In this document: piece by piece, positions 1 to 64,000 of the stretch
Position numbering within the stretch: the stretch's first letter is position 1
Layout: every line of letters begins with the position of its first letter
Origin: Desmonostoc muscorum LEGE 12446
GTDB lineage: Bacteria > Cyanobacteriota > Cyanobacteriia > Cyanobacteriales > Nostocaceae
Reading direction: 5' to 3'
DNA length: 64,000 nucleotides
Assembly (NCBI RefSeq): GCF_015207005.2
Contig: NZ_JADEXS020000001.1
Coordinates: 7,277,001-7,341,000 of the forward strand
Position numbers and translations under genes: made by a program
Notes under the pieces: generated by a model
The model's input: the letters and a program-made list of their open reading frames with translations, nothing else
Told to the model about the DNA's origin: nothing
Database searches by the model: none

Positions 1-648
1 TTTCGCATCCACATCTAACACTGGACCCCCACTCATCCCACCTGCTGTTTGAGCGGCATATTGCAACGAGTACCCACCATCGCTCAAACTCGCATCTTTG
101 GATTCCCAAATCGTTCCTGATTGGAAATCATAAACACGATTTTCAGCAATTCTGTTTAAATCATTGTTAACTGGATAACCAAAAATAAACGCCTTACTGC
201 CCAATTTTGCTTGATTAGGACTTCTTAATTCTGCAACTGCATAGTCTTTGTCGCTATTAAAAGTAAATAAGGCTAAATCGTTACTCCCTTTAGTGTTAGT
301 TCCTAAACTTTTCACGCTTGTGGGATTAATGATATGAGAAAGTCCATCGTTGGTGCGAATTCTCACTGGTTTTGGACCGTCCGATGGATTAATAACATGA
401 TTGCAAGTTAGGACAATGTAAGTGTTTCCCTCGCGCTTGATAATAAATCCAGAACCATCACTTGCTAAACCAGCACCAACTCCAGCAGGTCTGTTTACTT
501 GCACGGTAATGGTGTTAGCATATTGGGCAATTTCCTGAGAAGATTTAGCAGCAAAAGCGGCAGATTGAACGAATACTATTGCTGCAAAACAAGCAGATCC
601 ACTAATTACAGTATCAGCAAACTTAGAGCTAATAAATTGTAGGTTCAT
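1..648 (-). CDS. Secreted trypsin-like serine protease (3' end outside window)
   Basis: 216 codons are visible; the C-terminus lies beyond the left edge. The start is the ATG at 648, followed by a hydrophobic signal-peptide-like stretch ending around AAFAAKSS. Trypsin-fold (S1, HtrA-like) catalytic motifs follow in the usual order: His in TCNHVI, Asp in NDLALF and Ser in GGMSGGPVLD. By family knowledge this is an exported endopeptidase of the periplasm or cell surface. It is read in the same direction as the decayed protease and the COP23 gene upstream, a combination that recurs at the right end of this window. Whether a TPR or WD40 tail follows, as in the right-end paralogues, cannot be seen. 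Confidence 0.85.
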   Translation of the reverse strand, partial: MNLQFISSKFADTVISGSACFAAIVFVQSAAFAAKSSQEIAQYANTITVQVNRPAGVGAGLASDGSGFIIKREGNTYIVLTCNHVINPSDGPKPVRIRTNDGLSHIINPTSVKSLGTNTKGSNDLALFTFNSDKDYAVAELRSPNQAKLGSKAFIFGYPVNNDLNRIAENRVYDFQSGTIWESKDASLSDGGYSLQYAAQTAGGMSGGPVLDVDAK

Positions 649-865
649 TGATAAAAAAGCCTCAGCAAGAATAACTTAAGTCAGCAATGGCGGCACTGCA
701 ACCCGGAATAAATGAAAGAGAGAGTTTTTCTTCCCCTACACCATTCGATTAATAATTAGCTAGAATCGAATTAGGAGAATGTCCAAATAATTGTTGAAAT
801 TTACCAATTGGAATAGCCAAACTCAAAGCTTCCATTTGTTTACAGCGATTTTCATCTAAGAGCAT

Positions 866-1022
866 GTTTGAAAAGTCCTCTTCTTGGTAACAAAACGTTC
901 CAGATCCCCCTAAATCCCCCTTAAGAAGGGGGACTTTAAGAAGTTTTCCCCCCTTTTTAAGGGGGGTTAGGGGGGATCAAGAAGTGCCTAAAGTCACAGC
1001 GAAATACTTGTTCATTCAACCT
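866..1022. repeat. MITE-like element, family 1, copy 1
   Basis: About 157 bp with imperfect terminal inverted repeats (left end begins GTTTGAAAAGTCC) and an internal hairpin made from runs of C and G (AAATCCCCCTTAAGAAGGGGG and a second such stem). A second copy with better preserved ends lies at 49264-49440; both carry the shared segment AAGTGCCTAAA.TCACAGC near the right end. No coding capacity. The terminal symmetry and dispersed copies suggest a non-autonomous mobile repeat; the parent transposase is not visible. Confidence 0.6.
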
Positions 1023-1099
1023 CTAAATGAACCACGTTTTTATATCTCACGCAATCGCGCTTCGCGATCCCGTAGGGTAGGCGCAAAGGAAGAAAGAAG

Positions 1100-1440
1100 T
1101 ACAGATATCAGCATGTGGTCTAAATACATGAAAACTGCTGTAAATAAAGCTGGATTTGGTATTGTGCTATCGGTAAAAATAAAGGCGATGATACCCTGGA
1201 TAGGGTATTTTAAACCGCCATTAATTGTAGTTAAGCGACTATTTTGATCTAAAACAGGACTACCGCTCATTTCGGGTTCAATCTGGAGCGATCGCTGACA
1301 CCGATTTAGCAATAGTAGTTCTCGTTTCTGGATATTGAGCGTAGACTACAGGGCTTGCCACAGGCATCGCCAGATAATTCTGATGCAGAGGCTGATTATC
1401 CGTGAAGTCTGGGTTAGCTGCTAAAGAAGGCGATACGAAC
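1100..1440 (-). pseudogene. Decayed C-terminal piece of a trypsin-like protease
   Basis: On the minus strand one frame reads EPEMSGSPVLDQ followed by a short stretch ending YPIQGIIAF, which resembles the active-site serine region and last strands of the S1 proteases common in this genome. The upstream part continues in another frame (PVVYAQYPET), so at least one frameshift is present, and no His or Asp motif remains. It lies between the COP23 gene and the intact protease, in the same direction. The likely reading is a dead paralogue left after duplication. The boundaries are approximate. Confidence 0.45.
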
Positions 1441-1546
1441 AAGACCTACCTAACTGAACAGCTTACAAACAGACTGGACTTAAAAATAGCGATCGTCAAG
1501 CAAGTTTGTAGAACTTACACATAGTCTCTACTAGGACTTACTGAAC

Positions 1547-2461
1547 CTAGATGGGGCCACCACCAGGAGCAGGAGCAGTATAGCCTCCAGGAGCAGGAGC
1601 AGTATAACCTCCAGGAGCAGGAGCAGTATAACCTCCAGGAGCAGGAGCAGTATAACCTCCAGGAGCAGGGGCAGTAGGCATTCCGCCGGATTCATTGACT
1701 AGTTGATTAATAGCTTCCTCGATGCTGACAGCAGTGGGAATAATTTCTGCCTCACCAACTACACCACCTGTAAAGCCACCGCTTTCAATTACATTTAAAC
1801 CTGTACCGTATCTACCAAACCGGATAATTCGGGTTAAGACGTTACCAGGATTGCGAGCATTTTCCCTTCTGAGCAAGGTCATGATCACGTTCTCGGATTT
1901 GCAACTTTCGGCAGCATTAACAAAACAAATTACGTTGTAACCATTGATCTTACCAGTCGCCAGCAGCAAGTTACTCAATTTGCCACCATTTTGTGCTACT
2001 GCTCTTGTCATTTGCCAGGAAACCGCCTGACACCGTTGTTCGGGTGACATATCATAACTTGCCGTTTCCCAAATGATTAGGGGCAATAGTAGTGTTTGAC
2101 CGTTCACTTGAACAAGTGTGGCTGGTGAGCCTCCTATTTGACCGCAGACAAAGGAGGTGGAAGAAAATGCTGATGGTTGTATTGGTGGATATACTGGAGG
2201 TGGTTGTATTGGTGGATATACTGGAAATACTTGTACTCCTGGATATACTGGAGGTGGTTGTACTCCTGGATATACTGGAGATGATTGTACTCCTGGATAT
2301 ACTGGAGGTGGTTGTACTCCTGGATATACTGGAGATGATTGTACTCCTGGATATACTGGAGGTTGTTGTATTGGTGGATACTGTGCCATTACGGGAGACA
2401 CCATAACACCAGAAAGCGCGATCGCACTCATCAAAATTTGAGAGGGCCACTTGAATTTCAT
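1547..2461 (-). CDS. COP23-domain secreted protein with repeat-rich ends
   Basis: 304 residues from an ATG at 2461. A signal peptide (about residues 1-26, ending VMAQ) is followed by about 65 residues of tandem proline-rich PPVYPGVQ-type repeats, then the COP23-like core beginning at SFVCGQIGG. The core has conserved cysteines (C in SFVCG, RCQAV, VICF, ESCKS) and a C-terminal VSIEEAINQLV motif. The last 40 residues are five near-identical APGGYT repeats. COP23 was first described as a circadian-oscillating peripheral membrane protein in cyanobacteria; its biochemical role is unknown. Both low-complexity tails come from tandem DNA repeats (1556-1675 and 2165-2375), so copy number should vary between strains. 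Paralogous cores occur at 58144 and 59352. Confidence 0.8.
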   Translation of the reverse strand: MKFKWPSQILMSAIALSGVMVSPVMAQYPPIQQPPVYPGVQSSPVYPGVQPPPVYPGVQSSPVYPGVQPPPVYPGVQVFPVYPPIQPPPVYPPIQPSAFSSTSFVCGQIGGSPATLVQVNGQTLLLPLIIWETASYDMSPEQRCQAVSWQMTRAVAQNGGKLSNLLLATGKINGYNVICFVNAAESCKSENVIMTLLRRENARNPGNVLTRIIRFGRYGTGLNVIESGGFTGGVVGEAEIIPTAVSIEEAINQLVNESGGMPTAPAPGGYTAPAPGGYTAPAPGGYTAPAPGGYTAPAPGGGPI

Positions 2462-2684
2462 AAATAAACCTGTGGTATGTCCCAGGATTATTTTATTTTT
2501 ATAGCAAGTGCCAAAGTGTTTAGGACAAACAGGAAAATATATGACTAAAGTAAAGCTGGATACAGATTAATCAAACTTAGGTAAACAACACCAAAAAAAT
2601 AGGCTCAAACGTATATTACAAGAGACTTTGAAATCATTGTATTAAACTATATACTGATTTTTGAAGGTTTATCCTTTTGAATTC

Positions 2685-3902
2685 ATGCGTCCTCGCCAGA
2701 ACATTTCGGAAATATTTTCGACTTTCATCCAATTTGAAGCCGATCGCTTCAACTGTTGGGTATATGATGCCAAACTACGGCGCAGTATCCAAAATTGCTT
2801 GGTACAAATATCTGAAACGAAACACTCGGAAAGTTTTTGGGCAATTTACTGGCATAAAAACTGGCAAAATCAGCCTAACTCTCTAGCTGAGGCGCATCTT
2901 TCGGCTTATCTGCAAGAAACCTGTTATTGGTCAGCGCAAAGGACGATTCCTCAAATTGCTAGTGTGCAGTGTACCTTGTCTGACTGTTTTCAAATAGCGA
3001 TCGCAGAAGTACCAAAAATTCTCAAAGCTTGCGATCCTGACCAAAAAGCCAGCCTCAAAAGCTACAGCAATGTGGCTTTTGGCAATGTGATTCGGGATGC
3101 TTTGCGGCAAAAACAAGAAATAGATTTTTGTAACGATTGGGCACTGCTACTAAAATTGAGCCGCAAGCGACTACAGGAATCTTTACAAAATGCTGGGCTA
3201 ACAGATGAAACTATTGCCCGTTACTTGTTAGCGTGGAAATGTTTTGCCGATGGTTACATTCTGGGTAAATCACCACAAGCGCGGAAGTTGCAAAGACCCG
3301 AACAAGATACATGGGAAGCAATTGCTCAACTTTATAACCGCGATCGCTTAACACAACTTAATCCACCAGGGACAGAATCCAACGCCCAAACTCTAGAAAA
3401 GTGGTTGCTGTTATCTGCAAAACACGCACGTTCTTATTTATATCCTGTGGTTTCTTCACTCAATGCCCCGAAAACAGGTCAAGCAGATAGTGAATTACAA
3501 GATGATTTACCAGATACTACTCAAAATGAATCTTTATTAGCAGATTTAATTGCCACAGAAGAAGCAGATATTCAAAAAAATCAACAACAAGAAATCCACA
3601 ATCTATTAATTACTACCCTGGCAAAACTGTCTCCCCAATCACAACAATTACTGGAATTGTACTATCAACAAGGACTGACTCAACAACAAATTGCTAAACA
3701 ACAGCAAATCCAGCAATATCAAGTATCGCGGCAATTGGCGAAAACGAGAGAGTCTTTATTACTGGCGATCGCCAAATGGAGTCAAGAAACAATGCATATT
3801 TCTCCAACTTCCAACGTGGTTAAACATATCAGTGCAGTATTAGAGGAATGGTTACAAAATTATTTCCGTAATTTAGAACCTCACTCCTCAAAGGAGCAGT
3901 AG
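2685..3902 (+). CDS. Sigma-70 family RNA polymerase sigma factor (divergent)
   Basis: 405 residues from the ATG at 2685; an in-frame TTG at 2661 would add eight residues, but homologues as I remember them begin MRPRQNI. The C-terminal third carries a sigma region 4 helix-turn-helix (LSPQSQQLLELYYQQGLTQ followed by QQIAKQQQIQQYQVSRQLAKTR in the next turn). The N-terminal half is helical and matches region 2 only loosely, so this is a divergent group-3 or ECF-like factor. The stop is 2 bp before the DUF1822 start, indicating an operon with the DUF1822 gene and probably the CHAT-CHASE2 gene. A role in membrane-stress signalling is inferred from context only. Confidence 0.7.
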   Translation: MRPRQNISEIFSTFIQFEADRFNCWVYDAKLRRSIQNCLVQISETKHSESFWAIYWHKNWQNQPNSLAEAHLSAYLQETCYWSAQRTIPQIASVQCTLSDCFQIAIAEVPKILKACDPDQKASLKSYSNVAFGNVIRDALRQKQEIDFCNDWALLLKLSRKRLQESLQNAGLTDETIARYLLAWKCFADGYILGKSPQARKLQRPEQDTWEAIAQLYNRDRLTQLNPPGTESNAQTLEKWLLLSAKHARSYLYPVVSSLNAPKTGQADSELQDDLPDTTQNESLLADLIATEEADIQKNQQQEIHNLLITTLAKLSPQSQQLLELYYQQGLTQQQIAKQQQIQQYQVSRQLAKTRESLLLAIAKWSQETMHISPTSNVVKHISAVLEEWLQNYFRNLEPHSSKEQ

Positions 3903-3904
3903 CT

Positions 3905-5041
3905 ATGTCATCATTTTGTGTTCCTCCGACTCAACTGTGGTTAGAGGTGTCTTTGGAAGTTCAAAATCAATCTTGGCTGCAAAGCCAGTCTAGTGTTAGT
4001 CCCCGTGGCCGTTGGAATGCCTTTCTAAATCAAGTATGCATTAGCACCTTTCTGCCTTGGTTGCAAGCAGAATACGTACCAGAAGCTACTATTGATACAT
4101 TGCCAATAACTTGGGAACTGGTCAACGGCACTGCTATAAATATCGATACAAAACGCTTGATTTTAATTCCAGATAAAAGCCTAGAAACTAGAGAATTTTC
4201 TGTACCACAAGAATGGATAGATATTCCTCAATGGGCAGGAGATTATTATTTAGCAGTACAAGTCAATCCCGATGGTCAATGGATGAGAATTTGGGGTTAT
4301 ACCACCCATGAGCAGTTAAAAAATCAAGGTAGCTACGATTCCCAAGAACGGACTTATTCTTTAGATGCCAATCAAATGATTGAGGATTTGAATGTACTTT
4401 GGGTAGTACGTCAACTATATCCTGAAGAACAAACACAAACAGCGATTGCTGCTTTGCCTATTTTATCAGCTACTCAAGTAGAAAATCTCTGGCAAAGATT
4501 AGAAAGTTCAACAAATCCTCGCTTGGAATTGCCCTTTGAAATTTGGGGAGCCTTGTTAAACAGCGAAGACTGGCCACAAAGATATACACAGAACCCAGCA
4601 CTTGTTAACTTGCGTCAGTGGTTCCAAAATATAGTTGCAGATAGCTGGCAAACAATAGAAACCTTCCTGGGTACACAGCCAGATTTTGCCTTTAGCTTTC
4701 GCCAGGTTACTGATGTGGCTGAGCAATCAATCCAACGAGTTAGGGAGATTGAGTTACCAAACAGCAATCAAGCTGTAGTGTTAATGTTAACATTGACAGC
4801 AGAAATAGATAATAGAGTAGGAATTCGTGCCCAGTTGTATCATAAAAAACGCAATTTCTATCTACCTATAAATATTAGTTTGACATTGATTTCTGCTTCC
4901 GGAGAAATTGTCCAATCAGTGCAAGCAAGGGAAACAGATAATTCAATCCAACTCAAGCGATTTAAATGTCCCCAAAACACGCGATTTACTCTTCAGGTTG
5001 TTTTAGATGATTTCAACTTTATGGAAGAGTTTGAAAGTTAG
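3905..5041 (+). CDS. DUF1822 family protein
   Basis: 378 residues, no signal peptide and no clear membrane segment. The sequence (PPTQLWLEVSLEVQNQSW near the start, then many Trp and Asp residues) is the cyanobacterial DUF1822 type, which is known only from genomes. It starts 2 bp after the sigma-factor stop, so the two are almost certainly cotranscribed and may be translationally coupled. In cyanobacteria this family usually sits next to a sigma factor and a CHASE2 protein, as here. A cytoplasmic partner of the sigma factor is a reasonable guess but is not shown by any motif. Confidence 0.75.
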   Translation: MSSFCVPPTQLWLEVSLEVQNQSWLQSQSSVSPRGRWNAFLNQVCISTFLPWLQAEYVPEATIDTLPITWELVNGTAINIDTKRLILIPDKSLETREFSVPQEWIDIPQWAGDYYLAVQVNPDGQWMRIWGYTTHEQLKNQGSYDSQERTYSLDANQMIEDLNVLWVVRQLYPEEQTQTAIAALPILSATQVENLWQRLESSTNPRLELPFEIWGALLNSEDWPQRYTQNPALVNLRQWFQNIVADSWQTIETFLGTQPDFAFSFRQVTDVAEQSIQRVREIELPNSNQAVVLMLTLTAEIDNRVGIRAQLYHKKRNFYLPINISLTLISASGEIVQSVQARETDNSIQLKRFKCPQNTRFTLQVVLDDFNFMEEFES

Positions 5042-5055
5042 GTGACAATTGGGCA

Positions 5056-5156
5056 TGGGGCATGGAAAAGATGATGGGGAGCAAAGGAGAAAGACTTACT
5101 GCAACTTCCCCTCATCTCCCTCATCTCCCTCATCTCCCTCATCCCCCCACTCCCAC
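5056..5156. repeat. Short tandem repeat tract (CCCTCATCT unit)
   Basis: Between the DUF1822 stop and the CHAT-CHASE2 start lie about four copies of CCCTCATCT, preceded by a GGGCATGGGG-type tract. This is a short tandemly repeated repeat of the kind common in Nostocales. The same unit recurs at 22480-22520 and, in inverse orientation and in frame, inside the Omp85 gene at 15691-15756. Confidence 0.8.
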
Positions 5157-5158
5157 CC

Positions 5159-7498
5159 ATGAGTAAACTGATCGTCCTCAACTTAGGAAAAGGAAACTTA
5201 CACCAAGGGTTTCCCACGATCGCTGCTCAACTTTGGCAAACGGATACTCCCACTCCCATGCAATTTACAGGTGGATTACCTGCTGCACCACAATTGGAGC
5301 ATCTTTATCAACGTTGGCAACAAATGTATACAGCTTTGTATGCTAGTTTGGGTTGGCGCAGTCGCAACATTGCAGATTTTGAAATTGATGAGGAAGACGT
5401 TACCCATATTTCCCAAGGCGAGTTTGACAACCTCTGCCAAGAATTACAACAAAGTTTAAATACATGGCTAAATAGTTCACTGTTTCTCAATATTGACCGG
5501 AAACTACGTACTCAACTGTTACCCACAGAAGAAATTCGTTGCATAATTACTGCCCAATCGCCACAGGTTTTAAAGCTTCCTTGGTGTCTGTGGCAGTTTT
5601 TCAGTGATTATCCACAAGCAGAAATCGCCCTGAGTCCGCCAGAATATGCCCGTTCTGTGAAAACAAATCCTAAAAAGGCTAAAGGTAAAGTCAGAATCTT
5701 AGCAATTTTAGGCGATCGCCACGGCATTGATATCGAAAAAGACCAAAATTTACTTCGGCAATTACCTAATGCTGAACTCAAATTTTTAGTTGAACCCAAC
5801 CGTTCCCAAATCACAGAACAATTATGGGAGTCAGGTTGGGACATTCTTTTTTTTGCGGGGCATAGTTCCAGCCAAGGAAAAGGGCGAATGCTGCTGAATT
5901 CTGGCGAAAGTTTAACCATTGAACAATTAAAGTATGGTTTACAAAAGGCGATCGCTCAAGGTTTGCAGCTAGCAATTTTTAACTCTTGTGATGGTTTGGG
6001 ATTAGCACAAGATTTGGCCGATTTACATTTACCCCAAGTAGTTGTCATGCGCGAACCCGTACCAGATCGGGTAGCGCAGGAATTTTTGAAGCACTTGTTG
6101 GCACTTTTTTCACGGGGCAAAACTTTATATACAGCCGTCAGGGAGGCCAGAGAAAGATTACAATCTCTAGAACATGATTTTCCCTGCGCCACTTGGTTAC
6201 CTGTAATTTGTCAAAACCCAGCGGAAATTTCCCCCACCTGGCAGGATCTCTGCGGTGGTCGGTTGGGTTTATATCTGCCGCGTCCGAATTTCAGACAGTT
6301 ACCACTGGTTTTTTTAAATAGCTTCAGTGTGACTTTACTTATCGTATTAATACGGTTATTCGGTGGACTGCAACCGCCAGAACTAGAAGCATTTGACCAA
6401 TTAATGCAACTGCGACCCAAAGAACAGCCAGACTCGCGGATTTTAGTAATAACTGTTACCGACCAAGATATTCAAGCCCAAGGAAAGGAACCGCGCCAAG
6501 GTTCTCTATCCGACAAGTATCTCAATCTGCTACTAACCAAACTGGAACAATACCAGCCAGCAGCTATTGGTCTAGATATATACCGAGATTTTCCCGTAAG
6601 TACCAACCAACCAGAACTAGCCAAGCGGATGCAAAAAAGCGATCGCCTGATTGCAATTTGCAAACGCGCCGATCCAAAATACGATCCCACAGGCATTTCA
6701 CCCCCGCCAGAAATACCAGAAACACGGCTGGGTTTTAGCGATTTTCTTGAAGACAACGATGGTGTAGTTCGCCGTCATTTGTTGGCAATGACTCCCAACC
6801 CGATTTCGTCAAGTTGCACTCCGGCTTCTGCCTTTAGTGTGCAGCTAGCATTTCTTTATCTGAAAAAACAGGGAATTACAGCCAAATTTACCCCAAATTG
6901 GGATTTACAACTGGGAAATAAAACTTTCCCACGCTTACAAAATCAGACTGGCGGTTATCAGTTCATAGATACCGAAGGTAGTCAGATTTTACTAAATTAT
7001 CGTTTTTCGCCCTCAGTGCAAGCGATCGCACCCCAAATCACCCTCACCCAAGTCTTGAACGGACAAATTAACCCCAATGCCCTGAAAAACCGGATTATTC
7101 TCATTGGTGTCACCAGTAATAGTAGTAGCGATTACTGGTATACGCCAGACAGTAAAAACCCTTCAGAAATCATCCCAGGCGTAATTATTCAGGCACAGAT
7201 GGTGAGCCAAATACTCAGTGCTGCTTTAGACCAAAGACCCTTGTTATGGGTTTGGAGCCAATGGGGTGATATTTGCTGGGTTTGGGGTTGGTCTTTGACA
7301 GGTGGTTTACTGGCTTGGTATCTTCGCAAAATAGCTTACGTCAGTATTGCCGTAACCGCAGCATTAGTTATTCTGTTTGGACTTTGCTCCCTCGTGTTGA
7401 CTCAAGGTGGCTGGATACCTTTAGTACCACCGATGATTTCTTTGTTACTTAGTAGTACTATATTTTTCTTGATCGCCAAAAAATTACAGAAATTGTAG
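5159..7498 (+). CDS. CHAT protease-like / CHASE2 membrane sensor protein
   Basis: 779 residues. The N-terminal 360 residues form a cytoplasmic CHAT (caspase-like) domain with the expected catalytic dyad, His235 in FFAGHSSS and Cys277 in FNSCDG. A transmembrane helix follows at about 380-400, then an extracytoplasmic CHASE2 domain (about 400-690, with the typical ITVTDQDIQ and NRIILIGVTSNSSSD segments), and two or three C-terminal helices. CHASE2 is normally the sensor part of cyclases and kinases; here no output domain follows it, so the CHAT domain at the other end is the likely effector. It lies behind the sigma/DUF1822 pair after a repeat tract, plausibly in one operon. Proteolysis of a partner in response to an envelope signal is inferred. 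Confidence 0.8.
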   Translation: MSKLIVLNLGKGNLHQGFPTIAAQLWQTDTPTPMQFTGGLPAAPQLEHLYQRWQQMYTALYASLGWRSRNIADFEIDEEDVTHISQGEFDNLCQELQQSLNTWLNSSLFLNIDRKLRTQLLPTEEIRCIITAQSPQVLKLPWCLWQFFSDYPQAEIALSPPEYARSVKTNPKKAKGKVRILAILGDRHGIDIEKDQNLLRQLPNAELKFLVEPNRSQITEQLWESGWDILFFAGHSSSQGKGRMLLNSGESLTIEQLKYGLQKAIAQGLQLAIFNSCDGLGLAQDLADLHLPQVVVMREPVPDRVAQEFLKHLLALFSRGKTLYTAVREARERLQSLEHDFPCATWLPVICQNPAEISPTWQDLCGGRLGLYLPRPNFRQLPLVFLNSFSVTLLIVLIRLFGGLQPPELEAFDQLMQLRPKEQPDSRILVITVTDQDIQAQGKEPRQGSLSDKYLNLLLTKLEQYQPAAIGLDIYRDFPVSTNQPELAKRMQKSDRLIAICKRADPKYDPTGISPPPEIPETRLGFSDFLEDNDGVVRRHLLAMTPNPISSSCTPASAFSVQLAFLYLKKQGITAKFTPNWDLQLGNKTFPRLQNQTGGYQFIDTEGSQILLNYRFSPSVQAIAPQITLTQVLNGQINPNALKNRIILIGVTSNSSSDYWYTPDSKNPSEIIPGVIIQAQMVSQILSAALDQRPLLWVWSQWGDICWVWGWSLTGGLLAWYLRKIAYVSIAVTAALVILFGLCSLVLTQGGWIPLVPPMISLLLSSTIFFLIAKKLQKL

Positions 7499-7599
7499 GG
7501 AAGGGAAGTGTAGTAATAAATTAGGTGTAAAAATTCTGAATTCTGAATTCTGAATTATTCTTAATAAATTACTGTGGCGATCGCTAATTAATTTCTCCT

Positions 7600-8382
7600 A
7601 TGAAAAAGCTACTTTGGTTTCACACTACCACCTTGATATCTACACTTACCTTGGGTATTTTTAATCCACCTGGAAATTGGGATGTACAGGCTCAAACCCT
7701 AACACCTACAAACAAAATCACCTATGTTGCACCAACATTACAGGAAAAGCCAGGAGAACCCAGAGGAAGACGTAGAGGTGGAGGTAGTCGTGGTTCCTGT
7801 AAGCAGTATGAAACTCTGACAGCTTTAGTACCCATAACGAAGACAGCAACTAAAGATTTAGTATGGGGACAATCAGTATCTCAAACCCCAACATTTTGGT
7901 TTTTTGTACCTGATAAGTTAAGCCCCAAAGTCCCTGTTGAATTTGTAATTCAAGACGAAGCAGATAATTACGTTTATCATACAAAATTTAATCCACCAGA
8001 AACACAATCAGGAATTTTTAGCCTACCTGTAAAACCTACAACACCTTTAGTAGCTGGTAAATCTTATACTTGGACTTTTTCTATTTATTGCGATCCTGAT
8101 AAGCCATCTGCTGCTGTTTATGTGCAAGGTTCAATGACACAAATGGCTCTCAACCCATCATGGCGACAACAACTTGAAGCAGCTAAAACACCATTGGCAA
8201 GAGCTAGTTTTTTTGCTGAGCATGGTATTTGGTATGATGCTTTAACAACTTTGGGAGAAAGTTTAAAAGATACTAAACACAAAGATCCAAAAATTGCATC
8301 AGCTTGGATGGATCTACTCAAACAAGTTAACTTAGTTCAGTCTGGTACAGATGCGATCGCATCTTGTTGTATTTCAAAATAA
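7600..8382 (+). CDS. DUF928 family secreted protein
   Basis: 260 residues with an N-terminal signal peptide (MKKLLWFHTTTLISTLTLG), then a basic glycine-rich stretch (RRGGGSRGSC) and the DUF928 core, recognised from LVPITKTATKDLVWGQSVS, TFWFFVPD and the helical C-terminus (FAEHGIWYDALTTL). DUF928 has no assigned function and is usually found near CHASE2/CHAT proteins in cyanobacteria, which matches its place 100 bp after the CHASE2 gene. Periplasmic location is inferred from the signal peptide. Confidence 0.75.
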   Translation: MKKLLWFHTTTLISTLTLGIFNPPGNWDVQAQTLTPTNKITYVAPTLQEKPGEPRGRRRGGGSRGSCKQYETLTALVPITKTATKDLVWGQSVSQTPTFWFFVPDKLSPKVPVEFVIQDEADNYVYHTKFNPPETQSGIFSLPVKPTTPLVAGKSYTWTFSIYCDPDKPSAAVYVQGSMTQMALNPSWRQQLEAAKTPLARASFFAEHGIWYDALTTLGESLKDTKHKDPKIASAWMDLLKQVNLVQSGTDAIASCCISK

Positions 8383-8505
8383 TATGATGTCAGCTTGAAG
8401 TTTTATTCGACTTAGCTTGAAAATAAATGGTCTCTTAATCTTAAAATAGCCCTAGCAAAACTGCTAGAGCTAATTCTATTGACTATTGCACCAATTCTAA
8501 TCGTA

Positions 8506-10029
8506 TTACAAAACAAACTTCACGAAAAAGGGATGACCGCTCTTTTGGATTTGATTAAGTTCTCCCCAATTCACTCCATCATTACTCGTGTAGAAGTTAG
8601 CACCAGAGCAACTGTTGAACCAGGTAGTAGGACAAGCATAGGTCAATTCTAAAGATTGGTTTCCTAATGAATAGGTTGCGGTACCTTGTGAACCGACTAA
8701 ACCAGGATAATCCTGTAGCCAGAACTTTCCTTGTTGCCCTGGCGAAATTTGCTTAGGAGGAGCGACAACATAATGACCGCTAATTTTCGTGGAATTAGTT
8801 AAATTCAATGTTGATTTTCCATTGGTGTTGTCAATAATAATATAAGAGGAAAAATCTGATGACGGTGAATTAATAACTGAGTCTGGAGGAGCAGAAAAGG
8901 AGCTTATTTGATAGTCATTATTCTGCTTAACTACTTGATAAAGACTAGCTTGGCAGTTGTCTGTATCTACCACTGAGAAAGTAAAAGTTTGTGAGGGAAT
9001 ATCAGGGGATGAAGGACATTCAAAACCATCATTAGTATATTGCACTAATCCATTGGTGAGACCCTGCTTGGGGGTATGGGTATGTCCTAAAACAATCAAA
9101 TCTGAGCCAGATGTTAGGGCAGATTGTTGGGCAAACCACGCAATATAAGTTCCATTTAAATCGGCGATCGCGGATTTTACAAGGGCTAAGATACCATCAT
9201 CCCCCCCTCCCCAATCAGAGATCCACTGATTTTGCAAATTACTGTACGTAGTTTTGGCTTGTGCGATAGTCGTTGTTTGACCATCAGGTAAAATAATTGG
9301 CTCATTTTCTGGCATTCCGGTCACTTTCATTATGTAGTTAAGAACCGTATCCACTAAGTTGAATGAACCAGAAGAAATAGAAGAAATAGCGTTCCAAATT
9401 AAGGAGGCTAACGCATCTAAATTTATACCATTAGGAGAGCCTTGACCAGGTAAATCAGCAACAGTTTGTCCGGGTTTTAGTGTTTTGTTTAACTGATAAC
9501 CTACTGAGCGAGTGACAAAAAAGCCCACGGGTAACGGACTGAGCGGAGTTTGGGTATCAGGAGCATTAAACAGGGTAAAGGTATGCCCATGAGTAAAAGC
9601 AATTTTTTTGCCTGCGGCAGTTTGGAAATAATAAATCGGATCGGAATAATACTTGATTTGATAACCCGCTGAATTTTGAATTTGCTGCAAATCGCTTTGA
9701 GTGACATTGATATCATGATTGCCATTGAGATAAATCACTCTTCCTTCTAAAGCCGTCAAAGCTTGACTTAACTTTCCATTGATTCCCAAAATATTGGGAT
9801 TAGCGTTTAGGGTATCAATGTAGCTAGGGGGTTGGCGATCGGGGGGGTAAGTCCAGAAATCGAATATGTCGCCGAGTAAGATTAGCTCTTGAATGTCAGC
9901 AGCATTCTTGATTACATAGTCTAGAATGGCTGATAAATAAGGTTCATGGAAGTTTTGTTGATACCAGTTTGTAGGACTATTTGTCCCAATATGGATGTCA
10001 CTTAAGACAACAATTTTATTCTTTGACAT
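8506..10029 (-). CDS. Calcineurin-like metallophosphoesterase
   Basis: 507 residues. I chose the ATG at 10029, preceded by GGGGAGAG at good spacing, over an in-frame TTG at 10047. All five dimetal-phosphoesterase motifs are present: LSDIHIG, LLGDIFDFW, LNGNHDINV, FTHGHTFTL and VLGHTHTPK. The first 330 residues form the catalytic domain; the last about 110 residues are a beta-rich domain rich in Asn, Ser and Thr of unknown role. No signal peptide is visible. The layout resembles UDP-diacylglucosamine-hydrolase-like and GlpQ-like phosphoesterases only in the core; the substrate is unknown. It stands alone, convergent with the DUF928 gene. Confidence 0.8.
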   Translation of the reverse strand: MSKNKIVVLSDIHIGTNSPTNWYQQNFHEPYLSAILDYVIKNAADIQELILLGDIFDFWTYPPDRQPPSYIDTLNANPNILGINGKLSQALTALEGRVIYLNGNHDINVTQSDLQQIQNSAGYQIKYYSDPIYYFQTAAGKKIAFTHGHTFTLFNAPDTQTPLSPLPVGFFVTRSVGYQLNKTLKPGQTVADLPGQGSPNGINLDALASLIWNAISSISSGSFNLVDTVLNYIMKVTGMPENEPIILPDGQTTTIAQAKTTYSNLQNQWISDWGGGDDGILALVKSAIADLNGTYIAWFAQQSALTSGSDLIVLGHTHTPKQGLTNGLVQYTNDGFECPSSPDIPSQTFTFSVVDTDNCQASLYQVVKQNNDYQISSFSAPPDSVINSPSSDFSSYIIIDNTNGKSTLNLTNSTKISGHYVVAPPKQISPGQQGKFWLQDYPGLVGSQGTATYSLGNQSLELTYACPTTWFNSCSGANFYTSNDGVNWGELNQIQKSGHPFFVKFVL

Positions 10030-10047
10030 GATTGAGTCTCTCCCCAA

Positions 10048-10947
10048 ATGTAAGAACAGGAATTAGGTAAATCTAACTGTAGCGACCTGCAATGCTGATC
10101 GCCAAAACCTGTAATCAAGAAATTTTTCACTCAGGATTATTTGCAACTAGAAAAGTCAAAAAAACGAGAGTTTTCTTAACTGCCACACAGACAATGTAGT
10201 TGTACAATATCAAATTTTTACTTTGATATTCTTATTAAGATTTGAGTTTTTACAGTACTATTTCAAGAGTCTTGTTAGCGTTTTAGCTTCCAAGCCACCA
10301 GTTTAAATGTAGTTACTTGCTTGTTGTATCCGTATAATTGCTTAATTTTCAGTAAATATACTTTTCCCTCTAAAAGTTAAACTCTAGTCTTCGTTTTGCT
10401 TCAAATGCTTGTTAAACGTCGTCTACGTTGAAACCCGTAGTCCTATTTAACTAATTCGGTGGGTTTACAGCAATTTTCATGTATTTAAACCACATCTTTT
10501 GTAGGGGCACAGCATTGCTGTGCCCTTACCGCGTGATCTATAGCGCTTCTCACTTGGGTAAAATACGCCCGTTCGTAGGGGCGCACAGCTGTGCGCCCCT
10601 ACAGCGTATTGCATCCAAACGAGAATCGCTATATTTACCTGAAAATAGCTGTAATACCGTTTCACTTTAATTATGATACAAATACGTTGGTAGGGGCACG
10701 GCAATGTTCCCTACGCGAAATCTATATGTATCAGGGTTTTAGTGAAATGGTATAAGTCCCTGGCAACAAGTAAGCCCCAAGTTTTGTAAGGGGTATAAAT
10801 CCCCCTTACAAAACTGTACTTGCTCTCTTCTCTACGAGACGCACTCGCGTTCGTAGCGCTAGCGAGTGTTGCGTACTCCTCCAAAGAAGCAAGCTACGCG
10901 TAGCGTCTCGTAGAGAGCGTCCTAGCAACTTGCGACTTGCGACTTCT
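10048..10947. other. 900-bp gene-free stretch with palindromic and heptamer repeats
   Basis: No supported gene. It holds at least three copies of the palindromic GTAGGGGC..GCCCCTAC family (around 10501-10530, 10576-10603 and a degenerate one near 10691) and a Nostoc-type direct-repeat cluster at about 10822-10940 built from CTACGAGACGC / GTAGCGTCTCGTAGAGA units. The first 300 bp (10048-10380) are AT-rich and probably contain the promoter of the phosphoesterase gene. Confidence 0.6.
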
Positions 10948-12543
10948 TTAATCTGGTGTCTGTTTTTCTACCTTCTGATCGCTTTGTGTTTGACTCTCAG
11001 TCGGTAAATTTTGCTTTTCCAGTGTTGGTACTACTACAGCAGAAGGATCTGAGGCTTTGGATTCTGATGGCGGTGGTGCTGCTGGTATAACCACGGAATT
11101 TTTAGGAGTTACAGGTTTGGGAGGAGCAGAATTTTGATTAGAAGCTGGTGAGTTATTATCTGGCAATGCTGCGGGAGAAGCATTACGAGATGACCGAATT
11201 GCCCTTAATTTTTCGACTAGCGAGGGTGTGGGGGAAACGCTGGGCGAAGGTTCTAATTGTTGAGAATTGCTGGTTTGTGATTCTTTTGTAGGGCTGCTGC
11301 TGGAAGATTCTTCCTGGGAAGAACGACGATTACGCCGACGCTGCCTGAAATTAGAGACGGGTGCAGATTCGGTTTTTGAGGTGGTGTTAGTTTCTGGAGT
11401 TACAGGTGAAGATGTACTATCTAAGCTAGGTATTTTCGCGGCTGGTTCTTGAGTAGGCTGTTCAAAAAGTGGCTTGGCTGTTGGCTGCGGCTGAGATTTG
11501 GGCAACATGCTAGTGATGCCAAAACCTGCTGTAGCAGCAACTACAGCTACACCCATACCAAGAAATATTTTAGATGGCTGCTGTTTTTTGGGGTGTAAAG
11601 TTTCCTTGGCGTTAGCCTTGCCTTCAGGCATCGCCTTTTTGCCAGCTTTGCCAATGAGGGTTTCTGCCTGTTGGGCAGATAAATTAACAGTTTGCACCGC
11701 GTAAGTAGGTAAGGCTTGACCTGTAACATTTACTCCACTTCCCGGTAGTAATTGCAGCCACTCGGCAACAGTCGCCGGACGAAAACGAGATTCCACCGCC
11801 ATACCGCGCATTACGGCTTGGTTGACAGCAGCACTCAAATGTGGTTGGAGTTCGCGGGGGGATGGCATTTGCTCGCGATCGCGCAATAATGCTGGCATGG
11901 GAACTTGGGCTGTTAACAGTGCATACAAAGTTGCTGCTAAACCATAAACATCGGTGGCGGGTGTGCGTGCTGCTTGAGTTAGGTACTGCTCAATGGGAGA
12001 ATAACCCTCAGAAACCAAACCCGTATGAGTCTGTCTCACACCGCCATTAAATTCCCTGGCAATCCCAAAATCAATCAGTATTACTTCCTGAGTTCCTTGG
12101 CGCAGGATAATATTATCTGGTTTGACATCCCGGTGCAGCAAACCTTTGTTGTGTACTACCTGCAACGCTGCGCCAATTTGCTGGATGTAATGAATTGCTG
12201 TGGCTTCCGGCAGAGGTATTCCTGGTAATACAAAGGCGTCGCCCAAATTTTCGCCAGGAATGTATTCCATCACCATGTAAGGCAGCCCAGCTTCCACAAA
12301 AAAGTCACTGACTCGGACTATATTTGGGTGGATACAAGTAGCTAATCGTCTGGCTTCATCTTGGAATTGGCGCTCGAACTTGGCAAAATCAGGATGTTGT
12401 CGCAGCCGTTCATTGATGGTTTTCATCACCACCTCCTGACCCAAATAGTGATGCTTAGCTTTGAACGTAATGCCAAAGCCACCACGCCCTATTTCTTGGA
12501 TTAGGGTATATTTTCCATCCTGTAAAGTTGTGCCTGCTAACAT
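10948..12543 (-). CDS. Ser/Thr protein kinase with transmembrane anchor
   Basis: 531 residues. The kinase domain spans about residues 10-275 and is complete: glycine loop IGRGGFG, ATP-binding Lys41, catalytic HRD (Asp139) with Asn144, and DFG (Asp158). A transmembrane helix ([21 protein letters not shown], split here as about residues 329-349) is followed by about 180 residues of Pro/Ser/Thr/Gln-rich tail outside the membrane, with no recognisable sensor domain. It is a Hanks-type (PknB-like) kinase, typical of cyanobacteria. Single gene, with no coupled phosphatase nearby. Confidence 0.9.
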
Positions 12544-12923
12544 AGAGAGTCCTGAGTCTTGAGTGAGCAGATAACTAGCTAGTCCTGATTTTTAAGAGAT
12601 TTCCCCAAATTTTCCCATATTTTTGAGATGGCACGGTTTTTGCCTGTCTATCTACGGGATGATTTTGTTTTTGGAATTCCCTCGGCGGGAAAAACCTCCC
12701 CAGCGATCGCAACAGTTTTATCTTTTTCATAGGATAACGCGATAGTCAAGAAATCTTGAAGTAGAAAACAGACTCAAGCTGTTTTCCACCTCCGTGATGT
12801 TAGGGAGGAATTACGACTTGACAGGCTACTTGCTACAACTTAAAGCTATTTTCAGGTCAAAAAAATAGCCTGCATCATAATCACACCTGCTTTTTGCTTT
12901 TGAATTATTGTAACTAAGGTTCA
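12544..12923. other. 380-bp intergenic region
   Basis: Lies upstream of the kinase gene and downstream of xisI. One HIP1 site is present. I see no supported gene, repeat or strong terminator beyond a modest TTGACAGG...-type inverted segment near 12780-12870. Confidence 0.5.
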
Positions 12924-13259
12924 CTAACTAACTGCAAATCCATCGAATTGCCGCATAAATGGTGAATGATATGCTAGTACAATATCCTCTCTAGCAACTC
13001 CTAAATTTACAAGTTCATCAGCAAATCCAATCTCAGTTCCATCATGCTGTATCCAAATTTTGCCATCTTTAATATCAATATGCACCGAACAGCCATAGAT
13101 CCGTCGCTCGTCTTTCCATCCGGCACTAACAACTTGATAGTGATCTCGTTCTAAATCAAAAACAGGCATCACTTCAATTTCAGCCGATGAGAATTTATAG
13201 CTTGCATATTGCTCTAAAATTTGTTTTACTAAATGTCGATATTTCTCTATTTTTTCCAT
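12924..13259 (-). CDS. xisI: XisI-like protein
   Basis: 111 residues, with the full XisI family pattern: helical N-terminus (KYRHLVKQILEQYASYK), the central HYQVVSAGW and GCSVHIDIKDGKIWIQHDGTE segments, and a C-terminal LVLAYHSPFMR-type motif (VLAYHSPFMRQF). It overlaps the end of xisH by 13 bp, so the two are translationally linked. XisI was named as a factor controlling excision of the fdxN element in Anabaena; most XisH/XisI pairs, like this one, lie outside that element and behave as mobile accessory pairs. No recombinase (XisF) is nearby. Confidence 0.85.
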   Translation of the reverse strand: MEKIEKYRHLVKQILEQYASYKFSSAEIEVMPVFDLERDHYQVVSAGWKDERRIYGCSVHIDIKDGKIWIQHDGTEIGFADELVNLGVAREDIVLAYHSPFMRQFDGFAVS

Positions 13260-13663
13260 TCGACAATAACCTCCTTTTTCGGATCGTAAATTAAAAGCTT
13301 CAACTGATATTTAGATACCATTCTTTGCACAAATCGCTTTTCAAAAAAATTTTTGTAAGCTTGGTTGGGAACTGCTAAATACAAAGTTCGCTCTGGTTGG
13401 TCGAGTTCTAAAGCTTCTTGATAGTTGAGAAATTGCCCTAATGCTGTATGAAATGTTGAAATGGCAGATGCTTGCAAGAAGGTTTTAATTTCTACCGCTA
13501 TTTTATCTCCTGACTTTTCGGCTGCGAGCAATTGCTCTGCTCCCAAATCAATTAGCAGTTCTACTTCCTCAACTTGAATACGTAACGGGTCATCTGTAAT
13601 AGTCCAACCATCTTTTTGGAGCGCTTGTCTAACTGCATCGTGAAATGCATCTCTTACAGACAT
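13247..13663 (-). CDS. xisH: XisH-like protein (PD-(D/E)XK nuclease fold)
   Basis: 138 residues. The N-terminal RDAFHDAVRQALQKDGW helix, the D-X(n)-EIK core (VEELLIDLGAEQL-type segment followed by IAVEIKTF) and YLAVPNQAY identify XisH, whose fold is related to PD-(D/E)XK endonucleases; the EVELLIDLG and AVEIK residues would be the metal-binding set. First gene of a two-gene unit with xisI. A toxin-antitoxin-like or excision-controlling role is possible; neither is demonstrated by this sequence. Confidence 0.85.
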   Translation of the reverse strand: MSVRDAFHDAVRQALQKDGWTITDDPLRIQVEEVELLIDLGAEQLLAAEKSGDKIAVEIKTFLQASAISTFHTALGQFLNYQEALELDQPERTLYLAVPNQAYKNFFEKRFVQRMVSKYQLKLLIYDPKKEVIVEWKK

Positions 13664-13739
13664 TGCTGTTCAAGCTAAATTTATATTACCTAATTTTACC
13701 AGCTAAACACTGACTGGGTGTAACGCAGAACCGACGTTT

Positions 13740-13940
13740 AAAAGCCGCACCAAAATGTCCGGGGAGCAAGCTACGGTGTATACACAAATCTTGGGGGAGT
13801 GTATCCATCCCGCCTCGGAATGAATTCCGAGTTTCATAGCACAAATCCTCTAAACAACGTGAGTTTAACGGTTAGAAAAAGGCAAAAAGCTTGTTTCAAG
13901 AAAGTAAAGCCGCTCCTTTAGGACGGGGTTTTAAACCCAG
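13740..13940. mobile_element. Probable end remnant of an IS200/IS605-type element
   Basis: The stretch AAAGCCGCTCCTTTAGGA followed by CGGGGTTTTAAACCC (about 13906-13938) looks like the hairpin at the right end of IS200/IS605-family elements in cyanobacteria, and CGGAATGAATTCCG (13816-13829) is a second small palindrome. No transposase or TnpB reading frame remains between xisH and the Omp85 gene. This call rests on the look of the end sequence only. Confidence 0.35.
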
Positions 13941-13947
13941 ATTTTCG

Positions 13948-16080
13948 TTAAAACCGCTGCCCTATGCCTAGATGTATTTTGCTTTCTCCCTGGTCATTAA
14001 AGCCATAGTCAGCCCGAATTAAACCCAAGGGTGAATCAATTCGCACTCCAGCCCCATAACCAAAACCAAAACCGGGTTTGTCTCGCACACCCGCCGGATT
14101 TCCCAATACAGTATCACCAGAACCCAAGTCGGAAGCGAAGTCAGCAAACAATACACCGCCGACGATTGGTATAACGGGGAAGCGATATTCCGCCGAAGCT
14201 AACACATAACTGCGACCACTCCCAACTTCTCCAGAATCGTAACCGCGCACTGAATTGGAACCACCCAAGTTAAAACTTTCGTAGGGTGGTAAATCGCCAA
14301 TGACGGTGCCAGCTTGGACATTGACTGCAAATACTTGTGGCTGTTTGCTGTTAAATAATTGCACTGGTAAATATTGGCTGTAATTGGCTTTGAGGCGATT
14401 GAGAGAAATATTACCTTGACCAATGGGTATAGATTGTTCTGTACTCAGACTCAAAACGGAACCTTTAGTGGGATTAAGAGGGTTATCTCGTTGGTCTTTG
14501 GTGGCGGTGAAGGATACGGTAGTTAGGTCATCTACACCTGTACCACTGGCAGATAGGGGATTACCTTGAGCATCTGTTGGGGTAATATTACCTTGGCGAT
14601 CGCGGATACTAGTTCGGGTATAGTTGACTCCTAATGAGGTATTCCAGCCGTCAATTGGTTGCTGTAAACTTATACCGCCGCCAATTTGGCCTTCCTGGAC
14701 TTTATCGCCGTTAGCTAACCTAATTTTGTCATCAAAAGTTTCAGAAACTTCTCGATTCCGGAAAACATTCACAGTGTAACCTAAGCGATCGGGGTTAGTT
14801 GTGCGATAGGGACTGATAAATTTAGTATTAAACTGTAAATCCCGGCTACTGACGCCAACATTTGCCGCGAAAGTATCGTTAATACCGCCCACATTCCGGT
14901 CTTGATAGCTGATTGTCCCTATTAATCCTTGGTCAGCGTTGTAACTACCACCCAAGTTAACACCACGCGCCCCGGTTTCTTTGAGTTGATAAACGACATC
15001 GACTTTTGTCGCATCTCCTTCTAAAGCAACATTTACACTCTGAAATAAACCGGTGCCATATAGCTGTTGTATGTCTTGTTTAACTACATTTTCTTGGAAG
15101 ATTTGACCAGGTTTAAGTTTGAGTTGCTGTTGGAGAAAATCTGGTTTGGTGCGTCCTCCTACGGGATTACCTTTGCTATCAACAGTTTTGCCGTCCTCAC
15201 CGACAAAGCGAAACTTGATATCACCCACCAAGCCTTCAGCAACATTCACAGTCAGAATGCCTTGGGGGCTGGGTTTAATTGATAGCACCCGTGCCAAGTT
15301 ATAACCATTGTCAGCGTACCACTTGTTAATTTGTGCCACTGTTTGCTGGAGTCTAGCCGGACTGATAGCGGTGCCAATTTGAGATTGCAAACTTTGTTGG
15401 GCTACTTGGTAAGTCAGTACTTTGGCATCAGATAATTGCAGCGATCGCACGATCACCGGTTGCACCTGATAAACTACATTCAATCCAGCAGATGTACTTT
15501 GGCTATTTACACTGGCATTGCTAAATAAACCTGTATCTAAAATTGCTGCAACATCTTTTTGTAGCTGGCTTTGACTAGTTTCTCCACCCGCCTGAGTTTT
15601 AATGACTTTGCGAATGATTTCCTGCAATTCTTGATTAGCCCCTACTATCTGTACACCTGTAGCCGTGACTACTAAATCGTTTTTAATAGCAGGGGATGAG
15701 GGGGATGAGGGGGATGAGGGGGATGAGGGAGATGAGGGAGATGAGGGGGATGAGGGAGTGAGAAGGGGTTTTACAGAGGAATTAGCGTTGTCTTTTTGGT
15801 TTTGTGTTAGTGTGGTTGCTGGTTTTAAGATTACTGTGGAATTTTTGTTTGCAGTTGTTGGCGCTGGCAGTGGATTTGGGGAAAATTGTTGTGCAACTAT
15901 AGTTTCTGGCGAAGCGATTGTTTCTACCCGTGCCGGAGTTTCTTCAATTACTGGCACTACCAAATTACCAGCTTTTGCGGTTGGAGTCACGGTTTTAGCA
16001 GATGCAGCTGTCGCTTGCCCAGTAACATTGCCAGCAGCTAAAGTCGCTAAAGTAAAAATTGCAGTAGTAGAAATTTTCAT
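13948..16080 (-). CDS. Omp85/BamA family outer membrane protein
   Basis: 710 residues. After a signal peptide (about 1-26) comes a low-complexity linker, then POTRA domains (about 135-375, starting DLVVTATGVQIVGAN) and a 16-strand beta-barrel (about 380-710) with the family segments NLGGSYNADQG, GYDSGEVGSGRSY and a final GIGQRF ending in Phe. By family this inserts beta-barrel proteins into the outer membrane (Synechocystis slr1227 and Nostoc Alr2269-type). Residues 109-130 are seven PSS repeats encoded by an in-frame short tandem repeat, an unusual insertion in the linker. Single-gene unit; the stop is followed by the IS-like remnant. Confidence 0.88.
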   Translation of the reverse strand: MKISTTAIFTLATLAAGNVTGQATAASAKTVTPTAKAGNLVVPVIEETPARVETIASPETIVAQQFSPNPLPAPTTANKNSTVILKPATTLTQNQKDNANSSVKPLLTPSSPSSPSSPSSPSSPSSPSSPAIKNDLVVTATGVQIVGANQELQEIIRKVIKTQAGGETSQSQLQKDVAAILDTGLFSNASVNSQSTSAGLNVVYQVQPVIVRSLQLSDAKVLTYQVAQQSLQSQIGTAISPARLQQTVAQINKWYADNGYNLARVLSIKPSPQGILTVNVAEGLVGDIKFRFVGEDGKTVDSKGNPVGGRTKPDFLQQQLKLKPGQIFQENVVKQDIQQLYGTGLFQSVNVALEGDATKVDVVYQLKETGARGVNLGGSYNADQGLIGTISYQDRNVGGINDTFAANVGVSSRDLQFNTKFISPYRTTNPDRLGYTVNVFRNREVSETFDDKIRLANGDKVQEGQIGGGISLQQPIDGWNTSLGVNYTRTSIRDRQGNITPTDAQGNPLSASGTGVDDLTTVSFTATKDQRDNPLNPTKGSVLSLSTEQSIPIGQGNISLNRLKANYSQYLPVQLFNSKQPQVFAVNVQAGTVIGDLPPYESFNLGGSNSVRGYDSGEVGSGRSYVLASAEYRFPVIPIVGGVLFADFASDLGSGDTVLGNPAGVRDKPGFGFGYGAGVRIDSPLGLIRADYGFNDQGESKIHLGIGQRF
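15691..15756. repeat. In-frame 9-bp tandem repeat inside the Omp85 gene
   Basis: Seven copies of a GGGGATGAG-type unit encode the PSS run of the Omp85 linker. The unit is the reverse complement of the intergenic CCCTCATCT/CCCTCATCC repeats at 5108-5150 and 22480-22520. Confidence 0.85.
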
Positions 16081-16985
16081 AATATTTAACCTAATTTAGT
16101 GGGAGTTATATCAATTTTGGATTTTAGATTTTGGATTTTGGATTAAAATTTTCGGTCAAAAGGCTATTCCAGGAATTTCAAACAATACATCCTTGGTGAA
16201 TTTAGTGTTAGTTGTAGATAAGTAAATAAATAGGCATGATACTAAGTTACAGCGACTTTGCTGAATTCCCTGTTTATACCTCTTACACAAACAGACAGTT
16301 AATTTTGATTTTTTGTTTCATGCCAGCACTGCTGTTGTCTGGGATATTAGCAGCAGTAGCAGAGATAGTTGAAAATTTAGAGAGATGCAAAAATTCTGAT
16401 TGATGATTTTTAACCACAGATAAACAAAATCTGTCTTAAAGTATTTCTTTAACTTTTAGTAATTTAATAAGCAAAAACAGATATTGCTTTCTCAAACTGG
16501 GGTTTGCTTTCTCATTTCAGTAGATCGTGTATTTATTTTAATAAATTCAGTAAGCTGATATTACACACTTACATCGCGCGATCGCTCTGTGCTAACTTTT
16601 CTCTCAGACATCTCCTAAAACTCTTTCTTTTTTACCTTTTGACTGCGCGATAAAAAAGTTAATACTTTAGGCGTTCAAAATTTGAAGTAGTTTGTTATAC
16701 TACCGCTCATAGCCATAGAACCTTGAAAACTTAATATCATGTTTCAAAATCAAAGTAAAAGTGCTTAGTTTTACTTTTGATACGCAAATTTTTAGCGGGG
16801 GTAGAGCGATCGCCAAAACCCTTATGGTTTCGTTGACACCCGCTAATCGCTTACTGCGTAAGAGTTTGACAAGGGTAGATGATTCACCAATTGTCAATAA
16901 TTTCTACTTGTTGACAGCTAAATTCGACCCCCCGCTAAAATGGGTATCTCTAACCCTCTCTGGATAAGGCTTCTGGAAGGGTAGG
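16081..16985. promoter_or_regulatory. Omp85 upstream region and CRISPR leader
   Basis: 905 bp without a supported gene. The first 100 bp upstream of the Omp85 start hold a TTTGGATTT-type short repeat (16116-16145). The part adjoining the array (about 16650-16985) is AT-rich and ends directly at the first CRISPR repeat; given that the 3' end of the repeat is ATGGAAAC and that the last repeat of the far piece is degenerate, this is the expected leader side. A small inverted element TAGCGGGGGTAG / CCCCCCGCTAAA spans about 16792-16940. Confidence 0.5.
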
Positions 16986-17314
16986 GTTTTAATTCCTTTA
17001 CCCCTTACGGGGATGGAAACTAAATTAAAATCTACATACTCACTAAATCTAGCAAGTAATAGTTTTAATTCTTTTACCCCTCACGGGGATGGAAACACAT
17101 AGACAATGTGAATTAATTGACTGTCAATGAAGTTTGTTTTAATTCTTTTACCCCTCACGGGGATGGAAACAAGCTAGGTGCGCGATTGACAATTCGACCG
17201 CCTACGGGGTTTTAATTCTTTTACCCCTCACGGGGATGGAAACAATAAGCATTGCCCAAAATCCAACGTAGTACATGATGTTTTAATTCTTTTACCCCTC
17301 ACGGGGATGGAAAC
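16986..17314 (+). CRISPR. CRISPR array, leader-proximal piece (5 repeats)
   Basis: Five 35-bp repeats begin at 16986, 17062, 17136, 17209 and 17280. Each starts GTTTTAATTC, contains the short palindrome CCCCT.ACGGGG and ends GGATGGAAAC. The four spacers are 41, 39, 38 and 36 nt. The first repeat is a variant (CCTTTACCCCTTACGG in place of CTTTTACCCCTCACGG). A 27-nt partial spacer (17315-17341) follows and is interrupted by the Tn7-like element. No cas genes are in the window; the repeat belongs to a type widespread in cyanobacteria. The array continues at 20722. Confidence 0.95.
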
Positions 17315-17341
17315 ACGGTTACATCGCTGGGATCTTCGGGG

Positions 17342-17369
17342 TGTCACTTTACCGACATGATGGCAGTAA
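17342..17369 (+). repeat. Tn7-like element, left terminal inverted repeat
   Basis: Starts TGTCACTTTACCGAC and ends GATGGCAGTAA. It pairs with the right end at 20677-20704 (23 of 28 identical as inverted repeats). Confidence 0.8.
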
Positions 17370-17370
17370 A

Positions 17371-17805
17371 GTGGAAGCAGACGATGGCAGTAAATGCACC
17401 TCAAAGGTTGATTACTTCGTGATGTAGAAAATGCGCTGGCAGAAAATCCATGAAAGAGTGGAAGCAGACGATGGCAGTAAGTATAAAAATGGAAGCACAA
17501 TCGTGGCAGTAAGTATGTGCCACCAGTAAAAATCAAGAAAACCCTTATGTATCAACGGTTGTTAGGTTTACTGTATAAAAGCATTTACCCTACTTTAGGA
17601 GTGAGAATGTGAATATGGAAGTAGAAAATGCCGATGACATCAGTAGCAATGCGGTAAAAATAGCAGATAATATCATATACAAATACTGGGAAAAAACCAA
17701 TTTTAATGATTGTTTATTCAGACTGTAGAAAGCAGGAAATAGCAGTCCAGGCAAAGGTTGTAAAGACTAATAGGATGGTTTTATGGAAGTAGGTAGTGTC
17801 AGTAA
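17371..17805 (+). repeat. Left-end TnsB-site-like repeats
   Basis: Copies of a 22-24 bp motif, consensus TGGAAGCA followed by GATGGCAGTAA, at 17371-17393, 17458-17480 and 17489-17512, with weaker copies at about 17421-17444 and 17783-17805. Spaced repeats of this size at one end are typical of Tn7 transposase binding sites. The 17342-17899 stretch has no supported gene. Confidence 0.7.
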
Positions 17806-17899
17806 GTAGAAAGAATTAACGATTCTTAAATTTTGGAAGAAAAATATTGGCTTAAATATAAGTATGCAATTAAGGTAGAAATTGCATACCGAGGTAGCA

Positions 17900-18712
17900 A
17901 TGTTGACAGAAGGTGAGTTTAGCTCATGGTCTGCATCACTCTCATTGTCATCACAGCAGTATGGAATGATTCAAAGTATACGGAGTTCTCCACCTTCCAG
18001 ACGAGTCAGGGGAAGGGTTGGGAATGTTGTCGGGCGATATCCCAGTAAAAAAATGGGAGTGATAATTCAGTTTGAGAGCCACCGGAACGAATTGGCACGA
18101 ATATATGAAATGGAATATGACCCAGAGGTTTTAGAATATTACGACCAACCACCAAAAATCAAATTGCAATACTGCTGTTTAAATGGAAGACAAATAGGAG
18201 TATTACATACACCAGACTTTTTTGTAATTAGACGAGATCAGGCAGGTTGGTCAGAATGTAAAACAGCAGATGAACTGGAAAAATTAGCATCAAAAATGCC
18301 AAATCGTTACCAGTCAGATAGTAACGGCAATTGGCGATGTCCCCCAGGAGAAGAGTTTGCCAAAAATTGGGGATTATATTATCAAGTTTGCTCCGACCAA
18401 GAAATTAATTGGAGGAAACAGAGAAATCTCTATTTTTTAGAAGATTATTTATCGGATAAATTAGAAGTTCCCACACAAGAGATAGTTGAAACAATCAAAA
18501 TAATCTCCGCTAGTCCAGGAATAAAATTATCAGAGTTAATTGCAGCAGGAATCAATGCAGATTACATATATAAATTGATAGCAGACCAAAGGATATATGT
18601 GGACTTAGAATCATCCGCGCTATGCTCAGAAGCAGAAAGAGTGAGTTTTAAAATTCCCTATAAAACCACCAGAGACCAGAAAAATTATTCCCGAAGAAAT
18701 TCAACCATATGA
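17900..18712 (+). CDS. tnsA: TnsA-like transposon endonuclease
   Basis: 270 residues from the ATG at 17900, which has GAGG five bases upstream (an in-frame TTG at 17882 is less likely). The TnsA N-terminal nuclease pattern is clear: Glu64 in SHRNELARIYEMEYDP, Asp106 in HTPDFFV, and Glu119/Lys121 in SECKT, the restriction-enzyme-like catalytic set. The C-terminal part (VETIKIISASPGIKLSELIA) matches the TnsA winged-helix domain. The last about 18 residues run into the tnsB scar out of frame, so the natural C-terminus was probably altered by the deletion. TnsA cuts the 5' ends of the transposon and, with TnsB, gives cut-and-paste movement. Confidence 0.85.
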   Translation: MLTEGEFSSWSASLSLSSQQYGMIQSIRSSPPSRRVRGRVGNVVGRYPSKKMGVIIQFESHRNELARIYEMEYDPEVLEYYDQPPKIKLQYCCLNGRQIGVLHTPDFFVIRRDQAGWSECKTADELEKLASKMPNRYQSDSNGNWRCPPGEEFAKNWGLYYQVCSDQEINWRKQRNLYFLEDYLSDKLEVPTQEIVETIKIISASPGIKLSELIAAGINADYIYKLIADQRIYVDLESSALCSEAERVSFKIPYKTTRDQKNYSRRNSTI

Positions 18713-18725
18713 GGAGTTTTGGTAA
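18645..18725 (+). pseudogene. tnsB: Scar of tnsB: last about 25 codons only
   Basis: In the +1 frame relative to tnsA, the DNA reads FPIKPPETRKIIPEEIQPYEE then FW and a TAA that overlaps the ATG of tnsC by one base (TAATG). A tight stop/start overlap, proline- and charge-rich composition and position exactly where tnsB belongs suggest this is the C-terminus of TnsB, with the rest of the gene removed by an internal deletion that joined it to the end of tnsA. Confidence 0.55.
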
Positions 18726-19267
18726 TGCATTCTCCCGCAGGCTTATCCCAAGAGTTATTAACAGCATCTGATGCGGATAAAATAAATTATTTTACTAACT
18801 TTACAGTAGTACATCGGCTTTTAAAGCAAGCTTATGAAGAATTGTTAGATGCGGTGAACAATCCAGGGGGTGCATCATTAATTTTCTTGTTTGGTCCTAC
18901 AGGTGTGGGAAAAACAACCCTCTTATCTCAAGTAATGAAAATCATCTTTGAACAAAACCAAGGTTTAATGATGCAAGATTTAGCATATCTTCCCATTGCG
19001 GGAGTAGAAGCGCGTTCTCCAGACAGCGGTTCTTTTGATTGGAAAGATTACTACAAAAGCGTTTTAATTGCTTTAAGAGAACCATTTGCTGATTATAAGG
19101 TTAGAGTATCTAGTAGTCGGGTTTATGCTAGTGGTAGCGAACAAAAAACAGTAAAAGTTAAGCCTAACCTCGGTGATTTACGAGCTGATGTAGAGTATAT
19201 ATTTAGACAGAGACAGTTAAAAATTTTTCTAGTTGATGAAGCGCAACGTTTTGCCAAAATAGCTTAA
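18725..19267 (+). pseudogene. tnsC: tnsC, AAA+ ATPase truncated after Walker B
   Basis: 180 codons from the ATG at 18725, with GAGGAG eight bases upstream. Walker A is GPTGVGKTT (Lys63) and Walker B is FLVDEAQRF, both intact; reading then stops after FAKIA. TnsC proteins normally continue for another 100 residues or more with sensor motifs. In another frame the following DNA (19267-19386) is open and ends GGGNA-stop across the tniQ start, looking like the true C-terminus, so an internal deletion with frameshift removed the middle. TnsC is the target-selecting regulator between TniQ and TnsB. Confidence 0.8.
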
Positions 19268-19386
19268 ATGAGGAAGTAGCTGACAACCATTCATCGGCAG
19301 ATTCGGCAACGAAAATCAAACGCCAAAAACACTATCCTGGCGAACGAAATCCCAAAAGAGATATTGTTGGAGGTGGAAATGCTTGA
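19261..19386 (+). pseudogene. tnsC: Displaced C-terminal tail of tnsC
   Basis: Open frame reading NEEVADNHSSADSATKIKRQ, continuing through HYPGERNPKRDIV to a TGA at 19384-19386 that overlaps the tniQ ATG (19379). It is hydrophilic and basic, as TnsC tails often are. It is not in frame with the Walker-motif part. Confidence 0.55.
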
Positions 19387-20590
19387 TAATCAATTGAACT
19401 TAAAACCCCCTTGGTATACTCAACAAATAGATGTACCACAACGTAGTCATTTATATCCTTTAAAACCACTATTATTAGGAACAGCGTTTACTGAAAGTTT
19501 GACCAGCTACATTACACGTTTAGCTGCAACTCACCAAATTCCCACAGGAATTTTACTGGCTCAGGAATTAGCCCCTAAAATTAATCGCTATAAAGGACCA
19601 AATCCAGATAGTTTATCACAGATATTTTTCCACATCTTTTTTAACCAAACAGGTGCATGGAATGGAACTGGAACTATGGCACTTGAGCCTTTATTAGTTT
19701 TACAAAAGCTAACTCAACAGCCTATCTTAAAATATTTAACATTAATACCTTGGTCAAAAGTTGTACCAACTAGAAATCTCTTGCGTAAATATAAGGCTTG
19801 GTGTCCGTTATGTTATTCGGAATGGAGCAACAATGGTCTTCCACTTTACGAGCCATTAATTTGGTCTATTTCAACAGTTAAAATTTGTTCTAGACATCAG
19901 TATCCTTTAATGAATTATTGTCCCAACTGTGGTCAAAATGTTTACTTGTTAGCTTGGAATACTAAAAATGGATTTTGCTGTAGATGTCATTATTGGTTGG
20001 GTACAGCTTGTTCAATGCTAGAATCAAAATTCTATCATACCGAAGAAGGAGAATGGCACAATTTTGTTGCCCAACAAGTTGGAGAACTAATTGCTCAAAC
20101 ACCATATTTAATTGAACCACCAAATCGAGAATCAGTCGCTCTAGCTATAAATAAGTGTATTGATGTTGTGACTCAGGGTAATGCTAAAGCTTTTGCCGAA
20201 CAAATGCATTTAAGTCTTACTGTTCCTAGAGATTGGCGTGTTGGCAATGCATTGCCTCAACTTAATAAACTATTACGTGTATGCTACCGATTATCAATTT
20301 CTCTAATTGATGTTTATCTCGGCCGCCTTAATCTTGATAGCTCTATAGTTTTAAAGGATTTACCATTATCCGAACAATACTCTCAAACTAATCGCCCATT
20401 TGATCTAAATAAAGTGCGTTCCTTTTTAGAACTACATCAAGAATCTTTTCCACCCCAATCGCTCAAACACCTTGCATTCCAAATTGGTTATGACTCAGCT
20501 GATTTGTCCCGACACTTACCCGATTTGTGTCGTCGAATATCTGCACGTTATAAATTACACACCAAATCTTGTTTAAAACCCCGTGTATAA
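19379..20590 (+). CDS. tniQ: TniQ/TnsD-family transposon targeting protein
   Basis: 403 residues from the ATG at 19379 with GGAGGTGG just upstream; an upstream TTG is unlikely. The N-terminal TniQ pattern (PLLLGTAFTESLTSYITRLA) is followed by a zinc-ribbon set: Cys142/Cys145, Cys170/His173, Cys181/Cys184 and Cys200/Cys203. The C-terminal half is a helix-turn-helix-rich region (SLKHLAFQIGYDSADLSRHL). Length is between minimal TniQ and full TnsD, fitting a sequence-specific target-binding type. It is the only apparently intact core gene besides tnsA. In Tn7-like elements this protein picks the insertion site. Confidence 0.88.
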   Translation: MLDNQLNLKPPWYTQQIDVPQRSHLYPLKPLLLGTAFTESLTSYITRLAATHQIPTGILLAQELAPKINRYKGPNPDSLSQIFFHIFFNQTGAWNGTGTMALEPLLVLQKLTQQPILKYLTLIPWSKVVPTRNLLRKYKAWCPLCYSEWSNNGLPLYEPLIWSISTVKICSRHQYPLMNYCPNCGQNVYLLAWNTKNGFCCRCHYWLGTACSMLESKFYHTEEGEWHNFVAQQVGELIAQTPYLIEPPNRESVALAINKCIDVVTQGNAKAFAEQMHLSLTVPRDWRVGNALPQLNKLLRVCYRLSISLIDVYLGRLNLDSSIVLKDLPLSEQYSQTNRPFDLNKVRSFLELHQESFPPQSLKHLAFQIGYDSADLSRHLPDLCRRISARYKLHTKSCLKPRV

Positions 20591-20629
20591 TATTTATGAT
20601 CTTCCGTGCCTTTATACTTTCTTTCCTTT

Positions 20630-20704
20630 GTGGAAGCACTTCATGGCAGTGCCCTTGTGGAAGCACTTCGTGGCAGTTACTGCCATCAAGTGGTTCAAGT
20701 AACA
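20630..20704. repeat. Right end of the Tn7-like element
   Basis: Terminal inverted repeat at 20677-20704 (ending CAAGTAACA). Internal to it are two copies of GTGGAAGCACTTC.TGGCAGT at 20630-20650 and 20657-20677. These two internal copies run in the same direction as the left-end sites, while only the outermost site is inverted. Confidence 0.7.
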
Positions 20705-20721
20705 AAACCGATTGTGTACCA

Positions 20722-20833
20722 GTTTTAATTCTTTTACCCCTCACGGGGATGGAAACCCTTCAACTGACCATGAATCTTTGATAACTTCCATTTTTAAAGT
20801 TTTAATTCCTTTACCCCTTACGGGGATGGAAAA
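20722..20833 (+). CRISPR. CRISPR array, distal piece (2 repeats)
   Basis: Repeats at 20722-20756 and 20799-20833 with one 42-nt spacer. The final repeat carries the CCTTTACCCCTTACGG variant and has A in place of the terminal C, as expected for a degenerate leader-distal repeat. It is the continuation of the 16986-17314 array across the transposon. Confidence 0.92.
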
Positions 20834-20897
20834 ATTGAGATGGCAAATGCGATCGCATTGACTAATGGCGATCCAATACTGTTCGGTTAAGGCATCA

Positions 20898-20960
20898 GAC
20901 GCGATAAATCGCCGTCTCTACAACAATCAATTCTTTGTAGAGACGGCAATTTATCGCGTC
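20898..20960. repeat. Long hairpin repeat beside the array
   Basis: Arms of about 26 bases, GACGCGATAAATCGCCGTCT and its near-perfect inverse, around a 10-11 base loop. The GAGACGGCGATTTATCGCGTC sequence type is a dispersed repeat in Nostocales; no T-run follows, so it is not an obvious terminator. Confidence 0.65.
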
Positions 20961-21068
20961 TTTGCGTCTTTGTGATTGTGATTTGGTTTAAACTCCAGAA
21001 TAATAAAAATCAATTTTGCGGCATGATATCAGTATCACTTGATGTCACAATAGTTACTGCAAGATTCT

Positions 21069-22433
21069 ATGAGTAATGCATCTCGGTTATCCCTAAACTC
21101 TAACCCACAAACTGCAACTTCTCCTTTGCGGTTACTTGTATTAAGTAACGGACATGGGGAAGATATAATTGCAGTCCGAATTTTGCAAGAACTCCTGCGA
21201 CAATCAAACCCACCAGAAATCTTTGCTTTACCTCTGGTGGGTGAAGGACGTGCTTACGAACAGTTGGATATTCCCTTCATCGGTTCAGTACACACTATGC
21301 CTTCTGGTGGGTTTATTTATATGGATGGACGCCAATTGGCGCGGGATGTACGCGGTGGTTTATTGCAACTTACCCTCAGCCAAATTAAAGCTATTCGCCG
21401 CTGGGTAACTTCCCAAAAAAAATTAGGTAACAAAAGAGCAATTTTAGCTGTGGGAGATATTGTCCCACTGTTGTTTGCAACTTTTAGTGGTGCTAATTAT
21501 GCTTTTGTTGGTACGGCAAAATCAGAATATCATGTGCGAGATGAAGCTGGATTGTTACCAAAAAAATCCAAAGGTATAAGTTGGGAAAACTTTTCTGGTT
21601 CAGTGTATCATCCTTGGGAACGTTGGTTGATGAGTCGTCGCCGTTGTAGGGCAGTGTTCCTCAGAGATGAACTGACGACGGAAATATTAAAACAATGGCC
21701 GATTCCAGCTTTGAATTTGGGTAATCCAATGATGGATGGTTTAGAACCCACATTCTCATCTGCACAATTTTATAGTCAAGCTAGCCAACAACAGGAGACA
21801 GTTCGACCTTTTGTAGTGACTCTTTTGCCTGGTTCCCGTCCGCCAGAAGCGTACAACAACTGGGAAACAATTATGATTGCGGTATCTGCATTGCTGACAA
21901 GTTTCCAAGAGCGAAATTCGGTTTTCCACACTTCTGGCACTGTGGTGTTTTTAGGTGCGATCGCCCCTAGTCTAGATTGCAATCTCTTATCTCAAAGTGT
22001 ACAATCCCAAGGCTGGCGAACCGCATCAGAATCTCCTATCCAAATTTCCGATGCAAATCTGTTGACATTTAAACAAAGAAATGCATATTTACTCTTAACA
22101 CAAAAAGCTTATAATGACTGTTTGCATTTAGGAGATTTGGCGATCGCAATGGCAGGTACAGCTACAGAACAGTTTATTGGTTTAGGGAAACCTGCGATCG
22201 CTATTCCTGGCAACGGGCCTCAATATAACCGTGTCTTTGCTGAAGCTCAAAGTCGGCTTTTAGGCTCATCTTTGATTTTAGTTGAGCAACCAACGGAAGT
22301 TGCAAAGATGGTACAGTCCTTATTCAAAGATCCTGATAATTTGCAAATAATTGCCGAAAATGGCGTGCGGCGCATGGGAAAACCAGGTGCAGCACTACGC
22401 ATTGCCGAATGTTTACAAGAACGATTGGGATGA
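21069..22433 (+). CDS. Lipid-A-disaccharide-synthase-related protein
   Basis: 454 residues, cytoplasmic or membrane-peripheral. The N-terminal LVLSNGHGEDIIAVRIL and PLVGEGRAYEQL, and the C-terminal sugar-nucleotide side AIAMAGTATEQFIGLGKPAIAIPG, match the cyanobacterial/plant family related to LpxB glycosyltransferases (GT-B fold). True lipid A disaccharide formation is not proven; many cyanobacteria keep this paralogue in addition to or in place of LpxB. The start is the ATG at 21069. It lies alone just after the CRISPR region, convergent with the response regulator gene. Confidence 0.85.
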   Translation: MSNASRLSLNSNPQTATSPLRLLVLSNGHGEDIIAVRILQELLRQSNPPEIFALPLVGEGRAYEQLDIPFIGSVHTMPSGGFIYMDGRQLARDVRGGLLQLTLSQIKAIRRWVTSQKKLGNKRAILAVGDIVPLLFATFSGANYAFVGTAKSEYHVRDEAGLLPKKSKGISWENFSGSVYHPWERWLMSRRRCRAVFLRDELTTEILKQWPIPALNLGNPMMDGLEPTFSSAQFYSQASQQQETVRPFVVTLLPGSRPPEAYNNWETIMIAVSALLTSFQERNSVFHTSGTVVFLGAIAPSLDCNLLSQSVQSQGWRTASESPIQISDANLLTFKQRNAYLLLTQKAYNDCLHLGDLAIAMAGTATEQFIGLGKPAIAIPGNGPQYNRVFAEAQSRLLGSSLILVEQPTEVAKMVQSLFKDPDNLQIIAENGVRRMGKPGAALRIAECLQERLG

Positions 22434-22524
22434 GAGGGCATTGGGAGTGCTGAGTTAGGAGTTAGGAGTTAAGAGTTATTCTCCCCCATCTCCCTCATCT
22501 CCCTCATCTCCCCCATCTCCCCGC

Positions 22525-23247
22525 TCACGCTACCAACCCAGAACGCAAAGCCCTAACAGCAGCTTGGGTACGATCATCAGCGCAAAGTTTATTTAGAATA
22601 TTACGAACATGGGTTTTGACAGTACCAACTGTGATGTAGAGTTTCTCGGCAATTTGCCCGTTGCTACACCCAGCCACAATCAACTCTAGGATTTCTAATT
22701 CTCGTTGAGTCAGGGGGTATGTTTCCAAAACTTGCTCGTATTCTGTGGCCAGCGCTTCGATTTTTACGGTTTTCGGCTTGTCAGAGGTTTGGGTTTCGCC
22801 AGGAATTCCTTGGCGCATCTTTCGTAATACCACGTTGGCGATCGCTGGATCAATCCACGAGTTACCGCCATAAGTTGCTTGTATAGCCTCAGTTAATTTA
22901 CTGATACTTGTTTCTTTCATGTAATAAGAATCTGCTCCTGCCGCAAAAGCCGCAAGTACAGCATCCTCTGTGTGATCCATTGTGAGGATCAAAATCTTGG
23001 TTGCTGTTTGCCCAGTTTCAGCTTGGTAGCGTCTGAATTTACGCGTGAGTTCAATGCCATCCATATCAGGCAAGCCAATATCCACAACGGCTACATCTGG
23101 CTTCGCTGTTTCCAAAAGTTTTAATCCCTGAGTAGCATTTGCCGCTTCACCAATCACTTTTAATGCACTGTGAGACTGTAATGCAGCCCGTAGTCCCATC
23201 CGTGTTAAGTCGTGATCTTCAATTAAAATAATGCTAATTTCACTCAT
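22525..23247 (-). CDS. NarL/LuxR-type response regulator
   Basis: 240 residues from the ATG at 23247 (MSEISIILIEDHDLTR); a GTG at 23331 would add 28 residues that do not look like family sequence. Receiver domain at about 1-125 with phosphorylation Asp in VAVVDIGLPDMDG, then a LuxR helix-turn-helix at about 170-235 (LTQRELEILELIVAGCSNGQ). It is a DNA-binding output regulator; no cognate kinase is next to it. A CCCTCATCT repeat tract abuts its stop codon. Confidence 0.88.
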   Translation of the reverse strand: MSEISIILIEDHDLTRMGLRAALQSHSALKVIGEAANATQGLKLLETAKPDVAVVDIGLPDMDGIELTRKFRRYQAETGQTATKILILTMDHTEDAVLAAFAAGADSYYMKETSISKLTEAIQATYGGNSWIDPAIANVVLRKMRQGIPGETQTSDKPKTVKIEALATEYEQVLETYPLTQRELEILELIVAGCSNGQIAEKLYITVGTVKTHVRNILNKLCADDRTQAAVRALRSGLVA

Positions 23248-23331
23248 CGCTACACTCGCTCTTACACTATTTGCATCTTTCAAAGTATTACCTTTTGTAA
23301 GTACTTTCTTTGTTAAGAATTCCGGAGTCAC

Positions 23332-24325
23332 AATAGTTCAAGAGTCAGGAGAAAATTTAATGAATCAATATATAAATAATATTAGATTCTTTCTAAATTA
23401 TGACTTCTGAACGGCAGTTGCTGCAAGTCCATAAACCAGTCTATAGCACTGCCTGATCTTGAGCGCCGAATTCTTACCTATGTTTTATTTTCCCAAACCA
23501 AAGATAGATGATCTTTTGACCACTCTGCATCCACCGATAGAAATAATAAATATGCTATTTTTTTATATTTAGATAGAGTACAAATCTAGCTGGAGATATA
23601 TGGTTACTTGCACAAAAAGGATGAAATATTGATACCAATGCTAAATTAATCCTTTTTACTCAAAATTCAGCTTTCAGTTGCTATGAACCCTTAGTTATTT
23701 ACTATTATCTTGTACAAAGCTTGGAATGAGGACTGGGGAGATGAGGGAGTAGGGGGAGTAAGGAGTGAGGGAGTGAGGGAGTGAGGGATAAGAATTAATA
23801 ACCAATCCCCAATCCCCAATCGCCAATCCCCAATCCCCAGTTCACGATAGTTGCAGTAACAAGTTGACACTTGTAATTTTCCGAACATTGAAAGTTTGCG
23901 ATCGCCGGGAAAACACTAATATTTGTCTGGCGATCATTAAGAAAGTTGTCCAAATTCCAGGAGGTAAGATTGCTGAAAATTTACAAATAAGTAGACACAG
24001 TACTTTTTTATTTGCCTAGTCTGAGCAATCTCATGGGTAAAACGACTCAAGCTTGCGGTACACAATAACGGTGTGCAACTCTCACTAATGACTGACGACG
24101 GTGGTTGACTCACTCATTTACAATTGTTTTAAGCTCTATAAAGTATTTTATTTTACTTTATACCAGCCTTGTCTGCTGTGTTCAGTTCAATATTTTTCAG
24201 TTTGTTAATTGCTAATTGTTTTAGAGGGATTGGCCATCAGCTAGCAGTTTAGTTCCAATAACTGCTAAATTAACCAGATTCAAGATACAACAAAATCAAT
24301 TAACCCTAAGGAAACGTCTGCAACA
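23332..24325. other. Intergenic region with GGGGATTGG-type short repeats
   Basis: About 1 kb with no supported gene. 23730-23842 contains GGGAGTGAG and GGGGATTGG tandem repeats of the short tandemly repeated type. The remainder is AT-rich. Confidence 0.6.
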
Positions 24326-24511
24326 GTGATTAACATACGACTAACGGAGGACAAGGAAATTGATGTTGTTAATGTCAAGTGTACATTCATCAAAATTAAT
24401 ATTACTAACTTAGTTCACCTTACAGGAGATGAACTAGACATACTTACAATGTTGGGCGGCAATCACACCCAGCCTCTTGAAGATATGCCAAATGACACTT
24501 GCGTTTCCTGA
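24326..24511 (+). CDS. Possible small protein, unknown
   Basis: 61 codons from a GTG with AAGGAAA about ten bases upstream. The sequence is acidic, mixed alpha/beta-like, with no signal peptide or known motif. It is the only open frame of note between the response regulator and the hybrid kinase. I do not recognise it; it may be spurious. Confidence 0.25.
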   Translation: MINIRLTEDKEIDVVNVKCTFIKINITNLVHLTGDELDILTMLGGNHTQPLEDMPNDTCVS

Positions 24512-24823
24512 TTTAGAGTCACAAATTAGCACCCACTATGAGGCAGTGTGTTGCTTTGGTAAAGAGAGTTATGGCAACTATCATTCAGAAGTCATAAACG
24601 ATCGTGAGTCTAGTATGATTGGTATACTGATTTAGTAAATATTGTCTGAATTCTTGAATTATTCTGATTTTTGAATTTTGAACATATTGGATCTCGTGCA
24701 AAATGCCTTAGTTAATTAAGTTACAGATTTTAGATGTCAGAAAATCTTACATTCTTTAATAGGATAATCTGAAGAGAGAAATGTTATACATCAACCTATG
24801 TTTTACGGCGAAAATAAAAACCG

Positions 24824-26158
24824 ATGGAAGAGACGCTGAAAATTCTGGTTGTAGACGATGACGAAGTAGACCGGATGGCAGTACGCCGTGCCCTGATTAA
24901 AGCAGGTGTGCAAATGAATCTGTCTGAGGTAGGCGATGGCAATGATGCATTCTCTGTCTTAAGCAGTACTACCTATGATTGTGTTTTCCTCGACTATCGC
25001 TTACCAGACCAGGATGGATTAACTCTCATCCAACAGATACGCGCTTCGGAAATTCAAGTTCCTCTAGTAGTCCTAACTGGCCAAGGAGATGAACAAATCG
25101 CTGTTGAATTAATGAAAGCTGGTGCTACAGACTATCTTTCTAAGTCTAGAATATCTTCGGAAATCTTGGCACACGTTTTGCGGAACGCTATTCGGGTTTA
25201 TCGTGCTGAAATGCAGGCAGCTTTAGCAAACCAGCAACTCAGAGAAAGTCACGAACAGCTGATTCGTAAGAACCAAGAATTGGAAAGACAACAGCAACAG
25301 ATTCAAAGGCAAAACTTCAAGTTATTGGAGGCATCGCGCCTAAAATCGCATTTTTTGGCTACTATGTCCCACGAACTTAGAACACCAATGAATGCTATTA
25401 TTGGTTTTTCGCAAATACTGTTGCGTCCCAAGTTTGGTCAACTAACGCACCAACAAGCGGATATGGTTGAGCGCATCTTGAATAATGGTAAGCATTTGCT
25501 GATGCTGCTAAATGAAGTTCTGGATTTTTCTAAGTTGGAGGCGGGACGGTTAGACTTAAAACCAGAAATATTTGATATCCCAAAGGTAATAAATGCCGCT
25601 GTAGCAGAAATGCGTTCTCTAGCTGAGGCAAAAAATCTTTCATTGCTGGTGCAAACAGACTTACAAAATCCTTTGGGATTTAACGATCCGGTTCGTGTAA
25701 AACAGATTTTAATTAATTTGCTTTCCAACGCCATTAAGTTCACAGAGTCTGGCGAGATTTGGGTTGAAGTTAAGGAACTACCTACAAACCGAGTGGCAAT
25801 CATCGTTAGAGATACAGGTATTGGGATTGCACCCAGAGATTTCAAACATATTTTTGAAGCATTTCGCCAAGTCGATCAAACTATTACTCGTAAATATCCA
25901 GGCACGGGTCTGGGTTTAGCAATTGTAGATTCGCTGGTACAAATGATGGGCGGCAAAATTTTTCTTGAGAGCCAATTGGGAGTTGGTTCAATGTTTAGAA
26001 TTGAATTGCCCCGTCAAGTAACATTAGAAACTTTAGTAGTGGAACCTCCGAGTTTACAGTTGGATCAGAATGGGGTTTTTTGTTCGGCTCAAAATCCACA
26101 TCAATCATCTACCCCTGTTAGGAAATCACCAATAGGCTCTCCCAAATTTAAACTATAA
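24824..26158 (+). CDS. Hybrid receiver-histidine kinase
   Basis: 444 residues, soluble. Receiver domain at 1-125 (VVDDDEVDRMAV; acceptor Asp in VFLDYRLPDQDG), a coiled coil rich in Gln/Arg/Glu (about 135-175), HisKA with the H-box LATMSHELRTPMNA, and an HATPase_c domain with the N-box NLLSNAIKF, DTGIGIA and GTGLGLAI. The order receiver-kinase without a sensor domain implies input by phosphorelay from another kinase. It is followed after 36 bp by a second receiver-kinase gene in the same direction, probably one operon. The last 40 residues are disordered. Confidence 0.92.
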   Translation: MEETLKILVVDDDEVDRMAVRRALIKAGVQMNLSEVGDGNDAFSVLSSTTYDCVFLDYRLPDQDGLTLIQQIRASEIQVPLVVLTGQGDEQIAVELMKAGATDYLSKSRISSEILAHVLRNAIRVYRAEMQAALANQQLRESHEQLIRKNQELERQQQQIQRQNFKLLEASRLKSHFLATMSHELRTPMNAIIGFSQILLRPKFGQLTHQQADMVERILNNGKHLLMLLNEVLDFSKLEAGRLDLKPEIFDIPKVINAAVAEMRSLAEAKNLSLLVQTDLQNPLGFNDPVRVKQILINLLSNAIKFTESGEIWVEVKELPTNRVAIIVRDTGIGIAPRDFKHIFEAFRQVDQTITRKYPGTGLGLAIVDSLVQMMGGKIFLESQLGVGSMFRIELPRQVTLETLVVEPPSLQLDQNGVFCSAQNPHQSSTPVRKSPIGSPKFKL

Positions 26159-26194
26159 ATTACTACTAAAAAAACTGATACAAGTTGATACATC

Positions 26195-27322
26195 ATGTCT
26201 GTAGTTGAAAATTATAAAATTGATCGCATTCTCGCAGTTGATGATACACGAGACAATCTCATTTTGGTGCAAACAATTTTAGAAAGTGAGGGTTATGAAG
26301 TTGATTTGGCTCCAGATGGGATAACGGCTTTGGGGAAAATAGAACAATGTCCACCGGATTTGATTTTGCTAGATGTGATGATGCCGGGGATGGATGGGTA
26401 TGAAGTTACACGTCGTATTCGTAATAACCCTGCAATTACTAGTTATATTCCAATTTTGCTGATCACTGCTTTTCACGAATCCAGCGTTGTTGAAGGTTTG
26501 GATGCTGGTGCTGACGATTTTATCCGCAAACCATTTGATACCGACGAACTCTTGGCAAGAGTGCGATCGCTGTTGCGTCTCAAGCACAGTCTCGACGAAC
26601 AACAAAAAATGGCACGCCAACGAGAAGACTTCGTTTCCCGTCTAACTCATGATTTGCGAACTCCCTTGGTAGCCGCCGATCGCATGTTAAATCTGTTCGA
26701 GATGGAAACATTCTGCAAAATTTCGCCGGAAATGAAAACAGCGATCGCGGTGATGATTCGCAGTAACGAAAATTTAATGCTCATGGTAAACACCCTCCTA
26801 GAAGTTTATCGCTTTGAAGCAGGTAAAAAAACCTTGAATTGGGAGGTATGCGATTTGCCAGAAGTCGCTCAAGAAGTGGTGAGCGAAATCATAGCTCTAA
26901 CTAATGAAAAAGGTTTGACTTTGAAAGTGGATACCAGTGAATTAGACCCACTGGATAAAAATGCTGGTATAGTTATGGGCGATCGGCTCGAACTCAGGCG
27001 AGTACTATACAACTTAATTGCAAATGCCATCAAATTTACAGACACAGGAGGCATAACAGTCCGCATTTTTGAAAAATCACCACATTCTAAACATCAAGAT
27101 TGGGTAACAATAGAAGTAGAAGATACAGGATATGGAATTGCGCCTGAAGACCAGGCAACAATTTTCGAGCGATTTCGCCAAGGTAGAAACAAACGCTCAG
27201 GTAGTGGCTTAGGATTACATCTATCTCACCGAATTGTAGAAGCACACACAGGAACTATCCAAGTAGCCTCTGAAGTTGGTAAAGGCAGCTTATTCACTGT
27301 TCAACTACCCAAGAATATTTGA
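26195..27322 (+). CDS. Receiver-histidine kinase
   Basis: 375 residues. Receiver at about 10-130 (AVDDTRDNLILVQTILESE; acceptor Asp in LILLDVMMPGMDG), HisKA with RLTHDLRTPLVAADR (about 150-215), and HATPase_c ending IQVASEVGKGSLFTVQLP. The phosphorylatable His and the N and G boxes (NLIANAIKF, DTGYGI, GSGLGLHL) are intact. It is the second gene of a receiver-kinase pair; the two may form a relay. No membrane segment. Confidence 0.92.
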   Translation: MSVVENYKIDRILAVDDTRDNLILVQTILESEGYEVDLAPDGITALGKIEQCPPDLILLDVMMPGMDGYEVTRRIRNNPAITSYIPILLITAFHESSVVEGLDAGADDFIRKPFDTDELLARVRSLLRLKHSLDEQQKMARQREDFVSRLTHDLRTPLVAADRMLNLFEMETFCKISPEMKTAIAVMIRSNENLMLMVNTLLEVYRFEAGKKTLNWEVCDLPEVAQEVVSEIIALTNEKGLTLKVDTSELDPLDKNAGIVMGDRLELRRVLYNLIANAIKFTDTGGITVRIFEKSPHSKHQDWVTIEVEDTGYGIAPEDQATIFERFRQGRNKRSGSGLGLHLSHRIVEAHTGTIQVASEVGKGSLFTVQLPKNI

Positions 27323-27375
27323 GATCATTTTTGCCTAAGCTTGTAAAAAAAACTCAAAAATTTTCTGCTGGAGTA

Positions 27376-27831
27376 TTAATCTTGGCAAACCTCAAAAGCT
27401 GGGTTCAAACTGGATTTTCCCTCAAGCACGCGACGAATTACAGCTTCTAAATCCTCGATCATGTAGGGTTTGCTAATGTAATCATTAAAGCCAGCTTTGA
27501 GGATACGCTCTTGATCCTCCCTACTGGCTAAAGCTGTGACTGCAACCACTGGGATTTTGTAAGTTAGGGGTTCTTGCTTCAAATGACACGCAACATCGAT
27601 ACCGCTCAGACCTGGTAACAAAATATCCAACAAGATCAAGTCAGGTTGATATTCTTTAGCCACCAGCACCGTTGCAGAACAATCTGTTTGACAAATGAAT
27701 CTACAACCAATTGACTCTAGAGCATAGCTAATTAGCAGAAGACTATCATCATGGTCTTCCACTACCAAAATCAAAGGCTGGTGAGAGTTTTGCTTCTTTT
27801 CATCACTCATGAATGAATGTGCCAAATACAT
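27376..27831 (-). CDS. Single-domain response regulator (CheY-like)
   Basis: 151 residues from the ATG at 27831, with GGAG five bases upstream; an internal ATG at 27810 is an alternative. Receiver domain only (ILVVEDHDDSLLLISYALES; acceptor Asp in LILLDILLPGLSG; conserved Thr/Ala and Lys in VVAVTALAS and YISKPY). No output domain. Convergent with the two receiver-kinase genes across 53 bp and probably part of the same phosphorelay. Confidence 0.9.
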   Translation of the reverse strand: MYLAHSFMSDEKKQNSHQPLILVVEDHDDSLLLISYALESIGCRFICQTDCSATVLVAKEYQPDLILLDILLPGLSGIDVACHLKQEPLTYKIPVVAVTALASREDQERILKAGFNDYISKPYMIEDLEAVIRRVLEGKSSLNPAFEVCQD

Positions 27832-28641
27832 CTCTTCTCCAGAAGATTTTATTAGGATTCATTGTCTTTCTTGAGAGATACAGACGAGGCTTGCTGGAAA
27901 CGATAAAATAGTGGTCAGAAAGAATTAGGTTTTGTTTTGCTTTAGCCTAGCTAATAATCCTCGCCCACGTAAAAAAAGCTGAGGTAAGAAAGCCTCAAGC
28001 TTATACCTTTAGTAGATACTTTTCGATTATACGCAAAATTACAAAATATTTTCTTAATCGATTCATAATAACTTTATATAGTAAAGCTCTAGAAACTTCA
28101 AATGATTATTTGCAACACTATCGCTTGAACTATCGGTTTGTCAAATTAAAAAGATACTGAAAGTTAAGCAATAACACTAGCAACTGTTAAATTACTTACT
28201 ATAGTTTAAGTAATGAATAGATTTAGATTTTAACAGCGATCATTTATTCAGTTTCACCCCTTGGCTTTAAATGACCTTACAAAGATAATAGAAAGCATTA
28301 ATGCTCAAGCAGTGTTTTGAGAGGATTTCGCAACTTAAAGTTATTGGCAAATCGGTAAGAGGGAAGTTAGGCATAAGAGAGGGTTATTGAGGTACAAGCA
28401 TTTGAACATTGCTGTTTTAGACTGTCCACCAGTTTACCATAAAGCTGATGCAGAAATTTGTTTTTAGATGATTGCAATTATTTAATATTGTATAAAATAA
28501 AAACATTAAGTACTTGGGCGTAAATAAATTAAACTTTCTAAGTAGCTTCTTGGTTCGCAACATTTTAGTCTTGACACGCTACTACAAAGACTTAATTTTG
28601 TTCAAAAATCAAACCGGATTCCCATATCAGATTTGATAATC

Positions 28642-28753
28642 TTTGAACACATCCTAGAGGAAGATGACTATAATTAAGACCAAGTTTAAATTAATTTTGG
28701 TGTGTCGAATAACTGCTTTCTATGGAGGTTTAGCGCTCAGCTAAGCCTTTTTT
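28642..28753 (+). ncRNA. Small-RNA-like unit A
   Basis: Begins TTTGAACACATCCTAGAGG, has TATAAT at 28669-28674, a middle block TTTAAATTAATTTTGGTGTG and ends in a terminator, stem GGTTTAGC/GCTAAGCC (28727-28747) plus T-run. If TATAAT is the -10 box, the RNA would be about 72 nt. Confidence 0.6.
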
Positions 28754-28789
28754 ATTATTACTATAATTATTTTTGAATAAGCCGATAAA

Positions 28790-28897
28790 ATATTTGTCTA
28801 CTCTCTTAAGACAGATGTATTTGTCAATTAAAATGACTAAATTCTCCTGATAGACTCTACTCTTACCTGAGGCTTGGTTTACAACCAAGCCTTTTTT
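28790..28897 (+). ncRNA. Small-RNA-like unit B
   Basis: 148 bp after unit A. Upstream block ATTTGTCTACTCTCTTAAGA then CAGATG, and a terminator with a 9-bp stem GGCTTGGTT/AACCAAGCC (28871-28891) plus six T. Confidence 0.55.
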
Positions 28898-29229
28898 ATC
28901 GAGACAGAATTCAAGAGTCAGGAGCCAGAATTCAGTTGCGTATTTTGTCCGACTACCCAATAAATTAAAGCCCACTAAATAGTTCGCGTAGCGTCTCTGA
29001 AAGAGAAGATTTAGTGGTGTTCAAGATGCTAGCGAACTCGCTCTAAGCGTTCGTCTAGCGTCTCGTAGAGAGCCTATGCCGTTCGCGTAGCGGCGACCAC
29101 AGGAGAAGGAGAAGAAAAGGCTTGAGGCTACGCTATCAGTGGCGGTTGATAATGCCCTACGAAGAGTGATTTAGACTTCTGAATTATTCTTCAAGTCACT
29201 AGATTTATTTGCAGATTATACTTTTCGCT

Positions 29230-29333
29230 TCATCTTTTAATTTAGATGTATTAGAATTAAGTATAATTTAATATAATTTGTTTGTATCAAGCACGGGTAT
29301 TAGATTAATGTCTAGGTTAAATCAGACCTTTTT
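29230..29333 (+). ncRNA. Small-RNA-like unit C (weak)
   Basis: Contains TTTAGATGTATTAGAATTAA, then AAGTATAATTTAATATAATT and ATCAAGCACG as in the other units, but the terminator (around 29310-29333, CTAGGTTAAATCAGACC plus five T) is weak. Confidence 0.35.
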
Positions 29334-29375
29334 CATATCCAGAAATTCTTAATTTACCAACAGATTGTACAATTT

Positions 29376-29483
29376 TTGTAAACACACTATAGACAGATGA
29401 AGTGAAGTGAAAGTAATTCTAAATTAGCTAGGTATGGTAAACACTTGGTATATATAGGGCGTGGCTTTTAGCCATGCCTTTTT
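29376..29483 (+). ncRNA. Small-RNA-like unit D
   Basis: 146 bp after unit C. Contains AAACACACTATAGACAGATGA, then TAATTCTAAATTAGC, AACACTTGGTATATATAG and a terminator with stem GGCGTGGC/GCCATGCC (29458-29478) plus T-run. Confidence 0.55.
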
Positions 29484-29699
29484 CATGAGTAATACCAAAG
29501 AAAATTTATAACTAGCTAGTAAGTTAATTATTATAATTTGCTCTAAACGAGAGATTAATATCAATTTATAAGATGTTTAACACCCTACTAAAGGAATAGA
29601 AAATTTTCTAAAAAACTGCCGTTTAGTGTTCTAAAATACTATATACAAATAGTCCATGCAGCAAAAACCATCAATACCATATATACGGCAATCTTCGTA

Positions 29700-29804
29700 T
29701 CATTCTATGGATAGTAGAAATAACTATTTTTCAGAGTTAATATTCAGCCTGTTAATGCCTGAAAAACGTGTATGTACCCTGGAATAATACCCAGGGTTTT
29801 TTTT
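29700..29804 (+). ncRNA. Small-RNA-like unit E (divergent)
   Basis: Ends in a strong terminator, stem ACCCTGG/CCAGGGT (29776-29797) plus eight T. The upstream block is only loosely like the others (CTATGGATAGTAGAAATAAC). Membership in the family is tentative. Confidence 0.4.
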
Positions 29805-29903
29805 AACCTGATATCAGCCAAAGAGAAACTTTCAAATCTATCTGTTGCAAATTCTCTTTGCGCTTGTCATTAGCACAGTTATGTGTCCTATAGTAATCTG
29901 CTT

Positions 29904-30060
29904 TAAGGGAACTCCAAGAAATAAAATTATCCAATCTTGTGGGGTGGGCAGCGTTCGACTGAGCGCTCACGTCGAAGTCTTGCCTGCCTTATGGACTGGG
30001 CACTCGTGTCGGCTCTTTAGCGATTTTTTGTTCCCGTGGTATCTCCAAGAGAAGACTAAA
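29904..30060. repeat. MITE-like element, family 2, copy 1 (incomplete)
   Basis: Left end AAGGGAACTCCAAGAAATAA continuing AATTATCCAATCTTGTGGGG, as in the copies at 34726-34826 and 38782-38885; the right end is not clearly matched. It lies within the small-RNA-like array and separates decayed unit traces. Confidence 0.5.
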
Positions 30061-30510
30061 GTCGTCATTACAAATCTTAAATTATTTATACTGTCCTACT
30101 GAAACTGAAGTCAGTGTAATTCTGATTTAGCTAGATCTGGTAATACGAATTATCGGTCAATACGGTTCAGTTAAGGCTAAAACTCTTGGTCAAAGTCAAT
30201 TTTTTTGAACGAACCGCATTCGCGTAGCGTCTCGTAGAGAAGAACGCAAAGGACACAAAGAGAAGAAAGAAAGAAAGGCTTAACTGAACTGTATTGAATT
30301 ATCGGTGAAAATGCGTCCAATTATTTTAGAACTGAAAACTAATCGTAACTTTACCACTTAACCGTGTAAATACTTGGTATAAAATTAATTATAACTTTAC
30401 CCTAAGTCTCGATCATATCTAAGCTAGGTTAATTGTATATTTTTATATATACTTAAAATAGAAAAGTCACTATTTTGACAAATTAATTCAATATCAAATT
30501 TCACAATATT

Positions 30511-30621
30511 TAGACACATCCTCTAGGATGATGATCTGTAAACAGAGTAGAACTAAATTAATTTAGTACGTTGTTAAGCACAGCAATTATTCCGGTTTGG
30601 TTTAGAGCCAAACCTTTTTTT
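30511..30621 (+). ncRNA. Small-RNA-like unit F
   Basis: TAGACACATCCTCTAGGATG at 30511, GTAAACAGAG in the -10 zone, AACTAAATTAATTTAGTACG, TTAAGCAC, then a terminator with stem GGTTTGG/CCAAACC (30594-30614) plus seven T. Confidence 0.6.
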
Positions 30622-30660
30622 ATTCAGTAACCAAAAAAATGGTATACCAGATTTTTCAAT

Positions 30661-30769
30661 ATTTGGACACAGCCCATAGGAAGATGAACTAAAGTAAGAG
30701 TGGGTCTAAATTAATCTTGGTGTAGTAAATGCTTGGTATATATAGAGGCTTGGCCTAGCCAAGCCTTTT
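30661..30769 (+). ncRNA. Small-RNA-like unit G
   Basis: Starts exactly 150 bp after unit F: ATTTGGACACAGCCCATAGG, AAGATGAACTAAAG, GTCTAAATTAATCTTGGTGT, TGCTTGGTATATATAG and a terminator with stem GGCTTGGC/GCCAAGCC (30747-30765) plus four T. Confidence 0.65.
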
Positions 30770-30810
30770 ATTATCAATTATTAAGTAATTCCTTACCAAT
30801 TTTTAGAATA

Positions 30811-30923
30811 TTTGGACACAACCTATAGGAAGATGAACTGTCTTTAAAGTCAGTCTAAATTAATTTTGGATGTCTTTTTAAGCACTAAATATATGTAGGC
30901 TTAGCCCAGTGCTAAGCCTTTTT
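30811..30923 (+). ncRNA. Small-RNA-like unit H
   Basis: Starts exactly 150 bp after unit G: TTTGGACACAACCTATAGGA, AGATGAACTG, GTCTAAATTAATTTTGGATG, TTAAGCACTAAATATATGTA and a terminator with stem GGCTTAGC/GCTAAGCC (30898-30918) plus five T. The best-preserved member with unit G. Confidence 0.65.
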
Positions 30924-30990
30924 ACTGAGTTGCTGCGGCAATTGTGAGGCTGATTGCAAAATTATCATCAATATTATGAAAGAATTGCAT

Positions 30991-31082
30991 AATTGACTAT
31001 GTACCGTAGCCTAGCAGATGCGATTCTAGTATCAGGGAATAAAGATGGATGCCCCTGGTGTTGACTTGACCAGGGGCTTTTT
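30991..31082 (+). ncRNA. Small-RNA-like unit I (divergent)
   Basis: TTGACTATGTACCGTAGCCT, AGCAGATGCG and a terminator with an 8-bp stem GCCCCTGG/CCAGGGGC (31051-31077) plus five T. The upstream block shares the CCTAG.AGATG core with the other units, but the middle block is lost. Confidence 0.45.
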
Positions 31083-31668
31083 AATTTCCTGTAAAATGTT
31101 GCGATCGCACTATTGTCTATGCACTCACTGTCCAGTGAAGAGCGATCGCCTAGATTGTCAATCAAAAGGGACTGGGAGAGAATTTCACCCCACCCCTCCC
31201 ACACTCCCAATAGGTGAGAGGCTTCTTACTTTTTCAGCTAAGGAAGTAAACCAAGATATACTTAGTTTCACTAACTATTAGTTTTTCATAAATTTAAACA
31301 ATCATATATTTTATTGTCTAAGGACTTGAATTTTACCTATAGCCATGTAATACTCCTAAAATAAACACCGTAAACTCGGTAGACAAGTAGTATTTTACAA
31401 GGGGCAAGTACTGTACAGTTAAATTATTCACATCCTCGTAATGGTCATGCAGAGATGACTTTTGTGGGTCATGTCTGTTGTTTTTTTGCATCCTGGGATC
31501 GCTGTTGTTCATGCAATATTTGCCGGTATTGGCTAAGTTTATTGATATAGGGACGAATAAACCGGTGGATAGTTAACCTGAAACTTCAGTCCTAGAAAAT
31601 TTCTTTTCTCCACTCCCTACTCCCTTTTCAACTCAGGTCTAATCACAAAATTACAAATGGTATGACTT

Positions 31669-32538
31669 ATGAGCTTAAATAGCCAAGTTCTAGACAGACC
31701 GATTTTTGAGGATTTGCCATCTGTAGAGGCTGACCTCAGTTACCTGCTGCCAATAACAGACAAGCTTTTCAACTACGCTTATGAACCACCATCAAGTGTT
31801 CTCCGTTCCAATGGCAGCTATCAGTCATACAAGGTGCCAATCTACAATGCTCGTTCGATCTCAGAGAATATCTCGCTAGATCGAGAAGGTTTCGCATTTA
31901 CTGAGCATAATACCAGGGTTCGTAACTTTTACGATGAAGAGGAAATACGCCAAGTTTATTACCCAGAAGCAAAACAGTTATTAAAAGAAGTGACTGGTGC
32001 AACTGAGGTAGTGATATTCGATCACACCTTGCGTAATGCTGCATTGATGAAGCAGGACATCAACAATGGCATTAGGGAACCCGTCAAGCGCGTACACAAT
32101 GACTTCAGCACTTCCGGCGGACATAGACGCGCACGCAGAGAGTTGGCAGCGCAGGGTATAGATAACATTGACAGCCTATTACAACAACGGTTTGCAATTA
32201 TCAATGTTTGGCGAGGAATTGGTGACACAATTCAAGAATCACCATTAACACTATGTGATGCCCAAAGTGTTGCACCAACAGATCTGGTAATTAATAACCT
32301 AATATACCGCGATCGCATTGGTGAAACCTACGCCGTCACTTACAACCCAAAACATAAGTGGTACTACTTCCCACAAATGCAAAGGAACGAAGCGCTATTT
32401 ATCAAGTGTTTCGACTCCGCAGACGACGGACGCGCCCGCTTTGCACTCCATACAGCATTTGAAGACCCCACCAGCCCGCCGAATCCACCTCCACGGGAGA
32501 GTATCGAGTTGCGGACATTCGTGTTCTATCCTGGATAG
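31669..32538 (+). CDS. CmcJ/NvfI-type 2-oxoglutarate/Fe oxygenase-like protein
   Basis: 289 residues, soluble. The family signature VHNDFSTSGG (His and Asp as likely iron ligands), the C-terminal FALHTAFEDP with the third His, and IELRTFVFYP near the end place it in the CmcJ/NvfI group of non-heme iron oxidoreductases, known from cephamycin hydroxylation and fungal terpenoid pathways. Substrate unknown here; no biosynthetic partners are next to it. The upstream region 31083-31668 holds one HIP1-rich stretch and no other gene. Confidence 0.8.
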   Translation: MSLNSQVLDRPIFEDLPSVEADLSYLLPITDKLFNYAYEPPSSVLRSNGSYQSYKVPIYNARSISENISLDREGFAFTEHNTRVRNFYDEEEIRQVYYPEAKQLLKEVTGATEVVIFDHTLRNAALMKQDINNGIREPVKRVHNDFSTSGGHRRARRELAAQGIDNIDSLLQQRFAIINVWRGIGDTIQESPLTLCDAQSVAPTDLVINNLIYRDRIGETYAVTYNPKHKWYYFPQMQRNEALFIKCFDSADDGRARFALHTAFEDPTSPPNPPPRESIELRTFVFYPG

Positions 32539-32581
32539 TTTAGTAGTGCTGAATACTAAATTTTGAGTATTAAATATTGAC

Positions 32582-32620
32582 AATCTCCCGCTAAAATGCT
32601 TGTGATTCTAGCGGGAGATT
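32582..32620. terminator. Perfect 12-bp hairpin between convergent genes
   Basis: AATCTCCCGCTA and TAGCGGGAGATT flank a 15-base loop between the oxygenase stop and the end of the small secreted-protein gene. Without a clear T-run on the plus strand it may be a bidirectional terminator or RNA-stabilising hairpin. Confidence 0.5.
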
Positions 32621-32649
32621 CTTCGGCTAGACTTATGAATTTAATACAA

Positions 32650-32808
32650 CTAAGCTCCTGAGCGATCGCTTGTAGAATTTACTGGTGATTGATCTTTACT
32701 TCTTCTACAACTTACTAAAGTATCTCGATCCTGATTATTATCAGCAAATACATCTGCTGTCCCAAGGATGGTAATTGCTGCTGCAATTAACAAAATTGCA
32801 TATTTCAT
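32650..32808 (-). CDS. Small secreted protein downstream of the rhodanese
   Basis: 52 residues from the ATG at 32808, with GGAG seven bases upstream. It has a clear signal peptide (MKYAILLIAAAITILGTADV, cleavage likely near VFA) followed by a short hydrophilic mature part with one cysteine. It starts 20 bp after the rhodanese stop, in the same direction, so the two are probably cotranscribed. I do not recognise the family. A secreted peptide of about 30 residues with one Cys next to a sulfurtransferase is suggestive but not more. Confidence 0.65.
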   Translation of the reverse strand: MKYAILLIAAAITILGTADVFADNNQDRDTLVSCRRSKDQSPVNSTSDRSGA

Positions 32809-32828
32809 ACATTTCTCCTGATTTGGTA

Positions 32829-33785
32829 TTAACTTAATTTTTCTTCTCCAGTAGCTACTGGTAAATCTTTTTGAGCGCTATACTCAGTCCAAGCACCTTC
32901 ATAGATCCTGACTTTTGGATAACCAAGAAGATGCTTTAAGACGACATATTGTAATGTTGCTTCTCTTCCTGTGCTACAAGAAACAATAATGTCACTTGAG
33001 GGATTAATCTTTTTATCTGTGAGAATTTTCTTAATGTCGTCTAATGACTTTAATTTGTGAGGATTCTTAGCATCCACAAATGTCACCCAAGGAATATTCC
33101 GTGCACCAGGAATATGTCCGTTGCGTATCCAAATATTTTCTTCACCCCGAAATAATTTTTCTGGTCTGGGGTCAATAAAAGTAACTCCTGGCTTTCCAAT
33201 GAGCTTTTTCACATCATTTAAAGTCACTCGAACTGAAGGGTTATCCCGAACTGTGAATTTGCCTACTGAGTATTTAGGAAATTCTTTGGTTACATCTTGA
33301 GCAGCTTTATAACCTGTGTAGCCACCATCTAATACAGCGATATCTTTCAGTCCAGAACGTTCTAGTAGATAAGCAACCATTGTTGCACCTAAAACATCCC
33401 TGTCATCTGAATATACAAGAACACGACTGTTATTTGTTAATCCGGAATTAGCAAAAATTTCTCCTAGTTTTTGATTGTTCCAATACTGCACGGGTAAGCC
33501 TTCTTTTGGCCCGCGAAAAGCAGTATCAGCAATATTCACCGCACCCGGAAGGTGTCCTTCTATATAGTCGAGAGGAAAGTTACGTACATCCAAAATTCGC
33601 AAATTTGCATTTTTGGAATTCTCTACAACCCAATTTGGTGAAACAAGCTGAATATTAGCACGAGGATTAGCTGAGAATGCCGAAAAAGGTAATAACGGGA
33701 CAATCACCACAACAGCAAAAAATACTGCTACCAAAGTAAATAACTTCGGTTTTTTCAACTTTGACAATAAATATCTTAAATTCAT
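32829..33785 (-). CDS. Membrane-anchored two-domain rhodanese sulfurtransferase
   Basis: 318 residues. An N-terminal hydrophobic anchor or signal (LFTLVAVFFAVVVIVPLLPF) is followed by two rhodanese domains: the first about 45-165 (WVVENSKNANLRILDVR, without a catalytic Cys) and the second about 180-310 with the active-site loop SCSTGREAT (catalytic Cys). This is the thiosulfate/3-mercaptopyruvate sulfurtransferase layout, directed here to the periplasm or thylakoid lumen side. Transfers sulfane sulfur to an acceptor; the acceptor is not known. First gene of a unit with the small secreted protein. Confidence 0.88.
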   Translation of the reverse strand: MNLRYLLSKLKKPKLFTLVAVFFAVVVIVPLLPFSAFSANPRANIQLVSPNWVVENSKNANLRILDVRNFPLDYIEGHLPGAVNIADTAFRGPKEGLPVQYWNNQKLGEIFANSGLTNNSRVLVYSDDRDVLGATMVAYLLERSGLKDIAVLDGGYTGYKAAQDVTKEFPKYSVGKFTVRDNPSVRVTLNDVKKLIGKPGVTFIDPRPEKLFRGEENIWIRNGHIPGARNIPWVTFVDAKNPHKLKSLDDIKKILTDKKINPSSDIIVSCSTGREATLQYVVLKHLLGYPKVRIYEGAWTEYSAQKDLPVATGEEKLS

Positions 33786-34161
33786 GTCTACATTCCTGAA
33801 CTATCTAATAAAGCTCTTGTGTAAGTCAGCCAAACAACTTGTGCAGCCTTTGTACAAAGTTGCCAAATACACATATCTGTCCGTTTTACCACTTAAAATA
33901 CTGTAAGTCGGTCGATAAAAAGTATTTAGTGTAAATAATCATCTCATATTAACAAACAGAACACAAGTAATACAAATGACGATATGTGTATCAATATTTT
34001 GTATTTTCTGTATAAATTTAAGGAATAAATTCGTTGTAGGGGCGTACATCTGTACGCACTTACATATGTATCTGTATTAAATATTTTGTCAAAATGGTAT
34101 CACGCAGCGCAACGCACCCTACATTGAAATTTCTCAGTCCCGCTCTGAACATTATAAAAGT
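33786..34161. other. 376-bp divergent intergenic region
   Basis: Between the divergent rhodanese and acetyltransferase genes. Holds a GTAGGGGCGTACATCTGTAC palindromic repeat (34036-34063) and a degenerate GCAACGCACCCTAC repeat end (34110-34123). Otherwise AT-rich; promoters for both genes must lie here. Confidence 0.55.
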
Positions 34162-34671
34162 ATGAGGGTAAATAACTCGAACTTATGCTTATACAAAACT
34201 GAGGAAGCTGACCTTGATTACATTCTGGGTGCTGAAACTGATGATGAAAATCGCCAGTATATAATTCCTTGGTCACGTGAACAACATTTACAAGCTATAG
34301 TAAATCCTGATATTGCTCATCTGATTGTTAAAAATGAAACAAGAGTAGGTTACGTTATCCTAGCAGGGTTGCTTGATTCCAATCAAAGCATTGAATTTCG
34401 TCGAATTGTGATTACTGAAAAAGGAAAAGGTTATGGCAAAGTGACAGTTCAAATGATTAAACAATTAGCATTCGAGACTTACAAGGCTCATAGATTATGG
34501 TTGGATGTCAAAGTACAAAATAAACTAGCCCAAGCTGTCTATAAAAAATCAGGTTTTGTAGTAGAAGGGACGTTGCGTGAATGTTTGAAAGTAGAAGGGA
34601 AGTATGATTCCTTAATTATTATGTCTATCTTGCAGCAAGAGTATTTTAAGGAGTGTCTGAACTTAGAGTGA
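34162..34671 (+). CDS. GNAT N-acetyltransferase (RimJ/RimL-like)
   Basis: 169 residues. Acetyl-CoA-binding motif A is visible as FRRIVITEKGKGYGKVTVQ, followed by the helix and HRLWLDVKVQNKLAQAVYKKSGF typical of RimJ/RimL-type proteins. The acceptor is unknown; such proteins acetylate protein N-termini or small amines. Single gene. Confidence 0.85.
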   Translation: MRVNNSNLCLYKTEEADLDYILGAETDDENRQYIIPWSREQHLQAIVNPDIAHLIVKNETRVGYVILAGLLDSNQSIEFRRIVITEKGKGYGKVTVQMIKQLAFETYKAHRLWLDVKVQNKLAQAVYKKSGFVVEGTLRECLKVEGKYDSLIIMSILQQEYFKECLNLE

Positions 34672-34725
34672 GGTACAGATAATCGTAGGGAACATGGCTG
34701 TGCCCCTATCCGTATACTTCATTTA

Positions 34726-34826
34726 GGGAACTTCAAGAAATAAATTATCCAATTTTGTGGGGCGGGCGAGACGCCCACCCCACAAGAGTTAATTGTATAT
34801 TTTTTTATTTGGAAGTCCCTTACCTG
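34726..34826. repeat. MITE-like element, family 2, copy 2
   Basis: Outer inverted repeats AGGGAACTTCAAGAAATAAA and TATTTGGAAGTCCCTTA, with an inner hairpin GTGGGGCGGGCG / CGCCCACCCCAC. Same ends as 38782-38885 and the left half of 29904-30060. Confidence 0.65.
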
Positions 34827-34866
34827 AAATACGCTGTAAATCTGAGAACCACTCACTAGAGCAAAT

Positions 34867-35580
34867 ATGATGAAATTAGTAATGTTTGACATTGATGGCA
34901 CTCTTACTGAATCGAATAACCTCGACAATGAATCATATTTACAAGCATTATATGAAGTATTTGGTTTTTCAGAAGTATCAAGTGACTGGACATCATATAC
35001 TCATGTCACAGATGCTTGTATTTTAAAGGAAGTCTGTCAAAGTAAACTTGGTCGCATTCCTTCATCTAGCGAAGTTGAGGCATTTCAACAGCGTTTTTTA
35101 GAATTACTCATCGACGGTGCCGAAGCACACAGTGGAGTAAAAGCAATACCAAGTTCATCTGATATGTTGAAAAAGCTCCTTGCATCTTCTGACTATCAGG
35201 TAGCCTATGCTGGAGGAGGTTGGACAGCATCAGCGATATTCAAGTTAAAATCTGCTCATCTTCCCATTGATTATATTCCTTGTGCTTTTTCGGATGATGA
35301 CGAGTCGCGTGAGGGAATAATGGCGATCGCACATTCTAGAGCCGAAATCTATTACAATCAACTTTTCTCTGAAGTTGTTTACGTTGGTGATGGTGTTTGG
35401 GATATTCGTTCGGCTCACAAATCAGGATATTCATTCATTGGTATTGCCTCAGACAATGAAGCTAAAGCATTATTCAACGAGGGGGCGACTGATGTTTTTC
35501 CCAACTACGATGACTACGAGAGTTTTTTATTAGCCTTGAAAAAGGCTACAGGCATAACGAAAGGAGAAACCGTTTCATAA
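34867..35580 (+). CDS. HAD-family phosphatase
   Basis: 237 residues. Motif I FDIDGTLT (nucleophile Asp8, acid/base Asp10), a helical cap, and motif IV VVYVGDGVWDIRSA are intact. This is a small-molecule phosphatase of the HAD superfamily resembling phosphoglycolate/beta-phosphoglucomutase types. It overlaps the convergent amidase gene by 67 bp. A short fragment very similar to codons for LKEVCQSKLGRIP recurs at about 38884-38925. Confidence 0.85.
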   Translation: MMKLVMFDIDGTLTESNNLDNESYLQALYEVFGFSEVSSDWTSYTHVTDACILKEVCQSKLGRIPSSSEVEAFQQRFLELLIDGAEAHSGVKAIPSSSDMLKKLLASSDYQVAYAGGGWTASAIFKLKSAHLPIDYIPCAFSDDDESREGIMAIAHSRAEIYYNQLFSEVVYVGDGVWDIRSAHKSGYSFIGIASDNEAKALFNEGATDVFPNYDDYESFLLALKKATGITKGETVS

Positions 35581-36932
35581 GCTTTAGCTGCTTGTAATAC
35601 TAGTAAATCTCTGTATTTGGCAGCGACAATTTGTATACCTACAGGTAGACCGTTTTTGGTGAAGCCACAAGGTACAGAAGCAGCGGGTTGTTGTGTCAAA
35701 TTAAAAGGATAAGAAAAAGGCGACCAATCTCGCTGCGGATTGTCAATATATGACTGGGGTCTGTTTTGTCCCACGGGAAAAGCGACTGTAGGTAAAGTGG
35801 GAGTAATTAGCAAATCGTAGTTTTGGTGAAAGCGTTGCAGATGTCTGGCTAAAGCTTCACGAGCATCCTGAGCGCTGATGTATTCTGATAGAGTAAGGCG
35901 ATCGCCTTCTTTAGCAGTAGCCTGTAACCCTTCTTCAATCACAGCTTGTTGTTCTGGACTAAAGCTGCGCAGTAGCTTGGCTGCACCCGCTTGCCACAAG
36001 GTTTGAAAAATACTGCGGGGATTGGCAAAACCAGGATCGACTTGTTCAACAACGGCACCGAGTTTGGCAAAAACATCGACTGCGGCTTTAACTAAGGCGG
36101 CTACTTCGGAGTCAACATCGGCGTATCCAAAGTTTGGACTGTAAGCAATCCGCAATCCAGCTACACCCCGATTTAAATCTAAAGTATAGTCTTGTTGCTC
36201 ATCTGGTAAAGCATACCAATCACGAACATCAGGATGGGCAATAACATTTAATGTGACTGCTGCATCGGTAACAGTGCGAACAAGAACGCCAATATGAAAC
36301 AAATTTCCAGTGTGGGCTGATGGATAACCAGCCACACGTCCAAAAGTGGGTTTGAAACCAAACACCCCTGTTAACGCCGCCGGTGTTCTTGACGAGCCGC
36401 CGCCATCAGTACCGAGATGAAGTGTACCCATCCCTAATGCAGCAGCCACAGCCGCCCCGCCGCTACTACCTCCGGGAGTCAGTTCTGTATTCCAAGGATT
36501 GCGGGTAATACCAGTCAGGGGACTATCGGTGACACCCTTCCAGCCAAATTCTGAAGTTGTAGTTTTTCCGAGTAGTACTGCTCCCTGTTCCCGAAAACGA
36601 GCCACCGCAGGTGCATCTTCTTCCCAAGGTTGATTGGTGATAATCGCTTTACTTCCTCGGCGCGTTGGTAAACCCTTGGTTAACAGTAAATCTTTGGCAG
36701 TAAAGGGTATACCATCCACCAAGCCCAACGGATTTCCATTGAGCCAACGCGCTTCTGAAGCCTGGGCTTCAGCAAGGGCGGTCTTTTCATCGACGATCGC
36801 AAAGGCATTAACTGAGCTATTGTAAGCATTGATCCGTTCTAGGACAGCTTTGGTTGCTTCAACTGGTGACAACTGGCGATCGCGGTATAGTGATAAGAGT
36901 TCAGATGCAGAGAAATTAGCTATTTCTGACAT
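35514..36932 (-). CDS. Amidase (amidase signature family)
   Basis: 472 residues. The Ser-cisSer-Lys catalytic system is visible: Lys80 in FTAKDLL, a Ser in GGSSGGA (156/157) and nucleophile Ser180 in DGGGSSRTPA. Length and the C-terminal VPCGFTKNGLPVGIQIV are standard. It hydrolyses an amide; GatA function in tRNA amidation is unlikely since no gatB/gatC are near. The 3' end overlaps the HAD gene on the other strand, so the two cannot be expressed independently at their ends. Confidence 0.9.
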   Translation of the reverse strand: MSEIANFSASELLSLYRDRQLSPVEATKAVLERINAYNSSVNAFAIVDEKTALAEAQASEARWLNGNPLGLVDGIPFTAKDLLLTKGLPTRRGSKAIITNQPWEEDAPAVARFREQGAVLLGKTTTSEFGWKGVTDSPLTGITRNPWNTELTPGGSSGGAAVAAALGMGTLHLGTDGGGSSRTPAALTGVFGFKPTFGRVAGYPSAHTGNLFHIGVLVRTVTDAAVTLNVIAHPDVRDWYALPDEQQDYTLDLNRGVAGLRIAYSPNFGYADVDSEVAALVKAAVDVFAKLGAVVEQVDPGFANPRSIFQTLWQAGAAKLLRSFSPEQQAVIEEGLQATAKEGDRLTLSEYISAQDAREALARHLQRFHQNYDLLITPTLPTVAFPVGQNRPQSYIDNPQRDWSPFSYPFNLTQQPAASVPCGFTKNGLPVGIQIVAAKYRDLLVLQAAKAYETVSPFVMPVAFFKANKKLS

Positions 36933-36972
36933 AATTTGAGGTTTGAACTATTACGTATAGTTAGCTACATGA

Positions 36973-37221
36973 TTAAAACTGTACTTTTTGACCTTGACCT
37001 ATACAAAAAGGGCTAGCATAAGCGTAGCCTGCAAGTTCACCATTAATTTCGCAAACTAGCCAAGGCATTTGCTGTTGATAGCTCTTAATCCGGTTTTGAA
37101 ACTCCGTTTTGCTGGGTGGTTCTAATTCAAAGGAAATTGTAGTTTCCTGGACAATCGGTGCATAAATTTCCAGGATTTTTGATGCATCGTTTTCATCAGC
37201 TAGTCTGATTGTCGCCTTCAC
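36973..37221 (-). pseudogene. Truncated GNAT acetyltransferase (phosphinothricin-acetyltransferase-like N-terminus)
   Basis: 82 codons from a GTG at 37221. The N-terminal part of Pat-type acetyltransferases is clear (IRLADENDASKILEIYAPIV, ISFELEPPSKTEF, WLVCEINGELAGYAYASPF), but the reading frame ends before the acetyl-CoA motif A, at about half the normal length. The GTG overlaps the TGA of the upstream membrane protein (GTGA), so the original pair was translationally coupled. Probably inactive. Confidence 0.7.
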
Positions 37222-37664
37222 TGCAATACTTGCCTTCTGGCAAACCAATTAAATAATAAAGCTGTTCCCAATCCCCAAGCACCATTGACTAATAAACCTG
37301 TAATCATCGCGGCTGGTTTCCAACCACCTGCTATGGGCAGACCTTTCAATGGTGCAACAATAAACCAGGCAATCAATGTCGGTGCAACAGCACCAAATAT
37401 TAGCGCTGCTAACCAATAATTTTTGTTTACTTGCCAGCGTAGTGTCATCGTTGCCCAAACTAAACCCCAAATTCCTCCCCAGAAAGCACTTGAGAGCAAT
37501 TGCGGTATACCAAAAGGCTGCGTGGGTGTAATTTGATAGGCTGGACGTGGGGTAAAATTAATTCCATGTAGCAGCGCCAGTAAACCTTGGTGAAATACCA
37601 GCACTGCTAGAAAGCCAGCAACAAAAGCTAGCAGAAATTTGTATACTTCTGTTTTTTGAGTCAT
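37218..37664 (-). CDS. Four-helix membrane protein, unknown
   Basis: 148 residues with about four transmembrane helices (FLLAFVAGFLAVLVF; LLSSAFWGGIWGLVWATM; YWLAALIFGAVAPTLIAWF; AMITGLLVNGAWGLGTALLF). It is a conserved-looking small inner membrane protein of unknown function. Coupled by a 4-bp overlap to the truncated acetyltransferase downstream. Confidence 0.75.
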   Translation of the reverse strand: MTQKTEVYKFLLAFVAGFLAVLVFHQGLLALLHGINFTPRPAYQITPTQPFGIPQLLSSAFWGGIWGLVWATMTLRWQVNKNYWLAALIFGAVAPTLIAWFIVAPLKGLPIAGGWKPAAMITGLLVNGAWGLGTALLFNWFARRQVLQ

Positions 37665-37854
37665 TCAATAGCTTGCTTTTTGAGAACAATTTGTGATAAC
37701 TTCCTATTTAGATAAAATACGGTAACTCAATCAATTTACTGTATTTTGTTTCATAACTCAATCTCCCCACCCATGCCAAGCAAGGAGTACTGGGTGTCCA
37801 AATAAAGGGCGCACACCAGTACTCTTTGAGCAGCATTTCGGAATCAAGCTTTCC

Positions 37855-38745
37855 ATGCAAATTCAAACTGTTGGTATTTTAAGTCCGGGCGACATGGGGC
37901 AGGCCATCGCCGCTGTACTCAATCAACATGGATTGAAAACCATTGCTGCCTTAGATAATCGAAGCGAGCGCACTCGACAATTAGCCGCCGTAGCCAACAT
38001 CAAGGATGTCGGTTCACTCAAACAACTAGTGATCGAATCCGATGTGGTGCTGTCAGTGCTAGTTCCCGCGGCCGCCACAGAGGCAGCAGAAGAAGTAGCT
38101 CAAGCAATAGGCAGCGTTGGCAAAAGCATTTTATATGTTGATGCCAACGCGATCGCACCCCAGAAAGTGAGAAATATTGCCCAAATAATTGAATCAAAGG
38201 GCGGACAATTTGTTGATGCATCAATCATTGGCCCGCCTCCACGAGTTCCCAATCGCACCCGCATCTATGCATCCGGAAAACAGGCAATTGAACTCCAACA
38301 ATTGCGAGATTATGGATTAGATGTACGCGTAATTGGCGATGAAATTGGTCAAGCTTCTGGGTTAAAAATGTGCTATGCAGCACTGACAAAAGGATTAACA
38401 GCGATCGGTACAGAATTGCTGATTGCAGCCCACCGCTTAGATTTAGACCAAGAACTGTGGGATGAAGTGTCCAGTAGCCAACCAGAACTAGCAAAAATAC
38501 TTACTCGTTCCCTACCATCCATGACACCAAAAGCACATCGATGGGTGGGAGAAATGGAAGAGATTGCAGAGACATTTCAAGCGTTGGATTTGACTGAGCG
38601 GATTTTTCAAGGTGCAGCCGATGTTTATCGGTTGGTAAAAGAAACATCCTTGGGTAGGGAAACACCAGAAGAAAGCGATCGCGATCGTCCACTACCAGAC
38701 ATAATTACTACCCTTTCCCAAGAAGCTTTAAAACTTAACAGTTAA
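37855..38745 (+). CDS. 6-phosphogluconate-dehydrogenase-like NAD(P) oxidoreductase with DUF1932
   Basis: 296 residues. Rossmann start VGILSPGDMGQAIAAVL, a beta-hydroxyacid-dehydrogenase-type NAD-binding domain (1-165), and a C-terminal DUF1932 domain (about 190-265, GQASGLKMCYAALTKGLTAI). The family includes phosphogluconate and L-threonate dehydrogenases; the substrate here is not known. Single gene, followed by a MITE. Confidence 0.82.
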   Translation: MQIQTVGILSPGDMGQAIAAVLNQHGLKTIAALDNRSERTRQLAAVANIKDVGSLKQLVIESDVVLSVLVPAAATEAAEEVAQAIGSVGKSILYVDANAIAPQKVRNIAQIIESKGGQFVDASIIGPPPRVPNRTRIYASGKQAIELQQLRDYGLDVRVIGDEIGQASGLKMCYAALTKGLTAIGTELLIAAHRLDLDQELWDEVSSSQPELAKILTRSLPSMTPKAHRWVGEMEEIAETFQALDLTERIFQGAADVYRLVKETSLGRETPEESDRDRPLPDIITTLSQEALKLNS

Positions 38746-38781
38746 GCTCATGCCATCCCTAAAAACAGATGGTTGGATTTT

Positions 38782-38885
38782 GGGACTTCCAGAGAATAAA
38801 TTATCCCAAATTATTTGTACATTTGTAGGGGCGCACAGCTGTGCGCCCCTACGATGGAATATTTTTTTCCTTGGAAGTCCCTTAA
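38782..38885. repeat. MITE-like element, family 2, copy 3 with nested palindrome
   Basis: Ends GGGACTTCCAGAGAATAAAT and TCCTTGGAAGTCCCTTA, as at 34726-34826. In the centre sits a copy of the palindrome GTAGGGGCGCACAGCTGTGC..CCCTAC (38826-38853), replacing the GC hairpin of the other copies. Confidence 0.65.
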
Positions 38886-38925
38886 AGGAAATCTGTCAAA
38901 GTAAACTTGGTCAGATTCCTTTAGA
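38884..38925 (+). pseudogene. Scrap of a HAD gene copy
   Basis: The DNA encodes LKEICQSKLGQIPL, matching LKEVCQSKLGRIPS of the HAD phosphatase at about 35027-35066. It begins exactly at the end of the MITE-like element and runs into the end of the ariB-like gene. Confidence 0.45.
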
Positions 38926-39816
38926 TTATCTATCAATACGAGCCAGTAAGCGCTGAAATAGACCTTCTTGAGATAATTTTTCAGCATCAATACATGTTAA
39001 TAAGTTTCCTGCCAGAATCTCTGAATTGTAAGAACTCTTGATTTCTTTCCTAAGATAGGGTCTGATGTACCAATACAAAAGCTCAGTAAAATCATGTCCA
39101 TGAATTTTATATCGTATATCTATCAGTTCTTTTGCACGTAATTCTTCGAGTTTAGTTATAAATTTCGATTCCTGTGAGCGCTTATTATTGCTATTTAAAT
39201 ATTTAGTAATAAAACTTTTGAACTCGAACTGAATCTGATTATTATTTTTATCTAATTTACAACAATCACCAAATTTTTCTAGCCATGTCATATTTAATTC
39301 AAGTGCTTCATTGGTAGCCCTAATTAAGAATAAATCCTCTAATACCCTAGATACTTGATTAAGTACTTCCCTAGCTTTGGGCTGAGACAAACGTAGCCCT
39401 AAACGCAGGCATTTATCTAAAACAACCTCGTTAAATAGGTACATTTCAAGACAGGAATAATCAGTAAATAATAGTAAATCACACTGATATTCTTTGCTAA
39501 ATATCCAATCAAAATCCTTATCTGCGATGCATGTAATATGTAGAGAAGTTTCTGAAAATTTATCGTATATATATAGAGCAAGAGCAATAACACGACTTCG
39601 GTTATTGTCTTTTAATCCTAGTTGAAATAGTAATTGGGCAGGAATTTCAACTGTATCAATTTCATAAACAGCAAAATCTTGATGTTCTTTATGGTCTAAA
39701 AACCATTCTATCAATAGCTTATCTGTCCTACCTTCAACATATATATCACACAGATATGGTTCAAGTTCATATCTAGTTACAAGCTCGTCAAGCGTGCGTC
39801 GTCTTTGATTCTCCAT
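38926..39816 (-). CDS. ariB: DUF4435 protein, AriB-like (PARIS defence module)
   Basis: 296 residues, the second gene of a pair with the AAA ATPase; it starts 8 bp after that gene stops. DUF4435 features are visible: CDIYVEGRTDKLLIEWF with the acidic Glu, TCIADKDFDWIF with an Asp-X-Asp-X-Asp-like set, and FTDYSCLEMYLFNE. DUF4435 has a Toprim-type nuclease fold. In the PARIS system AriB is the nuclease released when AriA senses an anti-restriction protein; it cleaves tRNA and halts growth. Other AAA/DUF4435 pairs exist, so assignment to PARIS is by architecture. Confidence 0.65.
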   Translation of the reverse strand: MENQRRRTLDELVTRYELEPYLCDIYVEGRTDKLLIEWFLDHKEHQDFAVYEIDTVEIPAQLLFQLGLKDNNRSRVIALALYIYDKFSETSLHITCIADKDFDWIFSKEYQCDLLLFTDYSCLEMYLFNEVVLDKCLRLGLRLSQPKAREVLNQVSRVLEDLFLIRATNEALELNMTWLEKFGDCCKLDKNNNQIQFEFKSFITKYLNSNNKRSQESKFITKLEELRAKELIDIRYKIHGHDFTELLYWYIRPYLRKEIKSSYNSEILAGNLLTCIDAEKLSQEGLFQRLLARIDR

Positions 39817-39823
39817 TTCTGAA

Positions 39824-41176
39824 TTATTTCTCCAACTTCACAAGCTTAACGACATTGTTGTTGTACTGAGAAAGTAATTCAATTGAATGAGTAGCTAATA
39901 TAAATTGAACTTGGCTTCCTTTTGTCAGTTCAAGCAATGCACGAATAAGTTGACGCTGCCATTTGATATTTAGTGATATTTCTGGCTCATCAATAATAAA
40001 GATTGTTGCTTTATCTCTCGCGGTGAGAGTATTACAAAAAAGTAGTAAGAGTTGCTTTTCTCCCGAAGAAAGAGTTTCTGGAGATAATTCTTTTCCTTCC
40101 TCAGTAAATATTTTTAGTCCGTCTCTGACATGCAACCTTATATATTTATCACGAAAAAATAATTTATTGATTGTCGTTTCAAAAATAGTCAATAAACTTT
40201 GTGTATCCTGGAGAGCATCAAAACGTCCTGTTACACTATCTAAATAAGGTTTCAACACTCTTGATATAATTGAAGAATCAGTTTTAGTATTAGATTTTAG
40301 TATGTTAACAATTTTTTGAGTCTCTAATGGTGGCATTAACCCAAACCGAGAAAAATCTTTACTACGATCTTCATGGGCTTTTAGCTCACTGATTAGCATT
40401 TCAGTTGATTGTGATAATTCTTCTTCAACTAAACTTCCTGAAGTCTGAAGAATCCTTGTAATAATTTCTTCGTATATATTATGAACATTTGCTTCTCCTT
40501 GATTAGCTCCTTTTAAGGCTTGATCGCGAATCCATTCTTCAGTTCTATGAATAGACGTTTTAAGAGCATGTTTTCTATTTATACTATATTTATCATCAAG
40601 CGGATTACCAATATTTGATAATATCATTCGCCTTAATTGCCTTTCATCTTGTATATCTTCAGTTTCAAAAATATCACTATTTAAAACTCTATTATCGCCT
40701 AATAAAAATAAACTTAATTGAAGTTGGGAAATATTCTGATAAAATTCATATCCTGGGAGATAATCTTGTATTGCTTGAATCCTATTATCAGACTCAGCCT
40801 GAATATCTTCAGTAAAAATAATATTATTCTCTTGTGAAAGCTGAAGTCGAAATGAGCCAATTAAAGTCCCATTTACTCGGCTGGCAATAATACTTGTTCT
40901 ATCAGCAAGAAAGACTGAAAACTTGGCAAAAGGGGTTTTAGCTAAAAAAGTTCGATGACCGCGATGGTTACCTGTTGATAGCAGGTGAAATAAAAGTTTA
41001 AGGATAGTAGTCTTACCAGAACCATTGTCCCCATAAAGGATAATTAGTGAAGAATCTATGTGAGGATTATTATCTTTTTTTGCCAAACTATATGTATACT
41101 TACCAAAGAGCCGTTCTACTTCAATGCGAACTACAGATAGGGGAGGACTAGCTGTGTTTATATCGAGCATCTGCAT
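39824..41176 (-). CDS. ariA: ABC/SMC-type AAA ATPase, AriA-like (PARIS defence module)
   Basis: 450 residues; a second ATG at 41170 is an alternative start. Walker A is YGDNGSGKTTILKLLF near the N-terminus (about 48-63), the ABC signature is ETLSSGEKQLLLL (about 365-377), Walker B is FIIDEPEISLN, and the switch His is in ILATHSIELLSQ. Between them is a long helical insert without known motifs. This is the AAA_15-type ATPase that pairs with DUF4435 in PARIS. The first gene of a two-gene unit. The GC-poor, HIP1-poor sequence (38.9-41.2 kb) differs from neighbouring genes, consistent with a horizontally acquired defence island. Confidence 0.7.
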   Translation of the reverse strand: MQMLDINTASPPLSVVRIEVERLFGKYTYSLAKKDNNPHIDSSLIILYGDNGSGKTTILKLLFHLLSTGNHRGHRTFLAKTPFAKFSVFLADRTSIIASRVNGTLIGSFRLQLSQENNIIFTEDIQAESDNRIQAIQDYLPGYEFYQNISQLQLSLFLLGDNRVLNSDIFETEDIQDERQLRRMILSNIGNPLDDKYSINRKHALKTSIHRTEEWIRDQALKGANQGEANVHNIYEEIITRILQTSGSLVEEELSQSTEMLISELKAHEDRSKDFSRFGLMPPLETQKIVNILKSNTKTDSSIISRVLKPYLDSVTGRFDALQDTQSLLTIFETTINKLFFRDKYIRLHVRDGLKIFTEEGKELSPETLSSGEKQLLLLFCNTLTARDKATIFIIDEPEISLNIKWQRQLIRALLELTKGSQVQFILATHSIELLSQYNNNVVKLVKLEK

Positions 41177-41331
41177 AAAAAATACTGTTCCTTATTTCAA
41201 GAGATAGGGTTGTAAAATTTTAAATTTATTTTACTCCCCTAATTACATTTTATCGTTCAGTTAGATGGCAATTAACTCTTAAGTTACATTTAGATAAATC
41301 TAGCTGCAATAATTAATTGCCTTTGACTAAT

Positions 41332-42771
41332 TTACGCCTTAAACGTCAACACCGGACTCAACTGCGCCACAACATCAACCATTCCTGCCTCAACCTGGAC
41401 ATCAATCACAGACTGAATCGGTTTGTAAGCGGCTGGTGCTTCTTCAATGCGGCGTTCTTCACGCAAGGTGATGCAGTCTACTCCAGTTAATCCCAGTTCT
41501 GCCTCACTTTGGGATGCACCTCTGCGATTGAGGTCAAAGCGAGAACGAATTCTTCCCGCCCCATGTGAAGCAGAATTACAAAATGCTGTATTGCCTCTGC
41601 CCACCATTAAATAAGAATAAGCACCCATTGAACCAGGGATAATCACTGGTTGTCCTGGATGGGCGGGACAAGCACCCTTGCGTGTTATCCATCCTTCACC
41701 TTCTGGTAAAGTGATGTTGTGCGGTAAGTCATAAACTAGAGGTGCTTCGACATCTTTGTATACTTCTCGCAAACGCAGACGTAGTAGTTCCGCTAACAGC
41801 AGGCGATTGACAAAGCCATAGTTAGCGGCTGTTGCCTCAGCTTGCAGGTAACTCGCAACTAATTCGGGATGAGAAGAATTTGAAAGAGGAAAAATCTGAG
41901 AATCTGGGTATTTCAAACCTTTTTGCCAAGCCACCTTAGCTTTATCTCGCCACATTCCGCCGATGTACTTACCCACATTCCGAGAACCAGAGTGAATCAT
42001 AAAAGCTAGCTGTCCTTCGCGCACTCCCCAAGCATGGGCAAGTGTGCGGTTTTCGACTTTATCAACTCGCTGCACCTCTACAAAATGATTGCCGCCGCCG
42101 ATGGTTGCTAGTCCGCCATCGCGCACTAGTCCAGCATCGGGAACCAATTCTTCAGGCGCGAGTTTCCAGTCACCATCCATTGAACCACCTAAGAAGATGG
42201 CATCGCTTTCTTCGGCAAGTTGTTGCAAATCAGACTTAACTACACTCCCCATAGGGTGATCTAGCATGGCATCTAACCAACCCGGAACTCCGTACTGAAA
42301 TAAAGCTTGCATTGCTTGGGCAGTCATAGTTACATCACGCGTACCGAAGAAGTAATCCCCCTTCATCCGTTCTACGAATTGGTCACGCTTGGCGAGAAAT
42401 TCCTCGATTGTCAAATCAGCTACATGTAGACGCATCCCACAATTGATGTCAGAACCGACAGCACCAGGGATTACCTGACCCACAGTTTCTACAACTGAAC
42501 CAATGGCAACCCCTGCATCACCAGGATGAAAGTCAGGCGTAGCACAGGCACGACACACACATCCACCCGACGGGTGACGGACGCTTGCCAAATTCGCTAA
42601 CTGCTTCAGCGCCTTAGCTTCTACGGGTAAATCTTCCGGTATTAATACTTCTGCTACAGCAGCATCAGGATAATTAGCTAGGCGAACAGAATAAGTCTTG
42701 TTATTGTAAGTGACATCTAAACCCTGCCGCTGTAAAGCACGCAGGAGACGTTTTAAATTTTTTGGCTGCAT
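41332..42771 (-). CDS. rtcB: RtcB-family RNA ligase
   Basis: 479 residues. RtcB metal- and GTP-binding signatures are clear: ATPDFHPGDAGVAIGSV, GSDINCGMRL (catalytic-site Cys), GGNHFVEVQ, MIHSGSRNVGK, GSMGAYSYLMVG and the guanylated His in NSASHGAGR. Joins 2',3'-cyclic-phosphate or 3'-phosphate RNA ends to 5'-OH ends with GTP and Mn. A PARIS-like module, whose effector in characterised systems damages tRNA, lies directly downstream in the same orientation, but 150 bp away and without sign of an operon. Confidence 0.92.
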   Translation of the reverse strand: MQPKNLKRLLRALQRQGLDVTYNNKTYSVRLANYPDAAVAEVLIPEDLPVEAKALKQLANLASVRHPSGGCVCRACATPDFHPGDAGVAIGSVVETVGQVIPGAVGSDINCGMRLHVADLTIEEFLAKRDQFVERMKGDYFFGTRDVTMTAQAMQALFQYGVPGWLDAMLDHPMGSVVKSDLQQLAEESDAIFLGGSMDGDWKLAPEELVPDAGLVRDGGLATIGGGNHFVEVQRVDKVENRTLAHAWGVREGQLAFMIHSGSRNVGKYIGGMWRDKAKVAWQKGLKYPDSQIFPLSNSSHPELVASYLQAEATAANYGFVNRLLLAELLRLRLREVYKDVEAPLVYDLPHNITLPEGEGWITRKGACPAHPGQPVIIPGSMGAYSYLMVGRGNTAFCNSASHGAGRIRSRFDLNRRGASQSEAELGLTGVDCITLREERRIEEAPAAYKPIQSVIDVQVEAGMVDVVAQLSPVLTFKA

Positions 42772-42971
42772 GAAAACTCCAAATTAGAGTCTTAAAAAAG
42801 ACCCTTTGTTGTGAAGAGATAAGGAGACTTGGGTTCAGCAGCCGCGTCTCAAGGGGGTTATTTTCCCAGAATTGTGGGGAAAACAACAGATATATCACCT
42901 TAATAGCACACACTTTCATCCGGTGACAAGTTGTTGTAGCACATTGTATTTTTGAAACTTTTAAAAATCTC

Positions 42972-43003
42972 TAGACTCTCTAGCCAGCTGGAGAGTCTAG
43001 GAT
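42972..43003 (+). promoter_or_regulatory. MerR/CueR-type operator-promoter upstream of the copper chaperone
   Basis: -35-like TAGACT (42972-42977) and -10-like TAGGAT (42998-43003) are 20 bp apart, the over-long spacing used by MerR-family activators. The spacer is filled by a dyad, ACTCTC..GAGAGT around TAGCCAGCTG. A CueR-like copper activator is the natural candidate; no MerR gene is in the window. The rest of 42772-43112 has no gene. Confidence 0.6.
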
Positions 43004-43112
43004 AAATTCAAGGCGATTCTTCGGCCAGAAATCATAAATTTCTGGGATGTAAGATTAAGTCCCAGTCATCCAGCTTGGTGTGGCGAGGTTGTTTATTTTA
43101 TCCCGTAAATCT

Positions 43113-43307
43113 ATGACTTTCCAACTCACAGTTCCCAACATGGCTTGTTCTGTTTGTGCAAGTACCATCACCAAAGCACTTCAGGCAGTCGATGCCAATG
43201 CTAGCATTCAAGCCGATCCAACAACCAAGCTTGTCAGCGTCGAAACTCAAGCTTCAGAAACAGCGATTAAGGAAGCGTTAGCTGCTGCTGGCTATCCAGT
43301 CGGCTAA
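43113..43307 (+). CDS. atx1: Atx1-like copper chaperone (HMA domain)
   Basis: 64 residues from the ATG at 43113; an upstream GTG at 43080 would add eleven residues unlike the family. Single heavy-metal-associated domain with the CXXC motif NMACSVCAS (Cys12, Cys15). Length and the TFQLTVP start match the cyanobacterial Atx1 type that delivers Cu(I) to P-type ATPases. The ATPase gene follows in the same direction after a 150-bp repeat tract. Regulated, if the dyad at 42972 is functional, by copper through a MerR-type protein. Confidence 0.88.
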   Translation: MTFQLTVPNMACSVCASTITKALQAVDANASIQADPTTKLVSVETQASETAIKEALAAAGYPVG

Positions 43308-43311
43308 AGAA

Positions 43312-43455
43312 AGGGGAGTGGGGAGTGGGGAGTGGGGAGGCAGGGGAGGCAGGGGGAGAAATAACCAATGCCCTATGCCCTATGCCCTATGCCCTATGCC
43401 CTATGCCCTATGCCCTATGCCCCATGCCCCATGCCCAATCCCCAATCCCCAATCC
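43312..43455. repeat. Short tandem repeats: GGGAGTG and CCCTATG heptamers
   Basis: Several GGGGAGT/GGGAGTG units and then seven to eight CCCTATG/CCCCATG units, ending in CCCAATCCCC. The heptamers keep an open frame (reading MPYALCP over and over) upstream of the ATPase start, which would mislead automatic start calling. Confidence 0.9.
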
Positions 43456-43460
43456 CAAGT

Positions 43461-45785
43461 ATGGATACTCTCACACTGAAACTTCGAGGCATGAGTTGTG
43501 CCGCTTGTGCCAACAACGTCGAAAAGGCGATTCGCTCGGTTCGCGGGGTGATTGACTGCAACGTTAACTTTGGAGCTGAACAAGCCGCCATCAATTACGA
43601 TCGCTCTCTCACCAATTTAGAACAAATCCAAGGTGCGATCGCGGCTGCTGGTTACTCTTCTGACTCACTCTCCGAAGAAATCCTGTCTCCAGAAGATGAT
43701 GCCGAGACAGCAACTAGACAAGCAAAACAACGCGAACTCTCACTCAAGCTATTGGTAGGAGGTGTAATCAGCAGTTTCCTATTTTTAGGATCGCTGCCGA
43801 TGATGACTGGGGTAAATTTGCCCTTGATTCCCAGTTTCCTGGAGAATCCCTGGGTACAGCTAGTGCTGACAACACCGGTCGTGTTTTGGTGTGGTGGATC
43901 TTTTTACCGCAATGGCTGGAAAGCTTTTAAGCGTCATACGGCAACGATGGACACGCTGATTGCTTTGGGTACAAGTGCAGCCTATCTATATTCTTTGTTT
44001 ATTACCGTTTTTCCTGGATTTTTTATTGCTCAGGGCTTGATTCCTCATGTTTATTATGAAGTTGCTGCCATTGTCATTACCTTAATTTTGTTGGGGCGAT
44101 TATTGGAAAATCGCGCCAAGGGACAAACTTCTGAAGCTATCCGCAAACTCATGGGACTCCAAGCCAGAGATGCTAGAGTCATCCGCGATGGTGTGGAAAT
44201 TGATGTTCCCATTGCCGAAGTCAAAATCAACGATGTGATTTTGGTACGCCCTGGCGAAAAAATTCCAGTAGATGGCGAAGTGATTGCAGGGGTTTCCACG
44301 GTAGATGAAGCAATGGTGACTGGTGAAAGTTTGCCAGTCAAAAAGCAACCACCAGATGAAGTGATTGGAGCAACGATTAACGGTGCGGGTGCATTTCAGT
44401 TTCGGGCGACACGAGTCGGAAAAGATACGTTTTTGGCTCAAATCGTCAAATTGGTGCAACAAGCACAAGGTTCTAAAGCACCAATTCAGCGGTTGGCAGA
44501 TCAAGTGACGGGATGGTTTGTACCAGCTGTGATTGCCATTGCGATCGCCACTTTTGTGATTTGGTTTAATTTCACAGGCAACCTCACCTTAGCAACAATG
44601 ACAACGGTAGGTGTACTAATTATCGCTTGTCCTTGTGCTTTGGGTTTAGCTACCCCTACTTCTGTAATGGTAGGAACCGGCAAAGGTGCAGAAAATGGTA
44701 TTTTGATTAAGGGCGCAGACAGCTTAGAACTGGCACACAAAATCCAAACTATAGTTTTAGATAAAACCGGCACTTTAACTGTGGGTAAACCTACGGTTAC
44801 AGATTTTGTAACTGTCAACGGCACAGCCAATGGTAACGAACTCAAGCTTTTACAGTTAGCAGCAACGGTAGAACGTAATTCTGAACATCCTTTAGCCTCA
44901 GCTGTTGTTAGGTATGCCGAGTCTCAACAGGTGAGTTTAATAGAGGCTAAAGACTTTCAAGCGATCGCAGGTAGTGGCGTCCAAGCAATTGTTAGCGATC
45001 GCCTGGTGCAAATTGGTACTCAACGCTGGTTAACAGAACTCGAAATTAATACCACGGTTATTGAGCAGTATAAAAATGCATGGGAAGCTGCTGGCAAAAC
45101 AGTTATTTTCATAGCCGTAGATGGCGAAATCCAAGCAGTAATGGGTATTGCCGATGCCCTCAAACCTTCATCCGCAACAGTAGTAAAAACACTACAAAAG
45201 TTGGGTTTAGAAGTAGTAATGCTTACCGGAGATAATCGTCAAACTGCTGATGCGATCGCGGGACAAGTCGGCATCCAGCGAGTATTTGCCGAAGTCCGTC
45301 CAGATCAAAAGGCGGCGATAATCCAATCTCTGCAAAAAAAGGGACTGGGGACTAGGGACTGGGGACTAGGAAAAATTCTTCCCAGTACCCAATCCCCAGT
45401 ACCCAATCCCCAATCCCTTGTCGCAATGGTAGGCGATGGCATAAATGATGCCCCAGCACTAGCACAGGCTGATGTGGGAATTGCGATCGGTACGGGGACA
45501 GATGTGGCGATCGCTGCTAGCGATATCACGCTCATTTCTGGAGATTTACAAGGAATTGTGACGGCTATTCAACTCAGCCGCGCTACTATCAACAATATCA
45601 GGCAAAATCTCTTTTTTGCTTTTATTTACAACGTTATCGGCATTCCCATTGCAGCTGGAATTCTCTTCCCAATCTTTGGTTGGTTACTCAATCCCATTAT
45701 CGCCGGAGCCGCGATGGCTCTTTCTTCGGTTTCTGTTGTGAGTAATGCCCTAAGATTGCGTAAATTTCAACCAAAAACTCTCTGA
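43461..45785 (+). CDS. Copper-translocating P1B-type ATPase
   Basis: 774 residues from the ATG at 43461 ([10 protein letters not shown]); upstream in-frame ATGs belong to the heptamer repeat. Order: HMA domain with GMSCAACAN (Cys13, Cys16), membrane helices, TGES actuator loop ([12 protein letters not shown]), the ion channel CPC motif ([14 protein letters not shown], about residue 389), DKTGTLT phosphorylation site (about 432), SEHPLASA, and [17 protein letters not shown]. It exports or relocates Cu(I) (CtaA/PacS type). Residues about 627-653, between the [12 protein letters not shown] segment and [10 protein letters not shown], are encoded by a short tandem repeat absent from normal family members. 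Confidence 0.9.
45341..45420. repeat. In-frame repeat insertion inside the ATPase gene
   Basis: GGGGACTAGGGACTGGGG-type units are followed by CCCAGTACCCAATCCCC-type units, making an imperfect inverted repeat of about 80 bp. The same units occur at 45886-45920 just downstream of the gene. The insertion keeps the frame and adds about 27 residues ([20 protein letters not shown] and on). Confidence 0.85.
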
Positions 45786-45925
45786 ATTTTGGATTTTAGA
45801 TTTTAGATTTTGGATTGGGAATAGCCTTGATGAATCTGGGTTTATGCGATCCAAAATCCCAGACATAATTTTTCAGATCATTACCCAATCCCCAGTCCCC
45901 AATCCCCAATCCCCAGTCCCTTTTT
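45786..45925. repeat. Short tandem repeats TTTAGATTTTGGATT and CCCCAATCCCCAGT
   Basis: Two short-repeat tracts between the ATPase stop and the next gene: TTTTGGATTTTAGATTTTAG (45785-45815) and ACCCAATCCCCAGTCCCC-type units (45881-45920). Confidence 0.8.
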
Positions 45926-45937
45926 TGGTATTAGCAA

Positions 45938-46159
45938 ATGTTCAGTAAAAAAATTATTTGGGGAAATTTGGCTGGTTTAATTTTTCTGACTGGAACATCA
46001 GCTGTAGCCTTAGCAGAAATGCCAGTTCATTCAGAACAAAGTAGCCAATTTCACCACATAGAGCAACCTTTGGGCTTGAAAATTGGTGTGGCGATCGCTG
46101 GTTTAGCTTTAATCGGGCTAGAGTTGTGGTGGTTTCTCGTCTACATAGCCGATGAATAA
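45938..46159 (+). CDS. Small membrane protein, unknown, in copper cluster
   Basis: 73 residues. A signal-peptide-like N-terminus (WGNLAGLIFLTGTSAVALAE), a short His/Ser-containing linker (MPVHSEQSSQFHHIEQ) and one C-terminal transmembrane helix (GVAIAGLALIGLELWWFLVY). Position directly behind the copper ATPase and the Met and two His in the linker make a copper-related role possible; I do not know the family by name. Confidence 0.65.
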   Translation: MFSKKIIWGNLAGLIFLTGTSAVALAEMPVHSEQSSQFHHIEQPLGLKIGVAIAGLALIGLELWWFLVYIADE

Positions 46160-46264
46160 GTTAAATCGGTGGCAAGAAATATAATTATATTACAAAATGT
46201 AATAATACTCAAAACCACACCATAAAAAAGTTGATAATTCATAAGAATTATCCGAATATAACTT

Positions 46265-47530
46265 ATGCGAATTGATTTTATATTGCTGACTTTCCTCAGT
46301 GTTGTTAGCTTCATTCCCCTATTGAACTCTGAGATTTCACAGGTTAAACACCAAAAATTATTGCAGAAAATTCATAGGGATAAGTTATCCACCAAAAAAA
46401 TCTTATCTGTTGATAGCAGCAATATTCGGACATTGAGAGAAATGTTTGAGATTAGATGGATACCAGCAGGTTCAATGGAAACTACTTTATATGGTAGTCC
46501 AGTGCAATGGAATGCAGATTATGTATTAGTTGATAAATTTGTTTACGATTCTCAATTGCCTAAACGTGGCGATATTATTATATTTAAGCCTACTGAAAAA
46601 TTGACACAGCTAGAGTATACAGAACCATTTATCAAGCGGATTATTGCTCTACCTGGAGAAAAAGTAGAACTTAGAAAAGGTAAAGTATATATTAACAATC
46701 AGCTTCTTCAAGAAAAGTATCTTCATCCCAAACAAAAAACAACTATAGATGTTTGTGCATCGGATGAACAACCACCTGCTTTGTCTAAACCTCAAACTCT
46801 ACCACCTAACTCGTATTTAACACTAGGGGATAATCGCACTAATAGTTACGATAGTCGTTGTTGGGGTTTTGTTCCTAAAGAAAATATTATTGGGCAAGTA
46901 GTCAGAAGAGTTTGGCCTCTAGAAAGTAAACTTGATTTAGATGAAACCCGCAATCAACAACAGTATTCTTTAGAAGAATTGTTTCTCAAAAATATAGGTT
47001 TTATAGTAGCTCCAAATAATTTAAATGATTCTATTAATTTCTTTCAAAAGTATTTAGGAGATGCTCGGAAAAATCGGGATATTAACGGTGAAATTACAGC
47101 CTTAAGACATCTTTCTTTGTATGGTATAATGCTTGGTTATAAAAACGATCAAGCGATGAATTATTCTCAACAACTCTTAAATATCGCACGTAAACATAAA
47201 CTTTCGGGAGCAGAAACTCAAGCTTTGGCATATATGTCTTTAGCTTCTTTCCTTAAAGATGATCCTAATTTAGCCATTAATTACGGGCAGCAAGTTTTAC
47301 CACTGGTACAAAAAAATGAAGATGATTACAGTGAATATACTGCGCTATTGAGTCTGGCGATCGCTCATGTATATTTAAATGATTGCTCTAAATATCAGCT
47401 TTTTTATAGTCAAAGTTTATCTGTTTTAAATAGACTTCCAAGCTCAAACAAAAAAATACTACAAGAACAAATATTTCCTATTTTTGAACAAGTAAATATA
47501 AAAGCTTGTTTACCACTATCAAAACTGTAA
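46265..47530 (+). CDS. lepB: Signal peptidase I with long C-terminal helical extension
   Basis: 421 residues, about twice the usual length. N-terminal membrane anchor (IDFILLTFLSVVSFIPLL), then the S26 catalytic domain: Ser70 in IPAGSMETTL, Lys124 in FIKRIIALPGE, and box E LGDNRTNSYDSRCWG, ending RRVWPL at about residue 220. The last 200 residues are helical with repeats reminiscent of TPRs (LNIARKHKLSGAETQALAYM; AINYGQQVLPLVQKNEDDY). The catalytic part would remove signal peptides at the membrane; the tail may bind partners. The catalytic dyad is intact. Single gene. Confidence 0.85.
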   Translation: MRIDFILLTFLSVVSFIPLLNSEISQVKHQKLLQKIHRDKLSTKKILSVDSSNIRTLREMFEIRWIPAGSMETTLYGSPVQWNADYVLVDKFVYDSQLPKRGDIIIFKPTEKLTQLEYTEPFIKRIIALPGEKVELRKGKVYINNQLLQEKYLHPKQKTTIDVCASDEQPPALSKPQTLPPNSYLTLGDNRTNSYDSRCWGFVPKENIIGQVVRRVWPLESKLDLDETRNQQQYSLEELFLKNIGFIVAPNNLNDSINFFQKYLGDARKNRDINGEITALRHLSLYGIMLGYKNDQAMNYSQQLLNIARKHKLSGAETQALAYMSLASFLKDDPNLAINYGQQVLPLVQKNEDDYSEYTALLSLAIAHVYLNDCSKYQLFYSQSLSVLNRLPSSNKKILQEQIFPIFEQVNIKACLPLSKL

Positions 47531-47575
47531 AGATTATTTACAGCAGATTGCAAGTTGGTGAGGTACAGATAATCG

Positions 47576-47770
47576 TAGGGGCGCACAGCTGTGCGCCCCT
47601 ATCTGTGTACCTCATTTACCTGAAATACGCTGTATAAAGTAAATCTTAAGTAGGGTGTTAGGGTGTGTTACCGCTGTGTAGGAATTTGAGCGTTTGAGAA
47701 AGTCTAATTTAGCCGTAACGCACCATATCTACAGGTGCGTTAAGCGCTGCTTTAACGCACCCTACAATTT
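47576..47770. repeat. Palindromic repeat plus GCGTTA...ACGC repeat
   Basis: A copy of GTAGGGGCGCACAGCTGTGC followed by GCCCCTAT (47576-47603) and a second inverted repeat element (GTAGGGTG... ...GCACCCTAC, about 47652-47765). The 47531-47804 stretch has no gene. Confidence 0.7.
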
Positions 47771-47804
47771 AAGCTTTACTTTATAAATGGTCTCTTATTG
47801 AATT

Positions 47805-48236
47805 TTACTTACCAATATCTTCGTTCCAAAGTTCAGGGTTACTTTCAATAAATTCACTCATTATTTGTTCGCATTCCTCAAGATTGAGATCAATTACTTC
47901 TACACCATGAGATATCATAAAATCTTTGGCACCAGGAAAAGTTCTGGATTCTCCGGCAATAACTTTTTTAATGCCAAATTGTACCACTGCCCCAGCGCAT
48001 AAATAGCACGGCATTAAGGTTGAATATAGTGTTGTACCTCTATAGCTGCCAACTCTGCCAGCATTGCGAAGACAATCAATTTCGGCATGGGTAACAGGAT
48101 CGGCATCTTGTACCCGTTTATTGTGTCCTCTGCCGAGAATTTTGCCATCCTTGACAAGAACCGAACCGATAGGAATTCCACCTTCTTGTCTGCCTTGTTT
48201 TGCTTCTTGAATTGCAACCTGCATAAATTCATCCAT
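47805..48236 (-). CDS. Cytosine deaminase, yeast FCY1-like
   Basis: 143 residues. Zinc/deaminase motifs THAEID (His ligand, catalytic Glu) and TLMPCYLCAGAVV (two Cys ligands). The C-terminal ESNPELWNEDIGK and HGVEVIDLNLEECEQIM resemble yeast cytosine deaminase (Fcy1), rather than tRNA adenosine deaminase TadA or guanine deaminase. It converts cytosine to uracil. Divergent from the nucleoside hydrolase gene with a 24-bp gap, so the two share a promoter region. Confidence 0.8.
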   Translation of the reverse strand: MDEFMQVAIQEAKQGRQEGGIPIGSVLVKDGKILGRGHNKRVQDADPVTHAEIDCLRNAGRVGSYRGTTLYSTLMPCYLCAGAVVQFGIKKVIAGESRTFPGAKDFMISHGVEVIDLNLEECEQIMSEFIESNPELWNEDIGK

Positions 48237-48260
48237 TTTTTTATTCTCCTTAAATAAAAT

Positions 48261-49184
48261 ATGTCAAAACAACTCGTATTAATGGATCATGATGGCGGTG
48301 TAGATGATTATTTAGCAACTATGCTGCTGCTGACAATGGATCATATCGAACTTCTCGGTGTTGTTGTCACCCCAGCCGATTGTTATATCCAACCAGCTGT
48401 TAGCGCCACACGGAAAATTCTCGATTTGATGGGATTTTCTCATATTCCGGTTGCAGAAAGTACTGTACGTGGTATTAACCCATTTCCCAATCTTTATCGC
48501 CGCGATTCCTTTATTGTTGACCATCTCCCCATTCTCAACCAAAGCGAAACCATCACTACGCCTTTAGTTGCTGAAACTGGTCAAGATTTTATGATTCAGG
48601 TATTACGTGAAGCATCAGACCCCGTAACCTTGATGGTAACTGGGCCGTTGACGACGGTTGCAGTCGCTTTGGAAAAAGCACCAGACATTGAAGCCAAGAT
48701 TCACAAAATTGTTTGGATGGGGGGTGCTTTGAATGTTCCTGGTAATGTAGAAAAAAGTTTAGAACCAGGACAAGATGGTTCCGCTGAATGGAATGTTTAT
48801 TGGGACCCAATTTCAGCAGCGCGAGTTTGGGAAACCCAAATTGAAATTATTATGTGTCCTTTGGATTTGACGAACAATGTCCCAGTCACATCAGAATTAG
48901 TGCAAAAAATGGGGCGACAACGCCACTATCCCCTCTCCGATTTAGCAGGACAATGTTATGCATTAGTTATCCCCCAAGATTATTATTTTTGGGATGTTTT
49001 AGCAACGGCTTATTTGGGACATCCAAAATTTTATCAATTGCGCGAATGGGAAACAGAAATTGTTACGAGTGGTCTGAGTCAGGGGCGAACTAAAATTGTG
49101 TCTGGTGGTCGGAAGATTTATGCAATGGATAAAGTAGATAAAGATGCTTTTTATGCTTATATTTTGCAGCAATGGGCGAGGTAA
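48261..49184 (+). CDS. Inosine-uridine-preferring nucleoside hydrolase
   Basis: 307 residues. N-terminal calcium-binding signature MDHDGGVDDYLA (variant of DXDXGXDD), then MVTGPLTTVAVAL, WMGGALNVPGN, and AEWNVYWDPISAARVW. It cleaves nucleosides to base and ribose. With the divergent cytosine deaminase it forms a pyrimidine-salvage pair: cytidine to cytosine to uracil. Confidence 0.88.
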   Translation: MSKQLVLMDHDGGVDDYLATMLLLTMDHIELLGVVVTPADCYIQPAVSATRKILDLMGFSHIPVAESTVRGINPFPNLYRRDSFIVDHLPILNQSETITTPLVAETGQDFMIQVLREASDPVTLMVTGPLTTVAVALEKAPDIEAKIHKIVWMGGALNVPGNVEKSLEPGQDGSAEWNVYWDPISAARVWETQIEIIMCPLDLTNNVPVTSELVQKMGRQRHYPLSDLAGQCYALVIPQDYYFWDVLATAYLGHPKFYQLREWETEIVTSGLSQGRTKIVSGGRKIYAMDKVDKDAFYAYILQQWAR

Positions 49185-49215
49185 AAAAACTGAAATACGC
49201 TGTATATAAATGAAT

Positions 49216-49244
49216 TTAGTAGAGATGTAGCAGTGCTACGTCTC
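49216..49244. repeat. Small palindrome GTAGAGATGTAGC
   Basis: GTAGAGATGTAGCAGTGCTACGTCTCTAC is a near-perfect inverted repeat 32 bp after the nucleoside hydrolase stop; it could stop transcription or be a dispersed repeat. No T-run. Confidence 0.55.
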
Positions 49245-49263
49245 TACTTGAAACCGTCTGTTA

Positions 49264-49440
49264 GAAGATGTTTGAAAAGTCCTTTAGTTGGTAGCAAAAA
49301 GTTTTATATCCACCATTATCCCCCTTTTTAAGGGGGACTTTAATTCTAATTCCCCCCTTTTTAAGGGGGGCTAGAAGGGGGATCAACAAGTGCCTAAAAT
49401 CACAGCTAACCACTTTTCAAACAACCTCTTACAAGGGGGT
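49264..49440. repeat. MITE-like element, family 1, copy 2
   Basis: Ends AAGATGTTTGAAAAGTCC and CACTTTTCAAACAACCTCTT are inverted repeats; the interior has the same C/G-run hairpins and the AAGTGCCTAAAATCACAGC segment as the copy at 866-1022. Confidence 0.75.
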
Positions 49441-49488
49441 TTTTCTTTTTTACCCTTGTCCGCTTATCTCCCTATCCCCTTGTCCTCT

Positions 49489-50280
49489 TCAGTCAGCGGA
49501 CTGAAAGACTTTTTGGCTGATGCTGCTAACCAGCTTTGCCAGAGCAACACGAGGCAAAAGGCGTGGTAAAACATTTGACTCTAAAGTGTTTCTCAAACCA
49601 GGTATCACATAGTGTCGATTCTCCTCCAATGCAGACAAGCCGATGCGAACAACTTCTTGGGGTGAATGCTTCTTAAGGGTTAGATCTTGCCCCATTGCAT
49701 TGAAAAACGCAGTATCTGTAGGGCCTGGACACAGAGCAAGTACCTTAATCCCTCTGCCCTGATATTCAGCCCACAGTGCTTCACTAAAAGAAAGAATGAA
49801 TGCTTTGGTTGCACCATAAACCGCTTGATAGGGTAGCGGATAAAAACTGGCTGTGGAACCAATATTAATAATCGTGCCTTCACCCTTCTCCAACATGGCT
49901 GGAATAAAAGCATGGGTCAAATCAACAACCGATACAACATTCAACATCACCTGCTGATGGTCTTTATCGAGTGAAATGGTTTCAAAGTTTCCCTTTGTAC
50001 TGAAACCCGCGTTGTTGATGAGCATATCCACATGCAATTGCCGCTTTTGCGTCTCTTCATACACATACAAGCCTATATTCTCGCAACTGAGGTCAGCAGC
50101 GATCGCATCTGCCCTAATTCCGTATTTATTATTCAGTTGAGTTGATAGTTCTTGCAACTTACTTTCTGAGCGTGCCACAAGGACAAGATTCATCCCTCGT
50201 TGTGCCAGCGCATGGGCAAATACTTCTCCGATTCCACTTGATGCACCTGTAATAAGCGCAGTTTTCCCGATGTAGGTCAT
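49489..50280 (-). CDS. Short-chain dehydrogenase/reductase
   Basis: 263 residues. Cofactor motif TGASSGIGE, NNAG in LINNAGFST, catalytic Ser in IGSTASFYP and Tyr-X3-Lys in YGATKAF. Classical SDR resembling DltE/YqjQ-type proteins. The substrate is unknown. It lies 98 bp downstream of a MarR-family regulator in the same direction, a common regulator/enzyme pair. Confidence 0.88.
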   Translation of the reverse strand: MTYIGKTALITGASSGIGEVFAHALAQRGMNLVLVARSESKLQELSTQLNNKYGIRADAIAADLSCENIGLYVYEETQKRQLHVDMLINNAGFSTKGNFETISLDKDHQQVMLNVVSVVDLTHAFIPAMLEKGEGTIINIGSTASFYPLPYQAVYGATKAFILSFSEALWAEYQGRGIKVLALCPGPTDTAFFNAMGQDLTLKKHSPQEVVRIGLSALEENRHYVIPGLRNTLESNVLPRLLPRVALAKLVSSISQKVFQSAD

Positions 50281-50378
50281 TTTCTTTCTCCTTTTTTTAA
50301 TTGAGCCTCAATTATTTAATACAACTTTTGAAAAGTTCAAATTTTGAAGTATATAGGTAAAAAAATATGAGATCAACG

Positions 50379-50831
50379 CTACAGATGCGATCGTTGTGGT
50401 CTGATTTTTTCCTCTACAAGATGGCGGGTTGCTTTTTTCATCATCCGTAACATTTGTTGTTGCTCTTGCTCGTCTAACGCATTCATAATTGCTTGACTCA
50501 CCTTCCGATAATTTTCTACCTCCATCGCATAAATCTTTTCTCCTTCAGGAGTTAAACAAATTCTTACGATCCTTCTATCTTCATCTGAACGTTCGCGGCG
50601 CAAGTATCCCTTTTTCACGAGTTTTTCCACAATTCCTGTCGTGTTAGTAATGCTCAGTCCTGAACGTTCACTAATCTCGCGCATAATCAGTGATTGAGAC
50701 TGACCAACCACATTGATTACTCTGCATTCTTGCTTACTAAGATTAGCTGCTTCCCCTAGACTCTGCTGTGCAACTTCAAACAGGTCTGCAAGAGCAGCAA
50801 TGCAACGCGTTAGCTCGTCTGCTTGGCTCAC
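50379..50831 (-). CDS. MarR-family transcriptional regulator
   Basis: 150 residues. Winged helix with the recognition helix ISERSGLSITNTTGIVEKLVKK and the wing LRRERSDEDRRIVRICLT. A likely autorepressor that also controls the downstream SDR. No redox-active Cys pair typical of OhrR stands out beyond a single Cys at CIAAL and KQECRV. Confidence 0.85.
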   Translation of the reverse strand: MSQADELTRCIAALADLFEVAQQSLGEAANLSKQECRVINVVGQSQSLIMREISERSGLSITNTTGIVEKLVKKGYLRRERSDEDRRIVRICLTPEGEKIYAMEVENYRKVSQAIMNALDEQEQQQMLRMMKKATRHLVEEKIRPQRSHL

Positions 50832-51052
50832 AGTCGTCTCAGATTTACTCCACTAAATATATATTTCAAAATTTGAACTATTTATAGTATGAGCTACTTT
50901 CCCTTCCTTGTCAACTCCGTGTTGAAATCTATCTCAACCTCAAAAAACATAAGATGCAAGGGAGGTAAGATGAGGTCTCAAAAATGCTTGAAACCCAGAT
51001 ATATCAACAAACTAGGTAACCCGATGTCAAAGTCTCTCTGTATATACATTTG

Positions 51053-51322
51053 ATGCTTTTTTCTAGCTACTTTTTGTCTAAGTCCCATTATTTTCCTCAA
51101 ACCATTTCCATAATGATGGATGCAAAAACGTTTGAAACTTTCCAAGAATTTGCGGTTAATGTTACAGAATCAATTGCCGAAAATTTACTTTATCTTACTC
51201 CTGAAGAACAAGGTTTATATTCCTATCTCTCTATTGAGAATAAAAGCTTAGAGCAAGAACACATTAGTCAAAATTATGCCTATCAATATATACACAGTTC
51301 GTGTGTTAGGATACCTGACTGA
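51053..51322 (+). CDS. Possible small protein, unknown
   Basis: 89 codons from the ATG at 51053; an internal ATG pair at 51113 would give a 69-residue protein starting MMDAKTFETF. Acidic, helical-looking second half (ETFQEFAVNVTESIAENLLY). No known motif. Coding status uncertain. Confidence 0.35.
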   Translation: MLFSSYFLSKSHYFPQTISIMMDAKTFETFQEFAVNVTESIAENLLYLTPEEQGLYSYLSIENKSLEQEHISQNYAYQYIHSSCVRIPD

Positions 51323-51357
51323 AGCATAGAACAAAATACTAAAAACCTAGATTGATA

Positions 51358-51909
51358 TTAATAATTAATAAATTTTAAACCGAAAAAGAGAGCCGCTACG
51401 GTACCAGCAACAGAAATTTCACCTTGAATAATTTTATCTAAAACTGATTCTATAGGAATTAATATAATCTCAATTTCTTCTGTAATATCAAGTTGTTGTT
51501 CTCTAACTTTTATCACATTTTCTGCTAAAAATAAATGTATTTGATTGGTATCTTTGCTCGGTTTATCGTATAAAATTCCTATTTGTTTTAATTCTTGGGT
51601 GATATAACCAGTTTCTTCTGTAAATTCTCTCATTGCTGCTACTTCGGCACTCTCTTTTGTAGAGTCGAAATTCCCTGCTGGCAATTCTACAAAAAATTCA
51701 CCGACGGCGTGTCTATATTGCCGGACAAAAATAATTTCTCTACTACTAGTTATAGGTAAAACCATTGCAACTTCAGGTCTAATACTGACAAAATAATCAT
51801 CGATAATTTTTCCATTGGGTAATTCTATTTCATCTTGCCTAACCTGACACCAGTAATGATCTAAGACCATTTTTGATTTTAAAGTTTTCCATTTTTTTAA
51901 GTTGCTCAT
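51358..51909 (-). CDS. Nudix hydrolase (ADP-ribose pyrophosphatase-like)
   Basis: 183 residues. The Nudix box is complete: GNFDSTKESAEVAAMREFTEETGY (G-X5-E-X7-REXXEEXG). The VDHYWCQVRQDEIELPNGK-like start and RQYRHAVGEFFVELPAG are as in ADP-sugar pyrophosphatases. Hydrolyses a nucleoside diphosphate linked to another moiety; exact substrate not assignable. Confidence 0.88.
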   Translation of the reverse strand: MSNLKKWKTLKSKMVLDHYWCQVRQDEIELPNGKIIDDYFVSIRPEVAMVLPITSSREIIFVRQYRHAVGEFFVELPAGNFDSTKESAEVAAMREFTEETGYITQELKQIGILYDKPSKDTNQIHLFLAENVIKVREQQLDITEEIEIILIPIESVLDKIIQGEISVAGTVAALFFGLKFINY

Positions 51910-52022
51910 AAATTAAGTAATAAAATCAAGTAGTAAATGTAAAAAAGTATAACGGATACGTCCGACGAGCTAAATTTTAAACTTACACTGGCTTTTGCAA
52001 TAACATAATACGCTATATATTT

Positions 52023-53075
52023 ATGCAAATAAATGTGAATTTATTTACAGTTAATAAGAGATTTCCGTTGACTATTAGTCGGGGAACAACAGCACAGACT
52101 ACGAATGTCTGGGTGAAAATTTCAGAAGATGGCATCGAAGGCTGGGGGGAAGCGTCGCCGTTCGGTGTGGGTAATCACCGCCAATCAACTGATACAATCA
52201 AGGACGCTCTAGAGCAAGTTATACCACTGTTGCAAGGATTCAGTCCCTTACAACGGCAGGAAATTGAGCAAGTGTTAAGCCAAAACCAAGTTCCTTCTGC
52301 TGTGAAAGCAGCCTTGGATATGGCAATGCACGATTGGCTGGGTAAATGCGTCGGGTTACCCTTGTGGCAAATTTGGGGACTCGATCGCCAAGCCATTGTA
52401 CCAACTTCCCTGACAATCGGCATTAATTCACCAGAAGGTGCGATCGCCAGAGCCAAAGACTGGTTAAACTTTACCGATGTTCGTGTTTTCAAAGTCAAGC
52501 TGGGCAGTCCAGATGGCATAGAAGCAGACCGAAAAATGCTCCTAGCAGTGCGAGAAGCAGCACCAGAACGAGAATTTTTTGTTGATGCTAACGGCGGGTG
52601 GAGTTTAGAAGATGCGATCGCCATGTGCAATTGGCTGGCTGATTTAGGTATAAAGTATGTAGAACAGCCATTGCCACGGGGGCAAGAAACAAGCTTAGCA
52701 AAACTCAAGGAAAATTCTCCTCTCCCCATCTTCGTCGATGAAAGTTGCTTCACAAGTTCTGATATTCCCGATCTAGCAAACTACGTGGATGGGATTAATA
52801 TTAAACTGATGAAATCAGGGGGACTAACTGAAGCAATGCGAATGGTACATGTAGCCAGAGCCTATGGATTACAAGTAATGTTCGGTTGCTATTCTGACAG
52901 TTCCTTAGCTAATACAGCAGCAGCGCAGCTAGCACCACTAGCTGATTATTTAGATTTAGACAGTCACCTTAACTTAATTGATGACCCCTTTACGGGTGCA
53001 TTGGTAAAAGAAGGGAGAGTTTTGCCAAACGATTTACCAGGTTTGGGGGTACAACACAGTGCGTCTGCCACTTAA
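52023..53075 (+). CDS. dgcA: Enolase-superfamily amino-acid epimerase/racemase (DgcA-like)
   Basis: 350 residues. Muconate-lactonizing subgroup features: KVK in VFKVKLGSP (base), metal ligands in FVDANGGW, YVEQPLPRG and FVDESC, and the second-side Lys in NIKLMKSGG. The family includes L-Ala-D/L-Glu epimerases and N-acetyl-D-glutamate racemase DgcA. It overlaps the following DUF1611 gene by 17 bp. The overlap and pairing favour the DgcA reading: racemising an N-acylated glutamate. Confidence 0.82.
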   Translation: MQINVNLFTVNKRFPLTISRGTTAQTTNVWVKISEDGIEGWGEASPFGVGNHRQSTDTIKDALEQVIPLLQGFSPLQRQEIEQVLSQNQVPSAVKAALDMAMHDWLGKCVGLPLWQIWGLDRQAIVPTSLTIGINSPEGAIARAKDWLNFTDVRVFKVKLGSPDGIEADRKMLLAVREAAPEREFFVDANGGWSLEDAIAMCNWLADLGIKYVEQPLPRGQETSLAKLKENSPLPIFVDESCFTSSDIPDLANYVDGINIKLMKSGGLTEAMRMVHVARAYGLQVMFGCYSDSSLANTAAAQLAPLADYLDLDSHLNLIDDPFTGALVKEGRVLPNDLPGLGVQHSASAT

Positions 53076-54105
53076 TCAACGAGTAGCTATCTTACTTCAT
53101 GAGGGAATTACCGGGCCTCAAGGTAAAACAGGGCTAGCGATTTTACGCTACAGTGAAGCCCCAATCGTAGTAGTCATCGATCGCGACTCTGTTGGGAAAT
53201 CTTTGTCAAAATTAACAGGTCTCAAGCGTGATGTACCAATTGTGGCATCTGTAGCCGGTGCCCTGGAGTACAAGCCAGAAGTCTTGGTAATTGGCATAGC
53301 CCCAGGAGGTGGCGCCGTCCCAGATGATTACTGGTTGGAAATCAAAGACGCTTTACAAGCTGGAATGTCTCTGGTGAATGGTTTACATACACCAATGGCA
53401 AATATGCCAGAGTTAAATGCACTGCTTAAACCAGGACAACTAATTTGGGATGTGCGGAAAGAGCCATCTAATATAGGTATTGCCAGCGGCATGGCACGCA
53501 CTCTCCCCTGTCGGCGGGTATTGACTGTGGGAACCGACATGGCGATCGGTAAAATGTCAACCAGCCTAGAGTTACATTGGGCGTCAAAACTCCGGGGCTG
53601 GCGTTCTAAATTCTTAGCCACAGGTCAAACTGGTGTCATGTTAGAAGGCGATGGTGTGCCTTTGGATGCTGTACGAGTAGACTTTGCCGCTGGTGCTGTG
53701 GAACAGATGGTCATGCGCTATGGCAAAAACTACGATATCCTGCACATTGAAGGACAAGGTTCGCTGCTACACCCTGGTTCAACCGCAACCCTACCGTTGA
53801 TTCGTGGTTCCCAACCAACCCAACTGGTATTGGCACATCGGGCGGGACAAGTTCATGTACGCAATCATCCCCATGTAGTAATTCCACCTTTACGTAAGGT
53901 AATCCAACTTTATGAAACTGTCGCTAGTGCCGGCGGTGCCTTTGGAAATGTGCCTGTAGTCGGTATAGCATTGAACACAGCCCATCTCGATGAATTTTCG
54001 GCTCATGAGGCGATCGCTCAAATCACAGCAGAAACCGGACTACCTTGCACCGATGTCGTTCGCTTTGATGCCGATGTGCTTTTGGATGCAGTCATGAAGA
54101 ATTAG
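53059..54105 (+). CDS. dgcN: DUF1611 protein (DgcN-like N-acyltransferase/NTPase)
   Basis: 348 residues from a GTG at 53059, within the end of the dgcA-like gene. DUF1611: Rossmann-like N-terminal half and a P-loop-type segment TVGTDMAIGKMSTSLEL (about 155-171), then HIEGQGSLLHPG. In characterised bacteria DgcN acetylates D-glutamate and works with DgcA to turn D-Glu into L-Glu. The gene overlap and order are the same here, so the pair probably recycles a D-amino acid such as D-Glu from peptidoglycan. Confidence 0.8.
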   Translation: MRLPLNQRVAILLHEGITGPQGKTGLAILRYSEAPIVVVIDRDSVGKSLSKLTGLKRDVPIVASVAGALEYKPEVLVIGIAPGGGAVPDDYWLEIKDALQAGMSLVNGLHTPMANMPELNALLKPGQLIWDVRKEPSNIGIASGMARTLPCRRVLTVGTDMAIGKMSTSLELHWASKLRGWRSKFLATGQTGVMLEGDGVPLDAVRVDFAAGAVEQMVMRYGKNYDILHIEGQGSLLHPGSTATLPLIRGSQPTQLVLAHRAGQVHVRNHPHVVIPPLRKVIQLYETVASAGGAFGNVPVVGIALNTAHLDEFSAHEAIAQITAETGLPCTDVVRFDADVLLDAVMKN

Positions 54106-54303
54106 GGCTACTTGAAGACGAATACAAAGGAGTTGAAGGAAGTTTACCAGCTTCAATACCAGCCTAAGAAGCCTCTTGTTCGACTTTCTGACACAAGTTA
54201 GAATTTATGCCCCCAACTTACTGGGGGTTTTTCATGTGGACGCGCAGCAAAAAGTCAACGGATATCAGGCTTTGGCAGACTCGAACCACTTGGACAAGAA
54301 TCT

Positions 54304-54335
54304 GCGATGGCGTACCCGCCCAAACTAGGCATCGC
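54304..54335. repeat. GCGATGGCGTACCCG hairpin repeat, copy 1
   Basis: 32 bp starting GCGATGG and ending GCATCGC, so the ends are inverted. Further copies at 54721-54752 and 55987-56018. Confidence 0.75.
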
Positions 54336-54384
54336 TCATAAGTAACTTTTATTAGACCAATCACTCTTTTTTTGTCAAGCCCTG

Positions 54385-54413
54385 TTGACGATTTGTAACA
54401 AAACTGTTAAATT
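54385..54413 (+). promoter_or_regulatory. Sigma-70 promoter of ssl1498-type copy 1
   Basis: TTGACG, 17-bp spacer, TAAATT, 39 bp before the ATG. Identical at copy 2. A TTTACATAAG segment just downstream could be an RpaB half site; a complete HLR1 element is not present. Confidence 0.65.
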
Positions 54414-54451
54414 TATTTACATAAGTTAAAAAACAACCAAGAGAAAAAATT

Positions 54452-54622
54452 ATGTACACCACTGTAAACGAAGACGGCGTTCTCAATAACTACGCAACTG
54501 AACCCAAGGTCTACTACGCTGAGTACCCAGCGATTTGGGAACAACGTAAATACTTGATACAAGGTGTTTTTGCAACATTAATCGTCACTACTTTAGTTTT
54601 GGTTGGTTTTAGCGTCAGTTAA
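54452..54622 (+). CDS. ssl1498-family light-harvesting-like protein, copy 1
   Basis: 56 residues: a hydrophilic acidic N-terminus (MYTTVNEDGVLNN), the conserved VYYAEYPAIWEQRKYLIQG and one C-terminal transmembrane helix (FATLIVTTLVLVGF). This small thylakoid protein family is found across cyanobacteria and is described as light-harvesting-like; a photoprotective or photosystem-assembly role is assumed from this relation. RBS AAGAGAAA lies eight bases upstream. Own promoter and terminator, so it is a one-gene unit. A near-identical copy lies 1.7 kb downstream. Confidence 0.88.
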   Translation: MYTTVNEDGVLNNYATEPKVYYAEYPAIWEQRKYLIQGVFATLIVTTLVLVGFSVS

Positions 54623-54677
54623 GATTTTTAGATTTCGGTATCGCTGTATCTCATCGCCATTCGTACTTCTCCTTTTA

Positions 54678-54704
54678 CCTCGGCTAAATTAGCCGGGGTT
54701 TTTT
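54678..54704 (+). terminator. Rho-independent terminator of ssl1498-type copy 1
   Basis: CGGCT aaatt AGCCG stem followed by GGGTTTTTT. Confidence 0.8.
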
Positions 54705-54720
54705 GTGTTTTTAGCCCTGT

Positions 54721-54752
54721 GCGATGGCGTACCCGTCCAACCTAGGCATCGC
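54721..54752. repeat. GCGATGGCGTACCCG hairpin repeat, copy 2
   Basis: Same 32-bp element as at 54304, just after the terminator of ssl1498 copy 1 and before the toxin-antitoxin-like pair. Confidence 0.75.
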
Positions 54753-54790
54753 TCAAACAAAGGTTTATTCGCCTAATACTTTTGGTAGTT

Positions 54791-55192
54791 TTACCTCAAA
54801 TTCTCAAACCTTTTATTACCATCTTCTCCCATGTATAGAACGCGATTTAACATATCGCGTCCATTTTCTAATTCACCATTTATTTCATTCACAGCTTCTT
54901 TTACAATAGCAATTTGCTCATTTCGAGATAAATCTCCCTGACAAATGAATACAATCCCAGCATGGATTTCTGTAATCCGAGCAAACTTTTCAAAATCCCG
55001 AACATTTGCTGTTACAAGAATACGCTCTTCATTAAAAGCGTATTCTAAAACTTGATAGTCTTTTGCACCAAGTAACCCCCGATCTCTAACAGCAATTGCA
55101 TCAATAAAAAGCTCGTTACACAAGTAACGTGCAACAGCTGGTGAAATATCCTCATCAATCAGGAATTTGATTCTTTTTAGGTCGTCCAACAC
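54791..55192 (-). CDS. DUF5615 PIN-like protein (toxin-like)
   Basis: 133 residues. FLIDEDISPAVARYL at the N-terminus, VRDRGLLGAKDYQVLEYA, and ILVTANVRDFEKFA give the PIN-like acidic set (Asp in IDED, Asp in RDRG, Asp in NVRDF). DUF5615 is the presumed RNase partner of DUF433 proteins. Second gene of a two-gene unit; its start lies inside the end of the DUF433 gene (38-bp overlap). Confidence 0.8.
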   Translation of the reverse strand: MLDDLKRIKFLIDEDISPAVARYLCNELFIDAIAVRDRGLLGAKDYQVLEYAFNEERILVTANVRDFEKFARITEIHAGIVFICQGDLSRNEQIAIVKEAVNEINGELENGRDMLNRVLYMGEDGNKRFENLR

Positions 55193-55706
55193 TTGGGTAG
55201 GCTTTCACGTACACTTGAGCAAATTTTATATCTTCTTCAGTCAAATAAGGATAGTCTTCGTGTATAATCTCTATTGACTCACCCCTATCAAGCATTGAAC
55301 CAATATGACGAACCGTAAGCCGAGAATTAGGAAATACTGCTTCTCCGCCCATGATGTTCGGATCGGAAACTAAATTTTCTTTCCACAACTGAAAACAATT
55401 GATAAATTCTAATACCTCCTTGGCAATAGGCTCAACTTCTATTTTGATAAATCTTGCTATTTCAATAGTTGGTAAATTTTGTTCCAAAGCTCTAACTAAG
55501 CTTTGATAAAGATATAAGCGAAAATCAACATTAAAAAAGTCTATTTCTTTAATTAAACGTAGATAAACTAACGCAGCAAAATTAAGCCTTGGAGGATTAT
55601 ATTCAGGAAGAATTCTATATTCTACTTCCTTATAAATCTTCTTTGTTGGTAATTCGATAAATGCCGCAGCTTCAGTAGGGGTAAAAGTTTCTATATACAT
55701 ACACAT
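55155..55706 (-). CDS. DUF433 protein (antitoxin-like)
   Basis: 183 residues. An N-terminal MerR-like helix-turn-helix (FTPTEAAAFIELPTKKIYKEVEYR) and a C-terminal DUF433 domain (NIMGGEAVFPNSRLTVRHIG then LDRGESIEIIHEDYPYLTEEDI). Partner of the overlapping DUF5615 gene; such pairs are regarded as toxin-antitoxin modules on bioinformatic grounds. It sits between two copies of an ssl1498-family gene. Confidence 0.8.
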   Translation of the reverse strand: MCMYIETFTPTEAAAFIELPTKKIYKEVEYRILPEYNPPRLNFAALVYLRLIKEIDFFNVDFRLYLYQSLVRALEQNLPTIEIARFIKIEVEPIAKEVLEFINCFQLWKENLVSDPNIMGGEAVFPNSRLTVRHIGSMLDRGESIEIIHEDYPYLTEEDIKFAQVYVKAYPSVGRPKKNQIPD

Positions 55707-55986
55707 TACCTCTCAGCTTTAAACTCTACAGGAATCTCTAACAAACCCATAGGTAATTTGTTACTCACGAAACTATTTTTGACATAGATTTTGATTAAAT
55801 AACATAGACTATTTAAAATTATTCCCTGTCTAGGGAAGATTTTAGCATTTATTCAAAAGTGTTGACAACACTTTATTGTCTTACCTGTGCTTACAATGCG
55901 ATCGCCCTTTTCCCTCGTCGGTAATAGTACAGAAGAACTAACAGGCACGCTGTTTTTATTGCTTGCAACCATTTGGCTAAGAATCC

Positions 55987-56018
55987 GCGATGGCGTACCC
56001 GCCCAACCTAAGCATCGC
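55987..56018. repeat. GCGATGGCGTACCCG hairpin repeat, copy 3
   Basis: Third copy of the 32-bp element, before ssl1498 copy 2. Confidence 0.75.
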
Positions 56019-56067
56019 TCATAAGTAACTTTTATAAAATCTATGAGTCTTTTTTTGTCAAGCCCTG

Positions 56068-56096
56068 TTGACGATTTGTAACAAAACTGTTAAATT
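56068..56096 (+). promoter_or_regulatory. Sigma-70 promoter of ssl1498-type copy 2
   Basis: TTGACG, 17-bp spacer, TAAATT, identical to copy 1. Confidence 0.65.
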
Positions 56097-56134
56097 TATT
56101 TACATAAGTTAACAAAGAACCAAGAGAAAAAATT

Positions 56135-56305
56135 ATGTACACCACTGTAAACGAAGACGGCATTCTCAATAACTACGCAGCTGAACCCAAGGTCTACTAC
56201 GCTGAGTACCCAGCAATTTGGGAACAACGTAAATACTTGATACAAGGTGTTTTTGCAACTTTAATCGTCACTAGTTTAGTTTTGGTTGGTTTTAGCGTCA
56301 GCTAA
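56135..56305 (+). CDS. ssl1498-family light-harvesting-like protein, copy 2
   Basis: 56 residues differing from copy 1 at three positions only (Val10Ile, Thr16Ala, and a Thr to Ser in the membrane helix). RBS, promoter and terminator are duplicated too. Expected to be a functional thylakoid membrane protein; the duplication probably raises dosage. Confidence 0.88.
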   Translation: MYTTVNEDGILNNYAAEPKVYYAEYPAIWEQRKYLIQGVFATLIVTSLVLVGFSVS

Positions 56306-56362
56306 GATTTTTAGATTTCGGTATCGCTATATCTCATCGTCATTCTCACTTCTCGACTTTAC

Positions 56363-56388
56363 CTCGGCTAACTTAGCCGGGGTTTTTT
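56363..56388 (+). terminator. Rho-independent terminator of ssl1498-type copy 2
   Basis: CGGCTA act TAGCCG stem followed by GGGGTTTTTT. Confidence 0.8.
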
Positions 56389-56458
56389 GTATTTTAGGCA
56401 TCATGTATCTGGCGTTGTAACATTTAAAAAACAGACTTTTGCATAGGTGTTACGTAGC

Positions 56459-58063
56459 ATGAAACGAACCTGGAAGTCTCTACTGCTAGCCTGTAACTGG
56501 GTATTACTGTCAATTGGTACATCAATTTTGATTATCTTGACGCAGCCAACAGCACCAGTTCCAGCACAAGAACCAGCTGCATCTACTACAGTTGAAACGA
56601 CTAAAATCCAAAAGTTGCGGGAAGCGATGGAACGTTCATCAACACCAGAAGCCTCCCCGGAAGTTTCCGAACCGAAAAAGCCAGAGTCTCCACAGGAACC
56701 TACACTCACTCCTGAAGAAATCACCCGTCAGCTAAAATTTATTGAGGCAGATAGACTTTATCTCGCCGGACAAATCCCAGAGGCAGAAAAAATTTACCGC
56801 GAGGTAAAAGAACCTTTTGCCAAAACAAGCATACCTGAAGAACGTAAACCAGCAATACTTGATCCCACGCAACTATCCCCAGGAGGTAAGGTATACTGGC
56901 GAGAATCAGAAGCGGGGATAGCAAGTAAGTTACAAACACGAACTTTAGTACCTTTGCAACTATTAGTTGAGCAATATCCAGAATTTATCCCTGGTCATAT
57001 CCGATATGCTGAAGTATTAAAACAATACGATCGCCCCAAAGAAGCTTTAGATATATTAGAAAGAGCATCTTCACTGTATCCAAACCAAGCAGAATTGATT
57101 AAAGCTAGAGTCACTGCCTTGGCTGGTGAGAAAAAATGGATGGAAGCATCTTTAGCAGCGCGTCAATTTGCCATTCTCAACCCTGAAGATCCCCAAGCGG
57201 CTGAGTTTACAAACTTAGCAGAAGAAAATCTCAAACGTTACAAAAGACATATCCAAGCAGAAATTCGAGGCAACGTCATCGGTAATATTATTACAGGTGC
57301 ATTAGGTTACGCCTTGACTGGCAGTTTGCTTGGGCCATTTTCCGCCATTGATTCTACCATCGTTCTCCTACAAGGCGAAAGAGCCATAGGTGATTCCGTA
57401 GCCAAAGAGGCAAAAAAACAGTTGAATGTCATTACAGACGAAACTGTTTTGGCATACGTCAACCAAATTGGACAGAAATTAGCTAAAGTAACTGGACGTG
57501 AAGAATTTAAATACGAATTTTTTGTGATTCCAGAGGAAAGTCTCAACGCCTTTGCATTACCTGGGGGTAAGATATTCATTAATGCGGGTGCGATCGCCAA
57601 GACAAATTCCGAAGCAGAATTAGCCGGATTAATTGGACATGAATTATCCCATGTCGTTTTATCTCACGGTTTTCAATTAGTCACCCAAGGCAACTTAATT
57701 TCTAACGTTACCCAATATCTTCCTTTGGGCGGCACCATCGGTCAACTCTTTGCACTCAGTTACAGCCGCGACATGGAACGTCAAGCAGATACACTCGGCA
57801 CACGGCTAATTGTGGCCACTGGCTACGCTGCTGATGGTTTACGTAACTTAATGGTGACACTAGATAAACAGCAAAAAAATGCTCCACCGAGTTGGTTATC
57901 TTCCCATCCCGGCGGCGGTGAACGAGTTAGTGATTTAGAAAACCTCATTATCCGTAGTAGTTACAACCGTTACGCCTATGAAGGAGTCGTGCATCATACC
58001 GAAATTCAAGCACGGGTGAAAAAGCTACTGCAAGAGAAAAAAGCAACAGAGGAAAAAAAATAG
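56459..58063 (+). CDS. M48 family metallopeptidase with TPR-like region (BepA-like)
   Basis: 534 residues from the ATG at 56459 (a GTG at 56447 would add four). Signal/anchor (LACNWVLLSIGTSILIILTQ), a Pro/Glu-rich linker, a TPR-like helical region (about 95-265) and an M48 peptidase domain (about 325-500) with the zinc motif GHELSHVVLSH (His394, Glu395, His398) and a third ligand Glu in DMERQADTLG. It resembles BepA/YfgC-type outer membrane quality-control proteases, but with the TPRs before the catalytic domain. Exported peptidase of the envelope; Omp85 is a plausible client but lies 40 kb away. Confidence 0.88.
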   Translation: MKRTWKSLLLACNWVLLSIGTSILIILTQPTAPVPAQEPAASTTVETTKIQKLREAMERSSTPEASPEVSEPKKPESPQEPTLTPEEITRQLKFIEADRLYLAGQIPEAEKIYREVKEPFAKTSIPEERKPAILDPTQLSPGGKVYWRESEAGIASKLQTRTLVPLQLLVEQYPEFIPGHIRYAEVLKQYDRPKEALDILERASSLYPNQAELIKARVTALAGEKKWMEASLAARQFAILNPEDPQAAEFTNLAEENLKRYKRHIQAEIRGNVIGNIITGALGYALTGSLLGPFSAIDSTIVLLQGERAIGDSVAKEAKKQLNVITDETVLAYVNQIGQKLAKVTGREEFKYEFFVIPEESLNAFALPGGKIFINAGAIAKTNSEAELAGLIGHELSHVVLSHGFQLVTQGNLISNVTQYLPLGGTIGQLFALSYSRDMERQADTLGTRLIVATGYAADGLRNLMVTLDKQQKNAPPSWLSSHPGGGERVSDLENLIIRSSYNRYAYEGVVHHTEIQARVKKLLQEKKATEEKK

Positions 58064-58143
58064 CGTTTTTAATGAATCAAAAAATAGAATTATTCGTCAC
58101 TTGAACTATCAATTCCGTACTTATTTATACTGGAGGATGATTT

Positions 58144-58923
58144 ATGTCATCAAAACTGCTGCGATTGATATCTTTGGGTAGTCTTGGCTTATCTTTGTGT
58201 CTGGGCAATTCCGCAGCAATGGCACAATATGATGATTCAATTAGCGACGATGGTGTAGTAGTACCAACAGTGCCATCAGGCGGCACATCAGCACCAGTAC
58301 CAATAGACACATCGACAGGCATACCCCCTTCACCTTCATCTGACACTGCAACTCGCTTTACCTGTCAGACTTACAATGGTCAGTACACCGTGATGTATCA
58401 GCCACAAAGTCAACCAGGACAATTCTTTCCTTGGGCAGCACCTGCGACTTTAGGCGGCGGTTGGGATGCCGAAAAGCGTTGTGTAGCAATTGCCAGCCGC
58501 TTGGAACTGTATCGCCCAGATGGCTTACAAGAACTCCAGACATCTGTACAAAATAACGAAAACATTGTCTGCGTAACAACTGAAGCTAACCCAACTTGTA
58601 GAATTGTGTTGACAGTACCGCGTGGGAAAGATCCCGTTGTTATCCGCAACAGCATCTTTCAAAACTTGACTACTGCTGACAGCGGACAGCAAACCATCGC
58701 CGTTAACACTTATGGCGATCGCTCAGGCAGCGTATATAATTTAGGACGCACCCTTCTAGGCAATGGCAATAATCGAGTTAGTTCATCTAGAGGTGGTATT
58801 AACCTCAAGCCTTTCCTCGATGCCAAAGATGGTGGTACGGCCAGAAACCTCCGCAATGGAGTGGCACTTCGTCGCCAGTCTGGGCCTAACTCTGTTCGCC
58901 TAAATCCTGGTAATTTCCGTTAA
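58144..58923 (+). CDS. COP23-domain secreted protein
   Basis: 259 residues. Signal peptide (about 1-27, ending AMAQ), a Pro/Ser/Thr linker, and a COP23 core starting RFTCQTYNGQYTVMYQP with the expected cysteines (FTCQ, EKRCVAI, IVCVTT, PTCRIV). The last 60 residues are Arg/Asn/Gly-rich and basic. It follows the M48 peptidase by 80 bp with GGAGG just upstream of the ATG, and precedes the other COP23/protease genes in the same direction. Confidence 0.8.
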   Translation: MSSKLLRLISLGSLGLSLCLGNSAAMAQYDDSISDDGVVVPTVPSGGTSAPVPIDTSTGIPPSPSSDTATRFTCQTYNGQYTVMYQPQSQPGQFFPWAAPATLGGGWDAEKRCVAIASRLELYRPDGLQELQTSVQNNENIVCVTTEANPTCRIVLTVPRGKDPVVIRNSIFQNLTTADSGQQTIAVNTYGDRSGSVYNLGRTLLGNGNNRVSSSRGGINLKPFLDAKDGGTARNLRNGVALRRQSGPNSVRLNPGNFR

Positions 58924-59351
58924 TTTATCATATTATGTTCGCCTAATCACTTATCAAAAAAATTCTTTGCGTCTTTTCCTTTCGGACGAGGAGGTATGTC
59001 AAAAAGGCGATCGCACACTTCTTTCCGGGATGAAGCGATCGCCTTTATCGATCTTGGGGTTTAGATCGAGGCGATCGCTGTCTTCTTTGCGGGATTTGGC
59101 GTAGGCGTAGCCCGTCGTAGACATCGCTTCGACCATACTCTGATATTAAAGTATTATTTTATACATGTAAAGCGAATTTTGAAAAATATTGCACTTTTGT
59201 TGATGGGAGAAAAGCAAGTTATCTTGATAATTTTTCATCAAAAAACCTAATTTTTACTGATATATTTGAGCATAATTCCGAAAATTGCTCATTTGAAGTT
59301 GTAGCTTGCTCTATTAGTGTCAAGTATTTTTAGTGATTAATACTTAGATAT
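58924..59351. other. 428-bp intergenic region rich in HIP1 sites
   Basis: Four or five GCGATCGC sites within 58998-59085, a GGCGTAGGCGTAGCCCG-type repeat near 59098-59118, then AT-rich DNA leading to the next COP23 gene. No gene seen. Confidence 0.6.
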
Positions 59352-59900
59352 ATGCAACTGAGGTTACTTGCTCGTATATTACCAGGGGTAGCAACAGCTT
59401 CCGTGATTTCAGCTTTAGCAGTTACCACCACAAGCAACTATCCGAGTTACGCTGGGGGAAACAAATTCTTTTGCACACAGGAAGATGGTATACCAGTTAC
59501 CAAGATACGCACCTCACGGGGAAATCAAACGTTTATCCGTTGGGTAGTCAAAGATTTTAAAAAATTCCCACCCAAAGAGCGCTGTAAGATTGTGACTGCG
59601 AAATTTCAACGCTACTACGATAACGGCTCACTTTACATCACCAGTCGAGATAACTTCAATAGTTATCCGGTTTTGTGCATTGCTAATCGCAAAGGCGTAC
59701 CTTGCGAAAAAGAAAATGTTCTCGTCACTCTCAAACCTGGAACTGATACCGGCAGAGTTTTACAACAAATGGTTGATTTCCGCCGGACTGTAGGAGAATC
59801 AGTGATTAATTTAAGTGGATGTCAAGCTTTTAGCTACGAGGAAGGTGAGGTTTATTTAGATGTGAAGCAACTTGTAGACGGTGAGGGGTGCGTTCAATAA
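59352..59900 (+). CDS. COP23-domain secreted protein, first gene of a protease operon
   Basis: 182 residues. Signal peptide (about 1-36, ending SYAGG), then the COP23 core: FFCTQEDGIPVTKIRT, RWVVKDF, PPKERCKIVTAKFQ, PVLCIANRKGVPCEKENVLVT and GCQAFSYEEGEVYLDVKQL. Its end overlaps the next gene, a trypsin-like protease, by 13 bp, so the COP23 protein and protease are translationally linked. This gives direct operon evidence that COP23 proteins and these proteases act together. Confidence 0.82.
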   Translation: MQLRLLARILPGVATASVISALAVTTTSNYPSYAGGNKFFCTQEDGIPVTKIRTSRGNQTFIRWVVKDFKKFPPKERCKIVTAKFQRYYDNGSLYITSRDNFNSYPVLCIANRKGVPCEKENVLVTLKPGTDTGRVLQQMVDFRRTVGESVINLSGCQAFSYEEGEVYLDVKQLVDGEGCVQ

Positions 59901-60715
59901 AGTCGCTCAGAAGCAGAATTGTTTATGTGGTGTGCTTGCTGATTTGTCTTGGTGGTGTTTCGTTGGCACTATCAAAGCAGCAAAGCATTTCTGTTGAGTT
60001 TAGCAGAGTGGTGCGACCTACTCACCTTTATGTCAAGCAATTGCAAAAATTAGCAAAGACTATCACCGTCAAAATTTCCGCACCAGAGTTACTAGGTTCA
60101 GGAACTCTACTGCAACGCCAAGGTGAAATTTATACAGTCATCACCAATGCTCATGTTTTGAGAGCAGCTAAACCACCCTATCAAATTCAAACACCAGATG
60201 GGCGTGTATATCAAGCTACTGTGTTGCAAATTGCCGAGTTGCAGCAGGATGATTTAGCTGTGTTGCAGTTTCGTAGCCCTGATATAGTTTATCCAGTGGC
60301 AGATATCACAGATGCGTCTAATTTGCGAGTTGGGGATGAGGTGTTTGTGGGTGGATTTATATCTAATTTAGCTACTCAAAAGCAGTCTACCCAAACAAAA
60401 AAAATCTTCAACACTGAGTTTGTTTTTACCTCTGGTAAAGTCACGCTATTGTTAGACAAAGCATTAGAGCAAGGCTACCAGATTGGATATACCAATGATG
60501 TGCGTAAAGGGATGAGTGGCGCACCATTGCTGAATATACGGGGTGAAGTGGTGGGGATTAATAGCATACATAAAGATCCGCTTTGGGAGACACCGGAAGT
60601 TTATCAAGATGGTTCTCAACCCGAAGCCCACTTGCAGGAACTAATTACCCGTTCTAGTATGGCTGTACCGATTAGAAAAGAATTGTTGCAAAATCATCAG
60701 GGGAATCAATTATGA
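59888..60715 (+). CDS. Trypsin-like serine protease, membrane-anchored or secreted
   Basis: 275 residues from a GTG at 59888. N-terminal hydrophobic segment (IVYVVCLLICLGGVSLAL) then an S1 protease domain with His in ITNAHVL, Asp in DDLAVLQF and Ser in KGMSGAPLL. No PDZ, TPR or WD40 tail. Overlaps the COP23 gene upstream by 13 bp and the TPR-protease gene downstream by 4 bp (ATGA). The last about 20 codons of this gene occur again at 62337-62408. Confidence 0.85.
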   Translation: MRSIKSLRSRIVYVVCLLICLGGVSLALSKQQSISVEFSRVVRPTHLYVKQLQKLAKTITVKISAPELLGSGTLLQRQGEIYTVITNAHVLRAAKPPYQIQTPDGRVYQATVLQIAELQQDDLAVLQFRSPDIVYPVADITDASNLRVGDEVFVGGFISNLATQKQSTQTKKIFNTEFVFTSGKVTLLLDKALEQGYQIGYTNDVRKGMSGAPLLNIRGEVVGINSIHKDPLWETPEVYQDGSQPEAHLQELITRSSMAVPIRKELLQNHQGNQL

Positions 60716-62298
60716 GGGTGGCTGGTGGACTATCGGCATTATTATTGGGTATGGCGATCGCGATCGTGCAACCAGCCGCTACAGCGTTGACACCCTCAGA
60801 AGTTGCTGCTATTGCTCAACAAATTACAGTCCGCATTGATGGTGCAAATACTGGCTCTGGGGTAATTATTGAGCGTCAAGGCAATGTTTATACTGTTGTA
60901 ACTAACTGGCACGTAGTTCAAGAAATAGGTAACTACACAGTACAAACACCAGATGGCAAAAGATATACATTCAATAATAGCCAAGTTAAGCGATTTCCTG
61001 GCGTTGATTTAGCTGTATTTCAGTTTACAAGTAATGCAAATTACCGTGTTGCCGAAAAGGGAAATTCTGATCAAGTAGAATTAGGGACAAATATTTCTGT
61101 AGCAGGTTATCCCCAAGAAACATCTGACATCAAGTTTCTCAGGGGTGCAATTTCCAGCCGGGTGTCAAACCCAAAAGATGGTTATGCTTTTATTTACGAC
61201 ATAGGTGGTTTTCCGGGTATGAGTGGGGGAGCGATACTAGATGAGCAGGGTAAATTAGTTGGGATTCACGGACGCGCTAAAACTCGCCCAGACACGAATG
61301 CTACTACTGTGTTGGGCATTCCGTTGAAAACTTATTTAAGTCTTGCGTCATCTGCACAACCAGTTGCAACTGCGCCAGCACCAAAGCCACCAGTTGAAAC
61401 CAGAAATCCTCCCTTAACAAATGTCCAAACTTATCTTGAACAAGGGAACGAACTCTTATTAAATGGAGATGAACAAGGGGCAATTAAAAACTTTGATCTA
61501 GCAATAAAGATTGACCCTGTTGCTGCTGAAAAGAGGGGCTTGAGTTTATCTCAAGAAGCTGCTCAATTGGCAATTTTTAATCAGTTTGAGTTGGCTTTTC
61601 CTAGAGCAAGACTAGCTAGCAGGTTAGCTCCCAGAAATGATAAAGTGTGGTTTATGTTGGGTGTATTGCAATTGGAAACCAAAAATTATGATGCAGCGAT
61701 CGCATCTCTTAATAGAGCAAGAACAATCAATTCCAGGAATGCTCATGTCCTGCTTGAATTAGGTTTAGCTAATTTCATACAGAAAAAATATCAAGCAGCT
61801 ATTGAGCATTACCAAGCCAGTTTGAAGTTAAAACCCGATGACCTCTCTGGTTTGTTAGAGTTAGGCAATACTTACTATATGATAGGACGATTGCCAGATG
61901 CGATTGCCCAATACAATAAAGCTGTTGCTCAAAATCCAACATTCTGGCCAGCAATCAGAAACATTGGTTTAATTAAATATGAGCAAGGTAAATTGGAAGA
62001 GGCAATTCAGCAATGGCAAACTGCTGTTTCACTTGAGAAAAGTAACTCATATTATTCTTTCAATATAGAGCGTTTATATGATTCCGCGCGAGAATATAAG
62101 AGAGCAAAGACACAATTATTAGCCCTAGCTGTGGCACTCTATACTAAAGGCGATCGCGAACAAGGTTTGACATTAGGAAAACAGGCGGTAAGTATCGATA
62201 AGCGCTATGGCAATATAGAATTTCTCAAAGAAAATCTTTGGGGCGATCGCTTGCTTAAAGATACACAAAAGTTCCTGCAATACTTACAAGTACAGTAA
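60712..62298 (+). CDS. Trypsin-like serine protease fused to TPR repeats
   Basis: 528 residues from the ATG at 60712. Signal peptide (GLSALLLGMAIAIVQPAAT), protease domain about 30-215 with His in VTNWHVV, Asp in GVDLAVFQF and Ser in GFPGMSGGAIL, a Pro-rich linker, and TPR repeats from about 235 to 500 (LEQGNELLLNGDEQGAIKNF and following). It is the third gene of the COP23-protease operon. The TPR part may bring substrates or partner proteins. Confidence 0.9.
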   Translation: MRVAGGLSALLLGMAIAIVQPAATALTPSEVAAIAQQITVRIDGANTGSGVIIERQGNVYTVVTNWHVVQEIGNYTVQTPDGKRYTFNNSQVKRFPGVDLAVFQFTSNANYRVAEKGNSDQVELGTNISVAGYPQETSDIKFLRGAISSRVSNPKDGYAFIYDIGGFPGMSGGAILDEQGKLVGIHGRAKTRPDTNATTVLGIPLKTYLSLASSAQPVATAPAPKPPVETRNPPLTNVQTYLEQGNELLLNGDEQGAIKNFDLAIKIDPVAAEKRGLSLSQEAAQLAIFNQFELAFPRARLASRLAPRNDKVWFMLGVLQLETKNYDAAIASLNRARTINSRNAHVLLELGLANFIQKKYQAAIEHYQASLKLKPDDLSGLLELGNTYYMIGRLPDAIAQYNKAVAQNPTFWPAIRNIGLIKYEQGKLEEAIQQWQTAVSLEKSNSYYSFNIERLYDSAREYKRAKTQLLALAVALYTKGDREQGLTLGKQAVSIDKRYGNIEFLKENLWGDRLLKDTQKFLQYLQVQ

Positions 62299-62336
62299 TG
62301 ATATTTATTATTCTTATAATAAATAAACTCAGATAA

Positions 62337-62408
62337 ACTAATTACCCGTTCTAGTATGGCTGTACCGATTAGAAAAGAATTGTTGCAAAATCATCAGGGG
62401 AATCAATT
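62337..62408. repeat. Duplicated end of the preceding protease gene
   Basis: CTAATTACCCGTTCTAGTATG through GGGGAATCAATT repeats 60642-60711, the 3' end of the gene at 59888, although here no such gene precedes it. It marks the left edge of a segmental duplication. Confidence 0.85.
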
Positions 62409-64000
62409 ATGAGGGTTGCTGGTGGACTAGCGGCATTATTATTGGGTACAGCGATCGCCATAGTGCAACCAGTAGCCATAGCGTTGACACCGAAAGAAAT
62501 TTCTGAAATTGCTCAACAAATTACAGTCCGCATTGATGGTGCAAATACTGGCTCTGGGGTAATTATTGAGCGTCAAGGTGATATTTATATTGTGGTTACC
62601 AACTGGCACGTAGTCCAACTCGAAGGTAACTACACAGTACAAACACCAGATGGCAAAAGATATACATTCAATAATAGCCAAGTCAAGCGATTTTCTGGCG
62701 TTGATTTGGCGGTGTTTCAGTTTACGAGTAATGCAAATTACCGAGTTGCCGAAAAGGGCAACTCTGACCAAGTAGCATTAGGTACAAATATTTCTGTAGC
62801 CGGTTATCCTCAAGGAACATCAGACATCGATTTTCGTAGGGGTGCAATTTCCCGTCTGGTGACAAACCCAAAAGATGGTTATGCCTTTGTGTATGACATC
62901 GGTGGTTTTCCGGGGATGAGTGGGGGAGCGATACTTGATGAGCAAGGTAAATTAGTGGGAATTCATGGACGCGCCATAACTCGCCCAGATACGAATGCTA
63001 CTACTGTGTTTGGGATTCCGTTGAAGACTTATTTAAGTTTGACACCAATTAAACCAGCGATCGCAACTGTACCAACTCCTCAGCCATCATCAAATCCACC
63101 AGCCTCAACTCCATCACCAGTCAACACTTCACCACTTGTAAATCCTAACAATTCATCCAGCAAATTTGTTTTAGCGAATACTCTCAACGATCATGATGGT
63201 AATGTTAATTCAGTTGCTATTAGTCGAGATAAAAAAACTTTAGCTAGTGGTGGTGAAGACAATACTATCAAAATCTGGAATCTGACAACTGGAGAAGAAA
63301 TTATTACCCTCAAAGGTCATTCTAGTTTTGTTAAATCAGTTGCTTTTAGTCCAGATAGCAAAACTTTGGCTAGTGGTGGCGATCAAACTGTCAAAATCTG
63401 GAATTTTGCCACTGGGCAAATAATTCGTAACCTCGAAGGTCATGTTTATGGTGTTGAATCAGTCGCCTTTAGTCCAGATGGCAAAACTTTAGCTAGTGGT
63501 AGTAATGACAATACTATTAAAATTTGGAATGTCGCTACTGGAAAAGAAATTCGTACCCTCAAAGGTCATACTTCTGGTGTTGAATCAGTCGCCTTTAGTC
63601 CAGATGGCAAAACTTTAGCTAGTGGTAGTGATGACAATACTATCAAAATTTGGAACCTCGCCACTGGGCAAGCAATTCTTACTTTCAAGGGTCATTCTCA
63701 CGGGCCTAAATTAGTCGCTTTTAATCCAGATGGCAAAACTTTAGCTAGTACTTGGCACAATAGTATCAAAATTTGGGATGTTGCTACTGGGAAATTAATT
63801 CGTACTCTTAATGGTCATTTATTGTGGGTGCGGTCTATTGTTTTTAGTCCAGATGGCAAAACCTTAGCTAGTGGTAGTTATGACAATACTATCAAAATTT
63901 GGAATGTTGCAAATGGACAAGAAATTAGTACCCTCAAAGGTCATTTATTGTGGGTAAGGTCAGTTGCTTTTAGTCCAGATGGCAAAACTTTAGCTAGCAG
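62409..64000 (+). CDS. Trypsin-like serine protease fused to WD40 repeats (3' end outside window)
   Basis: At least 530 codons without a stop to the window edge. Signal peptide and protease domain (about 1-215) are nearly identical to the TPR-fused protease upstream (His in VTNWHVV, Asp in GVDLAVFQF, Ser in GMSGGAIL). A Pro/Ser/Asn linker follows, then WD40 repeats with the pattern SVAFSPDGKTLASGS..NTIKIWN; seven are at least partly visible. The WD40 part would form a propeller for protein binding. The DNA repeats of the WD40 blades are very similar to each other, indicating recent internal amplification. Confidence 0.9.
   Translation, partial: MRVAGGLAALLLGTAIAIVQPVAIALTPKEISEIAQQITVRIDGANTGSGVIIERQGDIYIVVTNWHVVQLEGNYTVQTPDGKRYTFNNSQVKRFSGVDLAVFQFTSNANYRVAEKGNSDQVALGTNISVAGYPQGTSDIDFRRGAISRLVTNPKDGYAFVYDIGGFPGMSGGAILDEQGKLVGIHGRAITRPDTNATTVFGIPLKTYLSLTPIKPAIATVPTPQPSSNPPASTPSPVNTSPLVNPNNSSSKFVLANTLNDHDGNVNSVAISRDKKTLASGGEDNTIKIWNLTTGEEIITLKGHSSFVKSVAFSPDSKTLASGGDQTVKIWNFATGQIIRNLEGHVYGVESVAFSPDGKTLASGSNDNTIKIWNVATGKEIRTLKGHTSGVESVAFSPDGKTLASGSDDNTIKIWNLATGQAILTFKGHSHGPKLVAFNPDGKTLASTWHNSIKIWDVATGKLIRTLNGHLLWVRSIVFSPDGKTLASGSYDNTIKIWNVANGQEISTLKGHLLWVRSVAFSPDGKTLAS

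Follow-up and report, generated by a model that had tools for sequence, protein, structure and literature searches.

Tn7 is directed to glmS by TnsD, a protein-guided form of homing in which insertion occurs at a fixed distance, the element has TGT/ACA ends and a 5-bp duplication is formed; the tnsA end of Tn7 faces glmS. Other Tn7-like elements are the CRISPR-associated transposons (CASTs), which are RNA-guided, and the tRNA-homing TnsD branch. Tn5469 from Fremyella, a cyanobacterial element with one TniQ and no cargo, is listed as apparently untargeted in a review (PMC11406308). No paper on CRISPR arrays as a Tn7 target was found in the literature searched; a mention in the Hsieh and Peters 2023 survey of cyanobacterial Tn7-like elements is possible. 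The window analyzed here, a 64,000-nucleotide stretch of Desmonostoc muscorum LEGE 12446 DNA, contains a Tn7-like element within a CRISPR array. Comparison of sequences indicates that this element very probably derives by deletion from a tnsAB-tnsC-tniQ family whose homing target is the CRISPR array, with TniQ reading the repeat DNA.

Structure of the array and the element

As a preliminary description had stated, seven 35-bp repeats, starting at 16986, 17062, 17136, 17209, 17280, 20722 and 20799, are split 5 + 2 by a 3363-bp element with TGT...ACA ends. All seven repeats matched Rfam CRISPR-DR37 above the gathering score, on the same strand as Rfam writes the model. Repeats 1–5 (16986..17314, + strand, as for all features below; repeat = ...GGGGATGGAAAC) are followed by a 27-nt left spacer piece (17315..17341) and the element (17342..20704). 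The non-coding left end (17342..17881) contains repeated TGGAAGCA..GATGGCAGTAA units that, by analogy with Tn7, probably serve as sites for transposase binding, and the right end (20629..20704) contains repeated TGGAAGCACTTC.TGGCAGT units and terminates in TTCAAGTAACA; the ends thus combine TGT...ACA with several internal transposase-site repeats, which would be bound by TnsB. A 17-nt right spacer piece (20705..20721) separates the element from repeat 6 (20722..20756), the likely recognized repeat, whose 3′ end is 52 bp from the element and includes the candidate target motif GGGGATGGAAAC (20745..20756), proposed from distance measurements and off-array motif scoring. The terminal repeat 7 (20799..20833) ends in ..GGAAAA.

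The tnsA, tnsC remains and tniQ described previously are present within the element, but what had been called tnsA is all that is left of a longer gene, a fused tnsAB. This stump (17882..18712; TnsA part, 276 aa; PF08722, E 1e-8) is accompanied by a scrap of the TnsB C terminus in another frame at about 18645-18722, and the tnsC stump (18719..19267; 182 aa), which retains the AAA part only, by a C-terminal scrap at about 19255-19377. The intact tniQ (19379..20590; 403 aa; PF06527, E 8e-16) encodes a TnsD-like target selector as judged by profile match and fold comparison, with a TnsD fold that includes a helix-turn-helix part. In the Calothrix 336/3 element, tnsAB, tnsC and tniQ are open, with reading frames of 895, 403 and 412 codons, giving the gene content of a Tn7-like element (tnsA/tnsB, tnsC, tniQ/tnsD). 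Compared with these reading frames, the window copy is missing tnsAB positions about 265-869 and tnsC positions about 193-357, and its tniQ aligns throughout and is its sole whole gene. The window copy is a non-autonomous deletion derivative, and since it lacks tnsB it must have been moved by a helper.

Target duplications were found in 8 of 14 two-ended family copies (5 bp; L067 was counted with its right end on L199). The left end of one further copy, L111, was looked for and not found. The six copies with no duplication include the window copy, in which the pentamers differ (CGGGG / AAACC) and the CGGGG that ends the left spacer piece is unmatched in the right flank. The proposal that the break lies within one spacer was therefore upheld only in part: 27 nt and 17 nt of spacer sequence adjoin the element, but without a duplication they cannot simply be closed into one original spacer and need not be halves of the same one. 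The window copy likely arose by recombination between two insertions in the array. For this copy alone, one clean insertion in one spacer followed by loss of the duplication through mutation is a possible but rather unlikely origin; it would give a spacer of 27+17-5 = 39 nt, within the range of the other spacers (36-42 nt from spacings), but the pentamers are unlike, and L063 is flanked by different repeat families, so that flank exchange seems to occur in the family.

Association with arrays in the same genome and in relatives

The window genome contains five copies of the element, of which four are identical (the window copy and three more full copies) and one is cut short to a left part; all five lie in CRISPR arrays in one orientation, and the host arrays belong to four repeat families. 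In cyanobacterial genomes, 29 related loci were collected and 26 were judged, with 21 in arrays, spread over 11 genomes, and 5 off-array. Outside the 26 were loci in G065 (L228, one repeat-like stretch), G349 (L112, where the contig ends with the element) and G027 (L075, a fragment). L220 and L221, matching ends of one G198 contig, were entered as one locus. L222 and L147 adjoin arrays but are nested with other elements. A single-sequence scan of genome contigs for relatives found none, and an alignment scan found two loci, both already in the locus set.

Independent insertion events are marked by differing repeats, spacers and 5-bp duplications, and the observation is not a single accident. 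The preliminary description had suggested asking whether independent relatives also lie next to the same repeat family: the counts above place them beside repeats, but of many families rather than one. Insertion at many unrelated sites, which it had named as contrary evidence, was not seen: of the five off-array loci, the four whose right flank is readable have repeat-like sequence at an equal distance. On its question whether the TnsD-like protein recognizes CRISPR repeats or hit by chance, the association of relatives with arrays supports recognition. As it had also proposed, spacers distal to the insertion may lose transcription.

On a TniQ tree built without loci lacking a whole TniQ (L074, L075, L147 as to its array-type element, L221-L228 and L012), the label "array" needed 7 changes, a number as low being reached in 11 of 500 shuffles when rows of unknown site were counted as non-array. 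The array clade also contains the off-array rows L109 and L111, and at the right end of its sister row, L149, no clear motif was read by eye. Among 86 TniQ loci outside the array kind, a repeat finder flagged 16: L118 and L119 (G193), L147, eight loci taken by eye as internal CAST arrays (L157, L159, L161, L173, L181, L185, L189 and L190) and five taken by eye as not CRISPR (L014, L079, L124, L141 and L182). For the G193 elements, the motif lies outward from the left end, where it ends at 45 and 48; on the right-hand side, no motif was conspicuous at a shared distance.

Distance ruler and motif scoring

The sequences show the family in one orientation, with the tniQ end toward the repeat and at a fixed distance from its 3′ end across many repeat families. 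In 9 of 9 main-clade array junctions, 51-53 bp separate the tniQ end from the 3′ end (GAAAC) of the adjoining repeat. The upstream repeat was tried first as the anchor and was dropped, as distances varied from 12 to 31. For the four main-clade insertions with proven duplications, distances to both flanking repeats are equally tight, and the two repeats are told apart as anchors by the remaining junctions together with the off-array insertions. Because array repeats share their 3′ end anyway, the ruler identifies the repeat as the anchor and not which bases are read; the repeats at L068, L074, L110 and L147 are without the GGG part of the motif. A fixed distance, as in TnsD-type homing, was found at array junctions and off-array sites.

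Off-array sites were scored with a matrix of 9 distinct motifs taken from array sites only, using 20,000 random windows. Repeat-end-like sequence was found at the ruler distance in 4 of 4 off-array insertions with a readable right flank (combined p about 7e-8), a sample of only four right flanks, two with target duplications, in which the motifs had already been noticed by eye when the test was made. Agreement with the motif letters was seen at L106 and L109. Left-flank and reverse-strand controls, with p values from 5,000 random windows, gave no comparable sequence. Because off-array sites keep the motif at the ruler distance and the controls do not, direct reading of repeat DNA by the TnsD-like TniQ, with no part for CRISPR machinery, is probable. 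Arrays contain 63 of the 85 exact motif copies in the window genome, and this largely accounts for the array preference.

The GAAC of the T-arm lies 50-54 bp from the element in 33 relatives that target tRNA genes, the element end being taken as the first match to any of twelve end patterns in the 60 nt next to the tRNA (1 of 34 loci, L122, had none). These 33 loci, all outside the clade, show insertion about 30 bp from the tRNA 3′ end; for clade loci, the same scan found no such tRNA. The T-arm (GGATTcgAAC) and the repeat end (GGATTgaAAC) are alike to a moderate degree, with 8/10 letters shared for ..GGATTGAAAC and 7/10 for ..GGATGGAAAC; matrix correlation was 0.59 at shift +1 and 0.56 at shift 0, as against 0.52 in one reverse-strand alignment. 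Most likely, a targeting protein whose relatives recognize tRNA genes has come to read the similar sequence with which the CRISPR repeat ends.

Proposed mechanism and alternatives

TniQ would bind the 3′ part of the CRISPR repeat as double-stranded DNA, at about GGGAT[T/G]GAAAC, and recruit TnsC and TnsAB, with insertion about 50 bp away in the spacer preceding the recognized repeat; the window copy, its tnsB lost, would depend on a helper. Judging from the tree, the ruler and the motif, the ancestors of TniQ may have been selectors for the tRNA-gene T-arm (GGATTCGAACC outward), read at an equal distance. Repeat ends of this kind are under constraint and code for the 5′ handle of the crRNA, and therefore offer a dependable address, as tRNA genes do. 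There is good reason to think that the family has CRISPR arrays as its dedicated attachment site, that its selector switched from the T-arm to DNA encoding the crRNA 5′ handle while the 52-bp ruler was kept, that the element lodges in, splits and shuffles cyanobacterial immune arrays, and that G193 represents a second lineage, one that arrived at this target in the opposite orientation.

Recruitment by host CRISPR machinery would have TniQ bind, as in CASTs, to a crRNA complex or Cas protein at the array. It would fit the PDB titles that show CAST TniQ proteins complexed with Cascade or Cas12k, as well as the choice of arrays with GAAAC-ended repeats. It is improbable: insertions outside arrays also have the motif at the ruler distance, the ruler is precise to about 1 bp and equal to the tRNA ruler, and the intact element has no cas gene among its coding-strand ORFs of at least 150 codons. 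Still less probable is recognition of DNA shape, in the form of a cruciform or hairpin made by palindromic repeats: by eye, CCC..GGG arms directly precede AT.GAAAC in many targeted repeats, but such arms are not seen beside GAAAC at L068, L074, L110 and L147, where the GAAAC distance still holds per group, and motif letters are matched at the off-array L106 and L109.

A third possibility is a broad inserter that survives mainly in arrays because it is nearly harmless there, or else the copying of arrays that already held the element; in its favor, arrays are probably tolerant sites, and 5 of the 26 judged loci are off-array. This explanation is very unlikely: neither orientation nor the 51-53 bp distance would be fixed by survival alone, the differing repeats, spacers and duplications mark independent events, and motif-bearing arrays make up roughly 5 kb of the 9.6 Mb genome (estimated as 63 repeats at about 73 bp). 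Direct reading of repeat DNA by TniQ is preferred to all three.

If so, the immune array itself is the address of a transposon, an unexpected meeting of transposons and CRISPR. The family offers a concrete, testable case in which changes of a few bases, at an unchanged distance, may take a homing protein from one target (tRNA T-arm) to another (CRISPR repeat). Arrays can be split, and apparently recombined, by an array-favoring transposon, with consequences for how CRISPR immunity is lost and shuffled, and a selector that seemingly reads a short DNA motif is of interest for targeted insertion tools.

Comparison with known systems

As described in PMC11406308, Tn5469 resembles the array family in being cyanobacterial, with one TniQ and no cargo; it differs in being listed as apparently untargeted. 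With Tn7 at glmS, the array family shares protein-guided, fixed-distance homing, TGT/ACA ends and the 5-bp duplication; the address is another one, and the tniQ end of the array family faces the repeat, whereas the tnsA end of Tn7 faces glmS. CASTs and the array family are both Tn7-like with a TniQ family selector. CASTs are RNA-guided, with effector genes and a guide array, whereas in the array family the array is outside, as the target, and the coding-strand ORFs of at least 150 codons in the intact element are tnsAB, tnsC and tniQ only. The tRNA-homing TnsD branch (type I-B2 PmcCAST TnsD, PDB 8v32; I-D CAST TnsD) has in common with the array family the tnsAB-tnsC-tniQ core, a TnsD-like selector of the same fold, the tniQ end toward the target and about 52 bp from the right end to the GAAC motif. 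TniQ of the array family is about 395-415 aa, leaving the last ~58 residues of 8v32 unmatched, no cas genes were seen among the coding-strand ORFs of at least 150 codons in the intact element, and the target is a CRISPR repeat, not a tRNA gene.

Window copy and its array

The seven 35-bp repeats, all matched by Rfam CRISPR-DR37, and the TGT/ACA ends of the 3363-bp element that divides them 5 + 2 were found again (array, 16986–20833; element, 17342–20704), confirming the coordinates in the preliminary description. Element proteins were assigned by Pfam as TnsA-like, AAA and TniQ. Target duplication was absent at this copy (CGGGG versus AAACC). Directly past the array, at 20897–20961, is an almost perfect inverted repeat of 27 bp (AGACGCGATAAATCGCCGTCTC...), and a similar palindrome lies directly past the end of the array holding another copy (L004, right flank). 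Two overlapping small genes at 12924–13663 are putative XisI and XisH genes by appearance.

Copies and deletion derivatives

Three more full-length copies in the genome (9.6 Mb, 12 contigs) are identical to the window copy throughout their 3363 bases. A fifth consists of the left part only (1757 bases) and breaks off ahead of a 435-codon open reading frame, transposase-like by eye. All five copies are located in CRISPR arrays, of four repeat families, and are codirectional with the repeats; three have exact 5-bp duplications (AGCCC, CGTAG and TCTCT). Because the repeat families differ and these three copies have their own duplications, these are independent insertions, not one array duplicated. 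The 435-residue frame at the break of the fifth copy (4412–5940 of locus L012) recurs at 5531–6838 of L014, where contig C2 has the remains of a ruined Tn7-like element close by.

The autonomous form is represented by the element of Calothrix sp. 336/3, which is 5731 bp long and has tnsAB, tnsC and tniQ as open frames of 895, 403 and 412 codons. Compared with it, the window copy has lost the greater part of tnsB and some of tnsC and retains tniQ; a relative in genome G192 (L064) has other deletions, with tniQ likewise whole. Both are deletion derivatives, in different genomes, in which little of the transposase gene is left. A single full-length TnsAB was found in the window's genome, in an element adjoining a tRNA-Val gene; it is 52% identical and may serve as helper of the window copy, or the helper may have been lost.

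Loci in other genomes

TniQ was searched at three taxonomic levels, with overlapping sets: family (217 genomes, E up to 1e-20), order (388 genomes, 1e-60) and class (388 genomes, 1e-80). The element's two ends were also searched in the 217 family genomes. These searches found 29 loci of the array kind, including the five of the window's genome. Outside the 26 judgeable loci were L112 (contig end), L075 (fragment) and L228 (one repeat-like stretch only); 21 of the 26 are in arrays, spread over 11 genomes, and five are off-array (L066, L106, L109, L111 and L223). Of the two options in the preliminary description, recognition of CRISPR repeats or a chance hit, the former is supported: such repeats are the preferred address of this transposon family. 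Besides Calothrix sp. 336/3, hosts include Allocoleopsis franciscana PCC 7113 (two copies on a plasmid, one adjoining type III-B genes), Richelia sp. SL_2_1 and Iningainema tapete. At the Richelia locus (L063, contig of 5917 bases), left and right repeat families differ, and the flanks seem to have been exchanged through recombination between element copies.

In a control scan of 86 TniQ loci outside the array kind, repeats were flagged at 16: L118 and L119 of genome G193, L147 of genome G186, eight judged CAST-internal by eye and five judged not CRISPR by eye. At L147 (about 2354–8400) an array-type element, of which the right end is present, has been invaded by another Tn7-like element; the locus was included in the array count. 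The invader has a TniQ that groups with other types, and arrays lie on both sides.

The G193 pair forms a separate lineage (TniQ 33% identical) in two different arrays, one with the duplication CAGTC. Orientation is opposite, the tnsA end lying 10–11 bp from the repeat 5′ end, and the closest relatives examined (L139, L140 and L143) are off-array; two events are too few for an explanation. G193 contig C9 (L131; 4701 bases) is the same size as the element, so it is a circular form of it or else a repeat collapsed in assembly.

Distance to the repeat

At all 14 array right junctions of the data set, the spacing between the right (tniQ-side) end and the 3′ end of the repeat that follows was measured: 52, 53, 53, 52, 53, 52, 51, 52 and 52 bp at the nine main-clade junctions and 50, 48, 49, 50 and 48 bp at the five others. 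Distances from the left-hand repeat were 12–31 over 17 junctions. Because right distances are narrow and left distances vary, the repeat facing the tniQ end is the anchor; at four main-clade copies with proven duplications both distances are tight, and discrimination comes from the remaining junctions.

Off-array insertions

A motif matrix and distance window derived from array sites were applied to the four of five off-array loci with a readable right flank, where the motifs had been spotted by eye ahead of the test. At all four, the best match within 150 bp falls in the 48–53 window: GGGGAAGGAAAC at L109 (ending at 49; p = 0.0001), TTGAATGGAATC at L106 (48; p = 0.0009), CTCAATGGAAAA at L111 (50; p = 0.013) and ATGAACCCAAAC at L066 (53; p = 0.014). 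The combined p was 7e-8, and 2e-6 from L106 and L109 alone, which have duplications. No motif signal was obtained from left flanks (p = 0.68, 0.85 and 0.37; L223, 0.09) or from the reverse strand at off-array sites (p = 0.51–0.86). Off-array insertions thus follow the same distance rule as array insertions, and this speaks against a requirement for Cas proteins. Most probably a TnsD-like protein that has changed its target reads the repeat 3′ end directly. In the window's genome GGGATKGAAAC occurs 85 times (12 for the pattern read backwards), and 63 of the 85 copies fall in seven arrays, five of them occupied by the element, so a protein reading this motif would mostly land in arrays without further help.

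tRNA-associated relatives and selector ancestry

Among 34 loci with an opposite-strand tRNA gene at most 900 bp after tniQ, the end was recognizable in 33 (15 tRNA-Val, 12 Ala, 4 Leu, 1 Thr and 1 Pro; not all independent events). The right end lies 28–32 bp from the tRNA gene and, read outward, 50–54 bp (mean 52.4, SD 0.86) from the GAAC end in the T-arm, matching the array-clade distance of 52.2. In our own alignment the T-arm consensus CGGATTCGAACC has 8 of 10 letters in common with the repeat end GGGATTGAAAC, and 7 of 10 with GGGATGGAAAC. Matrix correlation was highest at shifts +1 and 0 (0.59 and 0.56), and a reverse-strand value was 0.52, so the likeness is of moderate degree.

Array loci with whole TniQ, minus the G193 pair, fall in one 20-row clade (support 100) of a quick 97-row tree; the clade also includes off-array L109 and L111 and rows without a known site, and surrounding rows include tRNA types. 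The array label required 7 changes, whereas shuffled labels averaged 8.7 and were as low in 11 of 500 shuffles. A selector switch from tRNA to CRISPR repeat is proposed as the preferred reading.

Comparison with known systems

In passages of four papers, the targets named are tRNA, glmS, comM, parE and RNA-guided sites (PMC10293859, PMC11406308, PMC8649781, PMC11656645); one of the four also mentions loci with a short TniQ for which no selector is known (PMC10293859). None of these passages gives CRISPR repeats as an attachment site, a scope that does not extend to the survey likeliest to do so. By sequence and fold, the selector's closest match is 8v32, TnsD bound to DNA, whose chain ends in some 58 residues without counterpart in the array-type selector; bent att DNA and an arginine inserted into a CC/GG step are reported for that structure (PMC12585508).
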